From NCBI GenBank assembly GCA_020720085.1, contig DYPE01000001.1, forward strand, positions 1-64,000: DNA of 64,000 nt. Reading direction: 5' to 3'. The notes beneath the pieces were generated by a model. It searched no databases, was not told where the DNA came from, and saw only the letters and a list, made by a program, of their open reading frames with translations. The translations under genes were made by a program, and so were the position numbers. The first letter of the stretch is position 1, and every line of letters starts with the position of its first letter. The DNA is from Dichelobacter nodosus. Its GTDB lineage: Bacteria > Pseudomonadota > Gammaproteobacteria > Beggiatoales > Beggiatoaceae. Below are positions 1-64,000 of this stretch, piece by piece.

Positions 1-570
1 CCGGACGCAGGGGTGAGTTGGGGGCGAGAACGCCGTAGTAGCGATGCCGGTGTTGTCTTGGCGGCGGAACCAGGGCGGCGATGCGGTCGATCAGCTCCAG
101 CGGCGAGAGGATGAGCTGGGTGCGCCCGTCCGGGCTAGGACAAGGGCTAAGTGGTAGATCAACCGCTGGGCGTCGAGTTCTTCCAACCGGTTGGCGGCAA
201 AGGGTGGCCGGGCGCAATAGCGCAGCAGGCGTTCCACTCCTTGGCGGTTCTGCGCCTCGATGCGCACCGAGACGTCTAGCGAGAATCCGCCGCCGTGGTT
301 CCACTGCTCCATCTCCTGGCGGCCTTCTTTTTCGAACAGGCCGCGCCGCCCGAACGCCCGCAAGCCTGTCCTGAGCCTGTCGAAGGGATGCGGCGGCGGA
401 CTTGGGTCTGCACCGCTTCGGCGTCGTCCGCATCGAGTTCCTCCACCTCGATGAATCTTGCGCCCTGCTCGGGGTCGGGTTCGAAAACGCCGTCAATGAC
501 GACGACGTGGAAGGTGGATGAACGCCACCGCGCCAATTCGCGCCTTGGGGCCTGCCCCAGGGCTGCGGGT
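1..570 (-). pseudogene. IS91-family (Y2) transposase remnant, C-terminal half
   Basis: Read on the minus strand, three frames together give the C-terminal part of an IS91-type transposase: GAVAFIH near 520, then FHVVVIDGVFEP, then LRAFGRRGLFEKEGR, and finally SPLELIDRIAALVPPPR with HRHRYYGVLAPNSPLR running off the left edge. No single frame is intact. About 11 residues are missing between GAVAFIH and FHVVV, a 23-nt repeat insertion at 364-386 shifts the frame, and a further 1-nt shift lies near 135. The N-terminal part with the expected catalytic region is absent, and the remnant abuts the stop codon of the next gene. It is clearly dead. The family call rests on the distinctive C-terminal PPPR...HRHRY...GVLAPN block. 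Confidence 0.85.
364..386 (+). repeat. CTGAG/TCGAAG hairpin repeat, copy 1 (inside IS91 remnant)
   Basis: The core CCTGAGCCTGTCGAAGG forms a short stem (CCT/AGG) around the loop GAGCCTGTCGA. Removing exactly these 23 nt joins the codons for RRRI and LRAFGRRGLF and restores the transposase frame, so the copy is an insertion. The insertion adds the peptide STGSGQAC in one frame and PVEG-type text in another. Confidence 0.8.
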
Positions 571-1136
571 CAGTGACTAGAAATGGCGTCCAGTCGTAAA
601 ACAACTGAGTATTCATCCGAGCTGGTCATTACCCCGCTACGCGGCGTTGGGGACACTTCCAACAGAGTCAGGCGATACCCGTCAATTTCCCGCTGTGCAT
701 TGTCAGCCCCCTCCGTCCCCAACGTCAAACTGAATTCGCCGCCATTCAGCTCGCCCGTGTACAGCGCTTCCATGCCCACCGTCACCTCACCAGCCTGGAT
801 ACAGAGCACATCAATTGGACAGCGCGAGTCTTCAACCGCGCCCAGGAAGTGAATCGCCAGATTGCTACCGGGTAGCATGGCATATTGCGTCCCTTTCAGG
901 CTGAAACTTCTGCCCAACGTGATGGACACCACCTTTGGCCGCTCGGATAGGTGTTGCAGCGTAAAAGTGCCGGTGTCGAAGTCCAAACGCAATTGCGCGT
1001 TGTAATATGTCTTTGCGCCATCAACCGTCAACTGCGGAACAGTCAGCGTCCCGTCTTTACTGGGAAATGCAGGCATCTCGCCCGCATGGACGGCAAGTGG
1101 GAGCGCGAAAATGACAGGGAAGAGAGAGATTTTCAT
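570..1136 (-). CDS. Secreted protein of unknown function
   Basis: A 188-residue protein with a clear Sec signal peptide: MKISLFPVIFALPLAVHAG, with cleavage probable after HAG near residue 19. The mature part is rich in beta-strand-like alternating segments and contains EDSRCPIDVLCIQAGEVTV around residues 101-119. Its C-P-x4-C-x2-AG spacing recurs in many small secreted proteins of unknown role, where the two cysteines may form a disulfide; that is a family-level memory, not a proof. An AAGGAG ribosome binding site lies just upstream of the ATG. It is flanked by two transposase remnants, which suggests it may be a survivor in a decayed island. No function can be assigned. Confidence 0.75.
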   Translation of the reverse strand: MKISLFPVIFALPLAVHAGEMPAFPSKDGTLTVPQLTVDGAKTYYNAQLRLDFDTGTFTLQHLSERPKVVSITLGRSFSLKGTQYAMLPGSNLAIHFLGAVEDSRCPIDVLCIQAGEVTVGMEALYTGELNGGEFSLTLGTEGADNAQREIDGYRLTLLEVSPTPRSGVMTSSDEYSVVLRLDAISSH

Positions 1137-1252
1137 TGTAAACTCCTTGGATATGTGAGAACAACCGGACTGGGTTACATCCTAAATTTTACAGTCATTT
1201 TTACATGCCGTCCCGGCGCGCATACGGCTCGCCTGTAGCAGCGCACTAAGGC

Positions 1253-1281
1253 TGTAAAAGAACCCCCAACCCGCGTATAAT
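1253..1281 (+). promoter_or_regulatory. Possible sigma-70 promoter of the IS1182 remnant
   Basis: A consensus TATAAT lies at 1276-1281, 17 nt after a weak -35-like TGTAAA at 1253-1258. The next start codon is the first ATG of the IS1182 transposase remnant at 1321. This is a sequence match only. Confidence 0.35.
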
Positions 1282-1557
1282 ACCCATCTAATTTAGACGG
1301 AAATTAAAACCGAGTCAAACATGCAAGAACGGCGTTACAAAATTGGGGCAAACCGGCGGCAAGGGATGCTAATGCCGCCGAGTATATGAAGACTATGTAT
1401 CAGAAACCAATCTGGTGCGGCGATAGATGCCTATGTGGACACGCTGGACATGGCGAAGTTGGGGTTTGCCTACACTGACGCGGGCAGCGCGTTGGGCGGG
1501 CAGCCTGCGTATCCGCCGGCGGTGCTGTTGAAGTTGTATCTGTATGGCTATGAAAAC

Positions 1558-1591
1558 AAAACTTGTGCTGAGCCTGCGATGCACAAGTTTT
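1558..1591 (+). repeat. CTGAG hairpin repeat, copy 2 (long arms, inside IS1182 remnant)
   Basis: A perfect 11-bp inverted repeat, AAAACTTGTGC and GCACAAGTTTT, encloses TGAGCCTGCGAT. The left half is the same as copy 7 in the IS3 element. It sits at the internal deletion junction of the IS1182 transposase. Confidence 0.75.
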
Positions 1592-1606
1592 CGCAAGAAT
1601 AATTTG

Positions 1607-1698
1607 GGTAGTGCCCCAATCCACAGGGCGACAGGCAATAAAAAAACAATAAAAACAATTAATTGCTCTATTAACACCCTATTTATCGGGGCATTACC
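1607..1698. mobile_element. 92-bp MITE with imperfect terminal inverted repeats
   Basis: The ends GGTAGTGCCCC (1607) and, on the complement from 1698, GGTAATGCCCC belong to 24-nt inverted repeats that match at 18 of 24 positions. The element is flanked by identical 8-bp copies of ATAATTTG at 1599-1606 and 1699-1706. Deleting the element plus one copy restores the transposase peptide FRKNNLKALKNVNREF, so the insertion boundaries are exact. The interior is AT-rich and non-coding. The GGTRRTGC end and the 8-bp AT-rich duplication resemble the IS1 family; that relationship is inference. Confidence 0.88.
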
Positions 1699-1845
1699 AT
1701 AATTTGAAAGCGCTGAAAAACGTCAACCGGGAGTTTGTGCGGCTGTGCCGCGAACTGGGCTTGTTTGGGCGGGAAGAAGTGTCGATAGACGGCACGTTTA
1801 TTCGCGGCAACGCCAGCAAAGCAAGCATTCACACCCAGGAAAAGC

Positions 1846-1868
1846 GGTGCACTGAGTTTGTCGAAGTG
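1846..1868 (+). repeat. CTGAG hairpin repeat, copy 3 (in-frame in IS1182 remnant)
   Basis: CACTGAGTTTGTCGAAGTG at 1850-1868 has a CACT/AGTG stem. With a few flanking bases it inserts RCTEFVEV between HTQEK and LEKQ of the transposase remnant without breaking that frame. The same 25-nt block, with one difference, recurs near 25320. Confidence 0.72.
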
Positions 1869-1931
1869 TTGGAAAAACAATAGCCTAAACTTACGCAAGA
1901 AGTGGAGGAACCCCCTTTTTTAGCGTAAATG

Positions 1932-1964
1932 AGCCGCTAAAAGCGTTATTTAGCGGCTTTTTTT
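1932..1964 (+). terminator. Rho-independent terminator
   Basis: The perfect 10-bp stem AGCCGCTAAA / TTTAGCGGCT at 1932-1941 and 1949-1958 is followed by a run of seven T. It would stop plus-strand transcription coming from the IS1182 remnant and insulate the next gene. Confidence 0.85.
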
Positions 1965-2073
1965 GGCGTTTTTACCGGTTTGGGGGCTGTGTGGTGTGGG
2001 TATTTTTACAGCCTCTCCAGCATCACTGCCATTCAGTTTGAAAAAACGGGGCTGAATATCCACATTAAAAGCT

Positions 2074-3105
2074 ATGACAACCGACGTTGGAATTTCAGGC
2101 ATTGCCACGCAGTTAGCGCTGGCCCGCATGGAGTGGGAGTACGAAATTTCCCTGCTCACCGACCGCGCGACTTGGCTTGCCATGGCCAAATTATTTGGCA
2201 TCACCTATCTCATCATGGTACTCATCCTGGGCGTAGCGCTGGTGGGACAGGGCGAGTGGCGCGCCTGGCTGACGCTGGCGCAAGGTATGTTGTATCTCAT
2301 GGTCGGACTCATGGCCGCCACAGCCGTGGCCATGATGTTACTGATGCGTAATCGCATGGTGATGCACTATCGAATCGATAATGCGGCGGTTTTCTGCGAA
2401 TCGCGTGTTCCTGCGCTAGAACACGCGGCAGCGTATGGCTTTTGGTTGGGTTTATTGATCGGCAAAGTTAAACTTGGCGGCAAATTGCGCCAGGCAGCGC
2501 ACCAATCCATGACTTTAGAATGGAACTTGATCAGCCAAGCACGTTACGACGAGCGCCGCTACCGGATTACCCTGCGCAACCGTTGGCGCGATTTAGTCGT
2601 CTTGTACTGCCCGCCCGAACGCTACACCGCCATTGCAGCACGAATACACGCTGGCTTGGCGCACAGCCACGCGCCTGCCCGCCAGGCCAAGCCTTCGCCC
2701 CTGCCCCAAGCCTTGCGGCGTAGCGTGTTGATTACATTGGCATGTACTGCGCCGTTTGCATTACCGTATCCTTTTGAGCAAGATGTATTTATTGTGATTT
2801 ATTTATGGGGATTTTCCATCGCTATGGTATGGATTTTATGTTTGCTGGGCTATGCTGTACTGTTTGGCGTGGTATGGAGTTTGGGCGAATTGGTATATGC
2901 TGGCTGGCGTGTGCATACCATCCATGTGCCGTGGGAAGACGGCCCGGTGTATTGGCGTGGCGTGGAATTCGTCAGCGGCGACGAATGGCTGGGCGTGGCG
3001 TTATGCGTGGTCGCGCTGGGATACCTGGCGTGGGACGCCTGGCGCGCAGTACGCGGCAAAGCGCCGTCCATGCTCGCGCGTGACATGTTGGGCGAGGATA
3101 GCTAA
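2074..3105 (+). CDS. Multi-pass membrane protein of unknown function
   Basis: A 343-residue protein that I do not recognise. Hydrophobic segments likely to span the membrane lie at about residues 39-58, 67-91, 215-230, 234-265 and 303-322. Between the first pair and the later group is a soluble stretch (about 95-205) rich in Arg and Tyr that contains LRNRWRDLVVLYCPPERY and may face the cytoplasm. No enzyme motif or transporter signature is visible. It has no good Shine-Dalgarno before the ATG and stands alone, 137 bp ahead of the exoprotein gene on the same strand, so co-transcription is possible but not shown. Composition matches the neighbours. Confidence 0.7.
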   Translation: MTTDVGISGIATQLALARMEWEYEISLLTDRATWLAMAKLFGITYLIMVLILGVALVGQGEWRAWLTLAQGMLYLMVGLMAATAVAMMLLMRNRMVMHYRIDNAAVFCESRVPALEHAAAYGFWLGLLIGKVKLGGKLRQAAHQSMTLEWNLISQARYDERRYRITLRNRWRDLVVLYCPPERYTAIAARIHAGLAHSHAPARQAKPSPLPQALRRSVLITLACTAPFALPYPFEQDVFIVIYLWGFSIAMVWILCLLGYAVLFGVVWSLGELVYAGWRVHTIHVPWEDGPVYWRGVEFVSGDEWLGVALCVVALGYLAWDAWRAVRGKAPSMLARDMLGEDS

Positions 3106-3241
3106 TTGGCCTTAAACCGTGGTATGCGCCGTTGCCCGGTAAATTCCGCCCGGTTGGAGGAAAATTGATTGACAATGCCAATAGACTGCCGGAAAATATC
3201 TGAGTCATTGAATAAATTCGTAATTTTGTGGAGGTCACCTT

Positions 3242-5743
3242 ATGTTGCGCAGATTCCTTATCCTCATCCCCCTGTTGCACCCGCTGCTTGTATGGGCGGA
3301 AATCGTTACCGATGGCACCTTAGGGGGCAAAGCTGCCTTATCCGGGCCGCACTACACCGTTGCTGACACGCTGGGCGTGCGCACGGGCAATCACTTGTTT
3401 CATAGTTTTGCGCAGTTTTCCTTGGCTGGTCACGAATCGGCCACATTTACCGGGCCGGATGCTATAGAACGGGTCATCAGCCGGGTGACGGGCGGAGCAC
3501 CTTCTGCTTTGGACGGTACCTTGGCAGTGGCCATGCCGAACGCAGATTTTTATTTTTTTAATCCAGCGGGTGTGTTATTCGGCCCCAATGCCCAGTTGGA
3601 TGTGCCGGGTTCTGTGCATATTTCTACTGCGCCTCAGTTGCTTTTTGAAGATGGCACAGCCTTTTCCGCGCTTGCGCCAGGCAGCCAACTCACCACCGCC
3701 CCTCCGCAAGCCTTTGGCTTTGTCAATGCGCCGCCCGCAACACTTACCGTCAATGGCAGCACCTTGGCACTCACTTCGCCACAGGAAACCCTTTCCCTGA
3801 CTGGCGGCGAAGTGCGCATACAATCTGCCAGTATCGCCGCAGCTCCTGGGCAGTTGCATATTGCGGGCGCAAGCGGTGCTGGCACGTTGGCCGTGTTTGA
3901 CGATGGCATTCAAGGCACAGCGCAACCTGCGGATGTGCAAATCAAAAATTCCTTACTCAGTGCCAGCGGCGGTGGTGATTTAGCAGTACGAGCCAAAAAC
4001 CTGAGTTTAGATAATGCGCTGCTCAGTTCCAGCACCAATACCCAGCAAAATGCTGGCACCATTGCGGTGCAAGCTGAAAACATTACTGGCGTAAATGGCG
4101 GACGCTTTGCGGGCAATTCGGTCAGCAAGGAAGCCAATGCGGGCCGTGGCGGCAGCATTGAACTCAATGCCACGGGCAACATCACGTTTCAAGGCCGTTC
4201 CACGCAAGGGGCCAGCGGCATTACCGCTACGGCCAATGCGGGCGGCGGCGGCAATATTGACGTACAGGCCGCCAATCTGAGCTTACAAGACGGCGCGCAA
4301 ATCAGCGCCACCACGTTTGGCCAGCGTCAAGGCGGCCAGGTGGACATTCAAGCCGAGGGCAGCGTGCATTTGGCAGGTGTCAATAACCAGGGCGTGGGCA
4401 GCAGCATTTTTGCCAACAGCCGGGGCCAGGGCAATGCGGGCGCGGTGCGCATACGTGCGGCGCAGTTGAACGTGGAAAATGGCGGGCTGATTGGCTCTTC
4501 CGCGCTCGCTAGCGGCAATGGCGGCAACCTTGAAATAAAAACCGATACCGTGCGCTTGCAAGGCGAAGATGGCCGGGGCGTGACCAGCAGCATTTTGGCC
4601 AACACCAGTGTGACAGGTAAAGGCGGCGTGATCGAGGTGCAAACCGGAGCCATGGAAGTGTTGGATGGTGCCATGGTGCGCTCCGACAGCGCAGGCACAG
4701 GCGCGGGCGGCAGCATTGCCATTGCCGCGCAAAGCCTGACGTTGGCGGGCAACGACAGCAGCGGCTATGGCGCGCTGATCAGTTCCAATAGCAATGCAGC
4801 GGGCAATGCAGGTGCAGTGCAAATCCAAACCGATGAATTAACGATAAAAAATGGCGGTCAAGTCGGCAGCAGCGCGTTCAGCACAGGCCACGGCGGCGTG
4901 GTCGATATTACTGTGCGCGGCGCGGCGCTGATCACTGGACAAGATCAAAGTGAGGACGCATTCCACAGCGGCGTGTTCAGCACCAGCGAAGGGGAGGAAG
5001 CGCAGGCGGGCAATGCAGGTACCCTCGTCATTAAGGCGGACACGCTGACTATGGCCGAGGGTGCGGAAATCAGCGCATTCACTAGCAGCACCGGGCGCGG
5101 CGGTGACATTGGTATTCAAACCGGCAGCATGGAAATGCGTGAAAACAGCCTAATTTCCGCGCGCAGCGACAGCCGTAGCGATGCTGGTCAGGTGTATGTG
5201 CATATCACGCAGGGCAATCTAGTGATGCACGATGCCACCATTGAAACCGAAGCGCTGAGCGCAGATGGCGGCGACGTGGTCGTGCGCGCGCCAGGCCATT
5301 ACCTAGATTTGCGCAACAGCCGTATCAGCACCAGCGTCAACCAAGATTTTGGCGGCGGCGGCAATATCGCGCTAAACCCAGAGTTTTTGTTGTTGGATCA
5401 TAGCCAGATTTTTGCCAAGGCCAAAAAAGGCAAAGGTGGCAATATCGACATTTTAACCAGCGGCGTGTATAACTACAGCGGCGAAGCCATTGAACAAGTC
5501 ATTAATGCGTCCTCGGAATTGGGCGTGGACGGCGTGGTGGAAATTCATACGCCCGATGAGAGCGGACTAGATTCATTTTTTGCGCTGCCTACCGGCTTAA
5601 TGACAGTGGATGCCGCACTGACTTCGCCGTGCGGCCAATCTGGCGCGCAAAACCGTATTGTCATTACCCAGCCGCCTGGCGTTTCCACTGTGGGCCAAGG
5701 CGACTTCCTGCCAGCCGGGATTTCCGCGCGCGTTCAGGAGTAG
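3242..5743 (+). CDS. Two-partner secretion exoprotein (TpsA, filamentous haemagglutinin-type)
   Basis: An 833-residue protein with a signal peptide ending at WAE (about residue 19). It is followed by a TPS/haemagglutination-activity domain (about 22-260) in which NPAGVLFGPNAQLDVPG (107-123) stands for the family's NPNGI-type motif. Residues 260-780 are Gly/Asn/Ala-rich irregular repeats such as AGNAGAVRI and GGNLEI, typical of a right-handed beta-helix. Family knowledge: such proteins are exported through a TpsB outer-membrane pore by their N-terminal domain and act as adhesins or toxins. No C-terminal toxin domain is evident and no TpsB gene is present in the window. A strong GGAGGT precedes the start. 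The TPR-CHAT gene follows after 36 bp, so the two probably form one unit. Confidence 0.9.
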   Translation: MLRRFLILIPLLHPLLVWAEIVTDGTLGGKAALSGPHYTVADTLGVRTGNHLFHSFAQFSLAGHESATFTGPDAIERVISRVTGGAPSALDGTLAVAMPNADFYFFNPAGVLFGPNAQLDVPGSVHISTAPQLLFEDGTAFSALAPGSQLTTAPPQAFGFVNAPPATLTVNGSTLALTSPQETLSLTGGEVRIQSASIAAAPGQLHIAGASGAGTLAVFDDGIQGTAQPADVQIKNSLLSASGGGDLAVRAKNLSLDNALLSSSTNTQQNAGTIAVQAENITGVNGGRFAGNSVSKEANAGRGGSIELNATGNITFQGRSTQGASGITATANAGGGGNIDVQAANLSLQDGAQISATTFGQRQGGQVDIQAEGSVHLAGVNNQGVGSSIFANSRGQGNAGAVRIRAAQLNVENGGLIGSSALASGNGGNLEIKTDTVRLQGEDGRGVTSSILANTSVTGKGGVIEVQTGAMEVLDGAMVRSDSAGTGAGGSIAIAAQSLTLAGNDSSGYGALISSNSNAAGNAGAVQIQTDELTIKNGGQVGSSAFSTGHGGVVDITVRGAALITGQDQSEDAFHSGVFSTSEGEEAQAGNAGTLVIKADTLTMAEGAEISAFTSSTGRGGDIGIQTGSMEMRENSLISARSDSRSDAGQVYVHITQGNLVMHDATIETEALSADGGDVVVRAPGHYLDLRNSRISTSVNQDFGGGGNIALNPEFLLLDHSQIFAKAKKGKGGNIDILTSGVYNYSGEAIEQVINASSELGVDGVVEIHTPDESGLDSFFALPTGLMTVDAALTSPCGQSGAQNRIVITQPPGVSTVGQGDFLPAGISARVQE

Positions 5744-5779
5744 CTTTACCACCTCTGCCTTCCATTATAAGGGAATCCT

Positions 5780-8095
5780 ATGCAAACCATGCCATGTTTC
5801 TGTATGCGATCCGCTGTTCTGGCCAAGCTCGCGCTCTTTCTAATTAGCCTGGGGCTGGTGCTGTCTGTTGCAGCGCAAACGCCGTTGCAAAGCGGGGAAA
5901 CACATTACCAACAAGGAAATTTCCAACAAGCCATTGCCCTGTGGGAACCGTTGTTGGAAAAACCAGACACTGCCTTGCCAGATCAATACACCTTGTTGTT
6001 GCGGCTAAGCCAGGCGTACAAAGCAGTGGGCATGTATGCCGAAGTGTTCACCGCGTTGAATGCAGCCATGGACATTGCCGATGAACTGGAAGACCCGACC
6101 AAACAAGCGGCAGTGTTTACCCAAATCAGCGATGCCTGGCTGGTGGACGGCGATCAGGAAAACGCCATGCTGGCCGCAGATCAAGCGGTGGAATTGGCAC
6201 GCGAGTTGAACCACCCCGCTTTATTGGCGCACGCCTTAAATGCGCTGGGCAATGTGCTGGCCGTGTCGGACTACCAACCCTTGGCGCGTGAGCATTACAC
6301 TGAAAGCACCCAACTGGCGCAGCAAGCTGGAGAAACTGAACTCGTCGCCACAGTGGCGGTGAATTTTTTCAAAGCCTGTTTGTATGACGAGCCAGTGGTG
6401 GAAACCATGGCCGCCTTGGGTCGCGCTTTGGCAGCGGTCAACGTGCTGTCAGAACAACAAGCCAAAGCCTCCGCCTGGATCAGCCTGGGCACGCTGGCGC
6501 AATACCTGCTCAATGACCGTGAATTGCAACAACATCCCGACAAATTAGAAGCTGTGCGCGGCCAAGCCCGCCAAGCCTTACAAAACGCCATTGCCTTGGC
6601 GGATAAACTGCAAGCGCCCCGCTTGCAATCGCTGGCACACGGACGACTGGGACAATTGTACGAAGCCAGCGGCCAAGTAGACGATGCGCTCAGCCTCACC
6701 CGCCAAGCGCTGTTTTTTGCCCGCACTGGCAGCCACCCGGAAATTCAATATTTGTGGGAATGGCAACAAGGCCGCATTTTTTATGCCCAAGCGCGCGAAA
6801 AAGACGCGCTGGCTGCCTACCAAGCCGCTGCGGCTACGCTCAAACCCATACGCTACACCATTAATGTTGGCTATCGCGGCGCGCATGGCACGTTTGATGA
6901 AAACGTGCGCCCAGTGTACTACGAATTGGCCGATTTGCTGTTGCAATTGGCGGCCAAAGCGCAAGGCAAGGTGGATCAGCAAGAATATTTGAAAGCTGCA
7001 CGCGACGCAGTAGAAACCGTAAAAATGGCGGAGTTGGAGGAATATTTTCGCGATGAATGCGTAGTACGCGCGCAAGCTCGCGCCAAGGGCGTGGACGAAA
7101 CGCCACCCAACACGGCAGTGCTCTACCCCATTCCGCTCGAAGATCGCACCGCCTTGCTCATCAGCATAGGCAATGAAATTCATGCGGTGGATGTGCCTGT
7201 TACGGGTGAAGAAGTTAATGTCACGGCGCAGGAATTGCGCATCCGTTTGCAAGCGCGCGCGGACAACCGCTTTTTGCAACCCGCGCAAAAACTCTACGAC
7301 TGGCTGATCCGTCCAGTGGACAAATGGTTGGCTGAAGCGAATATCGATACCTTGGTATTTGTACCCGATGGCCGTTTACGCCTCATTCCCATCAGTGTAT
7401 TGCACGATGGCAAGTCATTTTTAGTAGAACGGTATGCGCTGGCTATCACACCCGGCTTGTCGCTCACTGACCCGCAAAAACTGATCTGGCAAGATGCCAA
7501 ATTGCTGCTCATCGGCCTGTCCGACGCAGTACAAGGGTATCCGCCGCTAATTAACGTGCCCAAGGAATTGCGCACGATTCAAGGCTACGGCAAAGCCACC
7601 CAATTGCTGAATAAAGAATACTCGCTAGAAACTTTGCGTAGCCAATTACAACATGGCGACTATTCTGTGTTGCACATGGCCACCCACGGCGAATTTAGCG
7701 GCAATCCCGACGAAACCTATTTGTTGGCGTATGAAGACAAAATCACCCTGGACAAACTACAAGAAGTCATTGGATTAGGCCAGTTTCGCAAAACACCGAT
7801 AGAATTGCTGACGCTAAGCGCCTGCCGTACTGCAGTGGGCGATGACCGTTCTGCGCTAGGGTTGGCTGGGGTTGCAGTCAAGGCTGGTGCGCGTAGCGCC
7901 ATGGCCAGCTTATGGTTTGTCGATGACGAGGCCACCTCCCTAATTATGCAAGATTTTTATAACGAATTGTTCACCGATAACACGCTGACCAAGGCCAAGG
8001 CATTGCAAAAAGTGCAACGCAAATTGATCGGTCAACCGCGTTATTGGCACCCCTCTTATTGGGCACCGTTCCTGCTGATAGGCAATTGGCTATAG
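5780..8095 (+). CDS. Periplasmic TPR-CHAT domain protein (caspase-like)
   Basis: 771 residues: an N-terminal signal or anchor segment (about 15-33, LALFLISLGLVLSVAAQ), tetratricopeptide-like helical repeats from about 38 to 400 (for example HYQQGNFQQAIALWEPLLE), then a C-terminal CHAT domain of about 330 residues. The CHAT catalytic dyad is visible: His636 in HMATHGEF and Cys682 in LTLSACRTAVGD. It ends with the conserved WHPSYWAPFLLIGNW block. CHAT domains are caspase-clan cysteine peptidases. Family context known from filamentous bacteria pairs such proteins with TpsA exoproteins, matching the gene just upstream. AAGGGA six bases before the ATG supports this start. Whether it processes the exoprotein is inference. 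Confidence 0.9.
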   Translation: MQTMPCFCMRSAVLAKLALFLISLGLVLSVAAQTPLQSGETHYQQGNFQQAIALWEPLLEKPDTALPDQYTLLLRLSQAYKAVGMYAEVFTALNAAMDIADELEDPTKQAAVFTQISDAWLVDGDQENAMLAADQAVELARELNHPALLAHALNALGNVLAVSDYQPLAREHYTESTQLAQQAGETELVATVAVNFFKACLYDEPVVETMAALGRALAAVNVLSEQQAKASAWISLGTLAQYLLNDRELQQHPDKLEAVRGQARQALQNAIALADKLQAPRLQSLAHGRLGQLYEASGQVDDALSLTRQALFFARTGSHPEIQYLWEWQQGRIFYAQAREKDALAAYQAAAATLKPIRYTINVGYRGAHGTFDENVRPVYYELADLLLQLAAKAQGKVDQQEYLKAARDAVETVKMAELEEYFRDECVVRAQARAKGVDETPPNTAVLYPIPLEDRTALLISIGNEIHAVDVPVTGEEVNVTAQELRIRLQARADNRFLQPAQKLYDWLIRPVDKWLAEANIDTLVFVPDGRLRLIPISVLHDGKSFLVERYALAITPGLSLTDPQKLIWQDAKLLLIGLSDAVQGYPPLINVPKELRTIQGYGKATQLLNKEYSLETLRSQLQHGDYSVLHMATHGEFSGNPDETYLLAYEDKITLDKLQEVIGLGQFRKTPIELLTLSACRTAVGDDRSALGLAGVAVKAGARSAMASLWFVDDEATSLIMQDFYNELFTDNTLTKAKALQKVQRKLIGQPRYWHPSYWAPFLLIGNWL

Positions 8096-8111
8096 CGCGG
8101 GAATGGCCGTG

Positions 8112-8561
8112 TTAGCCTGCGCTGCTGGAAAATATTTTTTGCCACCAGCGCGTGCGGTTGGCGGGGATAGGGGCGGAATCTTCAATAAGCTCTGGCTTCA
8201 TGCGCGACAATATCCAGCGCGGCGGGATAATTTGGCCGCTAGAGCCGCAAGATGCGCCCAAGTGGCCTGGGTCGAAAATTTTCACCATGCACGGGGATTC
8301 TAGCGAATCTGCATATACAATACCGCAGTAGTCGTAATCGTGTTCAGTGCGCAATAAGTTATCGATTTCGCGTAAAAATTGTTGCAACTCATAGGCGGCA
8401 ACCGGTTCCTCGGGCAGCGGTTGGTTGACAAAATAGACATACCAGCCTTCGGGGGTATGTTCCACCGCATCCCACAGCGCGTCAAGTTGGTGCCAGCGCA
8501 ATACACCGCGAAAATATCCCCGGTACATTTTTCGAAATTCACTGTCCATGGTTGTGCTCAT
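8112..8561 (-). CDS. Conserved protein of unknown function
   Basis: A 149-residue soluble protein without signal peptide or membrane segment. Conserved-looking blocks include EGWYVYFVNQPLPEEPV (about 38-54), EIDNLLRTEHDYDYCGIVYAD (65-85) and MVKIFDPGHLGASCGSSG (91-108), followed by PPRWILSRM. Two Cys (about residues 79 and 105) and an aspartate-rich stretch are visible, but there is no recognisable enzymatic signature. I recall similar proteins annotated only as hypothetical in Gammaproteobacteria. The gene lies 33 bp downstream of the DUF2259 gene on the same strand and converges on the CHAT gene with a 16-bp gap, so it probably ends the hpt-leuD transcript. Confidence 0.75.
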   Translation of the reverse strand: MSTTMDSEFRKMYRGYFRGVLRWHQLDALWDAVEHTPEGWYVYFVNQPLPEEPVAAYELQQFLREIDNLLRTEHDYDYCGIVYADSLESPCMVKIFDPGHLGASCGSSGQIIPPRWILSRMKPELIEDSAPIPANRTRWWQKIFSSSAG

Positions 8562-8594
8562 GATGGCTTTATTCCTGGCGCAAGGGCGACACGG

Positions 8595-9302
8595 TTATTT
8601 GGGCAGAATACCGCTTACGGCCATAAACCGCATGTTTTCGCCTTCAAATCCCGGTGAAAATATGTTTATAAAAGCAACAAAATAGTGATCTTTATACGTG
8701 TATGCCTGGTAAATGCGGTAGCGTGTAGCGCAGCCCCGGCCCGCAGGCAAGGCGTTGTCTTGTTGCAACACGGTGCGCTTGCCATTGTGCAAATTGTTGA
8801 GGGCCACCGTGAGCCGTTGCGCAACGCCTAGCACGCCGCAAGTTTGCTCGGTTGGCGTTGCGCTAAGTTGCAGTTGGTAATCACCTTGTGCTACGCCGCC
8901 CTCAGGCGATTGCAGAGAGAATTCGGCGCTGAGCGGGTCAGTAGTGCGTTCGGGCAAAGGATTGGCGACAACGAGGTTACCCAACTGCGCGGGTTCTAAG
9001 TTCAGTTCGCGCAAGATAGGCAATACTTGGACGCGCTGGCGTGCGCGCAAGGTAGACAAATCGGTATTGTCGGTTTCACCGCGCTTGGGCGGAGCGGCGT
9101 ACACGTTACGTGCCACGTCTACAAAAAAATATTCAGAATACGACGCGCCACGGCCATCAGATACGCCATATTGTTCAAACGCTAAGGATTTGCCGTCAGA
9201 TGAAAAGCCGATGAAGCGCAATTCAGCGGCATCGCCAGCCCATGCCCAGCCCGTTGTGGCCAAAATCAACGCCCAGCAGGTAAAAAAAATCCGTGGGTTC
9301 AT
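8595..9302 (-). CDS. Predicted secreted protein, DUF2259 type
   Basis: A 235-residue protein with a signal peptide ([22 protein letters not shown]). The mature N-terminus [24 protein letters not shown] followed by [12 protein letters not shown] is the hallmark of DUF2259 predicted secreted proteins, whose function is unknown. The ATG at 9302 overlaps the leuD stop as ATGA, indicating translational coupling; this is preferred over the TTG two codons upstream. Cys residues in QTCGVLG and GRGCATRY could pair. Placement after leuD looks like an operon convenience rather than a link to leucine synthesis. Confidence 0.82.
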
Positions 9303-9946
9303 TGGCAACCGTTGAATAGCCAGGGGGTTTGCAGCAGTTGGCGGGCTTCGTAGGCGCGGATTTCCTCTGCGTATTGCAATGTCAGACCGATGTCATCCAA
9401 GCCATTGAGTAGACAATATTTACGGAATTCACCCACCGCAAACGCCAGCGCGTTGCCGTTGGGTAAGGTAATGGTTTGCGCGGGCAAGTCGATTGTCAGT
9501 GCATAGCCAGGAATAGCGGCAATTTCGGCGAACAGTCGATCCACTTCAGTTTCCGGCAGTTGAATAGGCAATATGCCATTTTTGAAGCAATTATTGTAAA
9601 AAATATCGGCAAAGCTGGGGGCAATGATGGCGCGGAAGCCATAGTCAGCCAAGGCCCAGGGCGCGTGCTCGCGGCTGGAGCCGCAACCGAAATTGGTGCG
9701 TGCTAGCAACAGGGTGGCATTTTGGTAGCGTTGCTGGTTTAAGACAAAATCAGGGTTGCGCGGCCTGGCGCTACAGTCCATTCCGGGTTCGCCATGGTCT
9801 AAATAACGCCATTCATCAAATAGATATACGCCAAAACCAGTGCGTTCTATGGATTTTAGAAACTGTTTGGGAATAATGGCGTCTGTATCTACGTTCGCCC
9901 GGTCTAAGGGCGTGACGATACCAGTGTGACAAGTGAACGGTTGCAT
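9299..9946 (-). CDS. leuD: 3-isopropylmalate dehydratase small subunit
   Basis: A 215-residue protein of normal LeuD length. It makes, with LeuC, the Fe-S isomerase that converts 2- to 3-isopropylmalate in leucine synthesis in the cytoplasm. Diagnostic blocks are [15 protein letters not shown] near the N-terminus, [15 protein letters not shown] in the swivel domain, and [20 protein letters not shown]. The usual partner leuC is not adjacent; instead leuD sits 14 bp after a purine phosphoribosyltransferase gene and overlaps the following DUF2259 gene by 4 bp. LeuC must therefore be encoded elsewhere. Confidence 0.96.
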
Positions 9947-9960
9947 AATTTATATCATCA

Positions 9961-10524
9961 TTAAAGGCCGTTTACTGCGTAAATGCCATCGGCGTTGCGC
10001 CAGTAGCCCCGATAATCAAGACCATAGCCAAATACATAACGGTCGGGAATGTTCAGGCCAGTGAAATCTGCACGAGCCATGCCGCCCGGTGCACGCGAAC
10101 GCTGTTTGTCCGTCAACACGCAACTGTATACAGCGGCTGCGCCCTGATTGCGGCAATACAGGCTCACTTGTTGCAGGGTTATCCCCTCGTCCAAAATATC
10201 GTCCACAATAATCACGGTGCGATTTTTCATGGGAATGCCGGGTTCTTTCAACCAACTTAGCTCGTTGCCTTGGGTCTCGCCGCGATAGCGGGTGGCGTGG
10301 GCGTAATCCAGTTGTAGGGGAAAATTCAAACGCGGCAATAATAGGCCTGCCGGTACAATGCCACCGGTGACAATGGCCAGCACAATCGGGTTGGCATGGG
10401 CGAATTGTTCGTTTAATTGCGCGGCCAAGCGATCCAGCGCCTCTTCAATTTGCGCCTTGGTGCAGAGGCATTCCGCTTCAGCGCGAACTTGGCGCAGGTG
10501 TTCCAAGGTAACCGGTTGGCTCAT
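9961..10524 (-). CDS. hpt: Hypoxanthine-guanine phosphoribosyltransferase
   Basis: A 187-residue purine salvage enzyme that joins hypoxanthine or guanine to PRPP. The PRPP-binding loop appears as VIIVDDILDEGITL (about residues 105-118), and the substrate loop region IVTGGIVPAGLLLPRL lies at about 50-65. The final part FTGLNIPDRYVFGYGLDYRGYWRN is typical of the family. The start is the ATG at 10524 with AGGAAA upstream; a longer reading to 10581 would add residues with no counterpart in the family. It follows merR after 84 bp and precedes leuD by 14 bp, so it may be transcribed from the upstream translation-gene block. Confidence 0.92.
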   Translation of the reverse strand: MSQPVTLEHLRQVRAEAECLCTKAQIEEALDRLAAQLNEQFAHANPIVLAIVTGGIVPAGLLLPRLNFPLQLDYAHATRYRGETQGNELSWLKEPGIPMKNRTVIIVDDILDEGITLQQVSLYCRNQGAAAVYSCVLTDKQRSRAPGGMARADFTGLNIPDRYVFGYGLDYRGYWRNADGIYAVNGL

Positions 10525-10608
10525 TGTAATTTTCCTGGAAAATGAAAGGTAAAATCCACAGCCAGGCGAAGTGATCCGCACTGGAGCCTGGTCAGCGGCC
10601 TAAAAACC

Positions 10609-10983
10609 TTAGCCTTGCCGTGGGAGCGCGGTTGGTTGCAGCAGGGCGAGAATTTCTTCCAATTCCTGCCGCAACCCGCGAATAAGGCTGGCACGATCCA
10701 TCGGCGGCACCAGCCCGTCATCAATCAGTTGTTGTTTGGCACCGCCAATGGTAAAGCCGTGTTCGTAAAGCAGATTGCGGATTTGGCGGATAAGTAACAC
10801 ATCCTGGCGTTGATAATAACGCCGATTGCCGCGCCGCTTGATTGGACTAAGCTGTTGAAATTCCTGTTCCCAATAGCGCAATACGTGGGGTTTTACCGCG
10901 CATAGCTCGCTGACCTCGCCAATGGTGAAGTAGCGTTTATTGGGAATTTCAGGCAGTTCATTATTGTTCGATAGTTCCAGCAT
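10609..10983 (-). CDS. MerR-family transcriptional regulator
   Basis: A 124-residue regulator. The winged-helix N-terminus [25 protein letters not shown] (18-42) and [23 protein letters not shown] are classic MerR DNA-binding blocks. A short helical tail follows, with no metal-binding cysteines. The gene overlaps the 3' end of ihfA by 23 bp. A MerR-type gene right after ihfA is a known gammaproteobacterial arrangement; its targets are unknown. Confidence 0.92.
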
Positions 10984-11263
10984 ACTTTTCTACCCGCGCT
11001 CTCAATTTTTGGCCAGGCCGGAAAGTCACGACGCGGCGGGCAGTGATTGGAATCTCTTCCCCAGTCTTGGGATTGCGTCCGGGCCGTTGGTTTTTTTTGC
11101 GCAAATCAAAATTGCCAAACCCGGATAGCTTAACCTGTTCTCCCTTTTCCAGGCAAGCCCTGATTTCCTCAAAAAATAAATCAACCATTTCTTTTGCTTC
11201 GCGCTTGTTGAGACCCAGTTCTTCAAACAGGCGTTCCGCCATTGCTGCTTTTGTCAGTGCCAT
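10961..11263 (-). CDS. ihfA: Integration host factor alpha subunit
   Basis: A 100-residue DNA-bending protein of the HU/IHF family, normal length. [47 protein letters not shown] and [15 protein letters not shown] cover the helical body and the DNA-inserting beta arm with its conserved Pro. It forms a heterodimer with IhfB and supports sigma-54 promoters and recombination. It lies 3 bp after pheT, as in Enterobacterales and relatives, and overlaps the MerR gene. Confidence 0.97.
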
Positions 11264-11266
11264 GAT

Positions 11267-13645
11267 TTATTCCCTCAATGTAGCCTGAAATGTACGAGCC
11301 AGCGACGATAGAATTTGTGCAATCGCCGCATCCACTTCCTCTTCGGTGAGGTTGCGCGATGTGGAACGAAAGGTTAATCCTGCCGCCATACTCTTTTTTT
11401 CTGTTGGAATACCCTTTCCTTCATAAATATCAAATAGATGAACATTAGTCAACAGTTCACCGCCAAAATTTTGCATTTCTGCTAGCAAATCCGCCGCCAA
11501 TACCGTTTTATCTACTACAAGCGCTAAGTCCCGGCGTAGGCTGGGGAACTTAGAAACCAGTTGATAACGCGGTATAACGCTCGCCACTATCGCCGCCAAT
11601 TCCAATTCAAACAGGAAAACCTGATCGGGCAATTCCCATTCGCTCGCCAAGGAGGGGTGAATGGCGCCCAGCCAGCCAATGGCTTGGCCATTGCGTAGAA
11701 TTTGGGCAGTTTGGCCCGGATGTAGCGCGGGATGGGTGTGCGCTTGAAAAACCACGCCCGGATTTTCGCCTGGCAAGGCCTGTAGCAAGCGTTCGACATC
11801 ATTTTTTACGTCAAAAAAATCCACTGGGCGAGCAGCCACGCCCCATTGCGCGGGATGCGCCAAGCCAGTGGCCACCCCCGCTATCATGGGTTGTTGGCGG
11901 ATTTCGCCGCTGTTTTGTGCAAGAAAACGCAGGCCCGTTTCAAATAGGCGAATGTCTTTTTGCTGGCGTTGCCAGTTGTGACGCAACGCATTGAGCAGAC
12001 CCGGCCACAGGCTGACGCGCATGGCGGCCATATCGGCAGCAAGCGGGTTAGCCAATAAAATGGCCTGAGCGTGTGGTGCGATTTTTTGTTGTAAACGTTC
12101 GTCCACAAAACTGTAAGTAATCGCTTCGCGGTAGCCGCGCTCCACCAAAATGCGTTTGCCTTCGCGTGCGGTTTTTGCCGCCATGGGCCGCATCCGCGCT
12201 TGTACTTTGGTAGTCGGTGCAGTGGGCAGGTTGTTGTAGCCGTGGATACGCGCGACTTCTTCGATCAAATCGATTTCCAGACCAATGTCATGGCGGAAAG
12301 AAGGCGGTGTAACCCACCATTCATCACCGTCCGAGCGCACGCCCATGCCCAAGCGTGCCAACGTGGCGGTAATTTCTGCCGTGTCTAAGGCCACGCCGAG
12401 AATTTGGGCAATGCGCTGTGCGCGCAAACGGATGACTTGCGGTTGCGGCACATGTTCCATGTGGACTTGTTCGAGAATCGGGCCAGGTTGCCCGCCAGTA
12501 ATGGCCAACAGCAGCGCAGTAGCCCGTTCTATGGCCTGTACTTGCAACGCGGGGTCTACTCCGCGTTCAAAGCGGTAGGATGAATCGGTTTGTAGGCCAT
12601 GGCGGCGGGCGCAACCCGCCAGCGCTTGCGGCGCGAAATAGGCGCTTTCTAGGAAAATATCTGTGCTGTGCTCTGTCACTGCGGATGATTTTCCGCCCAT
12701 GACGCCTGCCAGCGCTAAAGCGTGTGCGTGATCTGCAATGACAAGATCGTTTGTTTGCAAGGTGATTTCTTGCCCATCTAACAATTCCAACGTTTCACCC
12801 GCGTGCGCGTTGCGCACGATGATGCCGCCGTGCAGTTGCGCGAGATCAAAGGCGTGCATAGGTTGGCCCAATTCGAGCAAAACATAGTTGGTTACATCCA
12901 CCACCGGGTGAATGGCACGAATGCCGGAACGCCGCAGGCGTTCGCGCAACCATAATGGCGTTTGCGCGCCAGGGGCAATGCCGCGAATCACCCGCCCAAC
13001 ATAACGCGGGCAAGCACTGGGGTTGTGAATGTCTACAGGGAACGCATCGGCAATGACTGGCGCAATGGCGGGCATTTTCGGCGGCGTAAGCGCGCAACGG
13101 TGAAGCGCACCAGTTTCGCGGGCAATACCTTGAATGCTCAGACAATCGCCGCGATTGGGGGTGAGGTCAATGTCAATGCAAACATCGTTCAAGCCCAAAT
13201 ATTCGCGGATGTCCATGCCCACTGGCGCATCGGACGGCAATGGCAACAGTCCACTGGCATTTTCAGCCAACCCCAGTTCAGTGGCTGAACACAACATACC
13301 GAACGATTCCACGCCGCGCAGCTTGCTTTTTTGAATGGCAATACCCGGCAATTGTGCCCCAATCAAGGCAGTGGGCGCTTTTAAGCCTGGCGCTGCGTTA
13401 GCAGCACCGCACACAATGGTAAGCGCCTCAGCCAGGCCCACTTGCACTTGGCATACGCGCAATTTGTCGGCATTGGGATGTGGATCACAGGTGAGAATTT
13501 CACCTACTACCACGCCGCTGAAATGGGCGGCAACAGGTGTTACCGCATCCACTTCCAGGCCAGCCATGGTGTATTGTTCAACCAATTGTTGCGTGGATGC
13601 GGTGGGATTGACCCATTCCCGCAGCCATTGTTCGCTGCATTTCAT
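11267..13645 (-). CDS. pheT: Phenylalanyl-tRNA synthetase beta subunit
   Basis: A 792-residue protein, full length for PheT. An N-terminal tRNA-binding (EMAP-like) domain includes VVGEILTCDPHPNADKLRVC (about 46-65). It is followed by B3/B4 editing domains (LTPNRGDCLSIQGIARE and ERLRRSGIRAIHPVVDVTNYV), the B5 domain, the catalytic-like core (GYREAITYSF) and the C-terminal ferredoxin-fold anticodon-binding domain (FPSLRRDLALVVD). It works as an alpha2-beta2 tetramer with PheS, encoded 96 bp upstream on the same strand. ihfA follows after 3 bp. Confidence 0.98.
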   Translation of the reverse strand: MKCSEQWLREWVNPTASTQQLVEQYTMAGLEVDAVTPVAAHFSGVVVGEILTCDPHPNADKLRVCQVQVGLAEALTIVCGAANAAPGLKAPTALIGAQLPGIAIQKSKLRGVESFGMLCSATELGLAENASGLLPLPSDAPVGMDIREYLGLNDVCIDIDLTPNRGDCLSIQGIARETGALHRCALTPPKMPAIAPVIADAFPVDIHNPSACPRYVGRVIRGIAPGAQTPLWLRERLRRSGIRAIHPVVDVTNYVLLELGQPMHAFDLAQLHGGIIVRNAHAGETLELLDGQEITLQTNDLVIADHAHALALAGVMGGKSSAVTEHSTDIFLESAYFAPQALAGCARRHGLQTDSSYRFERGVDPALQVQAIERATALLLAITGGQPGPILEQVHMEHVPQPQVIRLRAQRIAQILGVALDTAEITATLARLGMGVRSDGDEWWVTPPSFRHDIGLEIDLIEEVARIHGYNNLPTAPTTKVQARMRPMAAKTAREGKRILVERGYREAITYSFVDERLQQKIAPHAQAILLANPLAADMAAMRVSLWPGLLNALRHNWQRQQKDIRLFETGLRFLAQNSGEIRQQPMIAGVATGLAHPAQWGVAARPVDFFDVKNDVERLLQALPGENPGVVFQAHTHPALHPGQTAQILRNGQAIGWLGAIHPSLASEWELPDQVFLFELELAAIVASVIPRYQLVSKFPSLRRDLALVVDKTVLAADLLAEMQNFGGELLTNVHLFDIYEGKGIPTEKKSMAAGLTFRSTSRNLTEEEVDAAIAQILSSLARTFQATLRE

Positions 13646-13741
13646 GCTGTAAGAATTCCCGCAAGATAAGGATACACCAGGGAAATTTCGTGGTGGATTA
13701 CGGCAGTATGGGCGCGTTAATGCTGCACGTGATGCGTGCGC

Positions 13742-15134
<1,393 letters not shown>

Positions 15135-15146
15135 ATGTGGCTCCTG

Positions 15147-15341
15147 TTAAGCGTAAGGCAACATCCGTTGAACCATGCGCACATCCGACTCATGCACCAT
15201 GGAAGGCGCGCGCAATTGGCGTTTCCGTTTGGTATCTTTTTTAGTCAAGATATGACGGCGATGGGATTTGTTACGCTTAAAGCCGTTGGCTGTGGCTTTG
15301 AACCGTTTGGCCGCGCCACGGTTACTTTTCATTTTTGGCAT
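15147..15341 (-). CDS. rpmI: Ribosomal protein L35
   Basis: A 64-residue basic ribosomal protein starting [20 protein letters not shown], with [14 protein letters not shown] in the middle. The ATG at 15341 is chosen because family members begin with MPKMK; an upstream in-frame start would add only three residues. It lies between infC (26 bp upstream) and rplT. Confidence 0.97.
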
Positions 15342-15367
15342 AATACACAACTCCGCATTTTACGTTT

Positions 15368-15886
15368 TTAAGGTTTTAGTTTTTTCGGGGCCAGCATCAT
15401 TACCATTTGTTTCCCTTCCATTTTGGGATATTGCTCTACCAGGCCGACTTCGCTGAGATCAGCCTCAATACGTTTGAGCAGATTCATCCCTATATTTTGG
15501 TGAGCGAGTTCTCGCCCACGGAAACGCAAGGTAACTTTTGCCTTGTCCCCTTCTGTAAGGAAACGAATCAGGTTGCGTAGTTTTACCTGATAATCGCCTT
15601 CTTCCGTGCCAGGCCGAAATTTAATTTCTTTAACCTGAATCTGTTTTTGCTTTTTCTTAGCTGCTTGTTTCTTTTTATTGGATTCAAAAATAAATTTGCC
15701 ATGATCCATGATCCGGCATACTGGCGGTTCTGCATTGGGCGAGATTTCCACCAAATCCAATCCGGCTTCTTCTGCCTTAATGAGCGCCTCCTGAATGGAG
15801 ACAATACCAATTTGCGATTGATCAGCGCCAATCAACCGTACTTGTGAAGAGGTAATTTCTTCATTCAGGCGCGTTTTCTTATCCAC
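15368..15886 (-). CDS. infC: Translation initiation factor IF-3
   Basis: A 172-residue factor that prevents premature joining of ribosomal subunits and checks start codons. It shows the N-domain [14 protein letters not shown]-type start and [31 protein letters not shown], the lysine-rich linker ([17 protein letters not shown]), and the C-domain [23 protein letters not shown]. The start codon is GTG at 15886, with GGAG 13 nt upstream. No AUU-type start as in E. coli is seen in frame at this position, so discrimination-based autocontrol may differ. It lies 23 bp after thrS. Confidence 0.96.
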
Positions 15887-15909
15887 GTACTCTGTTTTTC
15901 TCCAATAGG

Positions 15910-17823
15910 TTACTTTTTAAGTTCAATATCATTGTGCAAACGGCTTACAAACGTATCCCAGTCCATGACACCTAGGTCTTGGCCCTGTTGCGTGCGCACC
16001 GCAAGCGTGCGTTGCTCCACTTCCCTACTACCGGCAACCAATAAATATGGCACCCGTTGCAAAGTATGCTCGCGGATTTTTAAGTTGATTTTTTCATTGC
16101 GTGTATCTGCCTCGGCGCGGAACCCTTGCTTTTTAAGAAAAGCAACCACTTCCTCGGCATACGCGGTAAATTTTTCGGAAATACTCATGACCACCACTTG
16201 CACAGGTGCAAGCCAAGCGGGAAAATGACCCGCGTAATGTTCAATCAATACGCCAAAGAAACGCTCTACTGAACCCAACAAGGCACGGTGAATCATAATC
16301 GGACGGCGGCGTTGATTGTCTTCCGCAACATATTCCATGCCAAAGCGTTCCGGCAGGTTAAAATCCAGTTGCACGGTGGAACATTGCCATAAGCGACCAA
16401 TCGCATCACGGATTTTAATGTCGATTTTGGGGCCGTAAAATGCGCCGCCGCCTTCGTCCACTGCGTAATCCAGCCCTTTGTGCGTCAATGCGGCGCGCAA
16501 CGCGGCAGTGGCGTGCTCCCAAATGGCGTCCTCGCCTACAGATTTTTGCGGGCGGGTGGATAAATTCACTTCAAATTCATTAAATCCAAATGCTTGCAGC
16601 ACTTCCAGTGTCAAATCCAAAATGCGCAAAATTTCTTCTTCGATTTGATCTTCGCGGCAAAAAATATGCGCATCATCTTGGGTAAAGCCGCGCACGCGCA
16701 TCAGCCCATGCAATGCGCCAGACATTTCGCGGCGGTACACCGTACCCATTTCCGCCCAGCGCAATGGTAAGTCACGGTAAGAGCGCAGGCCGTCCTTGTA
16801 CACCAAGACATGAAACGGGCAGTTCATGGGTTTTAATTGGAACGCCTGGTTTTCATCCTGCATGGGTTCATACATGGAGTCCGCATAAAAATCCGCATGA
16901 CCCGAGGTTTTCCATAACTCCAGATTGGCTATGTGCGGCGTGACCAGAAATTCATAGCCAGCGCGTTCGTGCATTTGGTACCAAAAGTGCTCAATAACCC
17001 GCCGGATGCGTGTGCCTTTGGGGTGCCAAAATACCAGCCCACCACCAGCATCCTCTTGAATTGAAAAAAGATTTAATTCTTGGCCAATGCGGCGATGATC
17101 GCGGCGTTCGGCTTCTAGCAATTGTGCCAAATAGGCGTCCAGCTCTTTAGGCGAAGCCCAGGCAGTGCCGTATATCCGTTGTAACATGGCATTGGCAGCG
17201 TTGCCGCGCCAGTAAGCACCCGCGACTTTCATGAGCTTAAAGGCTTTAAGTTTGCCTGTGGAAGGCACATGCGGGCCACGGCATAAATCAATAAAATCGC
17301 CTTGGCGATATAGGGAAATTTCTGCGTCTAATGGTAAGTCGCGGATGATTTCTGCTTTATACGTTTCGCCCTGCGCCGTAAAAAAGGCAATCGCCTCTTC
17401 CCGGGGCATTACGGATCGCTGAATAGGCAAATCCTGCTTCACCAAGGATTCCATAACCGCTTGGATTTTTTCCAAATCTTCTAGGGTAAATGGTGCTTCG
17501 CGGGCGAAATCGTAGTAAAAGCCGTTTTCCACCACCGGACCAATGGTAACCTGGGTATCTGGGAACAGTTGTTTGACCGCTTGCGCGAGCAAATGTGCGG
17601 TGGAGTGACGAATCACCTCCAGGCCGTCCGCGTCATTCGCCGTCATAATGCTCACCTCAGCATCGTGTTCAATCCGGTGTGAGGTATCTACCAGTGTGCC
17701 GTTAATTTTGCCCGCCAGCGCGGCTTTAGCCAGGCCAGCGCCTATTGAGGCGGCAAACTCGGCCACAGTCAGCGGTTGTTCAAATGTTCTAAGGCTGCCA
17801 TCTGGCAAGGTGATTACGGGCAT
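15910..17823 (-). CDS. thrS: Threonyl-tRNA synthetase
   Basis: A 637-residue class II synthetase with TGS domain ([24 protein letters not shown]), editing domain ([35 protein letters not shown]) and catalytic core including [32 protein letters not shown] and [26 protein letters not shown]-terminal anticodon-binding domain follows. MPVITLPDG at 17823 is the standard N-terminus; a longer in-frame reading would pass through a terminator and the tRNA gene. A terminator hairpin ends 26 nt before the start codon, so the gene may be reached by read-through from the tRNA-Val promoter. Confidence 0.98.
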
Positions 17824-17849
17824 AATATATGTACGATAAAATCTACAAC

Positions 17850-17878
17850 AAAAAAGGCACTCGATTGCGGGAGTGCCT
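17850..17878 (-). terminator. Terminator or attenuator between tRNA-Val and thrS
   Basis: On the minus strand AGGCACTC (17878-17871) pairs perfectly with GAGTGCCT (17862-17855), followed by a T run. It ends the tRNA-Val transcript and lies so close to thrS that thrS transcripts starting at the tRNA promoter must read through it. Confidence 0.8.
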
Positions 17879-17889
17879 ATGAGCCTGCC

Positions 17890-17964
17890 TGGTAGGCGCG
17901 AGTGGGATTGAACCACCGACCACCACCATGTCAAGGTGATGCTCTACCACTGAGCTACGCGCCT
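17890..17964 (-). tRNA. tRNA-Val (GAC)
   Basis: 75 nt including encoded CCA. The acceptor stem AGGCGCG / CGCGCCT is perfect. The D-arm reads GCTCAGTGGTAGAGC, the anticodon loop TTGACAT carries GAC (valine), and the T-arm stem GGTGG/CCACT encloses TTCAATC. It lies upstream of thrS on the same strand. Confidence 0.97.
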
Positions 17965-17980
17965 GCAACTAAAGAATGGA

Positions 17981-18009
17981 ATTGTAACGGATTATTTCGG
18001 GGAGTACAA
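17981..18009 (-). promoter_or_regulatory. Probable promoter of tRNA-Val
   Basis: On the minus strand TACAAT (17986-17981) matches the -10 consensus at five of six positions and is spaced 17 nt from TTGTAC (18009-18004), a weak -35. Transcription would begin about 10 nt before the tRNA. Confidence 0.45.
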
Positions 18010-18070
18010 GCCCGCCCGCGCACAGCGCCAGGCGGGTAGCCTATTTACGATTTTTTCCCTGCTTGCATGA

Positions 18071-19759
18071 TTACAATTCATCCACCATGGCGATGTATCC
18101 ACACGGGCATTCATGGGCGCATAGGCCACATCCCTTGCAGTAGTCGTAATCAAACACATAATGCGAGCCGTCGCTAGCCGATTCCTTGGTTTTGAGTACA
18201 GCGGAATCCGGGCACAAAGTCCAGCAATTGTCGCACGCCAGGCAGTTGCCACAGGAGAAGCAGCGGCGGCTTTCGGTCATCACTGCCGCATGGCCAAGGC
18301 CACTCACAATCTCGGTATTCTCTTTGCGTTCTTCTAACGGCAGCACCGCTTCCTGCGCACAAGTGGAGTGCTCGTAATACACAAGGTTTAATTCCGCGTA
18401 GCCGATGGGGTCGGTTTTTTTGGCCGAAGGTAAGGCTTCGCGGCGCAAGTCTGCCACAATCGCCATGGCGGCGCGGCGACCATCGCCGACAGCGGCGGTG
18501 ACCGTGCCTTCGTTGGCGCAGGCATCGCCACCTGCATACAGGCCAGCATGATGCTCTAAACGGCCCCAGGCATCCACTTGCAGGTGTGAGTTATATACCA
18601 CGCTTTCCATGCCAAAGGGATTAATAACTTGGCCAATGGCGGGGATGACTTGTTCTACATTAAGAATAGTTTCCGTGCCTGTGAATGCCACCCGTTTGAG
18701 GCGTCCGCCCGCTTGCATCAATTTTTTCATGTGCACCAGTTCCACACCCACCACTTTTTCGCCGCGTAAAATCAGACGGCGGATGCCTCGATATTCATGA
18801 ATTCTAACGCCTTCTTCCACTGCTTCACGTACTTCGCGTTCAATTGCGGGCATGGCTTCGCTCAATGGCACATTGGCACCCGGCATGGGTTTGTGCGAAA
18901 TCAAATGCACTTCCGGCACACCCGCACGGCGCATAATGCGCGCCACGTCCACGGCAGTATTGCCCGCGCCGACAATGGCCACGCTCTTCGGCGTGGGTAT
19001 TTTGCCGATGTCCATCCATTCTTGCAGCAATTCCAGCCCATATTGCAAATCTTTAGGCGACACGCCATCAATATTCCATTCGCGGCTGCGCTGCGCGCCA
19101 GGCGCAAGCAGTACGGCAACATGTTTTTCTTGTAAATCATGCAAATGAATGTCGCGCCCCAGACGGGTGTGGGGTAAAAAATGAATGCCGTCAAGCGCCA
19201 GTACGCGATTGATTTCCGCGTCCAATACTTCTCTAGGCAACCGATATTGCGGAATGGCGCTGCGCAGGATGCCGCCCGGCTCGGAGCGGTCTTCAATTAA
19301 AGTCACGCGCAATCCTAGGCGCACCAGGTGGTAAGCAGCGGATAAACCCGCTGGGCCAGCACCCACCACTGCGACGCTGGGCGCGTTCGCGGGCACTGGC
19401 GCGACCGGGTAAGGCCAGTCCTTGGCAATGGCTTCTTCGCCGAGGAAACGCTCTACCGCGTGAATGGCCACTGCCTCATCAAATTGTGTACGATTACAAG
19501 CCGTTTCACACACATGTGGACATACCCGCCCTGTAATCGCTGGCAGCGGATTGGCTTTGACCAACTCTTCCCATGCAGCGCGGGTGTGGCCGGATTGCAG
19601 ATGCGCCAGGTACGCTTGCGGGTTTTCTCCTGCTGGGCAGACATGGTGGCAAGGCGCGGGCTGGTAGCTGTGCACGGGTTTGCGCACGCGCCATGTGCCG
19701 GTCTTAAAATTGAGCGAAGTTGCAGGTTCGGCGTAAGCACCACGGGTCAGAATATTCAT
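18071..19759 (-). CDS. GltD-like FAD/NAD(P) oxidoreductase with C-terminal 2[4Fe-4S] ferredoxin domain
   Basis: 562 residues in three parts. The N-terminal GltD-type Fe-S domain has Cys37, Cys41, Cys80, Cys84 and Cys88 (CHHVCPAG and RVCPHVCETAC). A tandem FAD and NAD(P) Rossmann region has VAVVGAGPAGLSAAYHL (129-145), EPGGILRSAIPQYRLP and VAIVGAGNTAVDVAR. The C-terminal ferredoxin-like domain resembles the delta subunit of pyruvate:ferredoxin oxidoreductase (CFSCGNCLACDNCWTLCPDSA and DYCKGCGLCAHECPCG). It probably moves electrons between NAD(P)H and ferredoxin or a partner enzyme. No glutamate synthase large subunit or 2-oxoacid oxidoreductase gene is adjacent, so the partner is unknown. The extra Cys in CGNCLACDNC are unusual for a simple clostridial-type motif. 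Confidence 0.88.
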   Translation of the reverse strand: MNILTRGAYAEPATSLNFKTGTWRVRKPVHSYQPAPCHHVCPAGENPQAYLAHLQSGHTRAAWEELVKANPLPAITGRVCPHVCETACNRTQFDEAVAIHAVERFLGEEAIAKDWPYPVAPVPANAPSVAVVGAGPAGLSAAYHLVRLGLRVTLIEDRSEPGGILRSAIPQYRLPREVLDAEINRVLALDGIHFLPHTRLGRDIHLHDLQEKHVAVLLAPGAQRSREWNIDGVSPKDLQYGLELLQEWMDIGKIPTPKSVAIVGAGNTAVDVARIMRRAGVPEVHLISHKPMPGANVPLSEAMPAIEREVREAVEEGVRIHEYRGIRRLILRGEKVVGVELVHMKKLMQAGGRLKRVAFTGTETILNVEQVIPAIGQVINPFGMESVVYNSHLQVDAWGRLEHHAGLYAGGDACANEGTVTAAVGDGRRAAMAIVADLRREALPSAKKTDPIGYAELNLVYYEHSTCAQEAVLPLEERKENTEIVSGLGHAAVMTESRRCFSCGNCLACDNCWTLCPDSAVLKTKESASDGSHYVFDYDYCKGCGLCAHECPCGYIAMVDEL

Positions 19760-19838
19760 ATCGGATTTGTATCCTTTTACTGGGAAAGGAAAAATAACGA
19801 TTCAGGGCGTTCCCGCAAGCCATCACGGTTGCGGCCTA

Positions 19839-19984
19839 AGAAGCCGTTGGTAAAACTGCAAGTGCTTGATTTTCCGTTCCCTGAGCGTGTCGAAGGGCAC
19901 AGGAAATCAAGCACTTGCAATCGCCAAGCCGCGCACTTCGACAGGGCTTCAGTGAGTGGCTTGGCGATTTTACCAACAGCTTCT
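19839..19984. repeat. 146-bp compound palindrome (three-way junction) holding two hairpin repeats
   Basis: Outer arms 19839-19855 and 19968-19984 pair at 16 of 17 positions. Inside are two side-by-side hairpins. The first pairs TGCAAGTGCTTGATTTTCC (19857-19875) with its complement at 19902-19919, with one bulged T, and is capped by CCCTGAGCGTGTCGAAGGG. The second pairs TCGCCAAGCC (19921-19930) with GGCTTGGCGA (19958-19967) and is capped by a CACT/AGTG stem (19934-19954). Both caps belong to the CTGAG/TCGAAG family. The element fills the gap between the antiporter and the Fe-S flavoprotein gene and lacks a T run, so it is not a plain terminator. Confidence 0.85.
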
Positions 19985-20073
19985 AATGTGGGATCGTAGT
20001 ATACCCGTGTGTTTTCGACAACCGATTAACACGGGAAACAAAAATCATAAATGGCTGGAACCTCGCCAAATCG

Positions 20074-21255
20074 CTAATCCCGCCGCAAAGAATCTACCAA
20101 TGCGATGGGGGTGGGGAAAAACATCACAATGGCATACGACGACAGCACAAACGTAAGCAGCGTCGCGGTTTGGATGAGAAAAGACGCTTGTGCAGAAATC
20201 AATCCGCCGCTCAAACCCGCCACTGCGATGAGTAATGAGAACTCGCTGATTTGGCCCAAACGCACGCCCATTTCCCAGGACAATTTGTTTTCCTCGCCCG
20301 TGCGGATGAGCAGCCATTGGAATACGCCAGGTTTGATGGCCAACATCAATGCCGCCAGCACAAAGGCGGGGAACGCGACTTGTGGCAATATAATTAAGTT
20401 GAAACCTGCGCCTAGGGAAACAAAAAATACCACCAGAAAAAAGTCGCGCAACGGTTTCAGCCGTTCGGCAATAAACAGGGCAATGGGATTGGTGGCCAAC
20501 GCTACGCCAGCTACGAATGCGCCAATTTCATGGGACAGACCAATAAATTCCGCGAACGCGGCTAGGCCCAAACACCAGCCTATGGTCAGTAAAAAAATAT
20601 ATTCTTGAAATTTATCGAATTTCGTAATCAGCGGAATCAGCAACCAGCGTTCCGCTGCCAACGCCACTGCCACCAAACCTGGCAAGGATAACACCAGCCA
20701 AGCCGCTTGCAGTAAGGGCGCGCTGTCATCGGCATAGCCCTTGGACGCCAGCAGGAATAAAATTGCCAGCACATCTTGCAGCAAAAGTATGCTTACCATG
20801 ATTTCGCCAGCATGGCGGTGGTGCAATACCGTGGTAGGCAGCAATTTTAAGCCGAGAATGGTGCTGGAGAACATCATGCTGGCTCCGATAAACACGCAAT
20901 CGGTCCAAGTGTAGCCAAATAACCGTCCAACCCCCATGCCCAGCGCACTGAACGCCAGCGAGCTGCCCAGCGTAACCAGGATGGAGCGCCCCAGCATGGC
21001 GGATAAGTTTTTGATTTGTAGGTTCAGCCCCAGCAGAAACAGCAGGAATACAATGCCGATATGGGCGATGCCCGCCAGCAGATGCGTGTCATGCACCCAG
21101 CCCAATACATTCGGGCCAATCAGCAAGCCCAGCGCAATATGCCCAACCAGCAGGCTTTGGCGCGCGAACAGCGACGCAGTGGCCATTACTGCCGCACCGG
21201 AGAAGATGAGAAATAGGTAGAGAAAAATCAAATTTTCGGGCGAGGATGTGGTCAT
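20074..21255 (-). CDS. Kef-type monovalent cation:proton antiporter
   Basis: A 393-residue integral membrane protein of the CPA2 family with about 12 hydrophobic segments. Diagnostic stretches include SLLVGHIALGLLIGPNVLGW, FLLFLLGLNLQIKNL and FAEFIGLSHEIGAFVAGVALATNP, where the membrane-embedded acidic residues lie. It also has LRDFFLVVFFVSLGAGFNL. It is shorter than KefB/KefC because it lacks the C-terminal TrkA-N nucleotide-binding domain, so it may be constitutively active or use a separate regulator. It exchanges K+ or Na+ for protons across the inner membrane; the ion cannot be told from sequence. It lies 20 bp downstream of the Ntn hydrolase gene on the same strand. Confidence 0.9.
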   Translation of the reverse strand: MTTSSPENLIFLYLFLIFSGAAVMATASLFARQSLLVGHIALGLLIGPNVLGWVHDTHLLAGIAHIGIVFLLFLLGLNLQIKNLSAMLGRSILVTLGSSLAFSALGMGVGRLFGYTWTDCVFIGASMMFSSTILGLKLLPTTVLHHRHAGEIMVSILLLQDVLAILFLLASKGYADDSAPLLQAAWLVLSLPGLVAVALAAERWLLIPLITKFDKFQEYIFLLTIGWCLGLAAFAEFIGLSHEIGAFVAGVALATNPIALFIAERLKPLRDFFLVVFFVSLGAGFNLIILPQVAFPAFVLAALMLAIKPGVFQWLLIRTGEENKLSWEMGVRLGQISEFSLLIAVAGLSGGLISAQASFLIQTATLLTFVLSSYAIVMFFPTPIALVDSLRRD

Positions 21256-21275
21256 GGCGGCGAATTCAGCCCAAA

Positions 21276-21842
21276 CTATGCGGGCAATTCCACCACGTCA
21301 ATAGGCGCGCCGCAGTATATATTGTAGGTAATCGCCGATCCCAGGCATTTTTCCGCCATTTCGCGCGCGTCCATGTCCATGTCATACAGCACATGCAATG
21401 CGCCCAAAGCGTAGGCACTCCCTGAGCCAATGGCATGAAAATGATGAAATTCAGTGACATTCATGTTGCCAGAAACATGAAATATCTGGCCATTGGCAAC
21501 AATCAAAAAAGCAGAGTCTAAATCGCCAAAGGGCGTGTTATGGTCATCGCTTTGGTCGTTGACAAAGGAATAGCGCTGGTGCAAATCTTTCCACAATTGT
21601 ATGAAAAATGAAAAAATAGCTTTTTTGCTATCCAATGAAATATTGGGATTTTCATTTTCATAGTGTTCCAAAATATCGCGGTACAAACCCCAACCCGTGG
21701 TGGCAATATAGGCATTGCCGAACTTCCGTAGCTTAGATTCCAAAATGTTGCCGCGTGCTGGCGTGCTGGAACCAAAATTATGTTGGGAGTCCGCTGCTAG
21801 GATAATTTGGCGGTTTTTTTTCAGCGCGAGAGCGACAGACAT
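21276..21842 (-). CDS. Proteasome/HslV-like Ntn hydrolase with predicted N-terminal Ser
   Basis: A 188-residue protein, close in size to HslV. The start MSVALALKKNRQIILAADSQ fits the proteasome beta fold: if Met1 is removed, Ser becomes residue 1 and Asp falls exactly at position 17, as in proteasomal peptidases. A lysine in LESKLRKFGNAYIATTGWGL can act as the Lys33 equivalent, shifted by about three residues. GSGSAYALGAL near residue 140 matches the family's late glycine-rich block. The usual nucleophile is Thr, so Ser is notable. No hslU-type unfoldase is adjacent; neighbours are glgA upstream and the antiporter downstream. AGGAA precedes the ATG. Substrates are unknown. Confidence 0.82.
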   Translation of the reverse strand: MSVALALKKNRQIILAADSQHNFGSSTPARGNILESKLRKFGNAYIATTGWGLYRDILEHYENENPNISLDSKKAIFSFFIQLWKDLHQRYSFVNDQSDDHNTPFGDLDSAFLIVANGQIFHVSGNMNVTEFHHFHAIGSGSAYALGALHVLYDMDMDAREMAEKCLGSAITYNIYCGAPIDVVELPA

Positions 21843-21895
21843 ATAAAATTCCTAATAAGTTGATATACAAAAAATATACGCTTAGGATGTACGGG

Positions 21896-23374
21896 TTAGC
21901 GCGGTTGCAGCACCCGCTGATACACCTCTACATACTGGCGGGCGCTGTTGTGCCAGCTAATATCACGCTTCATGCCAGTGCGTTGAATTTGTTGCCAGGT
22001 GGCTTTGTCGCGGTATACCAGCATGGCGCGTTGCAAACAGCCCAGCAATTCTTCTGGATTTTCGCGCTCAAATACAAAGCCAGTGGCTGTGCCGTTGTCG
22101 AGCGTAGCGGGCGTGGTGTCGGTGATGGAGTCCGCTAAGCCGCCTGTGTAGCGCACTACCGGCACGGTGCCGTAGCGCAAGCTGTACAATTGGTTTAAGC
22201 CGCAAGGTTCAAAACGCGATGGCATGAGAAAAATGTCGCAGCCACCTTCGATTTGATGCGATAGGCTTTCATCATAGCCCACAGTGACGCTGACTTCGCC
22301 AGGAAAGGCGCGTGCGGCTTGTTCTAAGCGCATTTCCAATTGCCGGTCACCGGCGCCCAGAATCACCAATTGCGCACCTTCGTACAGTAAATCTTCAACA
22401 ATCGCCAGCGCGAGATCAATGCCTTTTTGGTGGGTGAGTCTGGAAATCATGCCAATGAGTGGGCGGTCGCGCTGGTCGGAAATTAAATGCAAGCGTTTTT
22501 TCAACGCGGCTTTCACCGCGTGTTTGCCCTTCAACTGCTGGGCGTTGTAATGCGATTCCAGCCAAACGTCGGTGGCTGGATTCCATTCGTTTGTGTCAAT
22601 GCCATTCAAAATACCGGTTAAGTCGGCACGGCGGTGCGCGACTAAGCCGTCTAAGCCATAGCCATATTCCGGCGTTTGAATTTCTTCGGCATAAGTGGGA
22701 CTGACCGTGGTAATGTGATCCGCGTAAATCAAGCCGGATTTGAGGTAGGAAACCCAGCCGTTGTATTCCAGGCCATGAATGGAAAAGCTTTCGCGCGGCA
22801 GTGCGGCCTTGGTTAAAATATCCGGCTGAAATAAGCCTTGATACGCCATGTTGTGAATGCTCATCACGCTTTTGGGATAAGGTTGCCACCAGGCGAATTT
22901 TAAATACGCTGGCGTTAGTCCTGTGGGCCAGTCGTTGCAATGAATAATGGCGGGTCCCCAACCCAGGCGGGTGGCTACTTCGGGATGGCCCATCAATGCT
23001 GCGGCTTTGGATAACGCGGCAAAGCGCAATGCATTGTCTTCCCAATCTTTACCCGCACGGTTGTTGTATGGGCCACCATCGCGATGGTACAAAGCGGCGC
23101 AGTCGAGCAGATAAATCGGCGTGTCGCCATCCGGCATAATCGCACGTAGCAGGGTGCAACGTTGCACGCCAGGCAGCAAATCCAGTTTTACGCCAGTGTC
23201 TTGAATATTTTTCAGCACTTCCATGGCCATGGGATAGGCGGGCAGCAATAGCCGCATATCCACGCCCAGCTTGCGCGCCGCTGCGGGCAGTGCACCGCTG
23301 ACATCGCCCAATCCGCCGACCTTAATCAGGGGATAGGCTTCCGGGGTAACGAATAATACGCTGAGTTCAGGCAT
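21896..23374 (-). CDS. glgA: Glycogen synthase (ADP-glucose)
   Basis: A 492-residue GT5 glycosyltransferase that extends alpha-1,4-glucan from ADP-glucose. The N-terminal KVGGLGDVSGALP (about 18-30) is the ADP-glucose-binding K-x-G-G-L motif. IIHCNDWPTGLTPAYLK and SVMSIHNMAYQGLF follow. The C-terminal domain has IGMISRLTHQKGIDLAL, MPSRFEPCGLNQLYSLRYGTVPVVRYTGGL and a final WHNSARQYVEVY. It starts 3 bp after tatC with AAGGAA as ribosome site, so it is co-transcribed with hisE-tatABC. No other glycogen genes are in view. Confidence 0.97.
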   Translation of the reverse strand: MPELSVLFVTPEAYPLIKVGGLGDVSGALPAAARKLGVDMRLLLPAYPMAMEVLKNIQDTGVKLDLLPGVQRCTLLRAIMPDGDTPIYLLDCAALYHRDGGPYNNRAGKDWEDNALRFAALSKAAALMGHPEVATRLGWGPAIIHCNDWPTGLTPAYLKFAWWQPYPKSVMSIHNMAYQGLFQPDILTKAALPRESFSIHGLEYNGWVSYLKSGLIYADHITTVSPTYAEEIQTPEYGYGLDGLVAHRRADLTGILNGIDTNEWNPATDVWLESHYNAQQLKGKHAVKAALKKRLHLISDQRDRPLIGMISRLTHQKGIDLALAIVEDLLYEGAQLVILGAGDRQLEMRLEQAARAFPGEVSVTVGYDESLSHQIEGGCDIFLMPSRFEPCGLNQLYSLRYGTVPVVRYTGGLADSITDTTPATLDNGTATGFVFERENPEELLGCLQRAMLVYRDKATWQQIQRTGMKRDISWHNSARQYVEVYQRVLQPR

Positions 23375-23377
23375 ATT

Positions 23378-24289
23378 TTATTCCTTAAGTGGCGCTGGCG
23401 GAGTAGAAGTAGCACTGGGTATGCCACCGTCCGAATTCATGATTTCATCCATTTCTTCTGCGCTCAAAGGCCGGTAGCGGTTGATGTCAAAACCGGGCGA
23501 TGGTTCGGTGGCTGGCGGTGCAGCTTGACTTTCGCGTTGCAAAAAGCCCGCGAGATATAAACCCAATTCAAACAACAGCCACATGGGCACAGCCAACAAA
23601 GTTTGTGAGAACACATCTGGCGGCGTGAGCAACATGCCGACCACAAACGCGCCTACGATTACATAAGCACGCAGTTGGGCCAGCGCAGCGGCGGTAGTAA
23701 TGCCGCTGAGAATCAATAACACCGTGGCTACAGGCACTTCAAAGGCCACGCCAAAGGCGAAGAACATTTTTAGGACAAAATCCAAATAGCGGTTAATGTC
23801 AGTGGCCATGGCCACACCTTCAGGCAACACGCTGACAAAAAAGCCAAAAACCAGTGGAAATACCATGAAATAGGCGAACGCCATGCCTACGTAAAACAGC
23901 ACAATGCTGGAAATCAGCAAGGGGATGGCCAGCCGCTTTTCATGGCGATACAGGCCAGGTGCAACGAAGGCCCACAGTTGGTACAGCAATATCGGTATTG
24001 CCACGAACACGGCCAAAACCAGGGTTAGCTTCATGGGGGTGATAAATGGCGATGCCGGATCAATGGCCACCATTTGCGATCCTGCGGGCAAAAATCGCAG
24101 CAAGGGTTGCGCCACAAAGGTAAATAAATGGTTGGAAAAGGGAAATAACACAAGAAACCCGATCAGTATACTCAGCACGCTGTACAGCAAGCGGGTGCGC
24201 AGCTCAATCAGGTGATCCAGCAAAGACATTTCTCGTGGAGGAGATGGGGGTTCCAGCGCAGAGTTGCCTGGCGAACTGCGTGTGGACAT
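23378..24289 (-). CDS. tatC: Twin-arginine translocase subunit TatC
   Basis: A 303-residue inner-membrane receptor for twin-arginine signal peptides. MSLLDHLIELRTRLLYSVLSI near residue 20 is the conserved cytoplasmic start. Six membrane segments follow, with LWAFVAPGLYRHEKRLAIPLL and FALVFPLVFGFF-like stretches and FAFGVAFEVPVATVLLI. Compared with E. coli TatC it has a longer N-terminus and a C-terminal tail rich in Pro and Ser. It lies 2 bp after tatB. Confidence 0.97.
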   Translation of the reverse strand: MSTRSSPGNSALEPPSPPREMSLLDHLIELRTRLLYSVLSILIGFLVLFPFSNHLFTFVAQPLLRFLPAGSQMVAIDPASPFITPMKLTLVLAVFVAIPILLYQLWAFVAPGLYRHEKRLAIPLLISSIVLFYVGMAFAYFMVFPLVFGFFVSVLPEGVAMATDINRYLDFVLKMFFAFGVAFEVPVATVLLILSGITTAAALAQLRAYVIVGAFVVGMLLTPPDVFSQTLLAVPMWLLFELGLYLAGFLQRESQAAPPATEPSPGFDINRYRPLSAEEMDEIMNSDGGIPSATSTPPAPLKE

Positions 24290-24291
24290 GG

Positions 24292-24576
24292 CTAGCCTTT
24301 AGGCGCGCTGCTGGCGGTGGCGTCCGTGGTATTGGCAGGGCGCGTTTCTTCGATCAGGGTGTACGGGTTGTATTGCTCGCCTTGCTTCATCATGGTTTGC
24401 AGTTCCTGCAAACGCAGTTCACGATCAATTTCGGATTGTACATTGTGCAAATAAATACGCGCCTTGCCTGTCCACCGCCCCAAGGTGCGAGCGATGCCAG
24501 GCAGCTTATCCGGGCCAATCACCAGTAGCGCGACCACCATCACCACTACCAATTCGCCAAAGCCAATATTGCCCAT
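24292..24576 (-). CDS. tatB: Twin-arginine translocase subunit TatB
   Basis: A 94-residue TatA/B-family protein. MGNIGFGELVVVMVVALLVIGPDKLPGIARTLGRW gives the N-terminal membrane helix, the Gly-Pro hinge and the amphipathic helix with the TatB-type GPDKLP motif. A charged tail follows (VQSEIDRELRLQELQTMM). The ATG at 24576 is chosen because earlier in-frame starts overlap tatA and add non-homologous residues. TatB with TatC forms the substrate receptor. Confidence 0.94.
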   Translation of the reverse strand: MGNIGFGELVVVMVVALLVIGPDKLPGIARTLGRWTGKARIYLHNVQSEIDRELRLQELQTMMKQGEQYNPYTLIEETRPANTTDATASSAPKG

Positions 24577-24586
24577 GGCAAGCGGC

Positions 24587-24841
24587 CTAGGAAGGCGTAT
24601 GATGGGTTTGTTTGTGCGTGACTTCACCGTTCACGGTCTGTCCGCTCTCGGTTTTGGGGGCAATCCGGTCGGCGGGTTTTGCGCCTTCCTCATCTTCTGC
24701 GTCGCGCATGGAAGAACGGAACCCTTTGATGGCTGAACCTAAATCACTGCCAATATTCTGCAACCGTTTGGTGCCGAACAATAGCATGACTATCACCAGA
24801 ATAATTAATAATTGCCAAATGCTAATTCCGCCTAAACCCAT
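24587..24841 (-). CDS. tatA: Twin-arginine translocase subunit TatA
   Basis: An 84-residue pore-forming subunit. [45 protein letters not shown] contains the single membrane helix, the FGTKRL hinge and the amphipathic helix. The acidic tail EDEEGAK and a variable end follow. The order hisE-tatA-tatB-tatC is common in Gammaproteobacteria. It lies 6 bp after hisE. Confidence 0.96.
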
Positions 24842-24847
24842 AATTTT

Positions 24848-25246
24848 TTACTCCTTCGGCCCGGAACGCGGGCGTAGCGTGGTGTCTGTGTACGCCTGCG
24901 TTCCAGGCTTGGTGTGCTCTGCGCGTGCGGCTTTTTCCGCCAGCCCGGATAGACCATGTCGGCGCTGCAACTCGGCCAGGACATCTTCAGGGCCAAGGTT
25001 ATGGTGCGCGAGCATTACCAGTGTATGAAACCACAAATCAGCAGTTTCGTAAATGATCGGCGCGTGTGCGCCATTTTTAGCCGCGATAATGGTTTCCGCT
25101 GCTTCCTCGCCCAATTTTTTCAAGATATGATCCAAGCCTTTGGCATACAGGCCAGCCACATAGGAATGGTTGGGATCGGCTTGTTTGCGGCTTTCCAACA
25201 CTGCGGCGAGTTCTGTGAGAATGTGTTGCATGTTTTGGATAACCAT
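24848..25246 (-). CDS. hisE: Phosphoribosyl-ATP pyrophosphatase with repeat-derived tail
   Basis: A 132-residue enzyme of histidine synthesis that hydrolyses phosphoribosyl-ATP to phosphoribosyl-AMP. The MazG-like all-alpha core shows [43 protein letters not shown] and [19 protein letters not shown], with the metal-binding EEAAE and E..D pattern. The start at 25246 has no clear ribosome site; an internal ATG at 25231 is possible. hisI is not adjacent. The last 25 or so residues (after [12 protein letters not shown]) are encoded by two inverted copies of a short palindromic repeat and have no expected counterpart in the enzyme, so the tail is probably an acquired extension. Confidence 0.95.
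24859..24908. repeat. GAACG-loop hairpin repeat pair in the 3' end of hisE
   Basis: GCCCGGAACGCGGGCGTA (24859-24876) and TACGCCTGCGTTCCAGGC (24891-24908) are inverted copies matching at 16 of 18 positions. Each is itself a hairpin with a 5-bp stem and a GAACG/CGTTC loop, and the stem change GCCCG/CGGGC to GCCTG/CAGGC is compensatory. Related copies are at 36717 and 40517. Confidence 0.8.
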
Positions 25247-25321
25247 TTAAAAAAAATTAAAAACCCAAAATCGCTGGCATGAAAACCTGTGCGCGTTCGC
25301 CTGGCTGGCGTTTACTGTGGC

Positions 25322-25344
25322 GGTGCACTGAGCTTGTCGAAGTG
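25322..25344 (+). repeat. CTGAG hairpin repeat, copy 6
   Basis: CACTGAGCTTGTCGAAGTG at 25326-25344 with a CACT/AGTG stem. It sits between the divergent hisE and kdsC genes. The block starting GCGGTGCACTGAG is shared with copy 3 in the IS1182 remnant. The rest of this roughly 290-bp gap shows no other clear feature beyond the kdsC ribosome site. Confidence 0.75.
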
Positions 25345-25538
25345 GAGAATTATAAGGCGATTTCTATTAAAAAGAGAATACCCATAGCGCGCCGCGCTTT
25401 TCAGGCAGCGCGTGGGTTACTATAATTTGCACTGGGCCGTGCCAGATGTATCTAAGCTAACTGGCATAAAAACAAAGCACAATCCTATTCCGGTCTGAAT
25501 CTAGGCCAGGCAAGCGCAATCAAACATAAGGAACACGA

Positions 25539-26102
25539 ATGAACAACAACGTGGTTTCCGGCCAGCCCTGGCCGCCGACAGTACTGGAACGGGCCAGGCC
25601 CGTGAAAATGGTGATTTTCGACGTGGATGGCGTATTGACTGATGGCCGTTTGTTCGTGGATAACCGTGGCGATGAATACAAGGCGTTTTATTCCAAGGAC
25701 GGGCTGGGCATGAAAATGCTGCAAGGCACAGGCGTGCACATCGGCATCATTACGGCGCGCACTTCAGAGGTGGTTCAGCACCGCATGGCCTCCTTGGGCA
25801 TTGTTCATGTCTACCAGGGGCAACTGGAAAAATTGGCGGCTTACGAAAAAATATTGGCTGAATTGCAGCTTACGCCAGAACAAACCGCGTATGTAGGGGA
25901 TGATTTAGTCGATTTGCCCGTAATGCAAAAAGTAGGTTTGGCCATTGCCGTGGCTGATGCTGAACCGTGGGTAATGCAATATGCTCATTGGATTACCTCG
26001 CGCGCTGGCGGCCTGGGCGCAGCGCGCGATGTGTGTGAGTTACTGATGCATGCGCAAGGCACCTGGGCCGTGGCTGCCCGCCGCTTTGGCGTGCTATCGT
26101 GA
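25539..26102 (+). CDS. kdsC: 3-deoxy-D-manno-octulosonate 8-phosphate phosphatase
   Basis: A 187-residue HAD phosphatase that makes free KDO for lipopolysaccharide inner core. VIFDVDGVLTDGRLFVD (26-42) holds the nucleophile Asp. GLGMKMLQGTGVHIGIITART and AYVGDDLVDLPVMQKVGLAIAVADA supply the remaining HAD motifs. It is small and capless like other KdsC. AAGGA lies before the ATG. It is the first gene of kdsC-lptC-lptA-lptB and its stop overlaps the lptC start by 4 bp. Confidence 0.96.
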   Translation: MNNNVVSGQPWPPTVLERARPVKMVIFDVDGVLTDGRLFVDNRGDEYKAFYSKDGLGMKMLQGTGVHIGIITARTSEVVQHRMASLGIVHVYQGQLEKLAAYEKILAELQLTPEQTAYVGDDLVDLPVMQKVGLAIAVADAEPWVMQYAHWITSRAGGLGAARDVCELLMHAQGTWAVAARRFGVLS

Positions 26103-26674
26103 ACATTTGGGCGGCATTGCTGTTGCTGGTCGCGTTGCTCACCGCGTGGTTGTCGCGCACGTGGGAGCCGCGCGTGGACACGCCGCCGGAGAATGCCGCC
26201 GAGGCGGCGGATTTGGTGGTGCAGGGATTTCGCGCGCAAACCTACGCGCCCAGCGGCGAGCCGTTACGCCGCTTGGAAGCCGTGCAGTTGACGCATTTCC
26301 CACGTGGCGTCACCGAAATGGCAGCGCCCAATTTGATTTTGCTGCAAAATAGCCTGCCGCATTGGCAAGTGCGTGCGGATCGCGCCACGCTGGACGCAGA
26401 TGGCAATCACGCCTGGCTGCTTGGGGATGCGCGCTTGGATCAGTATAATACCCAACACACGGTGACAGTGCGGGTGGATAGCCGTGATGTGCACGTATTT
26501 TTTAACGAATCGCGCGCACAAACCGAAGCAGAGGTAACGATTACCCATTATCCCCGCACGTTGGGCGCGCCTGCTGGCGTTACCCGCGCCAAGGGCATGA
26601 ACGCCCACCTGGCGCGCCAGCAAGTGGAATTGTTGTCCCAGGTGCATGGCCTCTACCAAACGGAACCCGAATGA
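26099..26674 (+). CDS. lptC: LPS export protein LptC
   Basis: A 191-residue bitopic inner-membrane protein. The N-terminal helix IWAALLLLVALLTAWLS is followed by a periplasmic beta-jellyroll with VQGFRAQTYAPSGEPLRRLEAVQLTHFP and VRVDSRDVHVFFNESRAQTEAEVTI, typical of LptC, which hands LPS from LptBFG to LptA. The GTG start overlaps the kdsC stop (GTGA), and its own stop overlaps lptA as ATGA. Confidence 0.93.
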   Translation: MNIWAALLLLVALLTAWLSRTWEPRVDTPPENAAEAADLVVQGFRAQTYAPSGEPLRRLEAVQLTHFPRGVTEMAAPNLILLQNSLPHWQVRADRATLDADGNHAWLLGDARLDQYNTQHTVTVRVDSRDVHVFFNESRAQTEAEVTITHYPRTLGAPAGVTRAKGMNAHLARQQVELLSQVHGLYQTEPE

Positions 26675-27201
26675 ATTTACACATTGTTTTTGCCTTGCTG
26701 CTTGCCCTGCTTGCCCAGGCAGCCTTTGCCTTGTCATCTGACAAAGAGCAACCTATTGAAGTGCTTGCACAAAAAGCCATGATTGATGACGCCAAGGGGG
26801 TGACCACCTACCAAGGCAATGTGACCATCACCCAGGGCAGCACCAAAATTATGGCAGACACAGTAACCCTGGAATACGATACGGATCACAATGTCAAAAC
26901 CATCCACGCCCAGGGCAATCCCGCCCGTTTCCAACGCCGCCCGGATCACCGCGAGGAAGACATTGTGGCGCAAGGCGGACGTATGGAATATTTCGTCCAG
27001 ACGGATGTGATACACTTATATGAAAATGCTCGCATTCAACAAGGCAAAGACACGTTTACCGGCGCGAAAATCACTTACGACGTAAAAAAAGACTTCATCA
27101 CGGCAGACGGCCAAGTGTCAGTGACCATCCATCCCAAGGCGCAATCGGCCAAACCCGCTGACAAGCCGCGCACCGAAAAAACACAAAGCGAGACACCGTG
27201 A
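26671..27201 (+). CDS. lptA: LPS transport periplasmic protein LptA
   Basis: A 176-residue periplasmic bridge protein. The signal peptide [20 protein letters not shown] is followed by [45 protein letters not shown], the OstA-type beta fold. The tail is Lys/Pro/Thr-rich. It forms the LPS-conducting filament between LptC and LptD. Start and stop overlap lptC and lptB by 4 bp each, indicating coupled translation. Confidence 0.96.
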
Positions 27202-27923
27202 GCGTGTTGGAAGCGCAAGGGCTGGTTAAACAATACCAAGCCAGGCGAGTGGTGAATGACATGCATCTAAGCGTGCGCAGCGGCGAAGTGGTTGGCCTGC
27301 TTGGGCCAAATGGCGCGGGCAAAACCACCAGTTTTTACATGGTGGTGGGTTTAATCGCCCCAGATCATGGACGAATTTACTTAGATGGCGAGGACATTAC
27401 CCAACTCCCCATGGACAAGCGCGCGCGCCGGGGCATTGGTTATTTGCCACAAGAACCGTCAGTGTTCCGGCGCATGTCCGTGCAAAACAACATTAAAGCC
27501 GTACTGGAAACCCGCAAGGGCTTAACCCGTGCGCAACGCCTCGCCAAGTTGGAGCGTTTGCTGGATGATTTGAATTTGCACCATGTACGCGCCACATTAG
27601 GCTTAAGCCTATCCGGTGGCGAACGACGGCGGGTAGAAATTGCCAGAGCGCTGGCCATGGAGCCAAGGTTTATTTTGCTGGACGAGCCATTTGCGGGCAT
27701 TGACCCAATTTCCGTGGTGGATATTCAGACCATCATTAACCATCTTAAAAGTCTAGACATTGGCGTACTGATTACTGACCATAATGTCCGTGAAACCTTG
27801 GGCATTTGTGACCGCGCCTCGATTGTCAATGAAGGTGCCATCATGGCGGAAGGCACGCCCGCTGCGGTGTTGGGCGACCATAAAGTGCGCGATGTGTATT
27901 TAGGCCACCATTTCCATCTCTGA
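27198..27923 (+). CDS. lptB: LPS export ABC transporter ATP-binding protein
   Basis: A 241-residue ATPase that powers LPS extraction with LptF and LptG. Walker A is [11 protein letters not shown], the signature is [17 protein letters not shown], and Walker B is [16 protein letters not shown], followed by [37 protein letters not shown] covers the Q-loop. It starts with GTG overlapping lptA (GTGA) and precedes rpoN by 33 bp, the standard gammaproteobacterial order. Confidence 0.97.
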
Positions 27924-27956
27924 TAAGCTGCCAGTCATTCTCCAGAAATACGAAAA

Positions 27957-29432
27957 ATGAAACAAAGCCTGCAATTACGCCTGGGACAACAGCTTACTAT
28001 GACGCCGCAACTGCAACAGGCGATACGCCTATTGCAGTTGTCCACGTTGGATTTGCAATTGGAAATTCAACAAGCGCTGGACACCAACATGATGTTGGAA
28101 GCAGCCGAGGAATGGGAAGCCGACGACAACGACGCCAATAGCGATCCCGCTGAGCCAGAAAACACTGGAGAAGAAAGCGAGGAAGCGCCAACAGAAGAAC
28201 TGACGTTGGAGCAAAATGACACTTTGCCCGACGAACTGCCGGTAGACAGTGACTGGGAGGATACCTACGATACCTCGTCTTACGCCGAACCCAGCGGAGA
28301 CGGTAGTGGCAAGGATTTTTTGCTGCAAGGCAGCACCAGCGAAAACCTTCATGATTTGCTGCTGTGGCAACTCGAACTCACCACGTTTTCCCCGACAGAT
28401 CAAGTCATTGCCCGCGCCATTATTGAATCTATCAACGAAGAAGGCTATTTGCTTGACAGCCTGGAAGAAATCCGTGCGGCCTTGCACCACGAACTCAACC
28501 CATTACCAGATATAGAAGAAATGCTCGCCGTGCTCCACCGCGTGCAGCACTTTGATCCGCCCGGAGTTGCCGCGCGTAATCTGCAAGAATGCCTGCTCAT
28601 TCAACTGAACCAACTGCCGCCCAGCACACCCTGGCGCACCGAAGCCCAACAATTGGTGTGCGAACAGTTGGAAGTATTGGCTGCCAAGGACTATACTCAA
28701 CTTACCAAAAAGCTAAAAATTACCCGCGAGGAGTTGCAAGAAATCATCGCCTTAATTCAAAACCTGTCTCCACGCCCTGGCGTGACGCTGGAACGCGATG
28801 AAACCCGTTATATTGCCCCGGATGTATTTGTAAAAAAAATAAAGAACCGCTGGAGAGTGGAGTTGAATAACGACATCACACCCCGTTTGCGCATTAATAC
28901 GGAATATGTCCGAATGATTCCCCAAGTGCGCTCGCGCACAGATGCCGACACGCTGAAAACCCATTTGCAAGAAGCGCGCTGGTTTATCAAAAGCTTGCAA
29001 AGCCGCCACGAAACTTTGCTGAAAGTCACGCAGTGCATTGTGGACAAACAAAGCGCATTTCTCGATTATGGCGACGAGGCAATGAAGCCATTGATTTTGC
29101 ATGATATTTCATCCGAACTGAACATGCACGAATCTACCATTTCCCGGGTCACTACGCAAAAATACATCCACACCCCACGCGGCATTTATGAATTAAAATA
29201 TTTCTTTTCCAGCCACGTCAACACCGATGGCGGGGGGGAATGCTCATCCACTGCAATTCGCGCGTTGATTAAAAAACTCGTAGCAGGGGAAAACGCCACA
29301 AAACCGCTTAGCGACAACCGGATCGCCAAAGAGCTTTCTGTGCAAGGCATCCGCATTGCCCGGCGGACTGTCGCAAAATACCGGGAATCAATGATGATTC
29401 CTCCATCCAACGAAAGAAAGGGCCTAGTGTAG
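27957..29432 (+). CDS. rpoN: RNA polymerase sigma-54 factor
   Basis: A 491-residue sigma factor. Region I (MKQSLQLRLGQQLTMTPQLQQAIRLLQLSTLDLQLEIQ) is the glutamine/leucine-rich enhancer-response part. An acidic region II follows (EEWEADDNDANSDPAEPENTGEESEE), then the core-binding domain. The C-terminus has the HTH (HESTISRVTTQKYIHTPRGIYELKYFF) and the RpoN box ARRTVAKYRESM. It directs activator-dependent genes such as nitrogen, pilus and flagellar functions. ihfA in this same window encodes the DNA-bending partner of such promoters. Confidence 0.97.
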   Translation: MKQSLQLRLGQQLTMTPQLQQAIRLLQLSTLDLQLEIQQALDTNMMLEAAEEWEADDNDANSDPAEPENTGEESEEAPTEELTLEQNDTLPDELPVDSDWEDTYDTSSYAEPSGDGSGKDFLLQGSTSENLHDLLLWQLELTTFSPTDQVIARAIIESINEEGYLLDSLEEIRAALHHELNPLPDIEEMLAVLHRVQHFDPPGVAARNLQECLLIQLNQLPPSTPWRTEAQQLVCEQLEVLAAKDYTQLTKKLKITREELQEIIALIQNLSPRPGVTLERDETRYIAPDVFVKKIKNRWRVELNNDITPRLRINTEYVRMIPQVRSRTDADTLKTHLQEARWFIKSLQSRHETLLKVTQCIVDKQSAFLDYGDEAMKPLILHDISSELNMHESTISRVTTQKYIHTPRGIYELKYFFSSHVNTDGGGECSSTAIRALIKKLVAGENATKPLSDNRIAKELSVQGIRIARRTVAKYRESMMIPPSNERKGLV

Positions 29433-29457
29433 GCGAATAACAAAAAGGGAGTTTACT

Positions 29458-29781
29458 ATGCAACTTAATCTGACCGGCCACCACATTGATGTTACTCCAG
29501 CGATGCGTTCGTATGTATCTGACAAGGTTGAACGGCTGGCACGCCATTTTGACCATGTGACCAACATTCACGTGGTGCTAAGCGTGGAAAAATTACGGCA
29601 AAAAGCGGAAGCCACCCTGCATGTCAATGGCGGCAATTTATTCGCCAATGCCGAGGACGAAGACATGTACGCGGCCATTGATGCGCTGGCAGACAAACTG
29701 GATCGGCAAATCAAGAAACACAAGGAAAAAGTCACAGATCATCACCGCGAACACGGTGGCATCAAAAACCAGTTTGAATAA
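29458..29781 (+). CDS. hpf: Ribosome hibernation promoting factor (short HPF)
   Basis: A 107-residue protein that binds the small ribosomal subunit in stationary phase. MQLNLTGHHIDVTPAMRSYVSDKVERLARHFDHV and DEDMYAAIDALADKLDRQIKKHKEK are diagnostic. It lacks the C-terminal dimerisation domain of long HPF. AAGGGAG precedes the ATG, 25 bp after rpoN, its standard position. Confidence 0.95.
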   Translation: MQLNLTGHHIDVTPAMRSYVSDKVERLARHFDHVTNIHVVLSVEKLRQKAEATLHVNGGNLFANAEDEDMYAAIDALADKLDRQIKKHKEKVTDHHREHGGIKNQFE

Positions 29782-29837
29782 AGCGTTGGCTGGAAAAGCA
29801 CATACAGGGTATTTGACATAGAGTGCCAAATATCCTG

Positions 29838-29863
29838 GGCAGCGAATTTCCCAATTCGCTGCC
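29838..29863. promoter_or_regulatory. Perfect hairpin in the hpf-hprK gap
   Basis: GGCAGCGAAT (29838-29847) and ATTCGCTGCC (29854-29863) form a perfect 10-bp stem with a 6-nt loop, 39 bp before the hprK start. There is no T run, so it may be a processing or regulatory structure rather than a terminator. Confidence 0.5.
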
Positions 29864-29901
29864 AGCACGCCGCTCTTTTCAACAACCGCCGCACAAACAC
29901 C

Positions 29902-30900
29902 ATGACCATCAGCATCCACAGCTTTTTTGAACACCACGCAGACTACTTGCAAGCGAAATGGCTCTGTGGTGAACAGGGCGGGCAAAGGCCAGTGCCACTG
30001 GCGCAACAAGATCATGCCAATGTGCCGTGCATGGCGGTAAATTTTTTCAACGTGGTACGGCCTGCACGCATCCAAGTGATTGCAGATAAAGAATTGGCAT
30101 ACTTGGAACGGCACACGCCGGAGCAACTGCGCGTTCTGCTACGCGACATGTTCCAAGAATGCCCGCCTGCGTGCATTCTGCTGGCCAATCAGCCCTGCCC
30201 ACCTGTATTACACGAATTGGCAGAGAGATTTGCCATTCCTGTGCTCCACAGCCATGCCGCTGGCCATGTATTGGTGGGCCGACTGCAAAAGTTACTGGCA
30301 CGATTGAATGCGAACAAAACCACCCTGCACGGTGTGTTCATGGACGTGCTGGGCATGGGCGTGCTGATCATGGGCGACAGTGGCTGCGGCAAAAGCGAAT
30401 TGGCGTTGGAATTGATCAGCCGAGGACACCGTCTAGTAGCGGACGACGCGCCGGAATTCGTGCGCGTGGAACCGAACGATTTGCGTGGCCATTGCCCGCA
30501 CGGGCTGGGGCATTTTCTCGAAGTACGCGGCCTGGGCGTGCTTAACATCAAAAAAATGTACGGCGAAAACTCCATCAAGCCGCGCAAATATCTGCACCTC
30601 ATTGTCCGCCTAGTCAGTATTTCCAGCGTAGATGCCTGCAATCCGATGGAACGGCTGGAAGGCATCTACCGCACCCGCGACATCCTCGGCGTGGACGTGC
30701 AAGAGATTTTGCTGCCCGTAGCGTTGGGGCGCAATTTGGCGGTATTGGTCGAATCCGCAGTGCGCAACCACACCCTGCGCCTGCAAGGCTACAAAGCGAT
30801 TGATGATTTCAGCGCGCGCCAAACGCAAATTATGCGCCATGAAAGCGTGGACGGCGAGGACGATGATCTACGCCAACAAATATCGCCGCCCGCCGCATGA
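29902..30900 (+). CDS. hprK: HPr kinase/phosphorylase
   Basis: A 332-residue bifunctional enzyme that phosphorylates and dephosphorylates a seryl residue of HPr. The N-terminal domain is MurF-like. The P-loop GDSGCGKS is at residues 158-165, followed by RGHRLVADDAPEFVRV, and the HPrK signature appears as LEVRGLGVLNIKKMYGENSI. Length is normal. It follows hpf without the usual ptsN in between, and no ptsH is in view. The start has no clear Shine-Dalgarno; family alignment of MTISIHSFFEHHAD supports it. Its stop overlaps the next gene (ATGA). Confidence 0.95.
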   Translation: MTISIHSFFEHHADYLQAKWLCGEQGGQRPVPLAQQDHANVPCMAVNFFNVVRPARIQVIADKELAYLERHTPEQLRVLLRDMFQECPPACILLANQPCPPVLHELAERFAIPVLHSHAAGHVLVGRLQKLLARLNANKTTLHGVFMDVLGMGVLIMGDSGCGKSELALELISRGHRLVADDAPEFVRVEPNDLRGHCPHGLGHFLEVRGLGVLNIKKMYGENSIKPRKYLHLIVRLVSISSVDACNPMERLEGIYRTRDILGVDVQEILLPVALGRNLAVLVESAVRNHTLRLQGYKAIDDFSARQTQIMRHESVDGEDDDLRQQISPPAA

Positions 30901-31568
30901 ATCTCAGCACAGCCTTAATTTCCACACCATGGTACTGGCTGGGCCATGCCGTGGTCTGGCCAGCACTGTTGCTTGCCGCATGGCGGGCGGACTGGCGGCG
31001 CATCCAAGACCCAGGCGACAGCCATGTACTGTTTGCTGCTGTCCTGATTGTGTGGCTAATGTGGCGCATGTCCATCAGTCTCAACCACGCACCGGGTTTA
31101 GAATTTCACGTGCTGCTCGCCACCAGCGCCACCTTGATGTTCGGCTGGCCATTCGCGCTATTTTGCGTTAGCCTCGCGCAAGCGCTGTTGTCATTGGAAG
31201 GGCGCGCCGCATGGGATGGCTACGCAGTGAATGTCCTGTGCAACGGCTTCACGCCAATTTTTATCACCGTGCTGATTCACCGCGCCAGCGCGCGTTGGCT
31301 GCCCCGGCATTTTTTCATTTACATTTATGCCAGCGCTTTTTTGGCCGGCGGGCTGGGCATGTTGGCCAGCCGCCTACTGGGCATGATTGTGCTCATCAGC
31401 AGCGGCGCATATGCACTAGAGCAACTGCATAGCGAATATGTCAGCATTTTACCCATCATGCTGTTCCCGGAAGCCTTCCTGAACGGCGCAATCATGACGC
31501 TGCTGGTGGCGTTTCAACCGTCCTGGGTAAGTAGTTTTCAGGATAAAGAATATTTGCATGGAAAATAA
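30897..31568 (+). CDS. CbiM/COG3235-like integral membrane protein
   Basis: A 223-residue protein with about six membrane segments: 10-28, 43-60, 75-98, 112-130, 142-170 and 185-205. GYAVNVLCNGFTPIFITVLIHR resembles the conserved Asn-containing block of the CbiM/NikM energy-coupling-factor permease family. The metal-binding Met-His-Ile N-terminus of true CbiM is absent (it begins MNLSTAL), so metal transport is doubtful. I know related proteins as uncharacterised membrane proteins. The start overlaps the hprK stop as ATGA and algC follows after 11 bp, so all three are probably one operon. Confidence 0.75.
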   Translation: MNLSTALISTPWYWLGHAVVWPALLLAAWRADWRRIQDPGDSHVLFAAVLIVWLMWRMSISLNHAPGLEFHVLLATSATLMFGWPFALFCVSLAQALLSLEGRAAWDGYAVNVLCNGFTPIFITVLIHRASARWLPRHFFIYIYASAFLAGGLGMLASRLLGMIVLISSGAYALEQLHSEYVSILPIMLFPEAFLNGAIMTLLVAFQPSWVSSFQDKEYLHGK

Positions 31569-31579
31569 AGGATTGGAGT

Positions 31580-32953
31580 ATGTCTGTTTTTCGCGCCTAT
31601 GACATCCGTGGCATTGTGGATCAAACCCTGACCGAAGACCTGGTATATCACATTGGCCGCGCTCTTGGCCTGGAAGCCGCAGCACTTGGACAAGACAGTG
31701 TGGTGGTGGGGCGTGACGGGCGTCTGTCCGGGCCGCGCTTGCTGGCGCAACTGACGCGCGGTCTGCGCGACGCGGGCCGCCACGTCATCCACGTGGGCAT
31801 GGTGCCCACGCCTGTGCTGTATTTCGCCACCTACCACTGGCACACCGGCTCAGGCGTGCAAATTACCGGCAGCCACAATCCGCCGCAATACAATGGCCTC
31901 AAAATCATGCTGGCAGGCCGCACCCTGTTTGGTGAAGACATTCAACAATTACAACGCCGCATTGCCGACCAGGAAACCCAAACCCCGCCCGCAGCCCAGC
32001 TCGGCACCTACGAAGAGCGCGACATCCGCGATGCCTATCTGCAACGCATCCTCGGCGATGTACGCCTGCAACGCCCGCTTACCGTGGTAGTAGACTGCGG
32101 CAATGGCGCAGCAGGTGAACTGGCACCACGGCTGCTAGCACAGCTAGGCGCAAACGTCATCCCACTTTTTTGCGAAGTCGACGGCCATTTCCCCAACCAT
32201 CACCCCGACCCCAGCAAACCGGAAAACCTGCGCGATCTCATTGCAGCAGTGCAAGCGCATGGCGCAGACTTGGGCCTGGCATTCGACGGCGACGGCGACC
32301 GTCTGGGCGTAGTGACGCCAGACGGCACGATTATCTGGCCGGATCGGCAAATGATGCTGTACGCCCGCGACATTTTGGCACGTCATCCGGGCGGCACCAT
32401 TTTGTACGACGTGAAATGCACCCGCCATCTGGCCACCGAAATTCAAGCGGCTGGCGGCCAGCCGCTGATGTGGAAAACTGGCCATTCGTTCATGAAATCC
32501 AAACTCAAAGAAAGCGGCGCATTGTTGGCTGGCGAAATGAGCGGCCACATATTTTTTCAAGAACGCTGGTACGGCTTTGACGACGCGCTCTACACCGCAG
32601 CCCGTTTGTTAGAAATTTTGTCCGCACAACCGCTTGCGCCACAAGAAGTTTTCGCCACCCTGCCCAATGCGGTCAGCACCCCAGAACTCAACCTCATGGT
32701 TGAAGAAGGACGGCCTTTCACGCTGATGGCAGAACTCCAGCGCAAGGCACAATTTAGCGATGCCATCATTCACACCGTGGACGGTCTGCGCGTGGAGTAC
32801 CCCGATGCCTGGGGGCTGGTGCGCGCCTCCAACACCACGCCCTGCCTGGTGCTACGCTTTGAAGGTGACACCCCACAAGCGCTAGAGCGCATCCAAACAC
32901 AATTCCGCCAACAATTGCTGGCAATAGACAGCGGATTGACGTTACCATTTTAA
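31580..32953 (+). CDS. algC: Phosphomannomutase/phosphoglucomutase
   Basis: A 457-residue alpha-D-phosphohexomutase interconverting hexose-1- and -6-phosphates for LPS and exopolysaccharide. The catalytic phosphoserine is Ser98 in TGSHNPPQYNGLK. The metal loop AFDGDGDRLGVV (about 234-245) and sugar-binding GEMSGHIFF follow, and the phosphate-binding loop is RASNTTPCLVLRFE near the C-terminus. The opening FRAYDIRGIVDQTLTED is diagnostic. GGAG precedes the ATG. Together with kdsC and lptCAB it strengthens the envelope theme of this region. Confidence 0.95.
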   Translation: MSVFRAYDIRGIVDQTLTEDLVYHIGRALGLEAAALGQDSVVVGRDGRLSGPRLLAQLTRGLRDAGRHVIHVGMVPTPVLYFATYHWHTGSGVQITGSHNPPQYNGLKIMLAGRTLFGEDIQQLQRRIADQETQTPPAAQLGTYEERDIRDAYLQRILGDVRLQRPLTVVVDCGNGAAGELAPRLLAQLGANVIPLFCEVDGHFPNHHPDPSKPENLRDLIAAVQAHGADLGLAFDGDGDRLGVVTPDGTIIWPDRQMMLYARDILARHPGGTILYDVKCTRHLATEIQAAGGQPLMWKTGHSFMKSKLKESGALLAGEMSGHIFFQERWYGFDDALYTAARLLEILSAQPLAPQEVFATLPNAVSTPELNLMVEEGRPFTLMAELQRKAQFSDAIIHTVDGLRVEYPDAWGLVRASNTTPCLVLRFEGDTPQALERIQTQFRQQLLAIDSGLTLPF

Positions 32954-33039
32954 CTCATCTTTTTTGCAGCGCGCGCTCTTTGCCTAGCAGGAAGAAGCAC
33001 TTGAAATAACGCCGAAGCTGCTGGACGTTATCCACCAAC

Positions 33040-33073
33040 AACCCGCCGGGATAAAATGCCAAGCGGGTTTTTT
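33040..33073 (+). terminator. Rho-independent terminator after algC
   Basis: AACCCGC (33040-33046) pairs with GCGGGTT (33063-33069), followed by a T run. It lies 86 bp after the algC stop and before the binding-protein gene. Confidence 0.75.
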
Positions 33074-33144
33074 ATTGATGCAAAGTGCTAAAATGCAGGC
33101 GGTGGATGGTTTACTGCTTTTTGGTTGGCTACGAGGGGAAAAAA

Positions 33145-33939
33145 ATGAATACATCTGTGAAATGTATGAATAAATATATAAATAAAACGCTGCTTGCTGG
33201 TTATTTGTTGTGCGCTGCTGGTGGCGCATCCGCCGAGACGGTGGTACTGGCGGCGGATGTTTGGTGTCCCATCAATTGTGAACCAGCGAGTGCCACGCCT
33301 GGCTATATGATTGAAATCGCGAAGAAAGCGCTGGAAACTGCCGGACATACCCTGGAATATCGGGTTTTGCCGTGGAGCCGGGCAATTGAAGAAGCGCGGC
33401 GCGGCGATATTGACGGCATTATTGGCGCGTATCAATACGATGTGCCGGATTTTGTCTTTCCTGAAGTTGCGCAAGGGTTATTGAACGATGTGTTTTATGT
33501 CAAGCGCGACAGCACTTGGCAGTACAACGGCGTGGCATCGTTGTCAACCATCTCGTTGGCGGTGGTGCAAGACTATGGTTACACCGATGAGTTGAATCCG
33601 TATGTCCAGGAAAATCTCAATAACAACGCCAGAATCCAAGTGGCATCGGGAGACGATGCGCTGAATAGCAATATCCGCAAATTGCTAAAGGGGCGGGTGG
33701 ATGCGTTGGTGGAAAGTGCGCCAGTATTTTGGTTTGTCGCCGCGCAACTGGGGGTAACTGAACAGGTCAAAGAAGCGGGACAAACTACGGAAAAGGCGCG
33801 GGTGTTTATTGCATTTTCGCCGCAAAAAGCGCAATCCAAAACCTACGCCAAGCTGATTGCTGACACCACGCAGGCGTTGCGGGCATCGGGTGAATTGGCT
33901 ACGCTTTTAGCAAAATACAACTTGCGGGACTGGCAATAA
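33145..33939 (+). CDS. Periplasmic solute-binding protein, SBP_bac_3 type
   Basis: A 264-residue protein. The signal sequence KYINKTLLAGYLLCAAGGASA is followed by a family-3 solute-binding fold: TPGYMIEIAKKALETAGHTLEYRVLPWSRAIEEARRGDIDGIIGAY, a typical amino-acid-binding-type start with the acidic cleft. The Cys pair in DVWCPINCEP may form a disulfide. There is no ABC permease or ATPase nearby; instead a chemoreceptor gene starts 4 bp downstream. The protein therefore may deliver a ligand to the receptor rather than to a transporter. The ATG at 33145 is chosen for its GAGGGG site; a longer reading starts in the terminator region. Confidence 0.9.
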   Translation: MNTSVKCMNKYINKTLLAGYLLCAAGGASAETVVLAADVWCPINCEPASATPGYMIEIAKKALETAGHTLEYRVLPWSRAIEEARRGDIDGIIGAYQYDVPDFVFPEVAQGLLNDVFYVKRDSTWQYNGVASLSTISLAVVQDYGYTDELNPYVQENLNNNARIQVASGDDALNSNIRKLLKGRVDALVESAPVFWFVAAQLGVTEQVKEAGQTTEKARVFIAFSPQKAQSKTYAKLIADTTQALRASGELATLLAKYNLRDWQ

Positions 33940-33943
33940 ACGC

Positions 33944-35632
33944 ATGAAGCGCCTGACGATCATTGGAATGCGCTCGATCGCATCGCGGGTGGCGGTGGTG
34001 GCCGCCGTCACCATTATCGTGTTGCTGGGCAGCGGCAGTTATTGGCTGATCCAGCAAGAACGCGCCACGATTGTTGAATATAACCGTGCATTTCGGGACA
34101 AAATGTTGTTGGCACTGAATGCACAAACCCAACGCCTGGAAGCGTCTTTGCACCACAACATGCACTTGCACAGCACGATTCTCGCCGAGAACATTGCGCC
34201 GTTTTTGTTTAACTATGTTGAAAAAGACTTGCAAACGGCTTTAGTTGCCTTTCTGCGCTATCCTGAAGTGCAAATGGTGCAGGTATTTGACGACACCGAT
34301 GCACCATTTGCCGCCGCTTGGCGCGAAAATGACCAGGCGCATCGCGGCAAAACGCCGCCCGATACGCTGCTGGCGGCAGCGCAAGCCAGGCGCTGGCATC
34401 AGGTTGAAGCGCGGTCCACCCATCATGACAAGCCAGTCGGCAAATTGCTCATAGCATACGACGACAGCGCACTCCGTGCTGCGGTGACAAGACAGCGCGA
34501 CGAGATGTTGACGGAGATTGAAGCATCGTATCAACACCACCATCAGCGCTGGCTGCACAGCGTATATGTGCAAATCGTCGGCATCAGCGTGATTGTGGTC
34601 ATTCTGGTCAGCTTGCTCAGCGCCATTTTGCACCACTTGGTACACCGCCCGCTGCGGCATTTACTCGCGGCAAGCAGCCGTTTGGCGGCGCTTGATTTAA
34701 CCGTCGTCATCCACAACCAGCACGGCAATACCGAAATCGCGCAGTTTGCCGAGGCAATCGCACATATTGTCGCCACGTTCCGCAGTGTTTTGACCCAACT
34801 GCAAACATCCGGCATTCAAATGCGCTCCGCAACCGCCGAACTAACCGCAACCTCCAAACAGCACGAAGCGGTGTTGCAATCACAAGTTGAAGCCACGCGG
34901 GCCGCAAGCCGGTCAGTCGCCGACATTTCCACCGCCGCCAGCGAATTGAATTACAACCTCCAAGCCGTTGCCGTCACCTCACAACAAGCCGAGTTATACG
35001 CCAAACAAGGACGTGACGACTTGGTGGTGATGCAAGACGCCATGCACAAAATGGCGCTCGCCTCACAAACCGTCGCGGCACGATTGCAGGCAATTGACCA
35101 CAAAACCGCCAATATCACCCAAGTCATTACGGCAATTACCAAAGTCGCCGATCAAACCAATCTGTTATCGCTGAATGCCGCCATTGAAGCGGAAAAAGCG
35201 GGGGAGTCGGGACGTGGTTTTGCCGTTGTCGCCCAAGAAATTCGCCGCCTTGCCGACCAAACCGCCGTAGCAGCGCTGGATATTGACGATATGGTTGGCG
35301 AAATGCAGCAAAGTGTGCGCGAAGGCGTGGCGGGAATTGCTAATTTCACTGAAGAAGTGCGCCATAACGTTGCCAATGTGTCGCGCTTGAGCGGGCAACT
35401 TGGACAAATTATTGAACATACGCAAATTTTGCTGCCGCACTTTAACGAAGTGAACCTAGCCGTCAAACGCCAATCCGATAGCGCCCGCCAAATCGACCAG
35501 CTTATGCGCAATTTAGACGAGGAAATGCACGAAACTGCAACCGCACTCAAAGAATCCTTCTTGGCGCTCGGTCACTTAAACGAGGCGGCAAACAGTCTGC
35601 ATAGTCAATTGACACAATTTAAGGTGGAATAG
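33944..35632 (+). CDS. Methyl-accepting chemotaxis protein
   Basis: A 562-residue receptor. TM1 lies at about 15-36 (VAVVAAVTIIVLLGSGSYWLI), a periplasmic sensor of about 165 residues follows, and TM2 is at about 205-232 (VQIVGISVIVVILVSLLSAIL). A HAMP domain precedes the long coiled-coil signalling domain, whose hairpin tip reads VADQTNLLSLNAAIEAEKAGESGRGFAVVAQEIRRLADQ. No pentapeptide CheR tether is seen at the end (QLTQFKVE). It is the second gene of a two-gene unit with the binding protein. It could signal to the Chp-type kinase encoded near 60 kb; that is inference. Confidence 0.95.
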   Translation: MKRLTIIGMRSIASRVAVVAAVTIIVLLGSGSYWLIQQERATIVEYNRAFRDKMLLALNAQTQRLEASLHHNMHLHSTILAENIAPFLFNYVEKDLQTALVAFLRYPEVQMVQVFDDTDAPFAAAWRENDQAHRGKTPPDTLLAAAQARRWHQVEARSTHHDKPVGKLLIAYDDSALRAAVTRQRDEMLTEIEASYQHHHQRWLHSVYVQIVGISVIVVILVSLLSAILHHLVHRPLRHLLAASSRLAALDLTVVIHNQHGNTEIAQFAEAIAHIVATFRSVLTQLQTSGIQMRSATAELTATSKQHEAVLQSQVEATRAASRSVADISTAASELNYNLQAVAVTSQQAELYAKQGRDDLVVMQDAMHKMALASQTVAARLQAIDHKTANITQVITAITKVADQTNLLSLNAAIEAEKAGESGRGFAVVAQEIRRLADQTAVAALDIDDMVGEMQQSVREGVAGIANFTEEVRHNVANVSRLSGQLGQIIEHTQILLPHFNEVNLAVKRQSDSARQIDQLMRNLDEEMHETATALKESFLALGHLNEAANSLHSQLTQFKVE

Positions 35633-35664
35633 CCAAGTAGGGTGGACAAAACGTCCCTTCGGCC

Positions 35665-35958
35665 ATGGGGCTGGACATCATCTATCTTCAGGCCAAACGC
35701 TGGGACAGTACCGTAGGCCGCCCGGAAGTCCAGAAATTCGCCGGAGCGTTGGCGGGTCAACATGCCAATAAGGGGATTTTTATCACCACGGCCAGCTTCA
35801 GCAAAGAAGCTTGGCAATTCGCCAACACGATTTCTTCTAAAATCATTTTGATTGACGGTGAGCGTTTGGCAGAATTAATGATTGATTATAATGTGGGTAT
35901 TTCTACCATTGCTTCTTATGAAATCAAAAAGATTGACTTAGATTATTTTACCGAATGA
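35665..35958 (+). pseudogene. Mrr-type restriction endonuclease, C-terminal fragment
   Basis: 97 residues that match only the end of an Mrr-family nuclease: GLDIIYLQAKRWDSTVGRPEVQKFAGAL holds the catalytic Q-x-K block, followed by KGIFITTASFSKEAWQFA, IILIDGERLAELMIDYNVG and DLDYFTE. The N-terminal winged-helix half and the first catalytic acidic residues are missing; sequence before 35665 belongs to another gene or is unrelated. A 5'-truncated remnant of a restriction gene is most likely, though a short translated product cannot be excluded. Confidence 0.8.
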
Positions 35959-36002
35959 GGCAATTGCAAAATTCCAAAAAACGCAGGAATTTTCCGCCAG
36001 CA

Positions 36003-36030
36003 ATTCCCGCCGGGAGTGGTCGTGATACCA
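36003..36030 (+). repeat. ATTCCCGC-GGGAGTGGTCGTGAT repeat, copy A
   Basis: 28 nt that match 42885-42912 at 26 positions. It lies 45 bp after the Mrr remnant. The remaining 270 bp up to the M23 gene are AT-rich with no gene; the only other feature is the GAGGAA ribosome site at 36281. Confidence 0.7.
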
Positions 36031-36294
36031 CTGACCATGTCATTTAGGTTCAATAGGTTAGCCAAATTTACCGAACTTTTGGTTTAATTTGAGCAAACGG
36101 TAAGTCGGTTTGTTGGCATAATTTTGTCTGTGTCTACAGATTTTTTTAGTGATTTTCAGTATACTTTTTAATAGAAACCACAGGCCGTAGCCATCACGCA
36201 ATCCAGGCATGGAGCCGCATAATTTAATGATTTACAATAGAAAATAATTGGATTGCATACGGGTATGGCACATAAAATAACATGAGGAATCATT

Positions 36295-38013
36295 ATGCGC
36301 CGCGTCACGAAAATCAACTATGACCGCCGAATGCTCTCTGGGCATAACACGTTAGCGCGCAAAAAAGCTTTTGATCTACGCGCTTGGCTGTTTCCCACGC
36401 ATTTTTCTGCGTCTAGTGCCTACCTGGTTACTACTGTGCGCAATCAGGCCACGCGCCACACGCCTTCGCGTATCTGGGCGGTAACCGCCCATGTTGCGTT
36501 GGCAATAGGCATCACTGCCTGGCTGTCCTCGTTGGGGTGGGCGTTGGCCTACACCAAAGACTTGCTCGCGCCTTTGGCCAAGGAATCCTGGCTGGCGCAA
36601 CAAACTGTCGCTGTAAAGACGCAATCCCCCGATCCAGCACCGCTGGAACCCACGGCAGCACAAGGCCAACCTAAAACCCGCGAACTGGCATTGCCCGCTT
36701 TGCATGAACTCGCTGTTACGCCTGCGTTCCAGGCTTTGCCTGGTGATGCGCAGGATGGCGCGTCAGCATTAGAACTCACCGCTGCCAGTGATACTACTCT
36801 CCAGGCAGATGCGGACACCGCGCAACCGCAAGAAAATCAATCCGCTTCAACACTCACCTTGCGCGAGGAATTGGCGGAAGACCCTTCGTGGCGCAGCATC
36901 AGCGTGCGCTCAGGGGATACCTTGGCTGCTATTTTTAACCGCTATGGCCTAAACTCCAATGAATTGCACGAGATTATAAATCTCAACAAAGAATCTAGAC
37001 AATTGCGTAATTTGCAACCAGGACAAATGCTCTTTATTAAATCCGATGATGAGGGCGTGGTACAAGAAATCATCAAACAACTCAGTTTGACCCATGATCT
37101 GCGCATTACCCGCGACACGGAAAATCCAGCAACCAACTTTGTCAGCACTATGCAAACCCGCGAGTTAGAACGGCGTGTTGCGGTGTCTCATGGCGAAATT
37201 TCCACCACGTTATATGAAAGTGGCCGTAAGAATGGCCTTTCCTTTGACTTGCTCAACCAATTGGTCAAACTGTTCGCCTGGGATGTGGACTTTGCCTTGG
37301 ACATCCAGCCAGGTGACCACTTTGCAGTGATTTATGAGTCGTTTTACGAGAATAATGAAGAAGTTAAAACCGGAGAAATTCTGGCGGCGGAATTTGTTAA
37401 TAACGGCAATGTGTTCCGTGCTGTACGCTTTACCGATACCCAGGGCATGAGCGGCTATTACACCCCAGAAGGCAATAGTTTGGAAAAAGCTTTTCTACGC
37501 ACGCCTGTGAAAGTGGGTTATGTTACTTCCCATTTTAGTTCAGGACGTTACCATCCTTCCTTGCACGAAATCAAAGCGCATAACGGCGTGGACTACGGCG
37601 CACCCAAGGGCACGCCAGTATTTGCCACTGGGCGCGGCAAAGTGGAATTCCTTGGTTGGCGCAATGGCTATGGTAAAACCATAGAAATCAGCCATGGTGA
37701 CCATTACAGCACGGTGTATGGCCATTTATCACGCTTTGCCAAGGAATTGCAGGCAGGTGACCGCGTGGAGCAAGGCCAAGAAATCGGCTATGTGGGTTCC
37801 ACTGGCCTGGCCACTGGGCCACATTTACACTACGAATTTCAAATCGATGGCGTGCATAAAAACCCTTTGACCGTGAAATTGCCCAATTCCTTGCCCATTG
37901 CGCCGGAATACTTGCACGCCTTTCAAGAAGCCAGCACGCCGTTGCTGGCGCAACTCGATCAACAGCGCCAAGTCGCTGCTTCGGCACAAAACGCCGCCTC
38001 CCCCACACCATAA
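36295..38013 (+). CDS. M23 peptidoglycan endopeptidase with LysM/OapA domain (MepM-like)
   Basis: A 572-residue envelope enzyme that cuts peptidoglycan cross-links. There is a cytoplasmic N-terminus of about 60 residues, then a membrane anchor near 62-82 (VTAHVALAIGITAWLSSLGWA). After a low-complexity linker comes a LysM/OapA-type domain, ISVRSGDTLAAIFNRYGLN (about 202-220). The M23 catalytic domain has HNGVDYGAPKGTPV (His429, Asp433) and GPHLHYEFQ (His510, His512), the full zinc-binding set. The segment at about 142-147 is encoded by a GAACG-loop hairpin repeat. GAGGAA precedes the start. Such enzymes act in cell-wall growth and division. Confidence 0.93.
   Translation: MRRVTKINYDRRMLSGHNTLARKKAFDLRAWLFPTHFSASSAYLVTTVRNQATRHTPSRIWAVTAHVALAIGITAWLSSLGWALAYTKDLLAPLAKESWLAQQTVAVKTQSPDPAPLEPTAAQGQPKTRELALPALHELAVTPAFQALPGDAQDGASALELTAASDTTLQADADTAQPQENQSASTLTLREELAEDPSWRSISVRSGDTLAAIFNRYGLNSNELHEIINLNKESRQLRNLQPGQMLFIKSDDEGVVQEIIKQLSLTHDLRITRDTENPATNFVSTMQTRELERRVAVSHGEISTTLYESGRKNGLSFDLLNQLVKLFAWDVDFALDIQPGDHFAVIYESFYENNEEVKTGEILAAEFVNNGNVFRAVRFTDTQGMSGYYTPEGNSLEKAFLRTPVKVGYVTSHFSSGRYHPSLHEIKAHNGVDYGAPKGTPVFATGRGKVEFLGWRNGYGKTIEISHGDHYSTVYGHLSRFAKELQAGDRVEQGQEIGYVGSTGLATGPHLHYEFQIDGVHKNPLTVKLPNSLPIAPEYLHAFQEASTPLLAQLDQQRQVAASAQNAASPTP
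36717..36734 (+). repeat. GAACG-loop hairpin repeat inside the M23 peptidase gene
   Basis: TACGCCTGCGTTCCAGGC is identical to the copy at 24891-24908 in hisE. It is in frame, giving TPAFQA in the linker between anchor and LysM domain. Confidence 0.75.
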
Positions 38014-38025
38014 AGGAATCGCATC

Positions 38026-38445
38026 ATGACCCGCGCTACAGGAGCCGCATCCATCAATGCCGGACGTTTTCTCATGGGCTTGGCCATGCTTATCGCTGGC
38101 GGTTATCTATTTTTTGACAATATCCAGGTTGCCCAACACTTTAGCTTTCATTCCTCTTTGTACCAAGTGGGTGGCGTACGCATTACCTCGGGCATGACCT
38201 TGATTCCATTTTTATTTGGCGTGGGTATGATTTTTTATAATCCAGATAATGATTTGGGTTGGATTTTGGTGATTGCCACCCTGGTAATGATTGCGGTGGG
38301 GGTAATCACTTCCGTGCAATTTCACCTCAGGCCCATGTCGGTGTTTGAATTACTGATGATTCTCGGCTTGGCTTTGGGCGGGCTGGGTTTACTGCTCAGC
38401 GCATTGCGCGGTTCATCGCGCTCTACTTCTTCTTCAAAATCTTAA
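38026..38445 (+). CDS. Small four-helix membrane protein of unknown function
   Basis: 139 residues with four hydrophobic segments at about 13-29, 52-70, 78-95 and 105-125, a short Ser-rich tail and no recognised motif. PFLFGVGMIFYNPDNDLGWILVI and MSVFELLMILGLALGGLGLLL are its most distinctive stretches. It follows the M23 gene by 12 bp and precedes the HIT gene by 11 bp, so it is probably co-transcribed. I recognise it only as a widespread hypothetical type. Confidence 0.75.
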   Translation: MTRATGAASINAGRFLMGLAMLIAGGYLFFDNIQVAQHFSFHSSLYQVGGVRITSGMTLIPFLFGVGMIFYNPDNDLGWILVIATLVMIAVGVITSVQFHLRPMSVFELLMILGLALGGLGLLLSALRGSSRSTSSSKS

Positions 38446-38456
38446 ACAGGCAAGCC

Positions 38457-38801
38457 ATGACCGCAACTACGATTTTTGACAAAATTATCCGCCGTGAAAT
38501 TCCTGCTGACATTGTGTATGAAGATGAGCAATGCCTGGCATTCCGCGACATCTCGCCGCAAGCGCCCATGCATATTTTGCTGATTCCGAAAAAGCCTTTG
38601 CCGCAACTGTCCCACGCCCAGCCCGAAGACGCTACGCTGCTCGGCCATTTACTGATAATTGCCAGCCAAATCGCCAGCCAACAGGGATATGCCAACGCCT
38701 TCCGCCTGGTCATCAACAATGGCGAAGCCGCAGGCCAAACCGTGTTCCATCTGCACCTCCACTTGTTGGCGGGCCGCGATTTTACCTGGCCGCCTGGCTA
38801 G
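38457..38801 (+). CDS. hinT: Histidine triad (HIT) nucleotide hydrolase
   Basis: A 114-residue HinT-like purine nucleoside phosphoramidase. TIFDKIIRREIPADIVYEDEQCLAFRDISPQAPMHILLIPKK opens it, and the triad HLHLHLL with the end GRDFTWPPG is diagnostic. It is cytoplasmic and of normal length. A GCCTGGC/GCCAGGC hairpin spans its stop codon (38792-38823) and may end transcription toward the convergent nadB gene, but lacks a T run. Confidence 0.95.
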   Translation: MTATTIFDKIIRREIPADIVYEDEQCLAFRDISPQAPMHILLIPKKPLPQLSHAQPEDATLLGHLLIIASQIASQQGYANAFRLVINNGEAAGQTVFHLHLHLLAGRDFTWPPG

Positions 38802-38848
38802 CCAACTTGGCGTAGCGCCAGGCAGAAAGGCGTACATTTGTGCCACGG

Positions 38849-40450
38849 TTAACGGCAATTTTCCGGGTCTAAAATGGTATTGTGCGCCAATGGTGTTTGA
38901 AATGGATAATCCAAAGTGTAATGCAAGCCACGGCTTTCGCGCCGTTGTAGCGCACAGCGGATGATTAAATCCGCTACCAGCGCCAGATTGCGCAACTCGA
39001 TTAAATCGCCAGTAACACGGAAATTGGCATAATATTCATCAATTTCCTGCCTCAATAAATCCACCCGGTGCTTGGCGCGCTGTAAGCGCTTGGTGGTGCG
39101 CACGATGCCCACATAATCCCACATAAAGCGGCGCAACTCTTCCCAATTGTGCGAAACAACAACTTCTTCATCAGAATCAGTGACTTGACTTTCATCCCAT
39201 GCGGGTAATCCAGCGGGCATCGTCACGTTGGGGTATTGATCTATGATGGCTTGGCTGGCAGCATGGGCGAATACCAAACATTCCAACAGCGAATTGCTGG
39301 CCATGCGGTTCGCGCCATGCAAGCCTGTGAATGCCACTTCGCCGCAGGCGTATAACCCCTCCACATCGGTTTGGCCATTTATACCCGTGACCACACCGCC
39401 GCAGGTATAATGCGCGGCTGGCACCACGGGAATGGGGTCGTGGGTAATGTCCAGGCCCAATTCCAGGCAACGGGCGTAAATGTTGGGAAAATGGCTGAGA
39501 ATAAAGTCCTCGGATTTATGGCTGATGTCCAGGTACACGCATTTTGCGCCCAAGCGCTTCATTTCATGGTCAATTGCGCGCGCCACAATGTCGCGCGGTG
39601 CCAGTTCTGCGCGCGGATCAAAGTGGTGAGCAAAGCGCGAACCGTCAGGCAATAGCAATTGCCCACCTTCGCCGCGCAAAGCTTCTGAAATTAAAAATGA
39701 TTTGGCTTGTGGGTGGTAGAGGCAAGTAGGATGAAATTGAATAAATTCCAAATTGGCCACTCGGCAGCCCGCGCGCCAGGCCATGGCAATGCCATCGCCG
39801 GTGGACACGTCAGGATTGGTGGTGTACAAATACACCTTGCTCGCGCCGCCCGTGGCCAATACCACAAATTTGGCCGCAAACACCTCCACTTTGCCCGTGC
39901 GCCGGTTCAGCGCATATGCACCCAAGCAGCGGCGGTTATTGCGCAGCTTGAGCTTTGCCCCTGTAATCAAATCTAACGTAACATAATGCTCGAACAACTG
40001 CGTGTTGGATTGATTTTTTACTTGTGCAGCCAAAGTTTCGGTAATGGCGCGGCCCGTGGCATCTTCGGCATGAATCACGCGGCGATGCGAATGGCCACCC
40101 TCGCGGGTGAGATGATACGCCGCATTATTGTCCTCGCCAGGCAGGCGAGTGAACGGCACGCCGCGCTCAATCAGCCAACGGATGCGCGCTGGCCCTTCGG
40201 CCACCGTGAAGCGCACAATGTTGGCATCGCACAGGCCCGCGCCCGCATTGAGCGTATCCTCAACATGCGATTCCAGCGAGTCCTTGGCATCCAATACTGC
40301 CGACACTCCGCCCTGGGCGTACAGCGAAGAACCGGATTGCAGCTCAGTTTTGGATAAAATTGCAATAGTAAATTTATCGCCCAGCGCCAACGCAGTAGTT
40401 AAACCCGCCGCGCCGCTGCCAATAATTAATACATCGAAAAAGTGTGTCAT
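38849..40450 (-). CDS. nadB: L-aspartate oxidase
   Basis: A 533-residue FAD enzyme that oxidises aspartate to iminoaspartate for NAD synthesis. [21 protein letters not shown] (5-25) is the FAD-binding start. [55 protein letters not shown] and [15 protein letters not shown] contain the succinate-dehydrogenase-type active-site His and Arg. A C-terminal helical domain follows. nadA and nadC are not adjacent. It is divergent from sufC across a 204-bp gap. Confidence 0.96.
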
Positions 40451-40516
40451 GATAGGCTGTCTCTTAGAAAAGTTGTGAGTGCTGATTGTAGGTAGATATG
40501 GCTGTCATGCGCAACA

Positions 40517-40551
40517 ACGCCCGCGTTCCGGGCTACGCCCGCGTTCCGGGC
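40517..40551 (+). repeat. GAACG-loop hairpin repeat, tandem pair
   Basis: Two direct copies of ACGCCCGCGTTCCGGGC (40517-40533 and 40535-40551), spaced 1 nt, in the nadB-sufC intergenic region. Stem GCCCG/CGGGC, loop CGTTC. The remainder of this gap shows only the GAGGAA site of sufC. Confidence 0.78.
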
Positions 40552-40654
40552 CTTGGCGCACAATAATGCTATTGAAACCCAATGCGTCTGGCTCCATTGA
40601 AGAATCCAGTCGCGCAGCTTTTTAGCAAAAACAAAATAACCGAGGAAAATCAAT

Positions 40655-41416
40655 ATGCTCACCATTACCAATCTACGGGTTTCCGTGGAGGGCAAGGAAA
40701 TACTGAAAGGAATCAACCTTACCGTCAATCCGGGCGAGGTTCATGCCATCATGGGGCCGAATGGCTCGGGCAAAAGCACACTGGCCAATGTGTTGGCAGG
40801 TCGCGATGGCTACCAAGTCACAGCGGGCGAAGTGCAATTCAAGGGACAAAATCTGCTCGACATGGCACCCGAGCAACGCGCCCATGCTGGCGTGTTCTTG
40901 GCGTTTCAATATCCGGTGGAAATCCCGGGCGTGAGCAACGTCAATCTGCTCAAGGCAGCGCTCAATGCTGTGCGCCGTGCGCGCGGCGAAAACGAATTGG
41001 ATGCGTTTGATTTTTTAGCGATGATTAAAAAAACCGTCAAAAAGGTAGAAATGAAAGAAGATTTTCTTTACCGCGCAGTGAACTCCGGCTTTTCCGGCGG
41101 CGAGAAAAAACGCAATGAAATTCTGCAAATGGCAGTGCTCGAACCCTGCTTGGCCGTGTTGGATGAAACCGACTCCGGCTTAGACATTGATGCCTTGCGC
41201 ATTGTGGCCAATGGCGTCAACAACCTACGCTCGCCCGAACGCGCCATGATTCTGGTCACGCATTACCAACGTCTGCTCGATTATATTCAGCCAGATTACG
41301 TACATGTGCTGGCCTATGGCAGCATGGTGCGTTCTGGCGGGCCAGAGTTGGCGCACGAACTAGAACGTACTGGATATGGCTGGATTGAATCCGCGCCAAC
41401 CACGCCTGGAGCTTGA
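40655..41416 (+). CDS. sufC: Fe-S cluster assembly ATPase SufC
   Basis: A 253-residue ABC-type ATPase of the SufBCD scaffold. Walker A is GPNGSGKSTLANVLAG, followed by FLAFQYPVEIPGVSN, which is specific to SufC. The signature region is VNSGFSGGEKKRNEILQM and Walker B CLAVLDETDSGLDIDALRIVANGVN; the Suf-type LDETDSGLD is clear. GAGGAAAA precedes the ATG. sufB is not upstream, and sufD follows after 2 bp. Confidence 0.97.
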   Translation: MLTITNLRVSVEGKEILKGINLTVNPGEVHAIMGPNGSGKSTLANVLAGRDGYQVTAGEVQFKGQNLLDMAPEQRAHAGVFLAFQYPVEIPGVSNVNLLKAALNAVRRARGENELDAFDFLAMIKKTVKKVEMKEDFLYRAVNSGFSGGEKKRNEILQMAVLEPCLAVLDETDSGLDIDALRIVANGVNNLRSPERAMILVTHYQRLLDYIQPDYVHVLAYGSMVRSGGPELAHELERTGYGWIESAPTTPGA

Positions 41417-41418
41417 GC

Positions 41419-42786
41419 ATGGACAATCAAAACTGGATTGCGCCCTACCAAACAGCGCCCATGCCGGGCAGCGACATACCCTGGTTGGCCGCCCTGCGCG
41501 CTCAAGCACACGAGTTTTTCATCCACCACGGCCTGCCTAGCCGTCACGATGAAGACTGGAAATACTCCTCCCTGGCACAGTATGCCAACCAACCCATGCC
41601 GCCTGCCCCTGCGCCAACCACGGTCAACAGCACGTTACCCGCAGACTTAGCCTGGGCCGACTGCGCACGCCTGGTGTTCGTCGACGGCCATTGGCAACCA
41701 CAGCTAAGCCATTGGCCGCAATTGCCTGATGGCACAATCCTGTTGCCCCTAGCGCAAGCCCTGCAACAATGCCCAGAATGGCTGGCTCCGCACATACAGG
41801 CCCCCACAAACGCCATGGAAGCGCTTAATTTGGCGGGATTTTACGACGGCGTATTTTTACACTTGCCCGCGCACGCCAGCCTAGGCCAGCCCCTGCATCT
41901 ACTGTTTCTCGCCACATCCCGTGCAGGCTTTGCCGCGCACCCGCGCTCGGTGATTGTCGCAGGCGAGCATAGCCAACTAGAATTGATTGAACATTACAGC
42001 GACTGGCCCGAACAACCAACCAAACCAAACACCACGCCCGGCCCATGGGTCAACGCAGTGTTGGAACTTCATGCTGGCGCTGGCAGCCAAATCACCCACT
42101 ACCGCATTCAAGAAAGCCGCGCCAGTGTACAAGCCGCGCACCTGGCGCTATACCAACAGCAAGACAGCCGCTTGATTTCCCATGCGCTCCTGCTGGGCAA
42201 CGGCCCGCATCTGCGCAACAGCATTCACTGCCGCCTCGACGGCACCGGCGCACAGTGCGAACTGTACGGCCTCAGCGCATTGGACGGCACCAGCCGCGCC
42301 GACAGCCACACCCGCATTGAACACAATCACCCCCACTGCACCAGCCGCCAATTCTACAAAGCCGTGGCCGCCGACCACGCCAAAGCCATTTTCACAGGCC
42401 GTGTGGTAGTACAACCCGACGCGTGCCAAACCGTTGCCCGCCAAACCAGCCACAACCTGCTGCTCAGCCGTCAGGCCGAAGCCAATGCCAGGCCGCAATT
42501 AGAAATTTTAGCCTCGGACGTGCAATGCAGCCACGGTGCCACAGTGGGCCAATTAGACGAAACCGCGTTGTTTTACCTACAATCGCGCGGCATACCCCGG
42601 GCAGCGGCCAGCGATTTGCTGGTGTATGGTTTTGCCGAGGAAATTCTCGACCTAATTACCCAGCCTACCTTACGCGCACGTCTGCAAACGTGCATGTTGC
42701 GCCACCTGCCACAATCCGCCGCATTTTTCAAGGGAATTGAAAAAGAACGCGCGGCAACCGCCGAATGTGTCGCGATTGTTCCTTAA
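41419..42786 (+). CDS. sufD: Fe-S cluster assembly protein SufD
   Basis: A 455-residue scaffold subunit. RHDEDWKYSSLAQYANQPM near the N-terminus and the beta-helical core (YRIQESRASVQAAHLALYQQQDSR) are typical. The C-terminal block SDVQCSHGATVGQLDETALFYLQSRGIPRAAASDLLVYGFAEEI includes the conserved CSHG and ARxxL-like region. The ATG at 41419 is preferred over a TTG six bases earlier that overlaps the sufC stop. Neither sufS nor sufE/U follows; a terminator and accessory DNA come next. Confidence 0.95.
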   Translation: MDNQNWIAPYQTAPMPGSDIPWLAALRAQAHEFFIHHGLPSRHDEDWKYSSLAQYANQPMPPAPAPTTVNSTLPADLAWADCARLVFVDGHWQPQLSHWPQLPDGTILLPLAQALQQCPEWLAPHIQAPTNAMEALNLAGFYDGVFLHLPAHASLGQPLHLLFLATSRAGFAAHPRSVIVAGEHSQLELIEHYSDWPEQPTKPNTTPGPWVNAVLELHAGAGSQITHYRIQESRASVQAAHLALYQQQDSRLISHALLLGNGPHLRNSIHCRLDGTGAQCELYGLSALDGTSRADSHTRIEHNHPHCTSRQFYKAVAADHAKAIFTGRVVVQPDACQTVARQTSHNLLLSRQAEANARPQLEILASDVQCSHGATVGQLDETALFYLQSRGIPRAAASDLLVYGFAEEILDLITQPTLRARLQTCMLRHLPQSAAFFKGIEKERAATAECVAIVP

Positions 42787-42807
42787 CTTGAATCGCTTTA
42801 ACCCGAC

Positions 42808-42854
42808 TTAGACACCTACTAGGTGTAAAAAATTACGCCTTTTTGGGTGTCTAA
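42808..42854 (+). terminator. Nested hairpin with T run after sufD
   Basis: Inner stem AGGTGTAA (42821-42828) pairs with TTACGCCT (42833-42840, one G-T pair) and is followed by TTTT: a plausible terminator. An outer perfect 9-bp pair, TTAGACACC (42808-42816) and GGTGTCTAA (42846-42854), encloses it. Confidence 0.7.
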
Positions 42855-42884
42855 TTCATGTTATGCGTAGCATACCAATCAGCC

Positions 42885-42912
42885 ATTCCCGCTGGGAGTG
42901 GTCGTGATGCCA
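42885..42912 (+). repeat. ATTCCCGC-GGGAGTGGTCGTGAT repeat, copy B
   Basis: 26 of 28 nt match copy A at 36003-36030. It lies between sufD and the truncated STAND gene. Confidence 0.7.
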
Positions 42913-43006
42913 GGCATCCCCGGTCGCATTATAACTAATTGATAAAATAGCTTGTATTTTTGCAACTTAGTGTGCACTAATATTCTAATATACATTTAAC
43001 GTCAAT

Positions 43007-43155
43007 ATGTTATGTGATCTCGACCGGGAACGGCTGCCCCCCCAACCCCAGCGCGAAGCCGAATTTAGCGCCTGGGCAGAAGCCTCCAAAGCGCACTCGA
43101 AATTGCAAATACCCTAGCATTTAGCGACTATTTGCAGCATTATTTAGCCAGCTAA
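43007..43155 (+). pseudogene. Possible decayed small gene upstream of the STAND fragment
   Basis: A frame from the ATG at 43007 gives about 36 residues (REAEFSAWAEASKAHSKLQI) ending at TAG 43115-43117. The next frame continues plausibly as AFSDYLQHYLAS to TAA 43153-43155. The protein-like composition across a single frame change suggests a frameshifted remnant. No family is recognised, and chance cannot be ruled out. Confidence 0.3.
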
Positions 43156-43226
43156 GCAGCGGGGCGTGCCCCCGTGCAACCGGCATTCATGTCAAACCAG
43201 CGTCGTCCCGCCAATACGGATTCTTT

Positions 43227-43862
43227 ATGCACGACTCAAACACTCTGCTCGACACACTCAAACACTTGCCAGCAGCAGTTTTTGAAGAAATTTTGCTCAA
43301 ATTCGAGATGCCCACAGGTCTATGCCGCAAAGAAGTCACGCAGACACAACAAGCTATTGATTTAATTAAATTTGCTAAAGCGCAAAACCGCCTGTCCGAA
43401 CTCGCCGCTTTAGTGCCGCAAAAAACCACGCAAAACAATGAAAACCCACAGTTTTTCCTGCTGCCTAGTGGATTTAAGCCCAATCCCTATTTCACGCAGC
43501 GCGACGCAGTGCTGGCGACGCTGGCGCGTCGGCTGCAAACTCAACGGCGCGTCGCTTTGTGTGGTTTGGGCGGCATGGGAAAAACACAAATTGCGTTACA
43601 TTACGCGCATTTACATTGCGCAAAATACCGTGCGGTGCTGTGGGTGTCGACGGACAGCCCGCAACGCTTGCAGGCGGAATTAGCGGGATTGGCTGAACCT
43701 TTGAGTTTGCCGACCGCGCAAGAACAAGCGTTGAATGTGCGGCAAGTATTGAACTGGTTAAGTGAGGAAGATTTAATGATTTGCGACAATGCCGACGACG
43801 CAGAAGCCATTGACGCGCTGAAAAGCCATCTGCCCGCCCGCAAGTGCTGCTCCAAACTATAG
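43227..43862 (+). pseudogene. STAND/NB-ARC ATPase, N-terminal part, truncated by IS3
   Basis: 211 residues remain. The N-terminal helical domain (about 5-65, LLDTLKHLPAAVFEEILLKFEMPTG and QQAIDLIKFAKAQNRLSELAALV) resembles effector-associated domains of bacterial STAND proteins. After a linker ending PNPYFTQRD, an NB-ARC-type NTPase begins: P-loop GLGGMGKT (113-120), AVLWVSTDSPQRLQAELAGLA and Walker B DLMICDNADD (182-191). It stops at LPARKCCSKL where the IS3 element begins, so the rest of the NTPase and any sensor repeats are missing. No continuation is found beyond the element. STAND proteins of this type are known or suspected phage sensors. Confidence 0.82.
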
Positions 43863-43981
43863 TGGACCCCATAGTCAAGACAGTTTTCTCACGAGTTTAA
43901 GCTGTCTGTGCCACTTCATCCGCAGCAGAACAGCGCTGCCTTGTTTTTTCGTTAGAAATCGTATTCGACTGCCTGGGGTAC

Positions 43982-44793
43982 TTATCCACAATCATCGCGC
44001 CCCCCCTCGGCGCTTTTGTACACCCTGTCAGGCGTCAGGTTGCCCAGTGACTGGTGGGGGCGCTCGCGGTTGTAGAATACAAAATACGCTGTCAGCCCCA
44101 AAGTCAGGCTACCCATGTCGCCATAGCCTTTCAGGTAAATATCCTCATACTTGAGCGTCCGCCACAGTCGCTCGACGAAAATATTGTCCAGTGCCCGCCC
44201 TCGTCCGTCCATGCTGATCGCGATGCCTTCGCGCTTGAGCGCATCGGTGAATGCCGTACTGGTGAACTGCGAACCCTGATCGCTGTTGAACACCTCCGGT
44301 TGACCGTACTGCCTCAGCGCATCCTCCAGACAGTCCACGCAGAACGCGGCATCCATGCTGTTACTCAAGCGCCAGCTCAACACCTTGCGACTGTACCAGT
44401 CGATAATCGCCACCAAATAGGCAAAGCCCCGTGCCAGGCGAACATACGTGATATCCGTGCTCCAAACCTGATTGGGGCGTACCACTTCGACCCCTCGCAA
44501 CAGGTAAGGGTAAACTTTGTGTTCAGGGTGCCCCTGGCTGGTATTGGGGCCAGGGGCCATACCGGCCAGGCCCATTTGCCGCATCAAGCGTTGCACCCGC
44601 TTGCGATTGACCGAGTACCCTTGCCCGTGTTTAGGTACACAACCATTCGCCGGCTGCCGTAAAAGGGGCGGCGTGTGTACTCCTCGTCCATCAAGCGGCA
44701 TAGCATCAGCTCGACATCATCGACTTCCAGGGTCTTTGAGCGGGCATAGACGCCTGCACGATTGACCGATGCCAGCGCACACTGGCGCACCAC
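43982..44793 (-). pseudogene. IS3-family transposase OrfB, frameshifted
   Basis: The upstream frame reads VRQCALASVNRAGVYARS and YTRRPFYGSRRMVVYL. The downstream frame continues GQGYSVNRKRVQRLMRQMGLAG and then the rve integrase core WSTDITYVRL (D), FNSDQGSQFTS (D) and NIFVERLWRTLKYEDIYL (E). The two frames join at about 44632, where one A seems to be missing. The DDE triad is intact but the protein cannot be made in one piece. Confidence 0.88.
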
Positions 44794-44857
44794 CGATAGC
44801 TCATCCTGTGGGTCTATCCAGCCGCGCCGCGTTACGACAGGCTGAGACCGGACTTTT

Positions 44858-44880
44858 GCTTCGACAGGCTCAGCACAAGT
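44858..44880 (-). repeat. CTGAG hairpin repeat, copy 7 (inside IS3 frameshift site)
   Basis: On the minus strand CTTGTGCTGAGCCTGTCGAAGC follows GTTGAAAAA and is itself followed by AAAAGTCCGG. Removing 23 nt regenerates an A8G run and the OrfA ending WLKKKSGLS, the place where IS3 elements shift frame to make OrfAB. The copy also supplies the premature OrfA stop. Confidence 0.8.
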
Positions 44881-45154
44881 TTTTCAACCACTCCAACTCC
44901 ATTTTCAGCCTGCCTATCTCGCTGTAGAGTCGTTCTGGCTGCTCGTGCTCCACCGCCGGCGTGGGACCTCGCTTTCTCTCAAAGAGCTGCTTGGCATCCT
45001 CTTGGATGGCTTTCTTCCACTGGCCAACCTGGATCGGGTGGACGCCATATTCCTGGCCGATTTCATTAATCGTTTTCACCCCCTTCAGGGCCTCAAGGCC
45101 CACTTTGGCCTTGAACTCCGGGCTGTGAACCTTGCGCTTCTTTTTCTCACTCAC
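44870..45154 (-). pseudogene. IS3-family transposase OrfA, ending changed by repeat insertion
   Basis: 94 residues: KKKRKVHSPEFKAKVGLEALKG, TINEIGQEYGVHPIQVGQWKKAI (helix-turn-helix) and LYSEIGRLKMELEWLK (leucine-zipper-like end). The last three residues and stop come from the hairpin repeat. OrfA alone could still bind DNA. Confidence 0.88.
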
Positions 45155-45221
45155 AAGCTGCTCCTTTCATCTCTGGCAACAGCTTAACCTATTGTCTGGA
45201 ATATGGGGTCCACTATAGTGT

Positions 45222-46013
45222 TTATTCTGCTGCCAGCATGGCCATGCCCATGATGTGATACCCCGCGTCTACATACACAATTTCGCCGGTGATGCCGGAG
45301 GCTAAATCAGAGCACAAAAATGCGGCCACGTTGCCCACTTCTTCAATGGTAACATTGCGTTGCAGCGGGGAGTTCTTTTCACCATATTCCAGCATTTTCT
45401 TGAAATCGCCAATGCCAGACGCGGCCAGCGTGCGGATGGGGCCAGCCGACACTGCATTGACGCGAATGCCCTCGCGGCCCAAACTGTGTGCCATGTAACG
45501 CACATTGGCTTCTAAACTGGCTTTAGCCAGGCCCATGACGTTGTAATTGGGAATCGCTCGTTCGGCACCCAAATAACTCAGGGTCAGCAGTGCGCCGTTG
45601 CGGCCTTGCATCATGGGCCGCGCACGTTGGGCCAGCGCGGTGAAGCTGTAGGAACTCACGTCATGCGCCAGTGCGAAATTTTCGCGTGTGGTGGCAGTAA
45701 CAAAGTCGCCTTCGAGCGCTTCTTTGGTTACATAAGCAGCAGAATGGATGACAATATCCACGCCATCCCAGGTTTGTCCCAGGCTGGCAAAGAGTGCGTC
45801 GATTTCTGCATCTTGGCGCAAGTCACAAGGAAACACCAGGGTAGAACCGCAAGCTTGCGCTTGTTTTGTTACACGCTCTTGCAGTTTGTCATTCTGATAG
45901 GTAAACGCCAATTCCGCGCCTTCGCGCGCCATGGCTTCGGCAATGCCCGTGGCAATGGATCGATTGCTCGCCACGCCCACAATCAACGCGCGTTTTCCAC
46001 TTAAAAAACCCAT
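45222..46013 (-). CDS. fabI: Enoyl-ACP reductase (NADH)
   Basis: A 263-residue short-chain dehydrogenase-like enzyme that performs the last step of fatty-acid elongation. [35 protein letters not shown] is the FabI cofactor site. [33 protein letters not shown] holds the catalytic Tyr and Lys with the FabI spacing. [19 protein letters not shown] and [15 protein letters not shown] complete the family pattern. AGGAG precedes the ATG. Its stop lies next to the IS3 right end, so any native terminator has been lost or the gene now runs into the element. Confidence 0.97.
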
Positions 46014-46138
46014 GATATTGTTCTCCTGCGAATTTCCTAGTCGTAGTAATGGTAGCCCTGCGCGGGGCAGGCGTTGGCAACATACCGTATAATGCCCGCT
46101 ATCTGCAAGCCCATCTCAGGCAGAGGCGTAGATTCAAC

Positions 46139-48946
46139 CTACAGCGCCGCGATGCGCTGGCGCTGCGCGGCAAGGTTTACCTGGGCCGCGCGCAGGTCGG
46201 CTACTTTGGCCTGTTCTTTGGCCACGATGTCCGCTGGTGCGCCAGCAAGAAAATTGGCATTGTCGAGTTTACCGGCGATTTTGGCCAGCTCCTTGTCCAG
46301 TTTGCTGATTTCCTTATCTAAACGTGCCAGTTCGGCGTTTTTGTCAATAAACCCAGACAGCGGAATCAGCACGTGCATGTCGCCCACCAGGCTCATGGCC
46401 GATTCTGGCGCATCCTCGCCATCCGCGACCCATTCCAACGATGCCAGGCGTGCCAAATTGAGTAAAAACGCGCGATTAGCGGCCACGCGCTGGCGGTCTT
46501 GTTCCGTGCCGTGGCTGAGCAGCACGGGCAGCGGTTTGCCGGGCGCGATGTCCATTTCAGCGCGGATGCGGCGCACGCCAAGAATCACGTGCTGAATCCA
46601 GGCGATTTCTGCTTCGGCGTCCGCGTCGTGTTTGGTGGCGTCCGCTTGCGGATAGGGTTGCAGCATGAGGGTGGGGCCGGATTTGCCTGCCAGCGGCGCG
46701 ATGCGTTGCCACAGAGTTTCAGTGATGTAGGGCATGATGGGGTGCAATAGGCGCAACAGCGCTTCTAGCACGCGCACCAGGGTGCGGCGCGTGCCGCGTT
46801 GCAGCGCATCCGGCGTGGCATCGTTGGTGAGCACGGGTTTGGACAGTTCCAAATACCAGTCGCAGTATTCGTTCCAGGTGAATTCGTACAGTGCGGTGGC
46901 CATCAAATCAAAGCGGTATTGGCCGACGTGTTGCGTTACTTCGTCTTCCACTTGCTGCAAGCGCGAGATGATCCAGCGATCCGCCAGGGTCAGTTCCACA
47001 GGGGCCGCCGGGTCAAGTCCGGTGTCGTGGTTTTCGGTGTTCATCACTACGTAGCGGCTGGCGTTCCATAACTTATTGCAAAAATTACGGTATCCGGCAA
47101 TGCGTCCACTGTGAAAATTGATGTCGCGCCCAGTGGTGGCCAGCGCGGCAAAGGTGAAACGCAGCGCGTCCGCGCCGTAGGCGGCGATGCCTTCGGGGAA
47201 TTCCTTGCGCGTGGCACGTTCGATTTTGGGGGCCATGTCTGGTTGCATTAGGCCGCTGGTGCGTTTTTGTACCAGCGTTTCTAAGTCAATGCCATTGATT
47301 AAATCCAGCGGGTCCAGCACGTTGCCCTTGGATTTGGACATTTTGTTGCCTTCAGCGTCGCGTACCAGGCCGTGGATATACACTTGGCGGAACGGCACTT
47401 CGTCCATGAATTTTATGCCCATCATAATCATGCGCGCTACCCAGAAGAAAATGATGTCAAAGCCCGTGACCAACACGCTGGTGGGATAGAATTTTTGCAG
47501 CCGTGCGGTTTGCTGCGGCCAGCCCAGGGTGGAGAATGGCCACAACGCCGAGGAAAACCAGGTGTCGAGCACGTCGTGATCCTGTGTGAGCGTGTCGCCT
47601 GGCGCAATGGCATATTTTTCACGCACTTCCTGTTCGGAACGGCCCACGTATACCGCACCGGATTCGTCATACCAGGCCGGAATGCGGTGGCCCCACCAAA
47701 TTTGGCGGGAAATACACCAATCTTGAATGTTTTCCAGCCATTGGAAATAGGTTTTTTCCCAGTTTTCGGGCACGAATTGGATGCGGCCCTCGCGCACTGC
47801 GGCCAGCGCGGGGCGCACAATTGCGGCCAAGCCGCCGGGTCGGCCATCGGCTTGGGTGTCGCGTGTCAAATCCACAAACCACTGGTCGGTGAGATACGGT
47901 TCAATAATGGCATGGCTGCGGTCGCCGCGCGGGGCCATGAGTTTGTGCGGCTCGATTTTGTCAATCAGGCCCAATTCTTCCAAATCGCTGACAATCCGTT
48001 TGCGCGCTACGAAACGATCCAGGCCGCGATACGCTTCCGGTGCTTGTTCATTGATTTTGGCATCAACGGTAAAAATATTAATGATCGGTAAATCATGGCG
48101 CTGGCCCATGGCATAGTCGTTGTGGTCATGCGCGGGGGTGATTTTGACGCAGCCCGTGCCAAAGGTCATGTCCACGTAATCGTCGGCAATAATCGGAATT
48201 TCGCGCTTGGTGAGTGGCAGGCGTATAGTTTTGCCGATCAGCGCTTGATAGCGCGGATCGTCGGGATGCACCGCCACTGCGGTGTCGCCGAGCATGGTTT
48301 CCGGGCGGGTGGTGGCCACCACCAGATGGCCGCTGCCATCGGTCAACGGGTAGCGCATGTGCCACAAAAAGCCGTTTTCCTCGCTGGCCACCACTTCCAA
48401 ATCCGACACCGCTGTGTGTAGCACGGGATCCCAGTTGACCAGGCGTTTGCCGCGATAAATCAAGCCTTCGTCGTACAAGCGCACAAACACTTCCTTCACT
48501 GCGTCCGACAGGCCGTCGTCCATGGTGAAGCGTTCGCTGTCCCAGTCCACCGACGCGCCCATGCTGCGCAACTGGCGAGTAATCGCGCCGCCGGATTGCG
48601 CTTTCCACTCCCACACCTTGGCGATAAACGCTTCGCGGCCCAAATCATGGCGGCTTTTCCCCACGCTGGCCAATTGCCGTTCCACCACCATTTGCGTAGC
48701 AATGCCCGCGTGATCCGTGCCCACTTGCCACAGCGTGTCAAAGCCGCGCATCCGGTGGTAACGGGTGAGAATATCCATGATGGTGTCTTGGAACGCATGG
48801 CCCATGTGCAGGGTGCCTGTGACATTGGGCGGCGGAATCATGATGCAATACGGCGCGCCCTCGCCATGCGGCGCAAACCAGCCCTGGGTTTCCCAGGTTT
48901 GATACAAAGAGGATTCAATCGCTTGCGGGTCGTAGGTTTTGTCCAT
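46139..48946 (-). CDS. valS: Valyl-tRNA synthetase
   Basis: A 935-residue class I synthetase. [24 protein letters not shown] opens it, followed by the HIGH-type motif [16 protein letters not shown]. The CP1 editing domain has [22 protein letters not shown], and [16 protein letters not shown] is the KMSKS loop. An anticodon-binding domain follows, and the C-terminal coiled-coil arm ends [19 protein letters not shown]. It is cytoplasmic and of normal length. A tRNA-Val gene lies elsewhere in this window. No Shine-Dalgarno is obvious before the ATG. Confidence 0.98.
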
Positions 48947-49048
48947 GGTGTTGGTGTCTGCTCATGTAAAAGTTGTGTTTTATCATTGGGGCGTCCGGTG
49001 ATCCGATGCGCTATAGCACAGCACATTGCCGCCTGGCCAAGCGCACGG

Positions 49049-50506
49049 CTAACGCGCCACTGGCACGCCGCCTTTGCGTTTGATGCCAGCGGCCACGCGG
49101 AAAATATCCGGCATATTGATGCGCCCGCCTTCGGCGCGGCTGATGACCGCCAGGTCTTCCAAATCGTCTAATAACGCCTCAAGATTGCCGCGCCGCACCA
49201 GGTCGGTGGTAAACCGCCGGGGCGGGAGTTTTTTCTCTTTTTTCATTTGCGTCAGCGTGGCTTGCTTCCAGCGGTTGGTTAAATCCTCTGGCGAACAGGG
49301 CACGGTAATTTGTTGAATTGCCTCAAGCAACGGCGTGACCCAAGGATAATCCTCTTGAATTTCCTCCACACGAATCCGCGAGGCTTCGGTTACGCCCGCA
49401 TGGATTGCGCGGTAATGCACGGCATGTTCATGGGTGGAGTGCTGTTGGTGGGTTTCCTCGGCGGCTTTATTGAACGCAATTAAGAAGCTGCGTGGACTTA
49501 CTCTGCCTTTGGCATCCGCCAAATGATTTGGCACCCAAGTATAGGTCATGCCGCGACGTGCATCGCTGCCCATGTGTTTGCCCATGATTTCTTCCATGCG
49601 CCCACGTAGCGCATCATCCGCTAACCCGGTAATTGCAACACCGCCTTCCGGGCGGTGCATCAGTTGCTTTTCTAAGTGCAGGATTTGACTTATCTCTTTG
49701 CCGTGCTGCTCATCATTAACCAACAGTTGCAACAATAATTTATATAAATCCATGGGTGACCAGCCCAATTCAGAACGGCTTTGCTTGAGTTTAGAGCTTT
49801 CCGGGAACTGCCAGGGTTCAGGATCATCGTACATGTCCGGGCGCAAAAATAGTTTAGCCCGCATGGCGCGGGTAGAGCGCAACGACAGAGCCAATTGCAA
49901 CGCGCCTTGCAACAGGCGGCGGTTTTGCCCCCAATCCGCTGATGGTGACAAACGTTCTAGGCTGTCAAATACCAACAATAATTGTTCGCTCTGGCTAGAC
50001 AGCCGGGTATCTGCCTGTTGAATAAGTTGACTCGTTAATTCTGGATTGTCTTTCACCCACGCGGTGCGCTCTGCCCAGCTCGTACAATTGGGCCAGGGTT
50101 CCGCTAGAATATGGCGTAATTCATCCACCCACACTGCGCGCCAGATATGGCGCGGTTCAACTTGCGTGGCTAGATTTTCCAGCGTTTCTGGCGCTGGAAA
50201 AAGTTTGTCACTCTCGTCCAAACCAAACGCCACTCTTACGCGCATGGATTGGTATCCTTCCATTTGCCATTCGCGCTGAATCATTGTGCGTAACTTAGGA
50301 CTGTTCAGCGTTGCTGTCCACAGGCTTTTGCCCACGCCGCGCATCCCGATGACAATGCTGCTGTCCCAATCAAAAGCTTTGCGGTGCGCGGGCGGCAAAT
50401 AAATTCGCCCAGCAGCAGGGGGGGCCAAATTTTCCTGGGCTTTGACTACACCCGGTGTCAAATGGGCCAGCGCACGGCGGATGATTGCTGATTCATCTGG
50501 GGTCAT
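49049..50506 (-). CDS. P-loop ATPase with C-terminal winged-helix-like end (third gene of cassette)
   Basis: A 485-residue protein not matched to a named family. The P-loop SIVIGMRGVGKSLWTATL has GMRGVGKS at 54-61. A hydrophobic strand with acidic end, LLLVFDSLERL (176-186), serves as Walker B; Arg-rich stretches follow (LSLRSTRAMRAKLFLRPDMYD), where sensor-type arginines may lie. The last 60 residues (GNLEALLDDLEDLAVISRAEGGRINMPDIFRVAAGI) look like a winged helix. The layout recalls STAND/AAA ATPases. Its ATG overlaps the stop of the ParA-like gene (ATGA), so the two are made together. Confidence 0.85.
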   Translation of the reverse strand: MTPDESAIIRRALAHLTPGVVKAQENLAPPAAGRIYLPPAHRKAFDWDSSIVIGMRGVGKSLWTATLNSPKLRTMIQREWQMEGYQSMRVRVAFGLDESDKLFPAPETLENLATQVEPRHIWRAVWVDELRHILAEPWPNCTSWAERTAWVKDNPELTSQLIQQADTRLSSQSEQLLLVFDSLERLSPSADWGQNRRLLQGALQLALSLRSTRAMRAKLFLRPDMYDDPEPWQFPESSKLKQSRSELGWSPMDLYKLLLQLLVNDEQHGKEISQILHLEKQLMHRPEGGVAITGLADDALRGRMEEIMGKHMGSDARRGMTYTWVPNHLADAKGRVSPRSFLIAFNKAAEETHQQHSTHEHAVHYRAIHAGVTEASRIRVEEIQEDYPWVTPLLEAIQQITVPCSPEDLTNRWKQATLTQMKKEKKLPPRRFTTDLVRRGNLEALLDDLEDLAVISRAEGGRINMPDIFRVAAGIKRKGGVPVAR

Positions 50507-51837
50507 ACGCCATCATCCTCCCTGTATGCGAATATCAGACTTTCCGCACCGCGCGCAAAATACTCAAACGCGGGAAATAGCACCGGCCATTCTGTTTCAA
50601 TCTCTGCGCCAAAAGATTTTCTACCCCGAATCTGCGCGGAGAAGACCACCGGCAAGGCATAATGCGGCGCTTCTTCTGCGTTAAGATCAAACGAATAGGG
50701 CGCGTTATCCTCTTTATCGTACATTTCCAGGCAGGCGTCATAAGCATTTTCCCGCCATTTTTCCAAAGCATCGCCCAGATTTTCCATCATGGCCGCGCAC
50801 AGCTTCAGGCGCAAGCGTAAGTCCTGGTTTTCATCTAAAGTAGCGATTTGCGGGGAATCCTGCAAATGCTTGAATAACTTTTTATAGGCTTGCCAGTTTG
50901 GTGGCTCATCACGGGCAAACATAAACACTTGCGCGCCGAGTTGGGTGATTGCTGCTGCGCCGATGTCATGCAAGCCAGCGCGCGCGTCGAGCAATACCAC
51001 CTCTGGCGGATTCGTTTGCTTTGCCAAAAACTGAATCAGCCCATCCAAACGGTCGGCAAAACGGCACGGGCGGCCATTTTTACCATAGGTTGGCATATAG
51101 GCCCGCCCCAGTTTGGCAATATAATCCTTGGTATTGTCCCCCCAGGCGGGAATAACCCGCAGGTCACCGGGCCAATTATTTTCAATCGCAGCAGGCGCGC
51201 GCATTAACATATCGCTTAATAAATTTGCATCCGTGGTTTCTACTAGAGATTCTGCCAGCCAGTCTACCAAACCGTAAGCAGGGAACGCTTCGCCCAACAG
51301 CAACGGGCCAATCCCCGGCGCTTCCAAATCCAGGTCAATGACGACCACTCGTTTGCCATCACGCGCCATTTTCAACGCCAGCATGGCAAAGGCGGTGCTG
51401 CGGCCCACGCCGCCTTTGATACTGAATGCCACGCCCAACGGTAAGCGCGGCACAATGCGCAGTGGCGGGCGTAACCAATCCTGATTGGTTTGCAAGCGAT
51501 CAAGCAGTTTTACCCCAAGATCACGGAAAGCCGGACGTGCCAGCGGATCGGACAAAATGCTGTCCGGCGCGGGATGTTCCTTGGGCAATATCAGCACCGC
51601 ATCGCCAGGAAAGGCGTGCGGGCCGAACGCCTGGCGCAGTTCTTCGCGCATTGCAGGAATAGTATCCGCCTCGGCAAGCTCTTCGGCGGCCAACAGCAAA
51701 GCGCAACGGCCCAGCGCGTCGCGCACAATCACGCCAGTTTGGTTGCTGTCCGTTTTGCGCAAGCGTTTGTCTGCCAGCCAATTGGTTACCAATTCTTTGG
51801 CATGATTCAACGCATCATCAAAGCGAATCGTGCTCAT
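50503..51837 (-). CDS. ParA/MinD-like ATPase with unknown N-terminal domain (second gene of cassette)
   Basis: 444 residues. Residues 1-130 form an unrecognised N-terminal domain with RDALGRCALLLAAEELAEAD. Then a deviant Walker A, FSIKGGVGRSTAFAMLAL (139-156), and VVVIDLDLEAPGIGPLLL (164-181) identify a SIMIBI-class ParA/MinD-like ATPase. A later strand VVLLDARAGLHDIGAAAI is the equivalent Walker B/switch region. KGGVGRS replaces the common KGGVGKT; Arg in place of the second Lys is noteworthy. The ATG at 51837 overlaps the HEPN-like gene stop. Role unknown. Confidence 0.87.
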   Translation of the reverse strand: MSTIRFDDALNHAKELVTNWLADKRLRKTDSNQTGVIVRDALGRCALLLAAEELAEADTIPAMREELRQAFGPHAFPGDAVLILPKEHPAPDSILSDPLARPAFRDLGVKLLDRLQTNQDWLRPPLRIVPRLPLGVAFSIKGGVGRSTAFAMLALKMARDGKRVVVIDLDLEAPGIGPLLLGEAFPAYGLVDWLAESLVETTDANLLSDMLMRAPAAIENNWPGDLRVIPAWGDNTKDYIAKLGRAYMPTYGKNGRPCRFADRLDGLIQFLAKQTNPPEVVLLDARAGLHDIGAAAITQLGAQVFMFARDEPPNWQAYKKLFKHLQDSPQIATLDENQDLRLRLKLCAAMMENLGDALEKWRENAYDACLEMYDKEDNAPYSFDLNAEEAPHYALPVVFSAQIRGRKSFGAEIETEWPVLFPAFEYFARGAESLIFAYREDDGV

Positions 51838-52286
51838 GGAATCAACCCAGTGTATTGCAGTAATTGTGCTGTAACATCTCGGCGTTGTTGCCAACGGGGC
51901 TTGCCATTTTCCATCGTGGCAATATCCGTTTCTAACGCACTGGTTTCGGCGTAGCGGTTATCAATTTTCCAGTGAGCAAACGGATTGCTGGCGCTGCTTA
52001 ATAAGCAGTAAAGATCAGCAAAACCAGCGGCATCAATCCCTGTACAGGCGACAGCCCAAAGTTTATCAATATGCTGTTTGTAGTTGACCGGCTTTTTGGG
52101 TAATGGTATTGCTATTCCTGAAGCAACCAGCGCATGTTTGACCACGCATTCTGCCGCAATGCCCACATGATGATCCGCACCCGCAAGCCGGTTTTGCTTT
52201 ATCAACGCATTGGCATCATGCCAATGACGTAATGCAGCGGAGTCATAGACTTCAGGTAACGTTGGTGTGGTGTTGGCGTGCATCAT
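51834..52286 (-). CDS. HEPN-like small protein (first gene of cassette)
   Basis: A 150-residue, mostly helical protein. HWHDANALIKQNRLAGADHHVGIAAECVVKHAL (21-53) resembles HEPN-type proteins: a helix with the AxxC-x2-K pattern and a candidate R-x5-H (Arg33-His39). A second conserved-looking block, SNPFAHWKIDNRYA, lies near residue 98. HEPN domains are often RNases in toxin and defence systems; catalytic use of Arg33/His39 here is inference. It starts with two ATG codons without a clear ribosome site and is the first of three overlapping genes. Confidence 0.75.
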   Translation of the reverse strand: MMHANTTPTLPEVYDSAALRHWHDANALIKQNRLAGADHHVGIAAECVVKHALVASGIAIPLPKKPVNYKQHIDKLWAVACTGIDAAGFADLYCLLSSASNPFAHWKIDNRYAETSALETDIATMENGKPRWQQRRDVTAQLLQYTGLIP

Positions 52287-52393
52287 TGTTTTTAGCGTAT
52301 TGTGGATGAAGGCGATTGCCTATGAATTAAGCAGGAGAAATTGTGGTTAGGGTTCGTAAAATAATGCCCCAAGTCAGTTGGATGCGCAATCAC

Positions 52394-52428
52394 AAAAAAA
52401 ACGGAGCAGGCCGTGCGGCCTGCTCCGT
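52394..52428 (-). terminator. Strong rho-independent terminator after ccoP
   Basis: A perfect 12-bp GC-rich stem, ACGGAGCAGGCC / GGCCTGCTCCGT (52401-52412, 52417-52428), with a 4-nt loop and an eight-T tail on the minus strand. It ends the cbb3 oxidase operon. Confidence 0.93.
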
Positions 52429-52456
52429 AATTTTGGACTACACCCGTTTGGCGAGA

Positions 52457-53404
52457 TTATTGATTGGACAGGCTATAAATATACGCTGCCAGCAAATGTA
52501 TCTTAGCTTCGCCGAGGAACTCGCCATGTGCAGGCATCACGCCTTTGCGGCCATTGAGGATAGTGGCCTTAATGGTATCCTTGGAAGCGCCATACAGCCA
52601 AGTTTCGTCTGTCAAGTTTGGCGCGCCCAGCATGGGATTGCCTTTGGCTTCCGGGCCGTGGCAGGCGATACAAATGGTCATGTATTTGGCCTTGCCTTGT
52701 TCCGCCAGAGCCGCATCCGCCTCATTGGCGCGACCCGCCAAGGTCAGCACATAGTTGGCCAGATTGTCCACGTCTGCTTCCACCAGGCCGTTGGTCTTGT
52801 GATCCGGCATGTTGCCGTTGCGGCCTTGCAGGATGCTGGTTTTTACCGTGGCGAAATCACCGCCCCACAGCCAATCCTTGTCAGATAGGTTGGGATAACC
52901 GGTGTTTCCATGCGCGTCGGTGCCGTGGCAAACTGAGCAATAGTTTAGGAACAAGCGTTGGCCGATTTTCATGGCTTCGCCGTCCTTAGCCAGCTCTTCG
53001 CCTGCTTTGGCCTGGTATTGTTCAAATATGGGATCATATTTGCTCGCCGCCACTTGCATTTCCCCATCATATTGATTGCGGGAAGTCCAATTGAACACGC
53101 CAGCAAAAGTTCCCAACCCAGGATATAACGCCAGGTAAACCAGGCTAAATACCAGGGTGATGTAGAACATGTTCAGCCACCACATGGGCAGAGGATTGTT
53201 ATACTCTTGCAAGGTTTCGTCCCACTGGTGACCAGTGGTGGTGTCACCGCTCTTGCCGCTACCGGTTTTTTCCATGGCGTTACCCATGGTCATCCACCAG
53301 ATCAGCCAGAAACAAAAGAGAATACTCGCAATGGTTCCCACGGCGACAAACCAGCTCCAAAATGGGCTGACAAAATCATTCATGCTCAAATTTAAATTAT
53401 CCAT
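52457..53404 (-). CDS. ccoP: cbb3 cytochrome oxidase dihaem subunit CcoP
   Basis: A 315-residue protein. Two N-terminal membrane helices (about 13-38 and 73-95) are followed by WNMFYITL-type sequence and two periplasmic class I cytochrome c domains with CSVCH (about 152-156) and CIACH (about 237-241); axial Met residues lie in NMPDHK and VMPAHG. It passes electrons from soluble cytochromes to CcoO and CcoN. It starts inside ccoQ (8-bp overlap). Confidence 0.96.
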   Translation of the reverse strand: MDNLNLSMNDFVSPFWSWFVAVGTIASILFCFWLIWWMTMGNAMEKTGSGKSGDTTTGHQWDETLQEYNNPLPMWWLNMFYITLVFSLVYLALYPGLGTFAGVFNWTSRNQYDGEMQVAASKYDPIFEQYQAKAGEELAKDGEAMKIGQRLFLNYCSVCHGTDAHGNTGYPNLSDKDWLWGGDFATVKTSILQGRNGNMPDHKTNGLVEADVDNLANYVLTLAGRANEADAALAEQGKAKYMTICIACHGPEAKGNPMLGAPNLTDETWLYGASKDTIKATILNGRKGVMPAHGEFLGEAKIHLLAAYIYSLSNQ

Positions 53405-53594
53405 TCTTTTTCTCCCTAGTCGTCACACCAACGGTCATGTCCAAATCGTCTTGGTCAAATGGAAGCTTGGCCGCTTCGTCGAACTCTTCTTTGCGGGAGC
53501 CTTGGAAGGTCCACAGAAAGATGCCGATGAAGAAAACCATCACCACGACGGTCCAAACCGATTGGATGTCGGCCAATAATTTCATGGTTTCCAT
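53397..53594 (-). CDS. ccoQ: cbb3 oxidase small subunit CcoQ
   Basis: A 65-residue single-helix protein: METMKLLADIQSVWTVVVMVFFIGIFLWTFQGSRKEEFDEAAKLPF. The helix plus the YxxxRK-like R-K-x-E-F-D-E-A-A-x-L-P-F block is typical of CcoQ, which stabilises the oxidase. It lies between ccoO (7 bp gap) and ccoP (overlap). Confidence 0.93.
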   Translation of the reverse strand: METMKLLADIQSVWTVVVMVFFIGIFLWTFQGSRKEEFDEAAKLPFDQDDLDMTVGVTTREKKNG

Positions 53595-53601
53595 GGATTA
53601 G

Positions 53602-54219
53602 TTACCTCTTGGCCTTCAATTCCACACCAAGCCCTTGGAGATAGGCAATCACGGCGTCAATTTCCTTCTTGCCTTCTAATTCCTTGGGCGCATTGGCAAT
53701 TTCTTCATCCGTGTAAGGATGACCCAGTACGTTTTTCAGCGTGCTCATTTTCTGCGTAATCAGTGTACTGTTCACATCATTGTCCGCCAACCAAGGATAA
53801 CCGGGCATGACAGATTCCGGCACCACAGCGCGCGGATCAATGAGGTGAGTGTAATGCCAATCATCGCTGTAGCGACCACCCACACGGTGCAAATCAGGCC
53901 CAGTACGTTTGGAACCCCACTGAAATGGACGGTCATACACAAATTCACCCGCCACTGAGTAGTGACCATAGCGCTCGGTCTCGGCACGGAACGGGCGGAT
54001 CATTTGCGAATGGCACAAATAGCAGCCTTCGCGCACGTAAATGTCGCGGCCCTCCAGGCGCAGGGCTGAATAGGGTTTCAGTCCCGCGACCGGTTCGGTG
54101 GTGGAGTGCATAAAGAACAAAGGTACGATTTGAATCAAACCGCCGACGCTGACCGCCAGTACAGTTAAGATGATCATCAGCGTAACGTTTCGTTCAACTT
54201 TCTCATGTGCAGTTGCCAT
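53602..54219 (-). CDS. ccoO: cbb3 oxidase monohaem subunit CcoO
   Basis: A 205-residue membrane-anchored cytochrome c. One N-terminal helix (about 12-34, [24 protein letters not shown]) is followed by [21 protein letters not shown] (haem site CYLCH), [40 protein letters not shown], where the Met ligand lies, and [12 protein letters not shown]. It lies 17 bp after ccoN. Confidence 0.97.
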
Positions 54220-54236
54220 GTAATCGCTCCTTGGCG

Positions 54237-55670
54237 TTAGTGGGCGTGAGCCGGTTCAGGGATGGGATCGCTTTCCACCGCTTTGCCAGCGGCAATGGTG
54301 GCGAACACGTTGTAGGCCATGATGATCATGCCAATCAGGAACAAGAATCCGCCCAGGGTGCGAATCGCGTAGAACGGATGCATGGCTTGCACGGTTTCTA
54401 CAAAGCTGTAGGTCAACGTGCCGTCAGCATTGACTGCACGCCACATTAAGCCTTGCATGATGCCGGAAATCCACATGGCAGTGATGTACAGCACCACGCC
54501 GATGGTGGCAATCCAGAAATGCACTTCAATCAATTTGATGCTGTACATTTCCTTTCTGCCGAACAGGCGCGGAATCAGATAATACAAGCTGCCCATGGAA
54601 ATCATCGCCATCCAACCCAGTGCGCCGGAATGCACATGACCCACGGTCCAGTCCGTGTAATGGGACAACGCATTGACTGATTTAATGGACATCATCGGGC
54701 CTTCAAAGGTGGACATGCCATAGAAAGACACCGACACAATCAAGAAGCGCAAAATTGGGTCAGAACGCAGTTTTTCCCACGCACCAGACAGCGTCATGAT
54801 GCCGTTGATCATTCCGCCCCAGGATGGAGCCAATAAAATCAAGGACATTACCACGCCCAGCGATTGCGTCCAATCAGGTAGCGCGGTGTAGTGCAGATGA
54901 TGTGGGCCAGCCCAAATATAAGTGAAAATCAACGCCCAGAAGTGCACGACGGACAGACGGTAAGAATACACGGGACGTCCGGCCTGTTTTGGAATGAAGT
55001 AATACATCATGCCCAGGAATGCGGCGGTGAGGAAAAAGCCCACAGCATTGTGGCCATACCACCATTGCACCATGGCATCTTGCACGCCAGCGTAAGCAGA
55101 GTACGATTTCCAGGACGTCAAAGATACCGGCACAGCGGCGCTATTGAAAATGTGCAACATGGCGATGGTCAGAATAAATGCGCCATAAAACCAGTTAGCT
55201 ACATAAATATGCGGGGTTTTGCGTTTGTAAATTGTGCCAAAAAAGACAATGGCATAAGCAACCCACACCAAAGTAATCAGCAGGTCAATCGGCCATTCCA
55301 GTTCAGCGTACTCCTTGCTGCTGGTAATGCCCAGAGGCAGGGTAATCGCGGCCAGTACAATCACTACTTGCCAGCCCCAGAAGGTAAAGCTTGCCAGGGT
55401 TGGGCAGAATAGCGTGGCATGGCAAGTGCGTTGCACCACATAATATGATGTGGCGAAAAGCGCGGAACCGCCAAATGCGAAAATCACTGCATTGGTATGC
55501 AGCGGACGCAGTCGGCTAAAGGTAAGGTAAGGAATGTCAAAGTTGAGAAAGGGCCACGCCAATTCAGCAGCAATGTAAACCCCGACTAACATTCCGACAA
55601 TTCCCCATATCACGGACATGACAGCGAATTGCCGCACCACCGTGTAATTATAGGTTGCCTGTTCGGCCAT
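54237..55670 (-). CDS. ccoN: cbb3 cytochrome oxidase catalytic subunit CcoN
   Basis: A 477-residue haem-copper oxidase subunit with about 12 membrane helices. It reduces oxygen at high affinity under low oxygen. Key blocks are [30 protein letters not shown] (low-spin haem His), [26 protein letters not shown] (CuB His and the helix carrying the cross-linked Tyr), [19 protein letters not shown]-like HHLHY, and [24 protein letters not shown]. The start MAEQATYNY at 55670 has a perfect AGGAGG; the longer reading lacks one. The order ccoN-O-Q-P is standard; ccoG/H/I/S assembly genes are not in the window. Confidence 0.98.
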
Positions 55671-56187
55671 TTTGCCTCCTAAGAGTTCGTTTGAGTGGAT
55701 GATATACAACAAAATTAGGTGAAAAATGGAAGGATTGCACTAAGTTAGAAAGCCTCAGCGCCAGCGCACGGGAACCCGCGCATTGAGCAACCATCACGGC
55801 CCCAACCCGAATAGCCTTTTTCCACACTTTCGCCCAGCCATACATTGCCCAACTCCGAGAAGGTGGAGCCGGACACGATCCCCTGCGTCCCTAGATTTAA
55901 AGACACGAGAACCTGCTTCATGAAAAAGTCGCATAACCGACATTTTTCATAGAAATGTGTTATACAGAGAAGTGACAAAACAGTCAATGCCCACCCCTCA
56001 CCGTCTGGCAGGAACATAATAAAATACAAGTTATTAGGCCATGCGCTTCTCAAGCTTACCATTGGCGCGCAACACCTGATTGTACGTGATATGCCTGGAG
56101 GCAATAACCGGAATATTTTTGCATAAAAAAATAACATAATTTAATAATTAATGCTTTACAATCAAAATCATGGCCAACATACCCAAG
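55671..56187. other. 517-bp gap between ccoN and the ABC ATPase, no convincing gene
   Basis: The ccoN Shine-Dalgarno is at its left end. A minus-strand frame at 55745-56137 (with MKQVLVSLNLGTQGIVSG inside) is open, but no start has a ribosome site and no family is recognised. 56100-56175 is strongly AT-rich. No clear FNR box, terminator or RNA gene was found by eye. Confidence 0.4.
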
Positions 56188-57804
56188 TTACACGCTAAAC
56201 AACGAAGCATGTAGTAACGCTTGGGTATAGGGATGCTGAGGCTGGGTAAATAATTCTTCCACTGCGCCGCTTTCTACGAATTGGCCATGGCGCATGACCA
56301 CAATGCGGTGGGCCATTGCGCGAATCACGGCTAGATCATGGCTGATGAACAAGTAGCTCAGGCGGTGTTTGCCTTGCAGATCGCGCAGCAGTTCCAGCAC
56401 TTGTTTTTGTACGGAAACGTCGAGTGCGCTGGTGGGTTCGTCTAGCAAAATTAGGCGTGGTTCCACCATCAGCGCGCGGGCGATGGCGATGCGCTGGCGT
56501 TGACCACCTGAAAACTCATGGGGATAACGACTCATCATGCTTTCTTCCAGCCCCACTTCTGCGAGCATGGCGGCAATGCGTTGCCAGCGCTGACTGCGGT
56601 TGAGGTGGGGAAAATGCACGCGCAAGCCTTCGCCCACGATTTGTTCTATGGTCATGCGCGGTGACAGCGCGGCGTAGGGGTCTTGGAACACGATTTGAAA
56701 ATAACGGCGCAAAGGGCGCAATTGGCGCTGTTTCAAGCTGTCAATGCGAGTTTGGTTGAAAGTAATTTCGCCCTGGCAAGTTTGCAGGCGTAGCAGGCAC
56801 AGGCCCAGCGTGGTTTTGCCTGAGCCTGATTCGCCGACAATGCCCAGGGTTTCGCCGGGGTATAACTCGATATTGGCCTGATCTACCGCCCGCAGCACGC
56901 TGGCGCGGCGGAACCAATGGTTTTGTGTGGTAAATTGACACGAAACACCGCGCCCAGCCAATAATGCGGGTTGGGTATAGTCGGGTTGCGGTAGCGCGGC
57001 GTTGCGTTGTGGGCGGCTGTCGAGCAAGTGGCGGGTGTAGGCGTGACGAGGCTGGCTGAATATGGCACTCACTTGGTTTTCTTCGATAATTTCTCCCGCG
57101 CGCATCACGCACACGCGATCCGCGAAACGGCGCACCAGGTTGAGATCGTGGGTGATCAGCAATACCGCCATGCCGGTTTCGCGCTGAATATCTTCTAACA
57201 ATTCGAGAATTTGCAATTGAATGGTCACGTCCAACGCCGTGGTAGGTTCGTCGGCAATCAATAGGCTGGGGCCGCACGCCAATGCCATGGCAATCATGAC
57301 GCGCTGGCGTTGGCCGCCAGACAGCATGTGCGGGAAGGCATTAAAGCGTTGATGCGGTTCAACAATGCCAGTGCGCGCCAGCAATTCTAGCGCACGCTCG
57401 CGTGCGGCTTGGCGCGACAATGGAGTGTGCAACAGCAGAGTTTCCATGACTTGCGCGCCAATGGGATGCAAGGGGTTGAGCGAGGTCATGGGTTCTTGGA
57501 AAATCATGGCGATTTCTTTGCCACGCAGGCGGCGCAGGGTATCTTCGCTGCTGGCGAGCAAATCGCAATCTTGCCAATAAATCGCGCCGGAGTAGCGCAC
57601 CACGCCGCGCTCATGCAGGCGCGGGATGGACAGTGCGGTGACGGTTTTGCCTGAACCAGATTCACCCACCAGCGCCAATTTTTCCCCAGGCGCAAGGCTG
57701 AAGCTTACGTTGCGCACGACTGGCGTGTACTCGGCAAGTGCGGTAGCGGAGTAGGCGCGGAAGGCAACGGATAGCTGGTCAATGCGCAGTAAAGGGGAGG
57801 GCAT
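56188..57804 (-). CDS. yejF: Duplicated-domain peptide ABC transporter ATPase (YejF-like)
   Basis: A 538-residue protein with two complete ABC ATPase domains in tandem. The first has [49 protein letters not shown]. The second has [51 protein letters not shown] and an OPP-type end. This is the fused form of OppD/OppF, typical of YejF in peptide uptake. No permease or binding-protein genes adjoin it. The start [15 protein letters not shown] at 57804 matches the family; an earlier in-frame start adds unrelated residues. Confidence 0.88.
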
Positions 57805-57900
57805 GTGGTGAACTCTGGTGCAGGATTTGCGCTGTGCCTGCAATGGGACAGCACAACGCATTGTGATAGCTTATGATTTTGAATGGATTTGCAAGTTGGA

Positions 57901-58380
57901 TTAGGTGAGCACGCCGCTGGCCAGCACTTCGGATTGCGCGATTAAGTTTTCTAAGTAATCCAAGTCAGGGAGCCAGATCTTTTCGTCTTGTAAGGTGACT
58001 GTGCCCAATAGCCCCGGGCGTTTATTGTCGCTGAATTTGCCTAAATGTTCCTCCTGCACAATGGCAGTATCCGGCATTTCTGCGCACACTACAGCATAAA
58101 ACGGGACTGTATCGCCCAATTGCAAGCCATACAGCACAACCACGTGTTGATCCTCGTATGCGGCATCTTGGCCGACTGCCAATCCAGACAATTTATCCCA
58201 ATGGACAACAACAATCGAATGGTTGCGCCATGGGAGCACGCCCGCAAGCCAAGCTTGCTTATGTGCGGGAACAGGTTCTATTTGTTTGGTTTTTAGGACT
58301 TCCGCCACCGTGGACGCAGGCAGTAAAATTTTCCCAACAGACACAGTTAATACTAAACAACGGATATTTTGTTTGCTCAT
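57901..58380 (-). CDS. CheW-like coupling protein (ChpC/PilI type)
   Basis: A 159-residue protein with a single CheW fold: LVLTVSVGKILLPASTVAEVLKTKQIEPVP, WLAGVLPWRNHSIVVVHWDKL and VVCAEMPDTAIVQEEHL. It would link receptors to, or modulate, the ChpA-like kinase encoded just upstream, whose stop codon it overlaps as ATGA. Accessory CheW-like genes after chpA are known in Pseudomonas-type Chp clusters; which of these it corresponds to cannot be told. Confidence 0.88.
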   Translation of the reverse strand: MSKQNIRCLVLTVSVGKILLPASTVAEVLKTKQIEPVPAHKQAWLAGVLPWRNHSIVVVHWDKLSGLAVGQDAAYEDQHVVVLYGLQLGDTVPFYAVVCAEMPDTAIVQEEHLGKFSDNKRPGLLGTVTLQDEKIWLPDLDYLENLIAQSEVLASGVLT

Positions 58381-61300
58381 GGCGACATGCGCTCCGCTAG
58401 CAATTGATTGATGTTTTCCAACAATTCCGCTTCATTGAAGGGTTTGCCCAAGTGGCGGGAAATGCCAATTTTGGCGGCACGCTCGCGGTGTTTGATCCCG
58501 GTGCGCGAGGTAATCATGATGATCGGCAAGTGTTTTAGGGTGTCGGTATTGCGGATTTGCGTAGCCAATTCAAAGCCGTCCATGCGCGGCATTTCAACGT
58601 CCAGCAGCATCAAATCAGGCACGCGCTCTTGCAATTGCGCCACTGCGTCCATGCCATCCTTGGCGGTCATCACTTCCATGCCTTGGCGGGCCAGCAGGCG
58701 GGCAGTGACTTTGCGCACGGTGATGGAATCATCCACCACCATGATGGTGGCGGTTTTAACGGGCACGGTGGGCGTGACGGTATCCACCACCACGGGCTGG
58801 ACGTAAATATTGGCGCGCATCAGGGTGAGCACGTCCAAAATAATGACCACGCGACCATCGCCCAAAATAGTTGCGCCAGCAATCCATTTAATGCCGCTCA
58901 ATTGTGGCCCTATCGATTTAACTACCACTTCTTTGCTGCCTTCAATGCCATCCACTACCAAGGCCATGCGGTGTTCGCCAGAACGCACCAGCAGCAAGGG
59001 CAGTAGGGGGAGATCGCCACCAGCCCGACCAAAACCGAGCATTTCTCCCAGATGGGAAATGCGGTATTGCTGGTGCATATAGGTAAAATATTTTTCTTCT
59101 AAATTCGATTGGATATGCACATCTTGCCAGGGCATACGCATGACGGCGTCAACATTGTGCAATGGGATGGCAAGCGTTTCTTCCCCTACATGCACCAGCA
59201 GCGCTTGACTGATGGTCATGGACATGGGCAGGCGGATCTCAAAAATCGTTCCTTTGCCGGTGATGGAATGAATTTTAAGCATTCCGCCCAATTGTTTGAT
59301 TTCGCTGTTGGCAATGTCCATGCCTACGCCCCGGCCCGATACCTGGGTGATGGTTTTGGCGGTGCTGAATGCCGGTTCGAGAATAAATTGTGCTAAGTCG
59401 GAATCAGGCACTTCTTGGTTGTATTTAATCAAGCCTTTTTCTTCGGCTTTTTTACGAATTGCTGGCAAATTGAGACCCGCGCCATCATCGGAGAGTTTGA
59501 TGACCAATTCCGCGCCCTCGCGCAACAATTCTATTTTTATAATGGCTGTAAGGGCTTTTCCTGCTTTGCTGCGCATTTCTGGCTCTTCCACGCCATGACC
59601 AATGGCGTTGCGCAACATGTGTTCCAGCGGCGCAACAATGCGATTAAGCACGGTGCGTTCAAATTCTATGCTGTCGTCATTGATGGTGAAATCCACTTGT
59701 TTGTGCAATTCTTTGGCAGTAAGCCTTGCAATTCGTTGTAGTCTTGGCGAAATTTGGCTGAACGGAATCATGCGTGTGCGCATGATGCCCTCTTGCAATT
59801 CTGTGCCAATGCGGTTTTGCTGCACCAGCAGAGAATCACTTTGGCGGGTCAGGTTTTTTAGATTTTCCTGAATATTTTGCAAGTCAGTTACCGTTTCCAT
59901 CAAACTGCGTGACAATTGCTGCATTGTGGAAAATTGATCCATTTCTAGTGGATCGAATTCTTCCCCATGCACTGCGCCCTTGTCTGCACCAGTGGGCTGG
60001 CGGTAGGTGGAAATAATCTGCACTTCTGTTTCAATCTCTAAGCGACGCAGCAAATCACGCAAGCGCAACACGGTTTGATCCATTTCCGTTAGATTGCCTT
60101 TTATTTTGCCTTGCTGCTGTTCCATATGCGCGCGCAAAATCGATAATTCGCCCGCCAGGTTAGTAAGTTTGTCAATCAAGGCTGCGCGCACGCGCACGCG
60201 CTCGTCGTTGTCCTCTTGCAGGGCAGACGGTGCATCCTGGCTTTTTTTGGTGGTGGGCGGTGTGGCCGTTGCCGTGGGCGGTAAAGATTGTTTTTGTGCG
60301 CGTTCGGAGGACGTTGGCGCGGGTTGTTCCGTTTTAATCGGTTTTGTTGGCGCGGCAAGCGTTGGTTTGGCCTTGCGAATTTCCGGCTCCGCTTGGGGGC
60401 TAGTGGGCCTGGGGATTTTTGCCATAGGCGCGCCGCTACCCGTGGCTTTGCTCGGCAGTGTATCTGTTCCGAGCGAATTGGCAATTCTGGCAATCAGTTC
60501 TGTCGGCACTTTCAGCGCTTCGCGCTTGCGCACCGATTCGAGCATAGTGGCCAATTCGTCCAAACTTTCCTGCACAATCAATTGCAAGTGCGGATTGGTG
60601 TGTGCGTTGCCTTCAGCAATGCGGGTGAGCACGGATTCCAGTTGATGGCTTAAATCTCCCATGGAGGAGATGCCCACCATGCGCGCGCCGCCTTTTAAGG
60701 TATGTAGCTCGCGCTGCAATTCTTTAATCAGCGGAATGTCGTCAGGCACGGACAGCCAAGCGGCCACCAAATTCTGGCTTTTTTCAAGAATTTCATCCGC
60801 TTCTTCCAAGAAAATGTCCATGAACTCATCCACCGCATCAGGAGGTGTTTCATACAAAATTTTAGGCTCTGGCAAAGGCTCAGGCTCAGGGGTGTCCACA
60901 GAAATCACCAGTTCTTCTAATTCAACCGCTTCCACCGCAGTTTGGCGTGCGTCGTGCGCGTGAGTTTTTTTCACCGGTTGTTTGGGGCGAGTCGCCACAG
61001 GTAGGTATTCTTCCTGTTCCAGCGCGCTGGCTTCTTCATGCGGGGGGAGGGGTTCTGGAATTTCTGCGGCCAGGCGTTTCCATGCGCCCACCAATTTACT
61101 GTAAATGCCTAAATCAATATCGGCTTCTTGACCTTCCAAAATTTTATGAATCATTTTGCCGCTTTCGGCCAGCAGCGCGAGCACATCCTTGCGTAAGGGA
61201 ATGTGGTGTTCTAGGCAACCCTGGGCATAGGTTTCCATGGGCGCGGCGAGCGAGGCGATGTTGTTCAGCCGGACATTGCGCGAACTGCCATTGAGGGTGT

Positions 61301-62420
61301 GCAATATGCGGAAAATTTCCCGCGTCATTGCACAAGGTGGATTTTTTTTGCACGCAATTAAAAAATTCTTCAGCGCAAGTAAGTGACTAGACGCCTCCTT
61401 GTGATAAATTGCCATCAATTCGGGATCAACTGCGTCTTCGTCTACCGGTGCGGCAACTTTTTTAGGTGGGGGTTCCGGTGGTGGCGTAACTGCGGCTGGT
61501 GGGGGGGGCGTGGGTAGCGGGCTGGCTTCAGGCAACGAGGGCAGTGCTAACTCTGGAAGTTCTGCTGCTTCCGGGGCTGAGGCGCTGGCATCCATGACAA
61601 AGGGAATGTCGTTGGCGAATGCCCCGCTGTCCACGTCCAGCATGGCTTCTTCGTCTGTCAGTGCGGGTACGTCTGTAAACGCATTTTCGGTTCCGTCTAA
61701 AGTCAATTCGGGTAAAATCAATTCGTTCTCTTCCTCTTCGCTGAGGATGGAGGGCAGGGAAAACGTTTCTTCTCCGTCCTGTCCGTCCTCTTCGCTGAGG
61801 ATAGAGGGCAGGGTAAAAGCCTCTTCTGCGTCCTCTCCGTCCTCTGTTGCGGGCAGCGCTGCGCTGTCAAGGCTTGACTGTGCAAGTGACACTTCCTTCG
61901 CAGCGGTTTCCCCAAGTGCCGCAGATGGCATGACAAATTCGCCCAATTCTTTGCCCTTGCTGGCAACAAAATGGTGCGCTTGTGAAATGAGCACATGTAC
62001 GGCTGGGTTCACCATGTTCTCCCCTTGTTGGAACTGTTCAATCAGCCGGGGGATGGCCTGGTTGGCGCGATTTACCAAGTCTTCTGCGGCACTGGAATAG
62101 GGGATTGCCCCCTCCACTAGGCGGTTAAACAAATTTTCCATCGCCCAGCCCAGCTCGCCAATGAGCATGGCCCCCACCAAACGTCCGCTGCCTTTGAGCG
62201 TATGAAAGGCGCGGCGCAGGTTGCCAGCAGCGTCTTTGTTGTTGGGGTTGGATTTCCATTGCGCATAGTTGACGCCAATTTCTTCTTGGACTTCTTGCAT
62301 CTCTTCAGCAAAAATCTCCAAAATCTCGTCATCAACTTCATCGTTGGTGGTATGTGCGGGCAGTTCGTACAAGGGTAAGGACATGGATTCACTCGCCGTC
62401 ATTGGTTGAAAATGTGACAT
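58377..62420 (-). CDS. chpA: ChpA-like hybrid chemosensory histidine kinase
   Basis: About 1347 residues. Three Hpt-type domains are visible, with AFHTLKGSGR (His73), ILHTLNGSSRN and ELHTLKGGARM. A Pro/Lys-rich linker leads to the CheA catalytic core: dimerisation helices, LEHMLRNAIGHGVEEPEMR (N box), LSDDGAGLNLPAIRKKAEEKG and VSGRGVGMDIANSEI (G boxes). A CheW domain follows, then a C-terminal receiver, MVVDDSITVRKVTARLLARQG, with phospho-Asp in LMLLDVEMPRMDG. This matches ChpA of type IV pilus/twitching pathways. The start is uncertain: ATG 62420 is used, but a TATAAT (62429-62424) just upstream would favour 62399 or 62384. A CheW gene overlaps its end. Confidence 0.93.
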   Translation of the reverse strand: MSHFQPMTASESMSLPLYELPAHTTNDEVDDEILEIFAEEMQEVQEEIGVNYAQWKSNPNNKDAAGNLRRAFHTLKGSGRLVGAMLIGELGWAMENLFNRLVEGAIPYSSAAEDLVNRANQAIPRLIEQFQQGENMVNPAVHVLISQAHHFVASKGKELGEFVMPSAALGETAAKEVSLAQSSLDSAALPATEDGEDAEEAFTLPSILSEEDGQDGEETFSLPSILSEEEENELILPELTLDGTENAFTDVPALTDEEAMLDVDSGAFANDIPFVMDASASAPEAAELPELALPSLPEASPLPTPPPPAAVTPPPEPPPKKVAAPVDEDAVDPELMAIYHKEASSHLLALKNFLIACKKNPPCAMTREIFRILHTLNGSSRNVRLNNIASLAAPMETYAQGCLEHHIPLRKDVLALLAESGKMIHKILEGQEADIDLGIYSKLVGAWKRLAAEIPEPLPPHEEASALEQEEYLPVATRPKQPVKKTHAHDARQTAVEAVELEELVISVDTPEPEPLPEPKILYETPPDAVDEFMDIFLEEADEILEKSQNLVAAWLSVPDDIPLIKELQRELHTLKGGARMVGISSMGDLSHQLESVLTRIAEGNAHTNPHLQLIVQESLDELATMLESVRKREALKVPTELIARIANSLGTDTLPSKATGSGAPMAKIPRPTSPQAEPEIRKAKPTLAAPTKPIKTEQPAPTSSERAQKQSLPPTATATPPTTKKSQDAPSALQEDNDERVRVRAALIDKLTNLAGELSILRAHMEQQQGKIKGNLTEMDQTVLRLRDLLRRLEIETEVQIISTYRQPTGADKGAVHGEEFDPLEMDQFSTMQQLSRSLMETVTDLQNIQENLKNLTRQSDSLLVQQNRIGTELQEGIMRTRMIPFSQISPRLQRIARLTAKELHKQVDFTINDDSIEFERTVLNRIVAPLEHMLRNAIGHGVEEPEMRSKAGKALTAIIKIELLREGAELVIKLSDDGAGLNLPAIRKKAEEKGLIKYNQEVPDSDLAQFILEPAFSTAKTITQVSGRGVGMDIANSEIKQLGGMLKIHSITGKGTIFEIRLPMSMTISQALLVHVGEETLAIPLHNVDAVMRMPWQDVHIQSNLEEKYFTYMHQQYRISHLGEMLGFGRAGGDLPLLPLLLVRSGEHRMALVVDGIEGSKEVVVKSIGPQLSGIKWIAGATILGDGRVVIILDVLTLMRANIYVQPVVVDTVTPTVPVKTATIMVVDDSITVRKVTARLLARQGMEVMTAKDGMDAVAQLQERVPDLMLLDVEMPRMDGFELATQIRNTDTLKHLPIIMITSRTGIKHRERAAKIGISRHLGKPFNEAELLENINQLLAERMSP

Positions 62421-62599
62421 GGCATTATACCGTACCGCTCTGGATTTTCCGAATAAGCGTTTAACAAACAGATGTTGCACCTGAGCACGGCGCAAGCAGG
62501 AGCACAAGCAGACGCTGGGACATGATGATAAAATCCTCCCTGAACATAAACGCTGCGCCTGCGTCACACCGCTGGCCTCCTTAACAAAAAGGAAATGCT

Positions 62600-64000
62600 T
62601 TGGCAACACATCTGCTCCGCGCCACCGCTGTGGTGGGCGGATTTACTTTATTATCCCGCGTGGTAGGGTTTGTGCGCGATTTGGTGATCGCCCAAACCTT
62701 CGGCGCGTCCGCCAGCGTGGACGCTTTTTTGGTGGCCTTCAAAATCCCCAATTTTCTCCGCCGATTGTTTGGCGAAGGCGCGTTCTCCCATGCTTTTGTG
62801 CCTGTGCTCAGTGAATACAAAGCACGCCGCACGCCAGAAGAAACGCGCCAACTCATTTCTGCCACTGCCGGCGCGCTGAGCGCTACGCTGGCGGGAGTCA
62901 CCTTGGCGGGGATATTGGCCGCGCCGCTGGTGGTGCTGTTGTTCGCGCCAGGATTTTACCAGCAGCCGGAAAAATATGCGCTCACGGTCACCATGCTGCA
63001 AATCACTTTTCCTTATTTGTTGCTAATTTGCCTGACTGCGTTTGCAGGCTCAATCCTCAATGCCCATGGCTATTTCGCGGTGCCCGCGTTTACACCGGTG
63101 TTGCTCAATGTCTGCATGATCGCTGGGGTGTGGTGGCTCGCGCCGCATTTAGAACACCCCATCGTAGCGCTGGCGTGGACTGTGCCGGTGGCTGGCGTGG
63201 TGCAACTGTTGTTTCAAGCGCCATTTCTTGCCCGCCTGCGCCTGCTGCCGCGCATCAGCGGTTTGCGCCCGTCTGCCTGGCGCGCGCACGAAGGCGTGAC
63301 GCGCATCTTGCGCCTGATGCTGCCCGCGATTTTTGGCGTATCCGTAACCCAAATTAATTTGTTGGTGGATACGTTGATGGCGTCTTTTTTGGTAACTGGC
63401 AGTGTGTCTTGGTTGTATTATGCCGACCGCTTGCTAGAGTTTCCGATTGGCGTATTCGGCATGGCATTATCCACCGTATTGCTGCCCACGTTGTCGCGCG
63501 CCATGGCCCACGAAGATTTAGCTGCGTATTCTGGCACACTCAACTGGGGATTGCGTTGGGTATTTCTGATCGGCGCGCCCTGTGCTGCTGGCTTACTGGT
63601 GCTGGCAGCACCGCTGATGGCCACGCTATTTTTTTACGGCCAATTCACCGCACGCGACGTGCTGATGAGCAGTTACGCCCTCATGGCTTATACTGGCGGC
63701 TTGCTGGGCTTTGTGCTGATCAAAGTGCTGGCCTCCGGCTTTTACGCGCGCCAAGATACGCGCACGCCAGTGCGCATCGGTGTAATCGCCATGATTGCCA
63801 ATATTACTATTAATTTATTGTTGGTATGGCATCTCCATCATGTCGGATTGGCACTCGCCACTGCGTGTTCGGCATTGCTCAATGCAGCGCTGTTGTTCCT
63901 GGCATTGCGCCGCAAGTCGTGGTTTATACCAGAACTTGGCTGGTGGCAATTTCTCGCGCGTGTGGCTATTGCCACGCTGGGCATGGCCACGGGCTTGATG
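62600..64000 (+). CDS. murJ: Lipid II flippase MurJ, 3' end beyond window
   Basis: 467 residues are visible of a protein usually about 510-520 long. The start is TTG at 62600, with AAGGA six bases ahead, giving LATHLLRATAVVGGFTLLSRVVGFVRDLVIAQTFGAS. The arginines in SRVVGFVRD and in KIPNFLRRLFGEGAFSHAFVPVL are the conserved MurJ features. Further membrane helices of the MATE-like fold continue to the edge. It flips lipid II for peptidoglycan synthesis. It is divergent from chpA with about 180 bp between. Confidence 0.96.
   Translation, partial: MATHLLRATAVVGGFTLLSRVVGFVRDLVIAQTFGASASVDAFLVAFKIPNFLRRLFGEGAFSHAFVPVLSEYKARRTPEETRQLISATAGALSATLAGVTLAGILAAPLVVLLFAPGFYQQPEKYALTVTMLQITFPYLLLICLTAFAGSILNAHGYFAVPAFTPVLLNVCMIAGVWWLAPHLEHPIVALAWTVPVAGVVQLLFQAPFLARLRLLPRISGLRPSAWRAHEGVTRILRLMLPAIFGVSVTQINLLVDTLMASFLVTGSVSWLYYADRLLEFPIGVFGMALSTVLLPTLSRAMAHEDLAAYSGTLNWGLRWVFLIGAPCAAGLLVLAAPLMATLFFYGQFTARDVLMSSYALMAYTGGLLGFVLIKVLASGFYARQDTRTPVRIGVIAMIANITINLLLVWHLHHVGLALATACSALLNAALLFLALRRKSWFIPELGWWQFLARVAIATLGMATGLM

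Follow-up and report, generated by a model that had tools for sequence, protein, structure and literature searches.

A composite MITE with small dispersed hairpin units in its interior in a Dichelobacter nodosus draft genome

The small dispersed repeats of Nostoc are hairpin-forming units of about 24 nt, and the Rickettsia palindromic elements, which also form hairpins, are found as in-frame insertions within genes. REP sequences have been described inside larger palindromes (PMC3733652). Insertion sequences of the IS5 family that belong to its IS1031 subgroup insert at TNA with a 3-bp repeat, and ISLrh has 17-bp ends, GAACCTGTCTAGTATCT (PMC12016507). The stretch of DNA analysed here (the window, 64,000 nt) belongs to a draft genome, G000, of 2.97 Mb in 170 contigs that is about 87% complete. 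At 19839–19984 it contains a strongly folding element for which a first-pass annotation had considered a structured RNA, a BIME, or a mobile unit composed of two hairpin repeats. The element is a MITE (a non-autonomous DNA transposon), an assignment made because it has inverted ends, a fixed short target duplication and no coding capacity. We consider it very probable (about 0.9) that it is a composite MITE that carries very small mobile hairpins and is moved in trans by an IS5/IS1031-like transposase. The features of the locus are as follows.

18071–19759, minus strand: FAD/Fe-S oxidoreductase gene, GltD-like; start codon 80 bp from the element
19837–19839, no strand: target-site duplication TAA, left copy, by direct reading; TNA flanks in 13 of 13 complete copies
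19840–19983, no strand: composite MITE, 144 bp; ends common to 13 complete copies, no transposase ORF within
19840–19856, plus strand: left terminal inverted repeat GAAGCCGTTGGTAAAAC; 2 mismatches to the family consensus GAAGCTGTTGGTAAAAT
19857–19919, plus strand: hairpin 1, a long palindrome whose loop contains the core unit; arms common to G031:C24, a copy in a relative
19879–19897, plus strand: core hairpin unit, CC-CTGAGCGTGTCGAAG-GG
19919–19969, minus strand: hairpin 2, the second palindrome
19934–19954, minus strand: core hairpin unit, inverted and with a 2-nt insertion, CA-CTGAAGCCCTGTCGAAG-TG, by direct reading
19967–19983, minus strand: right terminal inverted repeat, identical to the family consensus
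19984–19986, no strand: target-site duplication TAA, right copy, by direct reading; TNA flanks in complete copies
20074–21255, minus strand: Na+/H+ exchanger family gene; stop codon about 90 bp from the element

Fold and limits of the element

The coordinates given by the first-pass annotation, and its description of a 17-bp outer stem with one mismatch that encloses two hairpins, were borne out, and the arms could be located: the outer stem is formed by 19839–19855 with 19968–19984 (17 nt, one mismatch), hairpin 1 by 19857–19882 with 19894–19919, and hairpin 2 by 19919–19937 with 19951–19969. The minimum free energy of 19839–19984 is −82.3 kcal/mol on the plus strand and −82.9 on the minus strand, compared to averages of −43 and −42, respectively, for 200 shuffles (z −10.9 and −10.3), and 0 of the 200 shuffles matched the stability of the native fold. 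The two caps do stand in opposite orientation, as had been claimed, the first being CCCTGAGCGTGTCGAAGGG (19879–19897) and the second, inverted, being CACTTCGACAGGGCTTCAGTG (19934–19954), with 2 nt inserted compared with the common unit. The exact limits of the element are 19840–19983 (144 bp), one base inside either end of the folded segment, because the outermost pair, A19839–T19984, belongs to the TAA target duplication. Beyond the two genes of one strand that flank the element, a 188-aa protein of the proteasome-subunit (Ntn hydrolase) family, encoded at 21276–21842 of the window on the minus strand, adjoins the Na+/H+ exchanger gene.

Copy family, target sites and candidate transposase

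A search of G000 with the element gave 20 matches, and the part common to these was the end sequence GAAGCTGTTGGTAAAAT together with its reverse complement. Scanning G000 for this 17-mer with up to 2 mismatches gave 35 matches, versus 2 for the reversed pattern. The 17-bp ends recur in 13 complete copies, located on contigs C48 (the window), C37, C126, C52, C157, C88, C41, C38, C64, C27, C21, C156 and C154; three further MITE ends are cut by contig ends (C10, C141, C106), a solitary end lies on C87, and the family occupies about 17 places in G000. The first-pass annotation had named the absence of other copies among the results that would refute it; instead, many copies were found, and a second genus of the family has them too. 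All 26 sides of the 13 complete copies are flanked by TNA, and the left and right TNA are identical in 10 of the 13 (p ~1e-4), or in 14 of 17 pairs when copies from relatives are added (p ~1e-6); the unequal flanks are TAA/TTA on C88 and C21 and TGA/TAA on C156. The copies are short (79–193 bp) and non-coding, with no transposase gene, and their placement is mostly intergenic: when ORFs were called roughly after taking the element out, with a minimum of 110 codons for an open frame, 11 of the 13 insertion points fell outside predicted genes. The earlier proposal of a mobile unit composed of two hairpin repeats comes close to the mark: the element is a MITE whose hairpins carry a smaller dispersed repeat, and the outer stem consists of its terminal repeats. 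A further repeat type, a GTAGGGTGGGCAAAACG...TTTTGCCCACC palindrome, was seen fused or adjacent to a MITE end (G000:C10:1–120; C132 near 1332).

Copies were also found in relatives. G031, which belongs to another genus of the same family, contains a 119-bp copy on C95 flanked by TGA/TGA, with an interior as in C38 and C64, as well as a full-length relative of the window copy on C24, which has 88% identity over 137 bp and eroded ends. G015 contains 144-bp elements with the same ends, another palindromic interior, and the duplications TCA, TGA and TTA. Across the G031 and G015 copies the shell is thus shared and the cargo changes. A 1415-bp end pair in G009 (L089) was rejected, having no duplication and spanning unrelated genes. 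The end search across the genome contig collection gave 15 matches, all unpaired and chance-like, and in viral contigs it gave 95 unpaired, chance-like matches with no convincing pair among those inspected. The element had no match in plasmids and phages, and a 31-nt core palindrome had none in plasmids.

The interiors of the G000 copies differ. The left outer arm of hairpin 1 is deleted in C37, C126 and C52; C157 and C88 are without hairpin 1; C41 has extra cores; and C27, C154, C156 and C21 carry other palindromes inside. These differences bear on the possibility that the element encodes a structured regulatory or small RNA whose functional unit is the three-way junction. The very stable fold on both strands and the position between two same-strand genes, from which the element may be transcribed, would fit such an RNA, as would the pattern of paired change: in an alignment of 11 copies 91.6% of cells pair, and 9 pairs are changed on both sides versus 3.6 in shuffles (0 of 500). 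The inner stem of hairpin 1 likewise shows three paired changes between G031:C24 and the G000 consensus. Two-sided changes could mean selection on the fold; however, hairpin-templated correction during replication can give the same signal, and paired change was therefore not taken as evidence of RNA function. Furthermore, 19 of 57 stem pairs are disrupted in one copy or more, arms are often deleted, the parts that stay constant are the end sequence and the TNA flanks, and equal stability on the two strands points to a DNA palindrome. Rfam covariance models applied to the whole window matched a tRNA only and left the element unmatched, and promoter and terminator scans at the element gave no signature. 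Since there is neither an Rfam match nor such a signature, and since the fold is variable between copies, with the three-way architecture absent from many of them, the structured RNA of the first-pass annotation is a weak reading that we consider highly improbable. The three-way fold is an inverted-repeat shell with two palindromes, not a conserved RNA fold, and any regulatory effect of the MITE at this locus would be incidental.

DUF4096-type insertion sequences at TNA sites in related genomes span 866–980 bp. One in G017 has the ends GAGCCTGTTCAAAAT and a length of 866 bp, with TTA/TTA flanks, and one in G006 has the ends GAGGGTGTTTTAAAA and a length of 920 bp, with TAA/TAA flanks and two further copies at TTA/TAA. 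A GA(A/G)..TGT pattern is common to the MITE ends and those of the DUF4096 insertion sequences, and the MITE ends are similar, not identical, to the ends of the G017 and G006 insertion sequences and of ISLrh. Searches of the draft G000 with PF01609, PF13586 and PF13340 returned remnants or nothing, with no intact insertion sequence with matching ends, and no autonomous insertion sequence with exactly the ends of the MITE was found in the incomplete 170-contig assembly. Repeated elements tend to break contigs in draft genomes. From these sequence likenesses we infer that the MITE depends on an IS5/IS1031-type enzyme. Such a transposase, supplied in trans, would recognise the 17-bp inverted ends and insert the element at TNA, duplicating 3 bp. 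Being complementary, the ends show up as the outer stem. The interior is cargo, made up of palindromes that hold a dispersed hairpin of about 24 nt in their loops.

The core hairpin unit

Each hairpin cap is an independently dispersed unit of about 24 nt, (G)CTTG-YX-CTGAGCYTGTCGAAG-X'Y', whose length is a multiple of three and which is open in five of six frames. Exact copies of CTGAGCYTGTCGAAG number 89 in G000 (0 for the reversed control), 172 in G031, 8 in G013 and 0–3 in the other relatives searched, the counts outside inspected stretches coming from pattern searches only; with such copy numbers the core is not tied to the MITE. Literature searches for the 14-nt core, in either variant, and for the core-encoded peptides gave no match and nothing relevant. 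One viral contig holds an exact core 23-mer. Three more core units lie in the window outside the MITE (370–387, 25327–25344 and 44859–44873). In G031 there are tandem core arrays on C8 (31837–32107, period of about 39 bp) and C140 (1689–2089, about 47 bp), the latter immediately 5' of a gene that is similar at its start to tRNA-guanine transglycosylase, and the region G031:C66:17100–20200 contains several cores that centre perfect palindromes with unique arms of 12–23 nt, some of them in one ORF.

The first position outside the core forms a pair in 74 of the 85 G000 copies listed by the search (27 expected on base composition), and the second position does so in 66 of the 85 (37 expected); these copies and the G031 sites are those that the search listed and not a random sample. 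The two closing pairs covary, with at least three pair types, and the third and later positions pair little above expectation; in G031 the first two outside positions behave as in G000. Ten cases of a core nested in its own loop were found across G000 and G031. In G000, inverted repeats of at least 6 bp surround 30 of 68 distinct cores (12.7 in shuffles), and in G031 those of at least 8 bp surround 13 of 53 (1.4 in shuffles). Compared to four relatives, the leucyl-tRNA synthetase gene of G031 has a clean 24-nt in-frame insertion of the core, which encodes DASTSSAQ and has the reverse complement GCTTGTGCTGAGCTTGTCGAAGCA, with an edge that is ambiguous by about 1 base. A second site in this gene has a 63-residue in-frame insertion of several cores that is absent in nine relatives. 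The gene with both insertions lies in G031:C11:1400–3600 on the minus strand. Both insertions are direct signs that the core unit inserts. Because the core outnumbers the MITE, nests in itself and cleanly interrupts a gene of a relative, it spreads separately from the MITE, and most likely collects in the loops of palindromes, MITE-borne ones included. The most likely route would be insertion guided by single-stranded hairpin loops, and the preference for loops is probably a cause rather than a consequence.

It has also to be considered whether the inner hairpins owe their arms to snap-back copying, with the core as the priming site for copying the flanking strand and as a template-switching hotspot, an origin that would be compatible with the MITE reading. 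Some G031 cores centre perfect palindromes whose arms of 12–23 nt differ between sites, as if the flank had been inversely copied, and multi-base paired changes are seen between homologous arms. The 24-nt insertion in the leucyl-tRNA synthetase gene, however, has the core without extra arms, and thus it is the core itself that inserts, and snap-back would need to be a second step; we regard this origin of the arms as rather unlikely. It is possible but doubtful that the cap, as an autonomous mobile hairpin of about 24 nt, enters hairpin loops, among them its own, as well as genes, and can afterwards seed longer palindromes by inverse flank copying, with IS5-type MITEs as the vehicles of its spread.

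The first-pass annotation had further suggested a BIME. In a BIME or REPIN, REP sequences occur in pairs and owe their movement to a RAYT transposase. G000 does contain a gene for a RAYT-like Y1 transposase (G000:C102:15500–19000), and two inverted core hairpins within one unit resemble a REP pair. However, the apparent REP sequence 5' of this gene, read from translation, looks like the GTAG type (GTAGGGCGGATTAAGGCGCG...) and unlike the element, and the core has no GTAG or CGTC tag, the letters preceding it being CTTG, CGGTG, CGATG, GCGGT and others, with neither tag at the hairpin foot. The element instead has IS5-type 17-bp inverted repeat ends with a TNA duplication, which are not expected of RAYT-type movement, and this explanation is scarcely credible to us. 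Elsewhere, core units occupy the loops of palindromes similar to the REP-like one on C102.

Comparison with known systems

As a composite MITE the element has a shell of an ordinary type, and it is the cargo that exposes a two-tier system, in which a tiny self-multiplying hairpin, which in a relative occupies an essential gene without breaking its frame, is ferried by a MITE. If the movement of the core were pinned down, this could help to explain the spread of bacterial repeats that are too short to be transposons.

The core is like the Nostoc repeats in its length of about 24 nt, like the Rickettsia palindromic elements in its in-frame insertion into a gene, and like both in forming a hairpin, but its sequence and hosts differ and it also occupies the loops of other palindromes and its own loop. 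The shell is closest to the IS5 family, IS1031 subgroup, and to MITEs that derive from insertion sequences of this kind, with ISLrh likewise having 17-bp ends that start GAA.CTGT and a 3-bp TNA duplication (PMC12016507), and the DUF4096 insertion sequences of related genomes have the same design of ends and target. Unlike these insertion sequences, the MITE lacks a transposase gene and has a palindromic interior, and no parent element with the very same ends was found. With REPs, BIMEs and REPINs the system shares short imperfect palindromes, inverted pairs and a high copy number (PMC3733652, PMC3116915), whereas the core is without the GTAG or CGTC tag, and the ends of the 146-bp element are of the IS5 type and flanked by target duplications.
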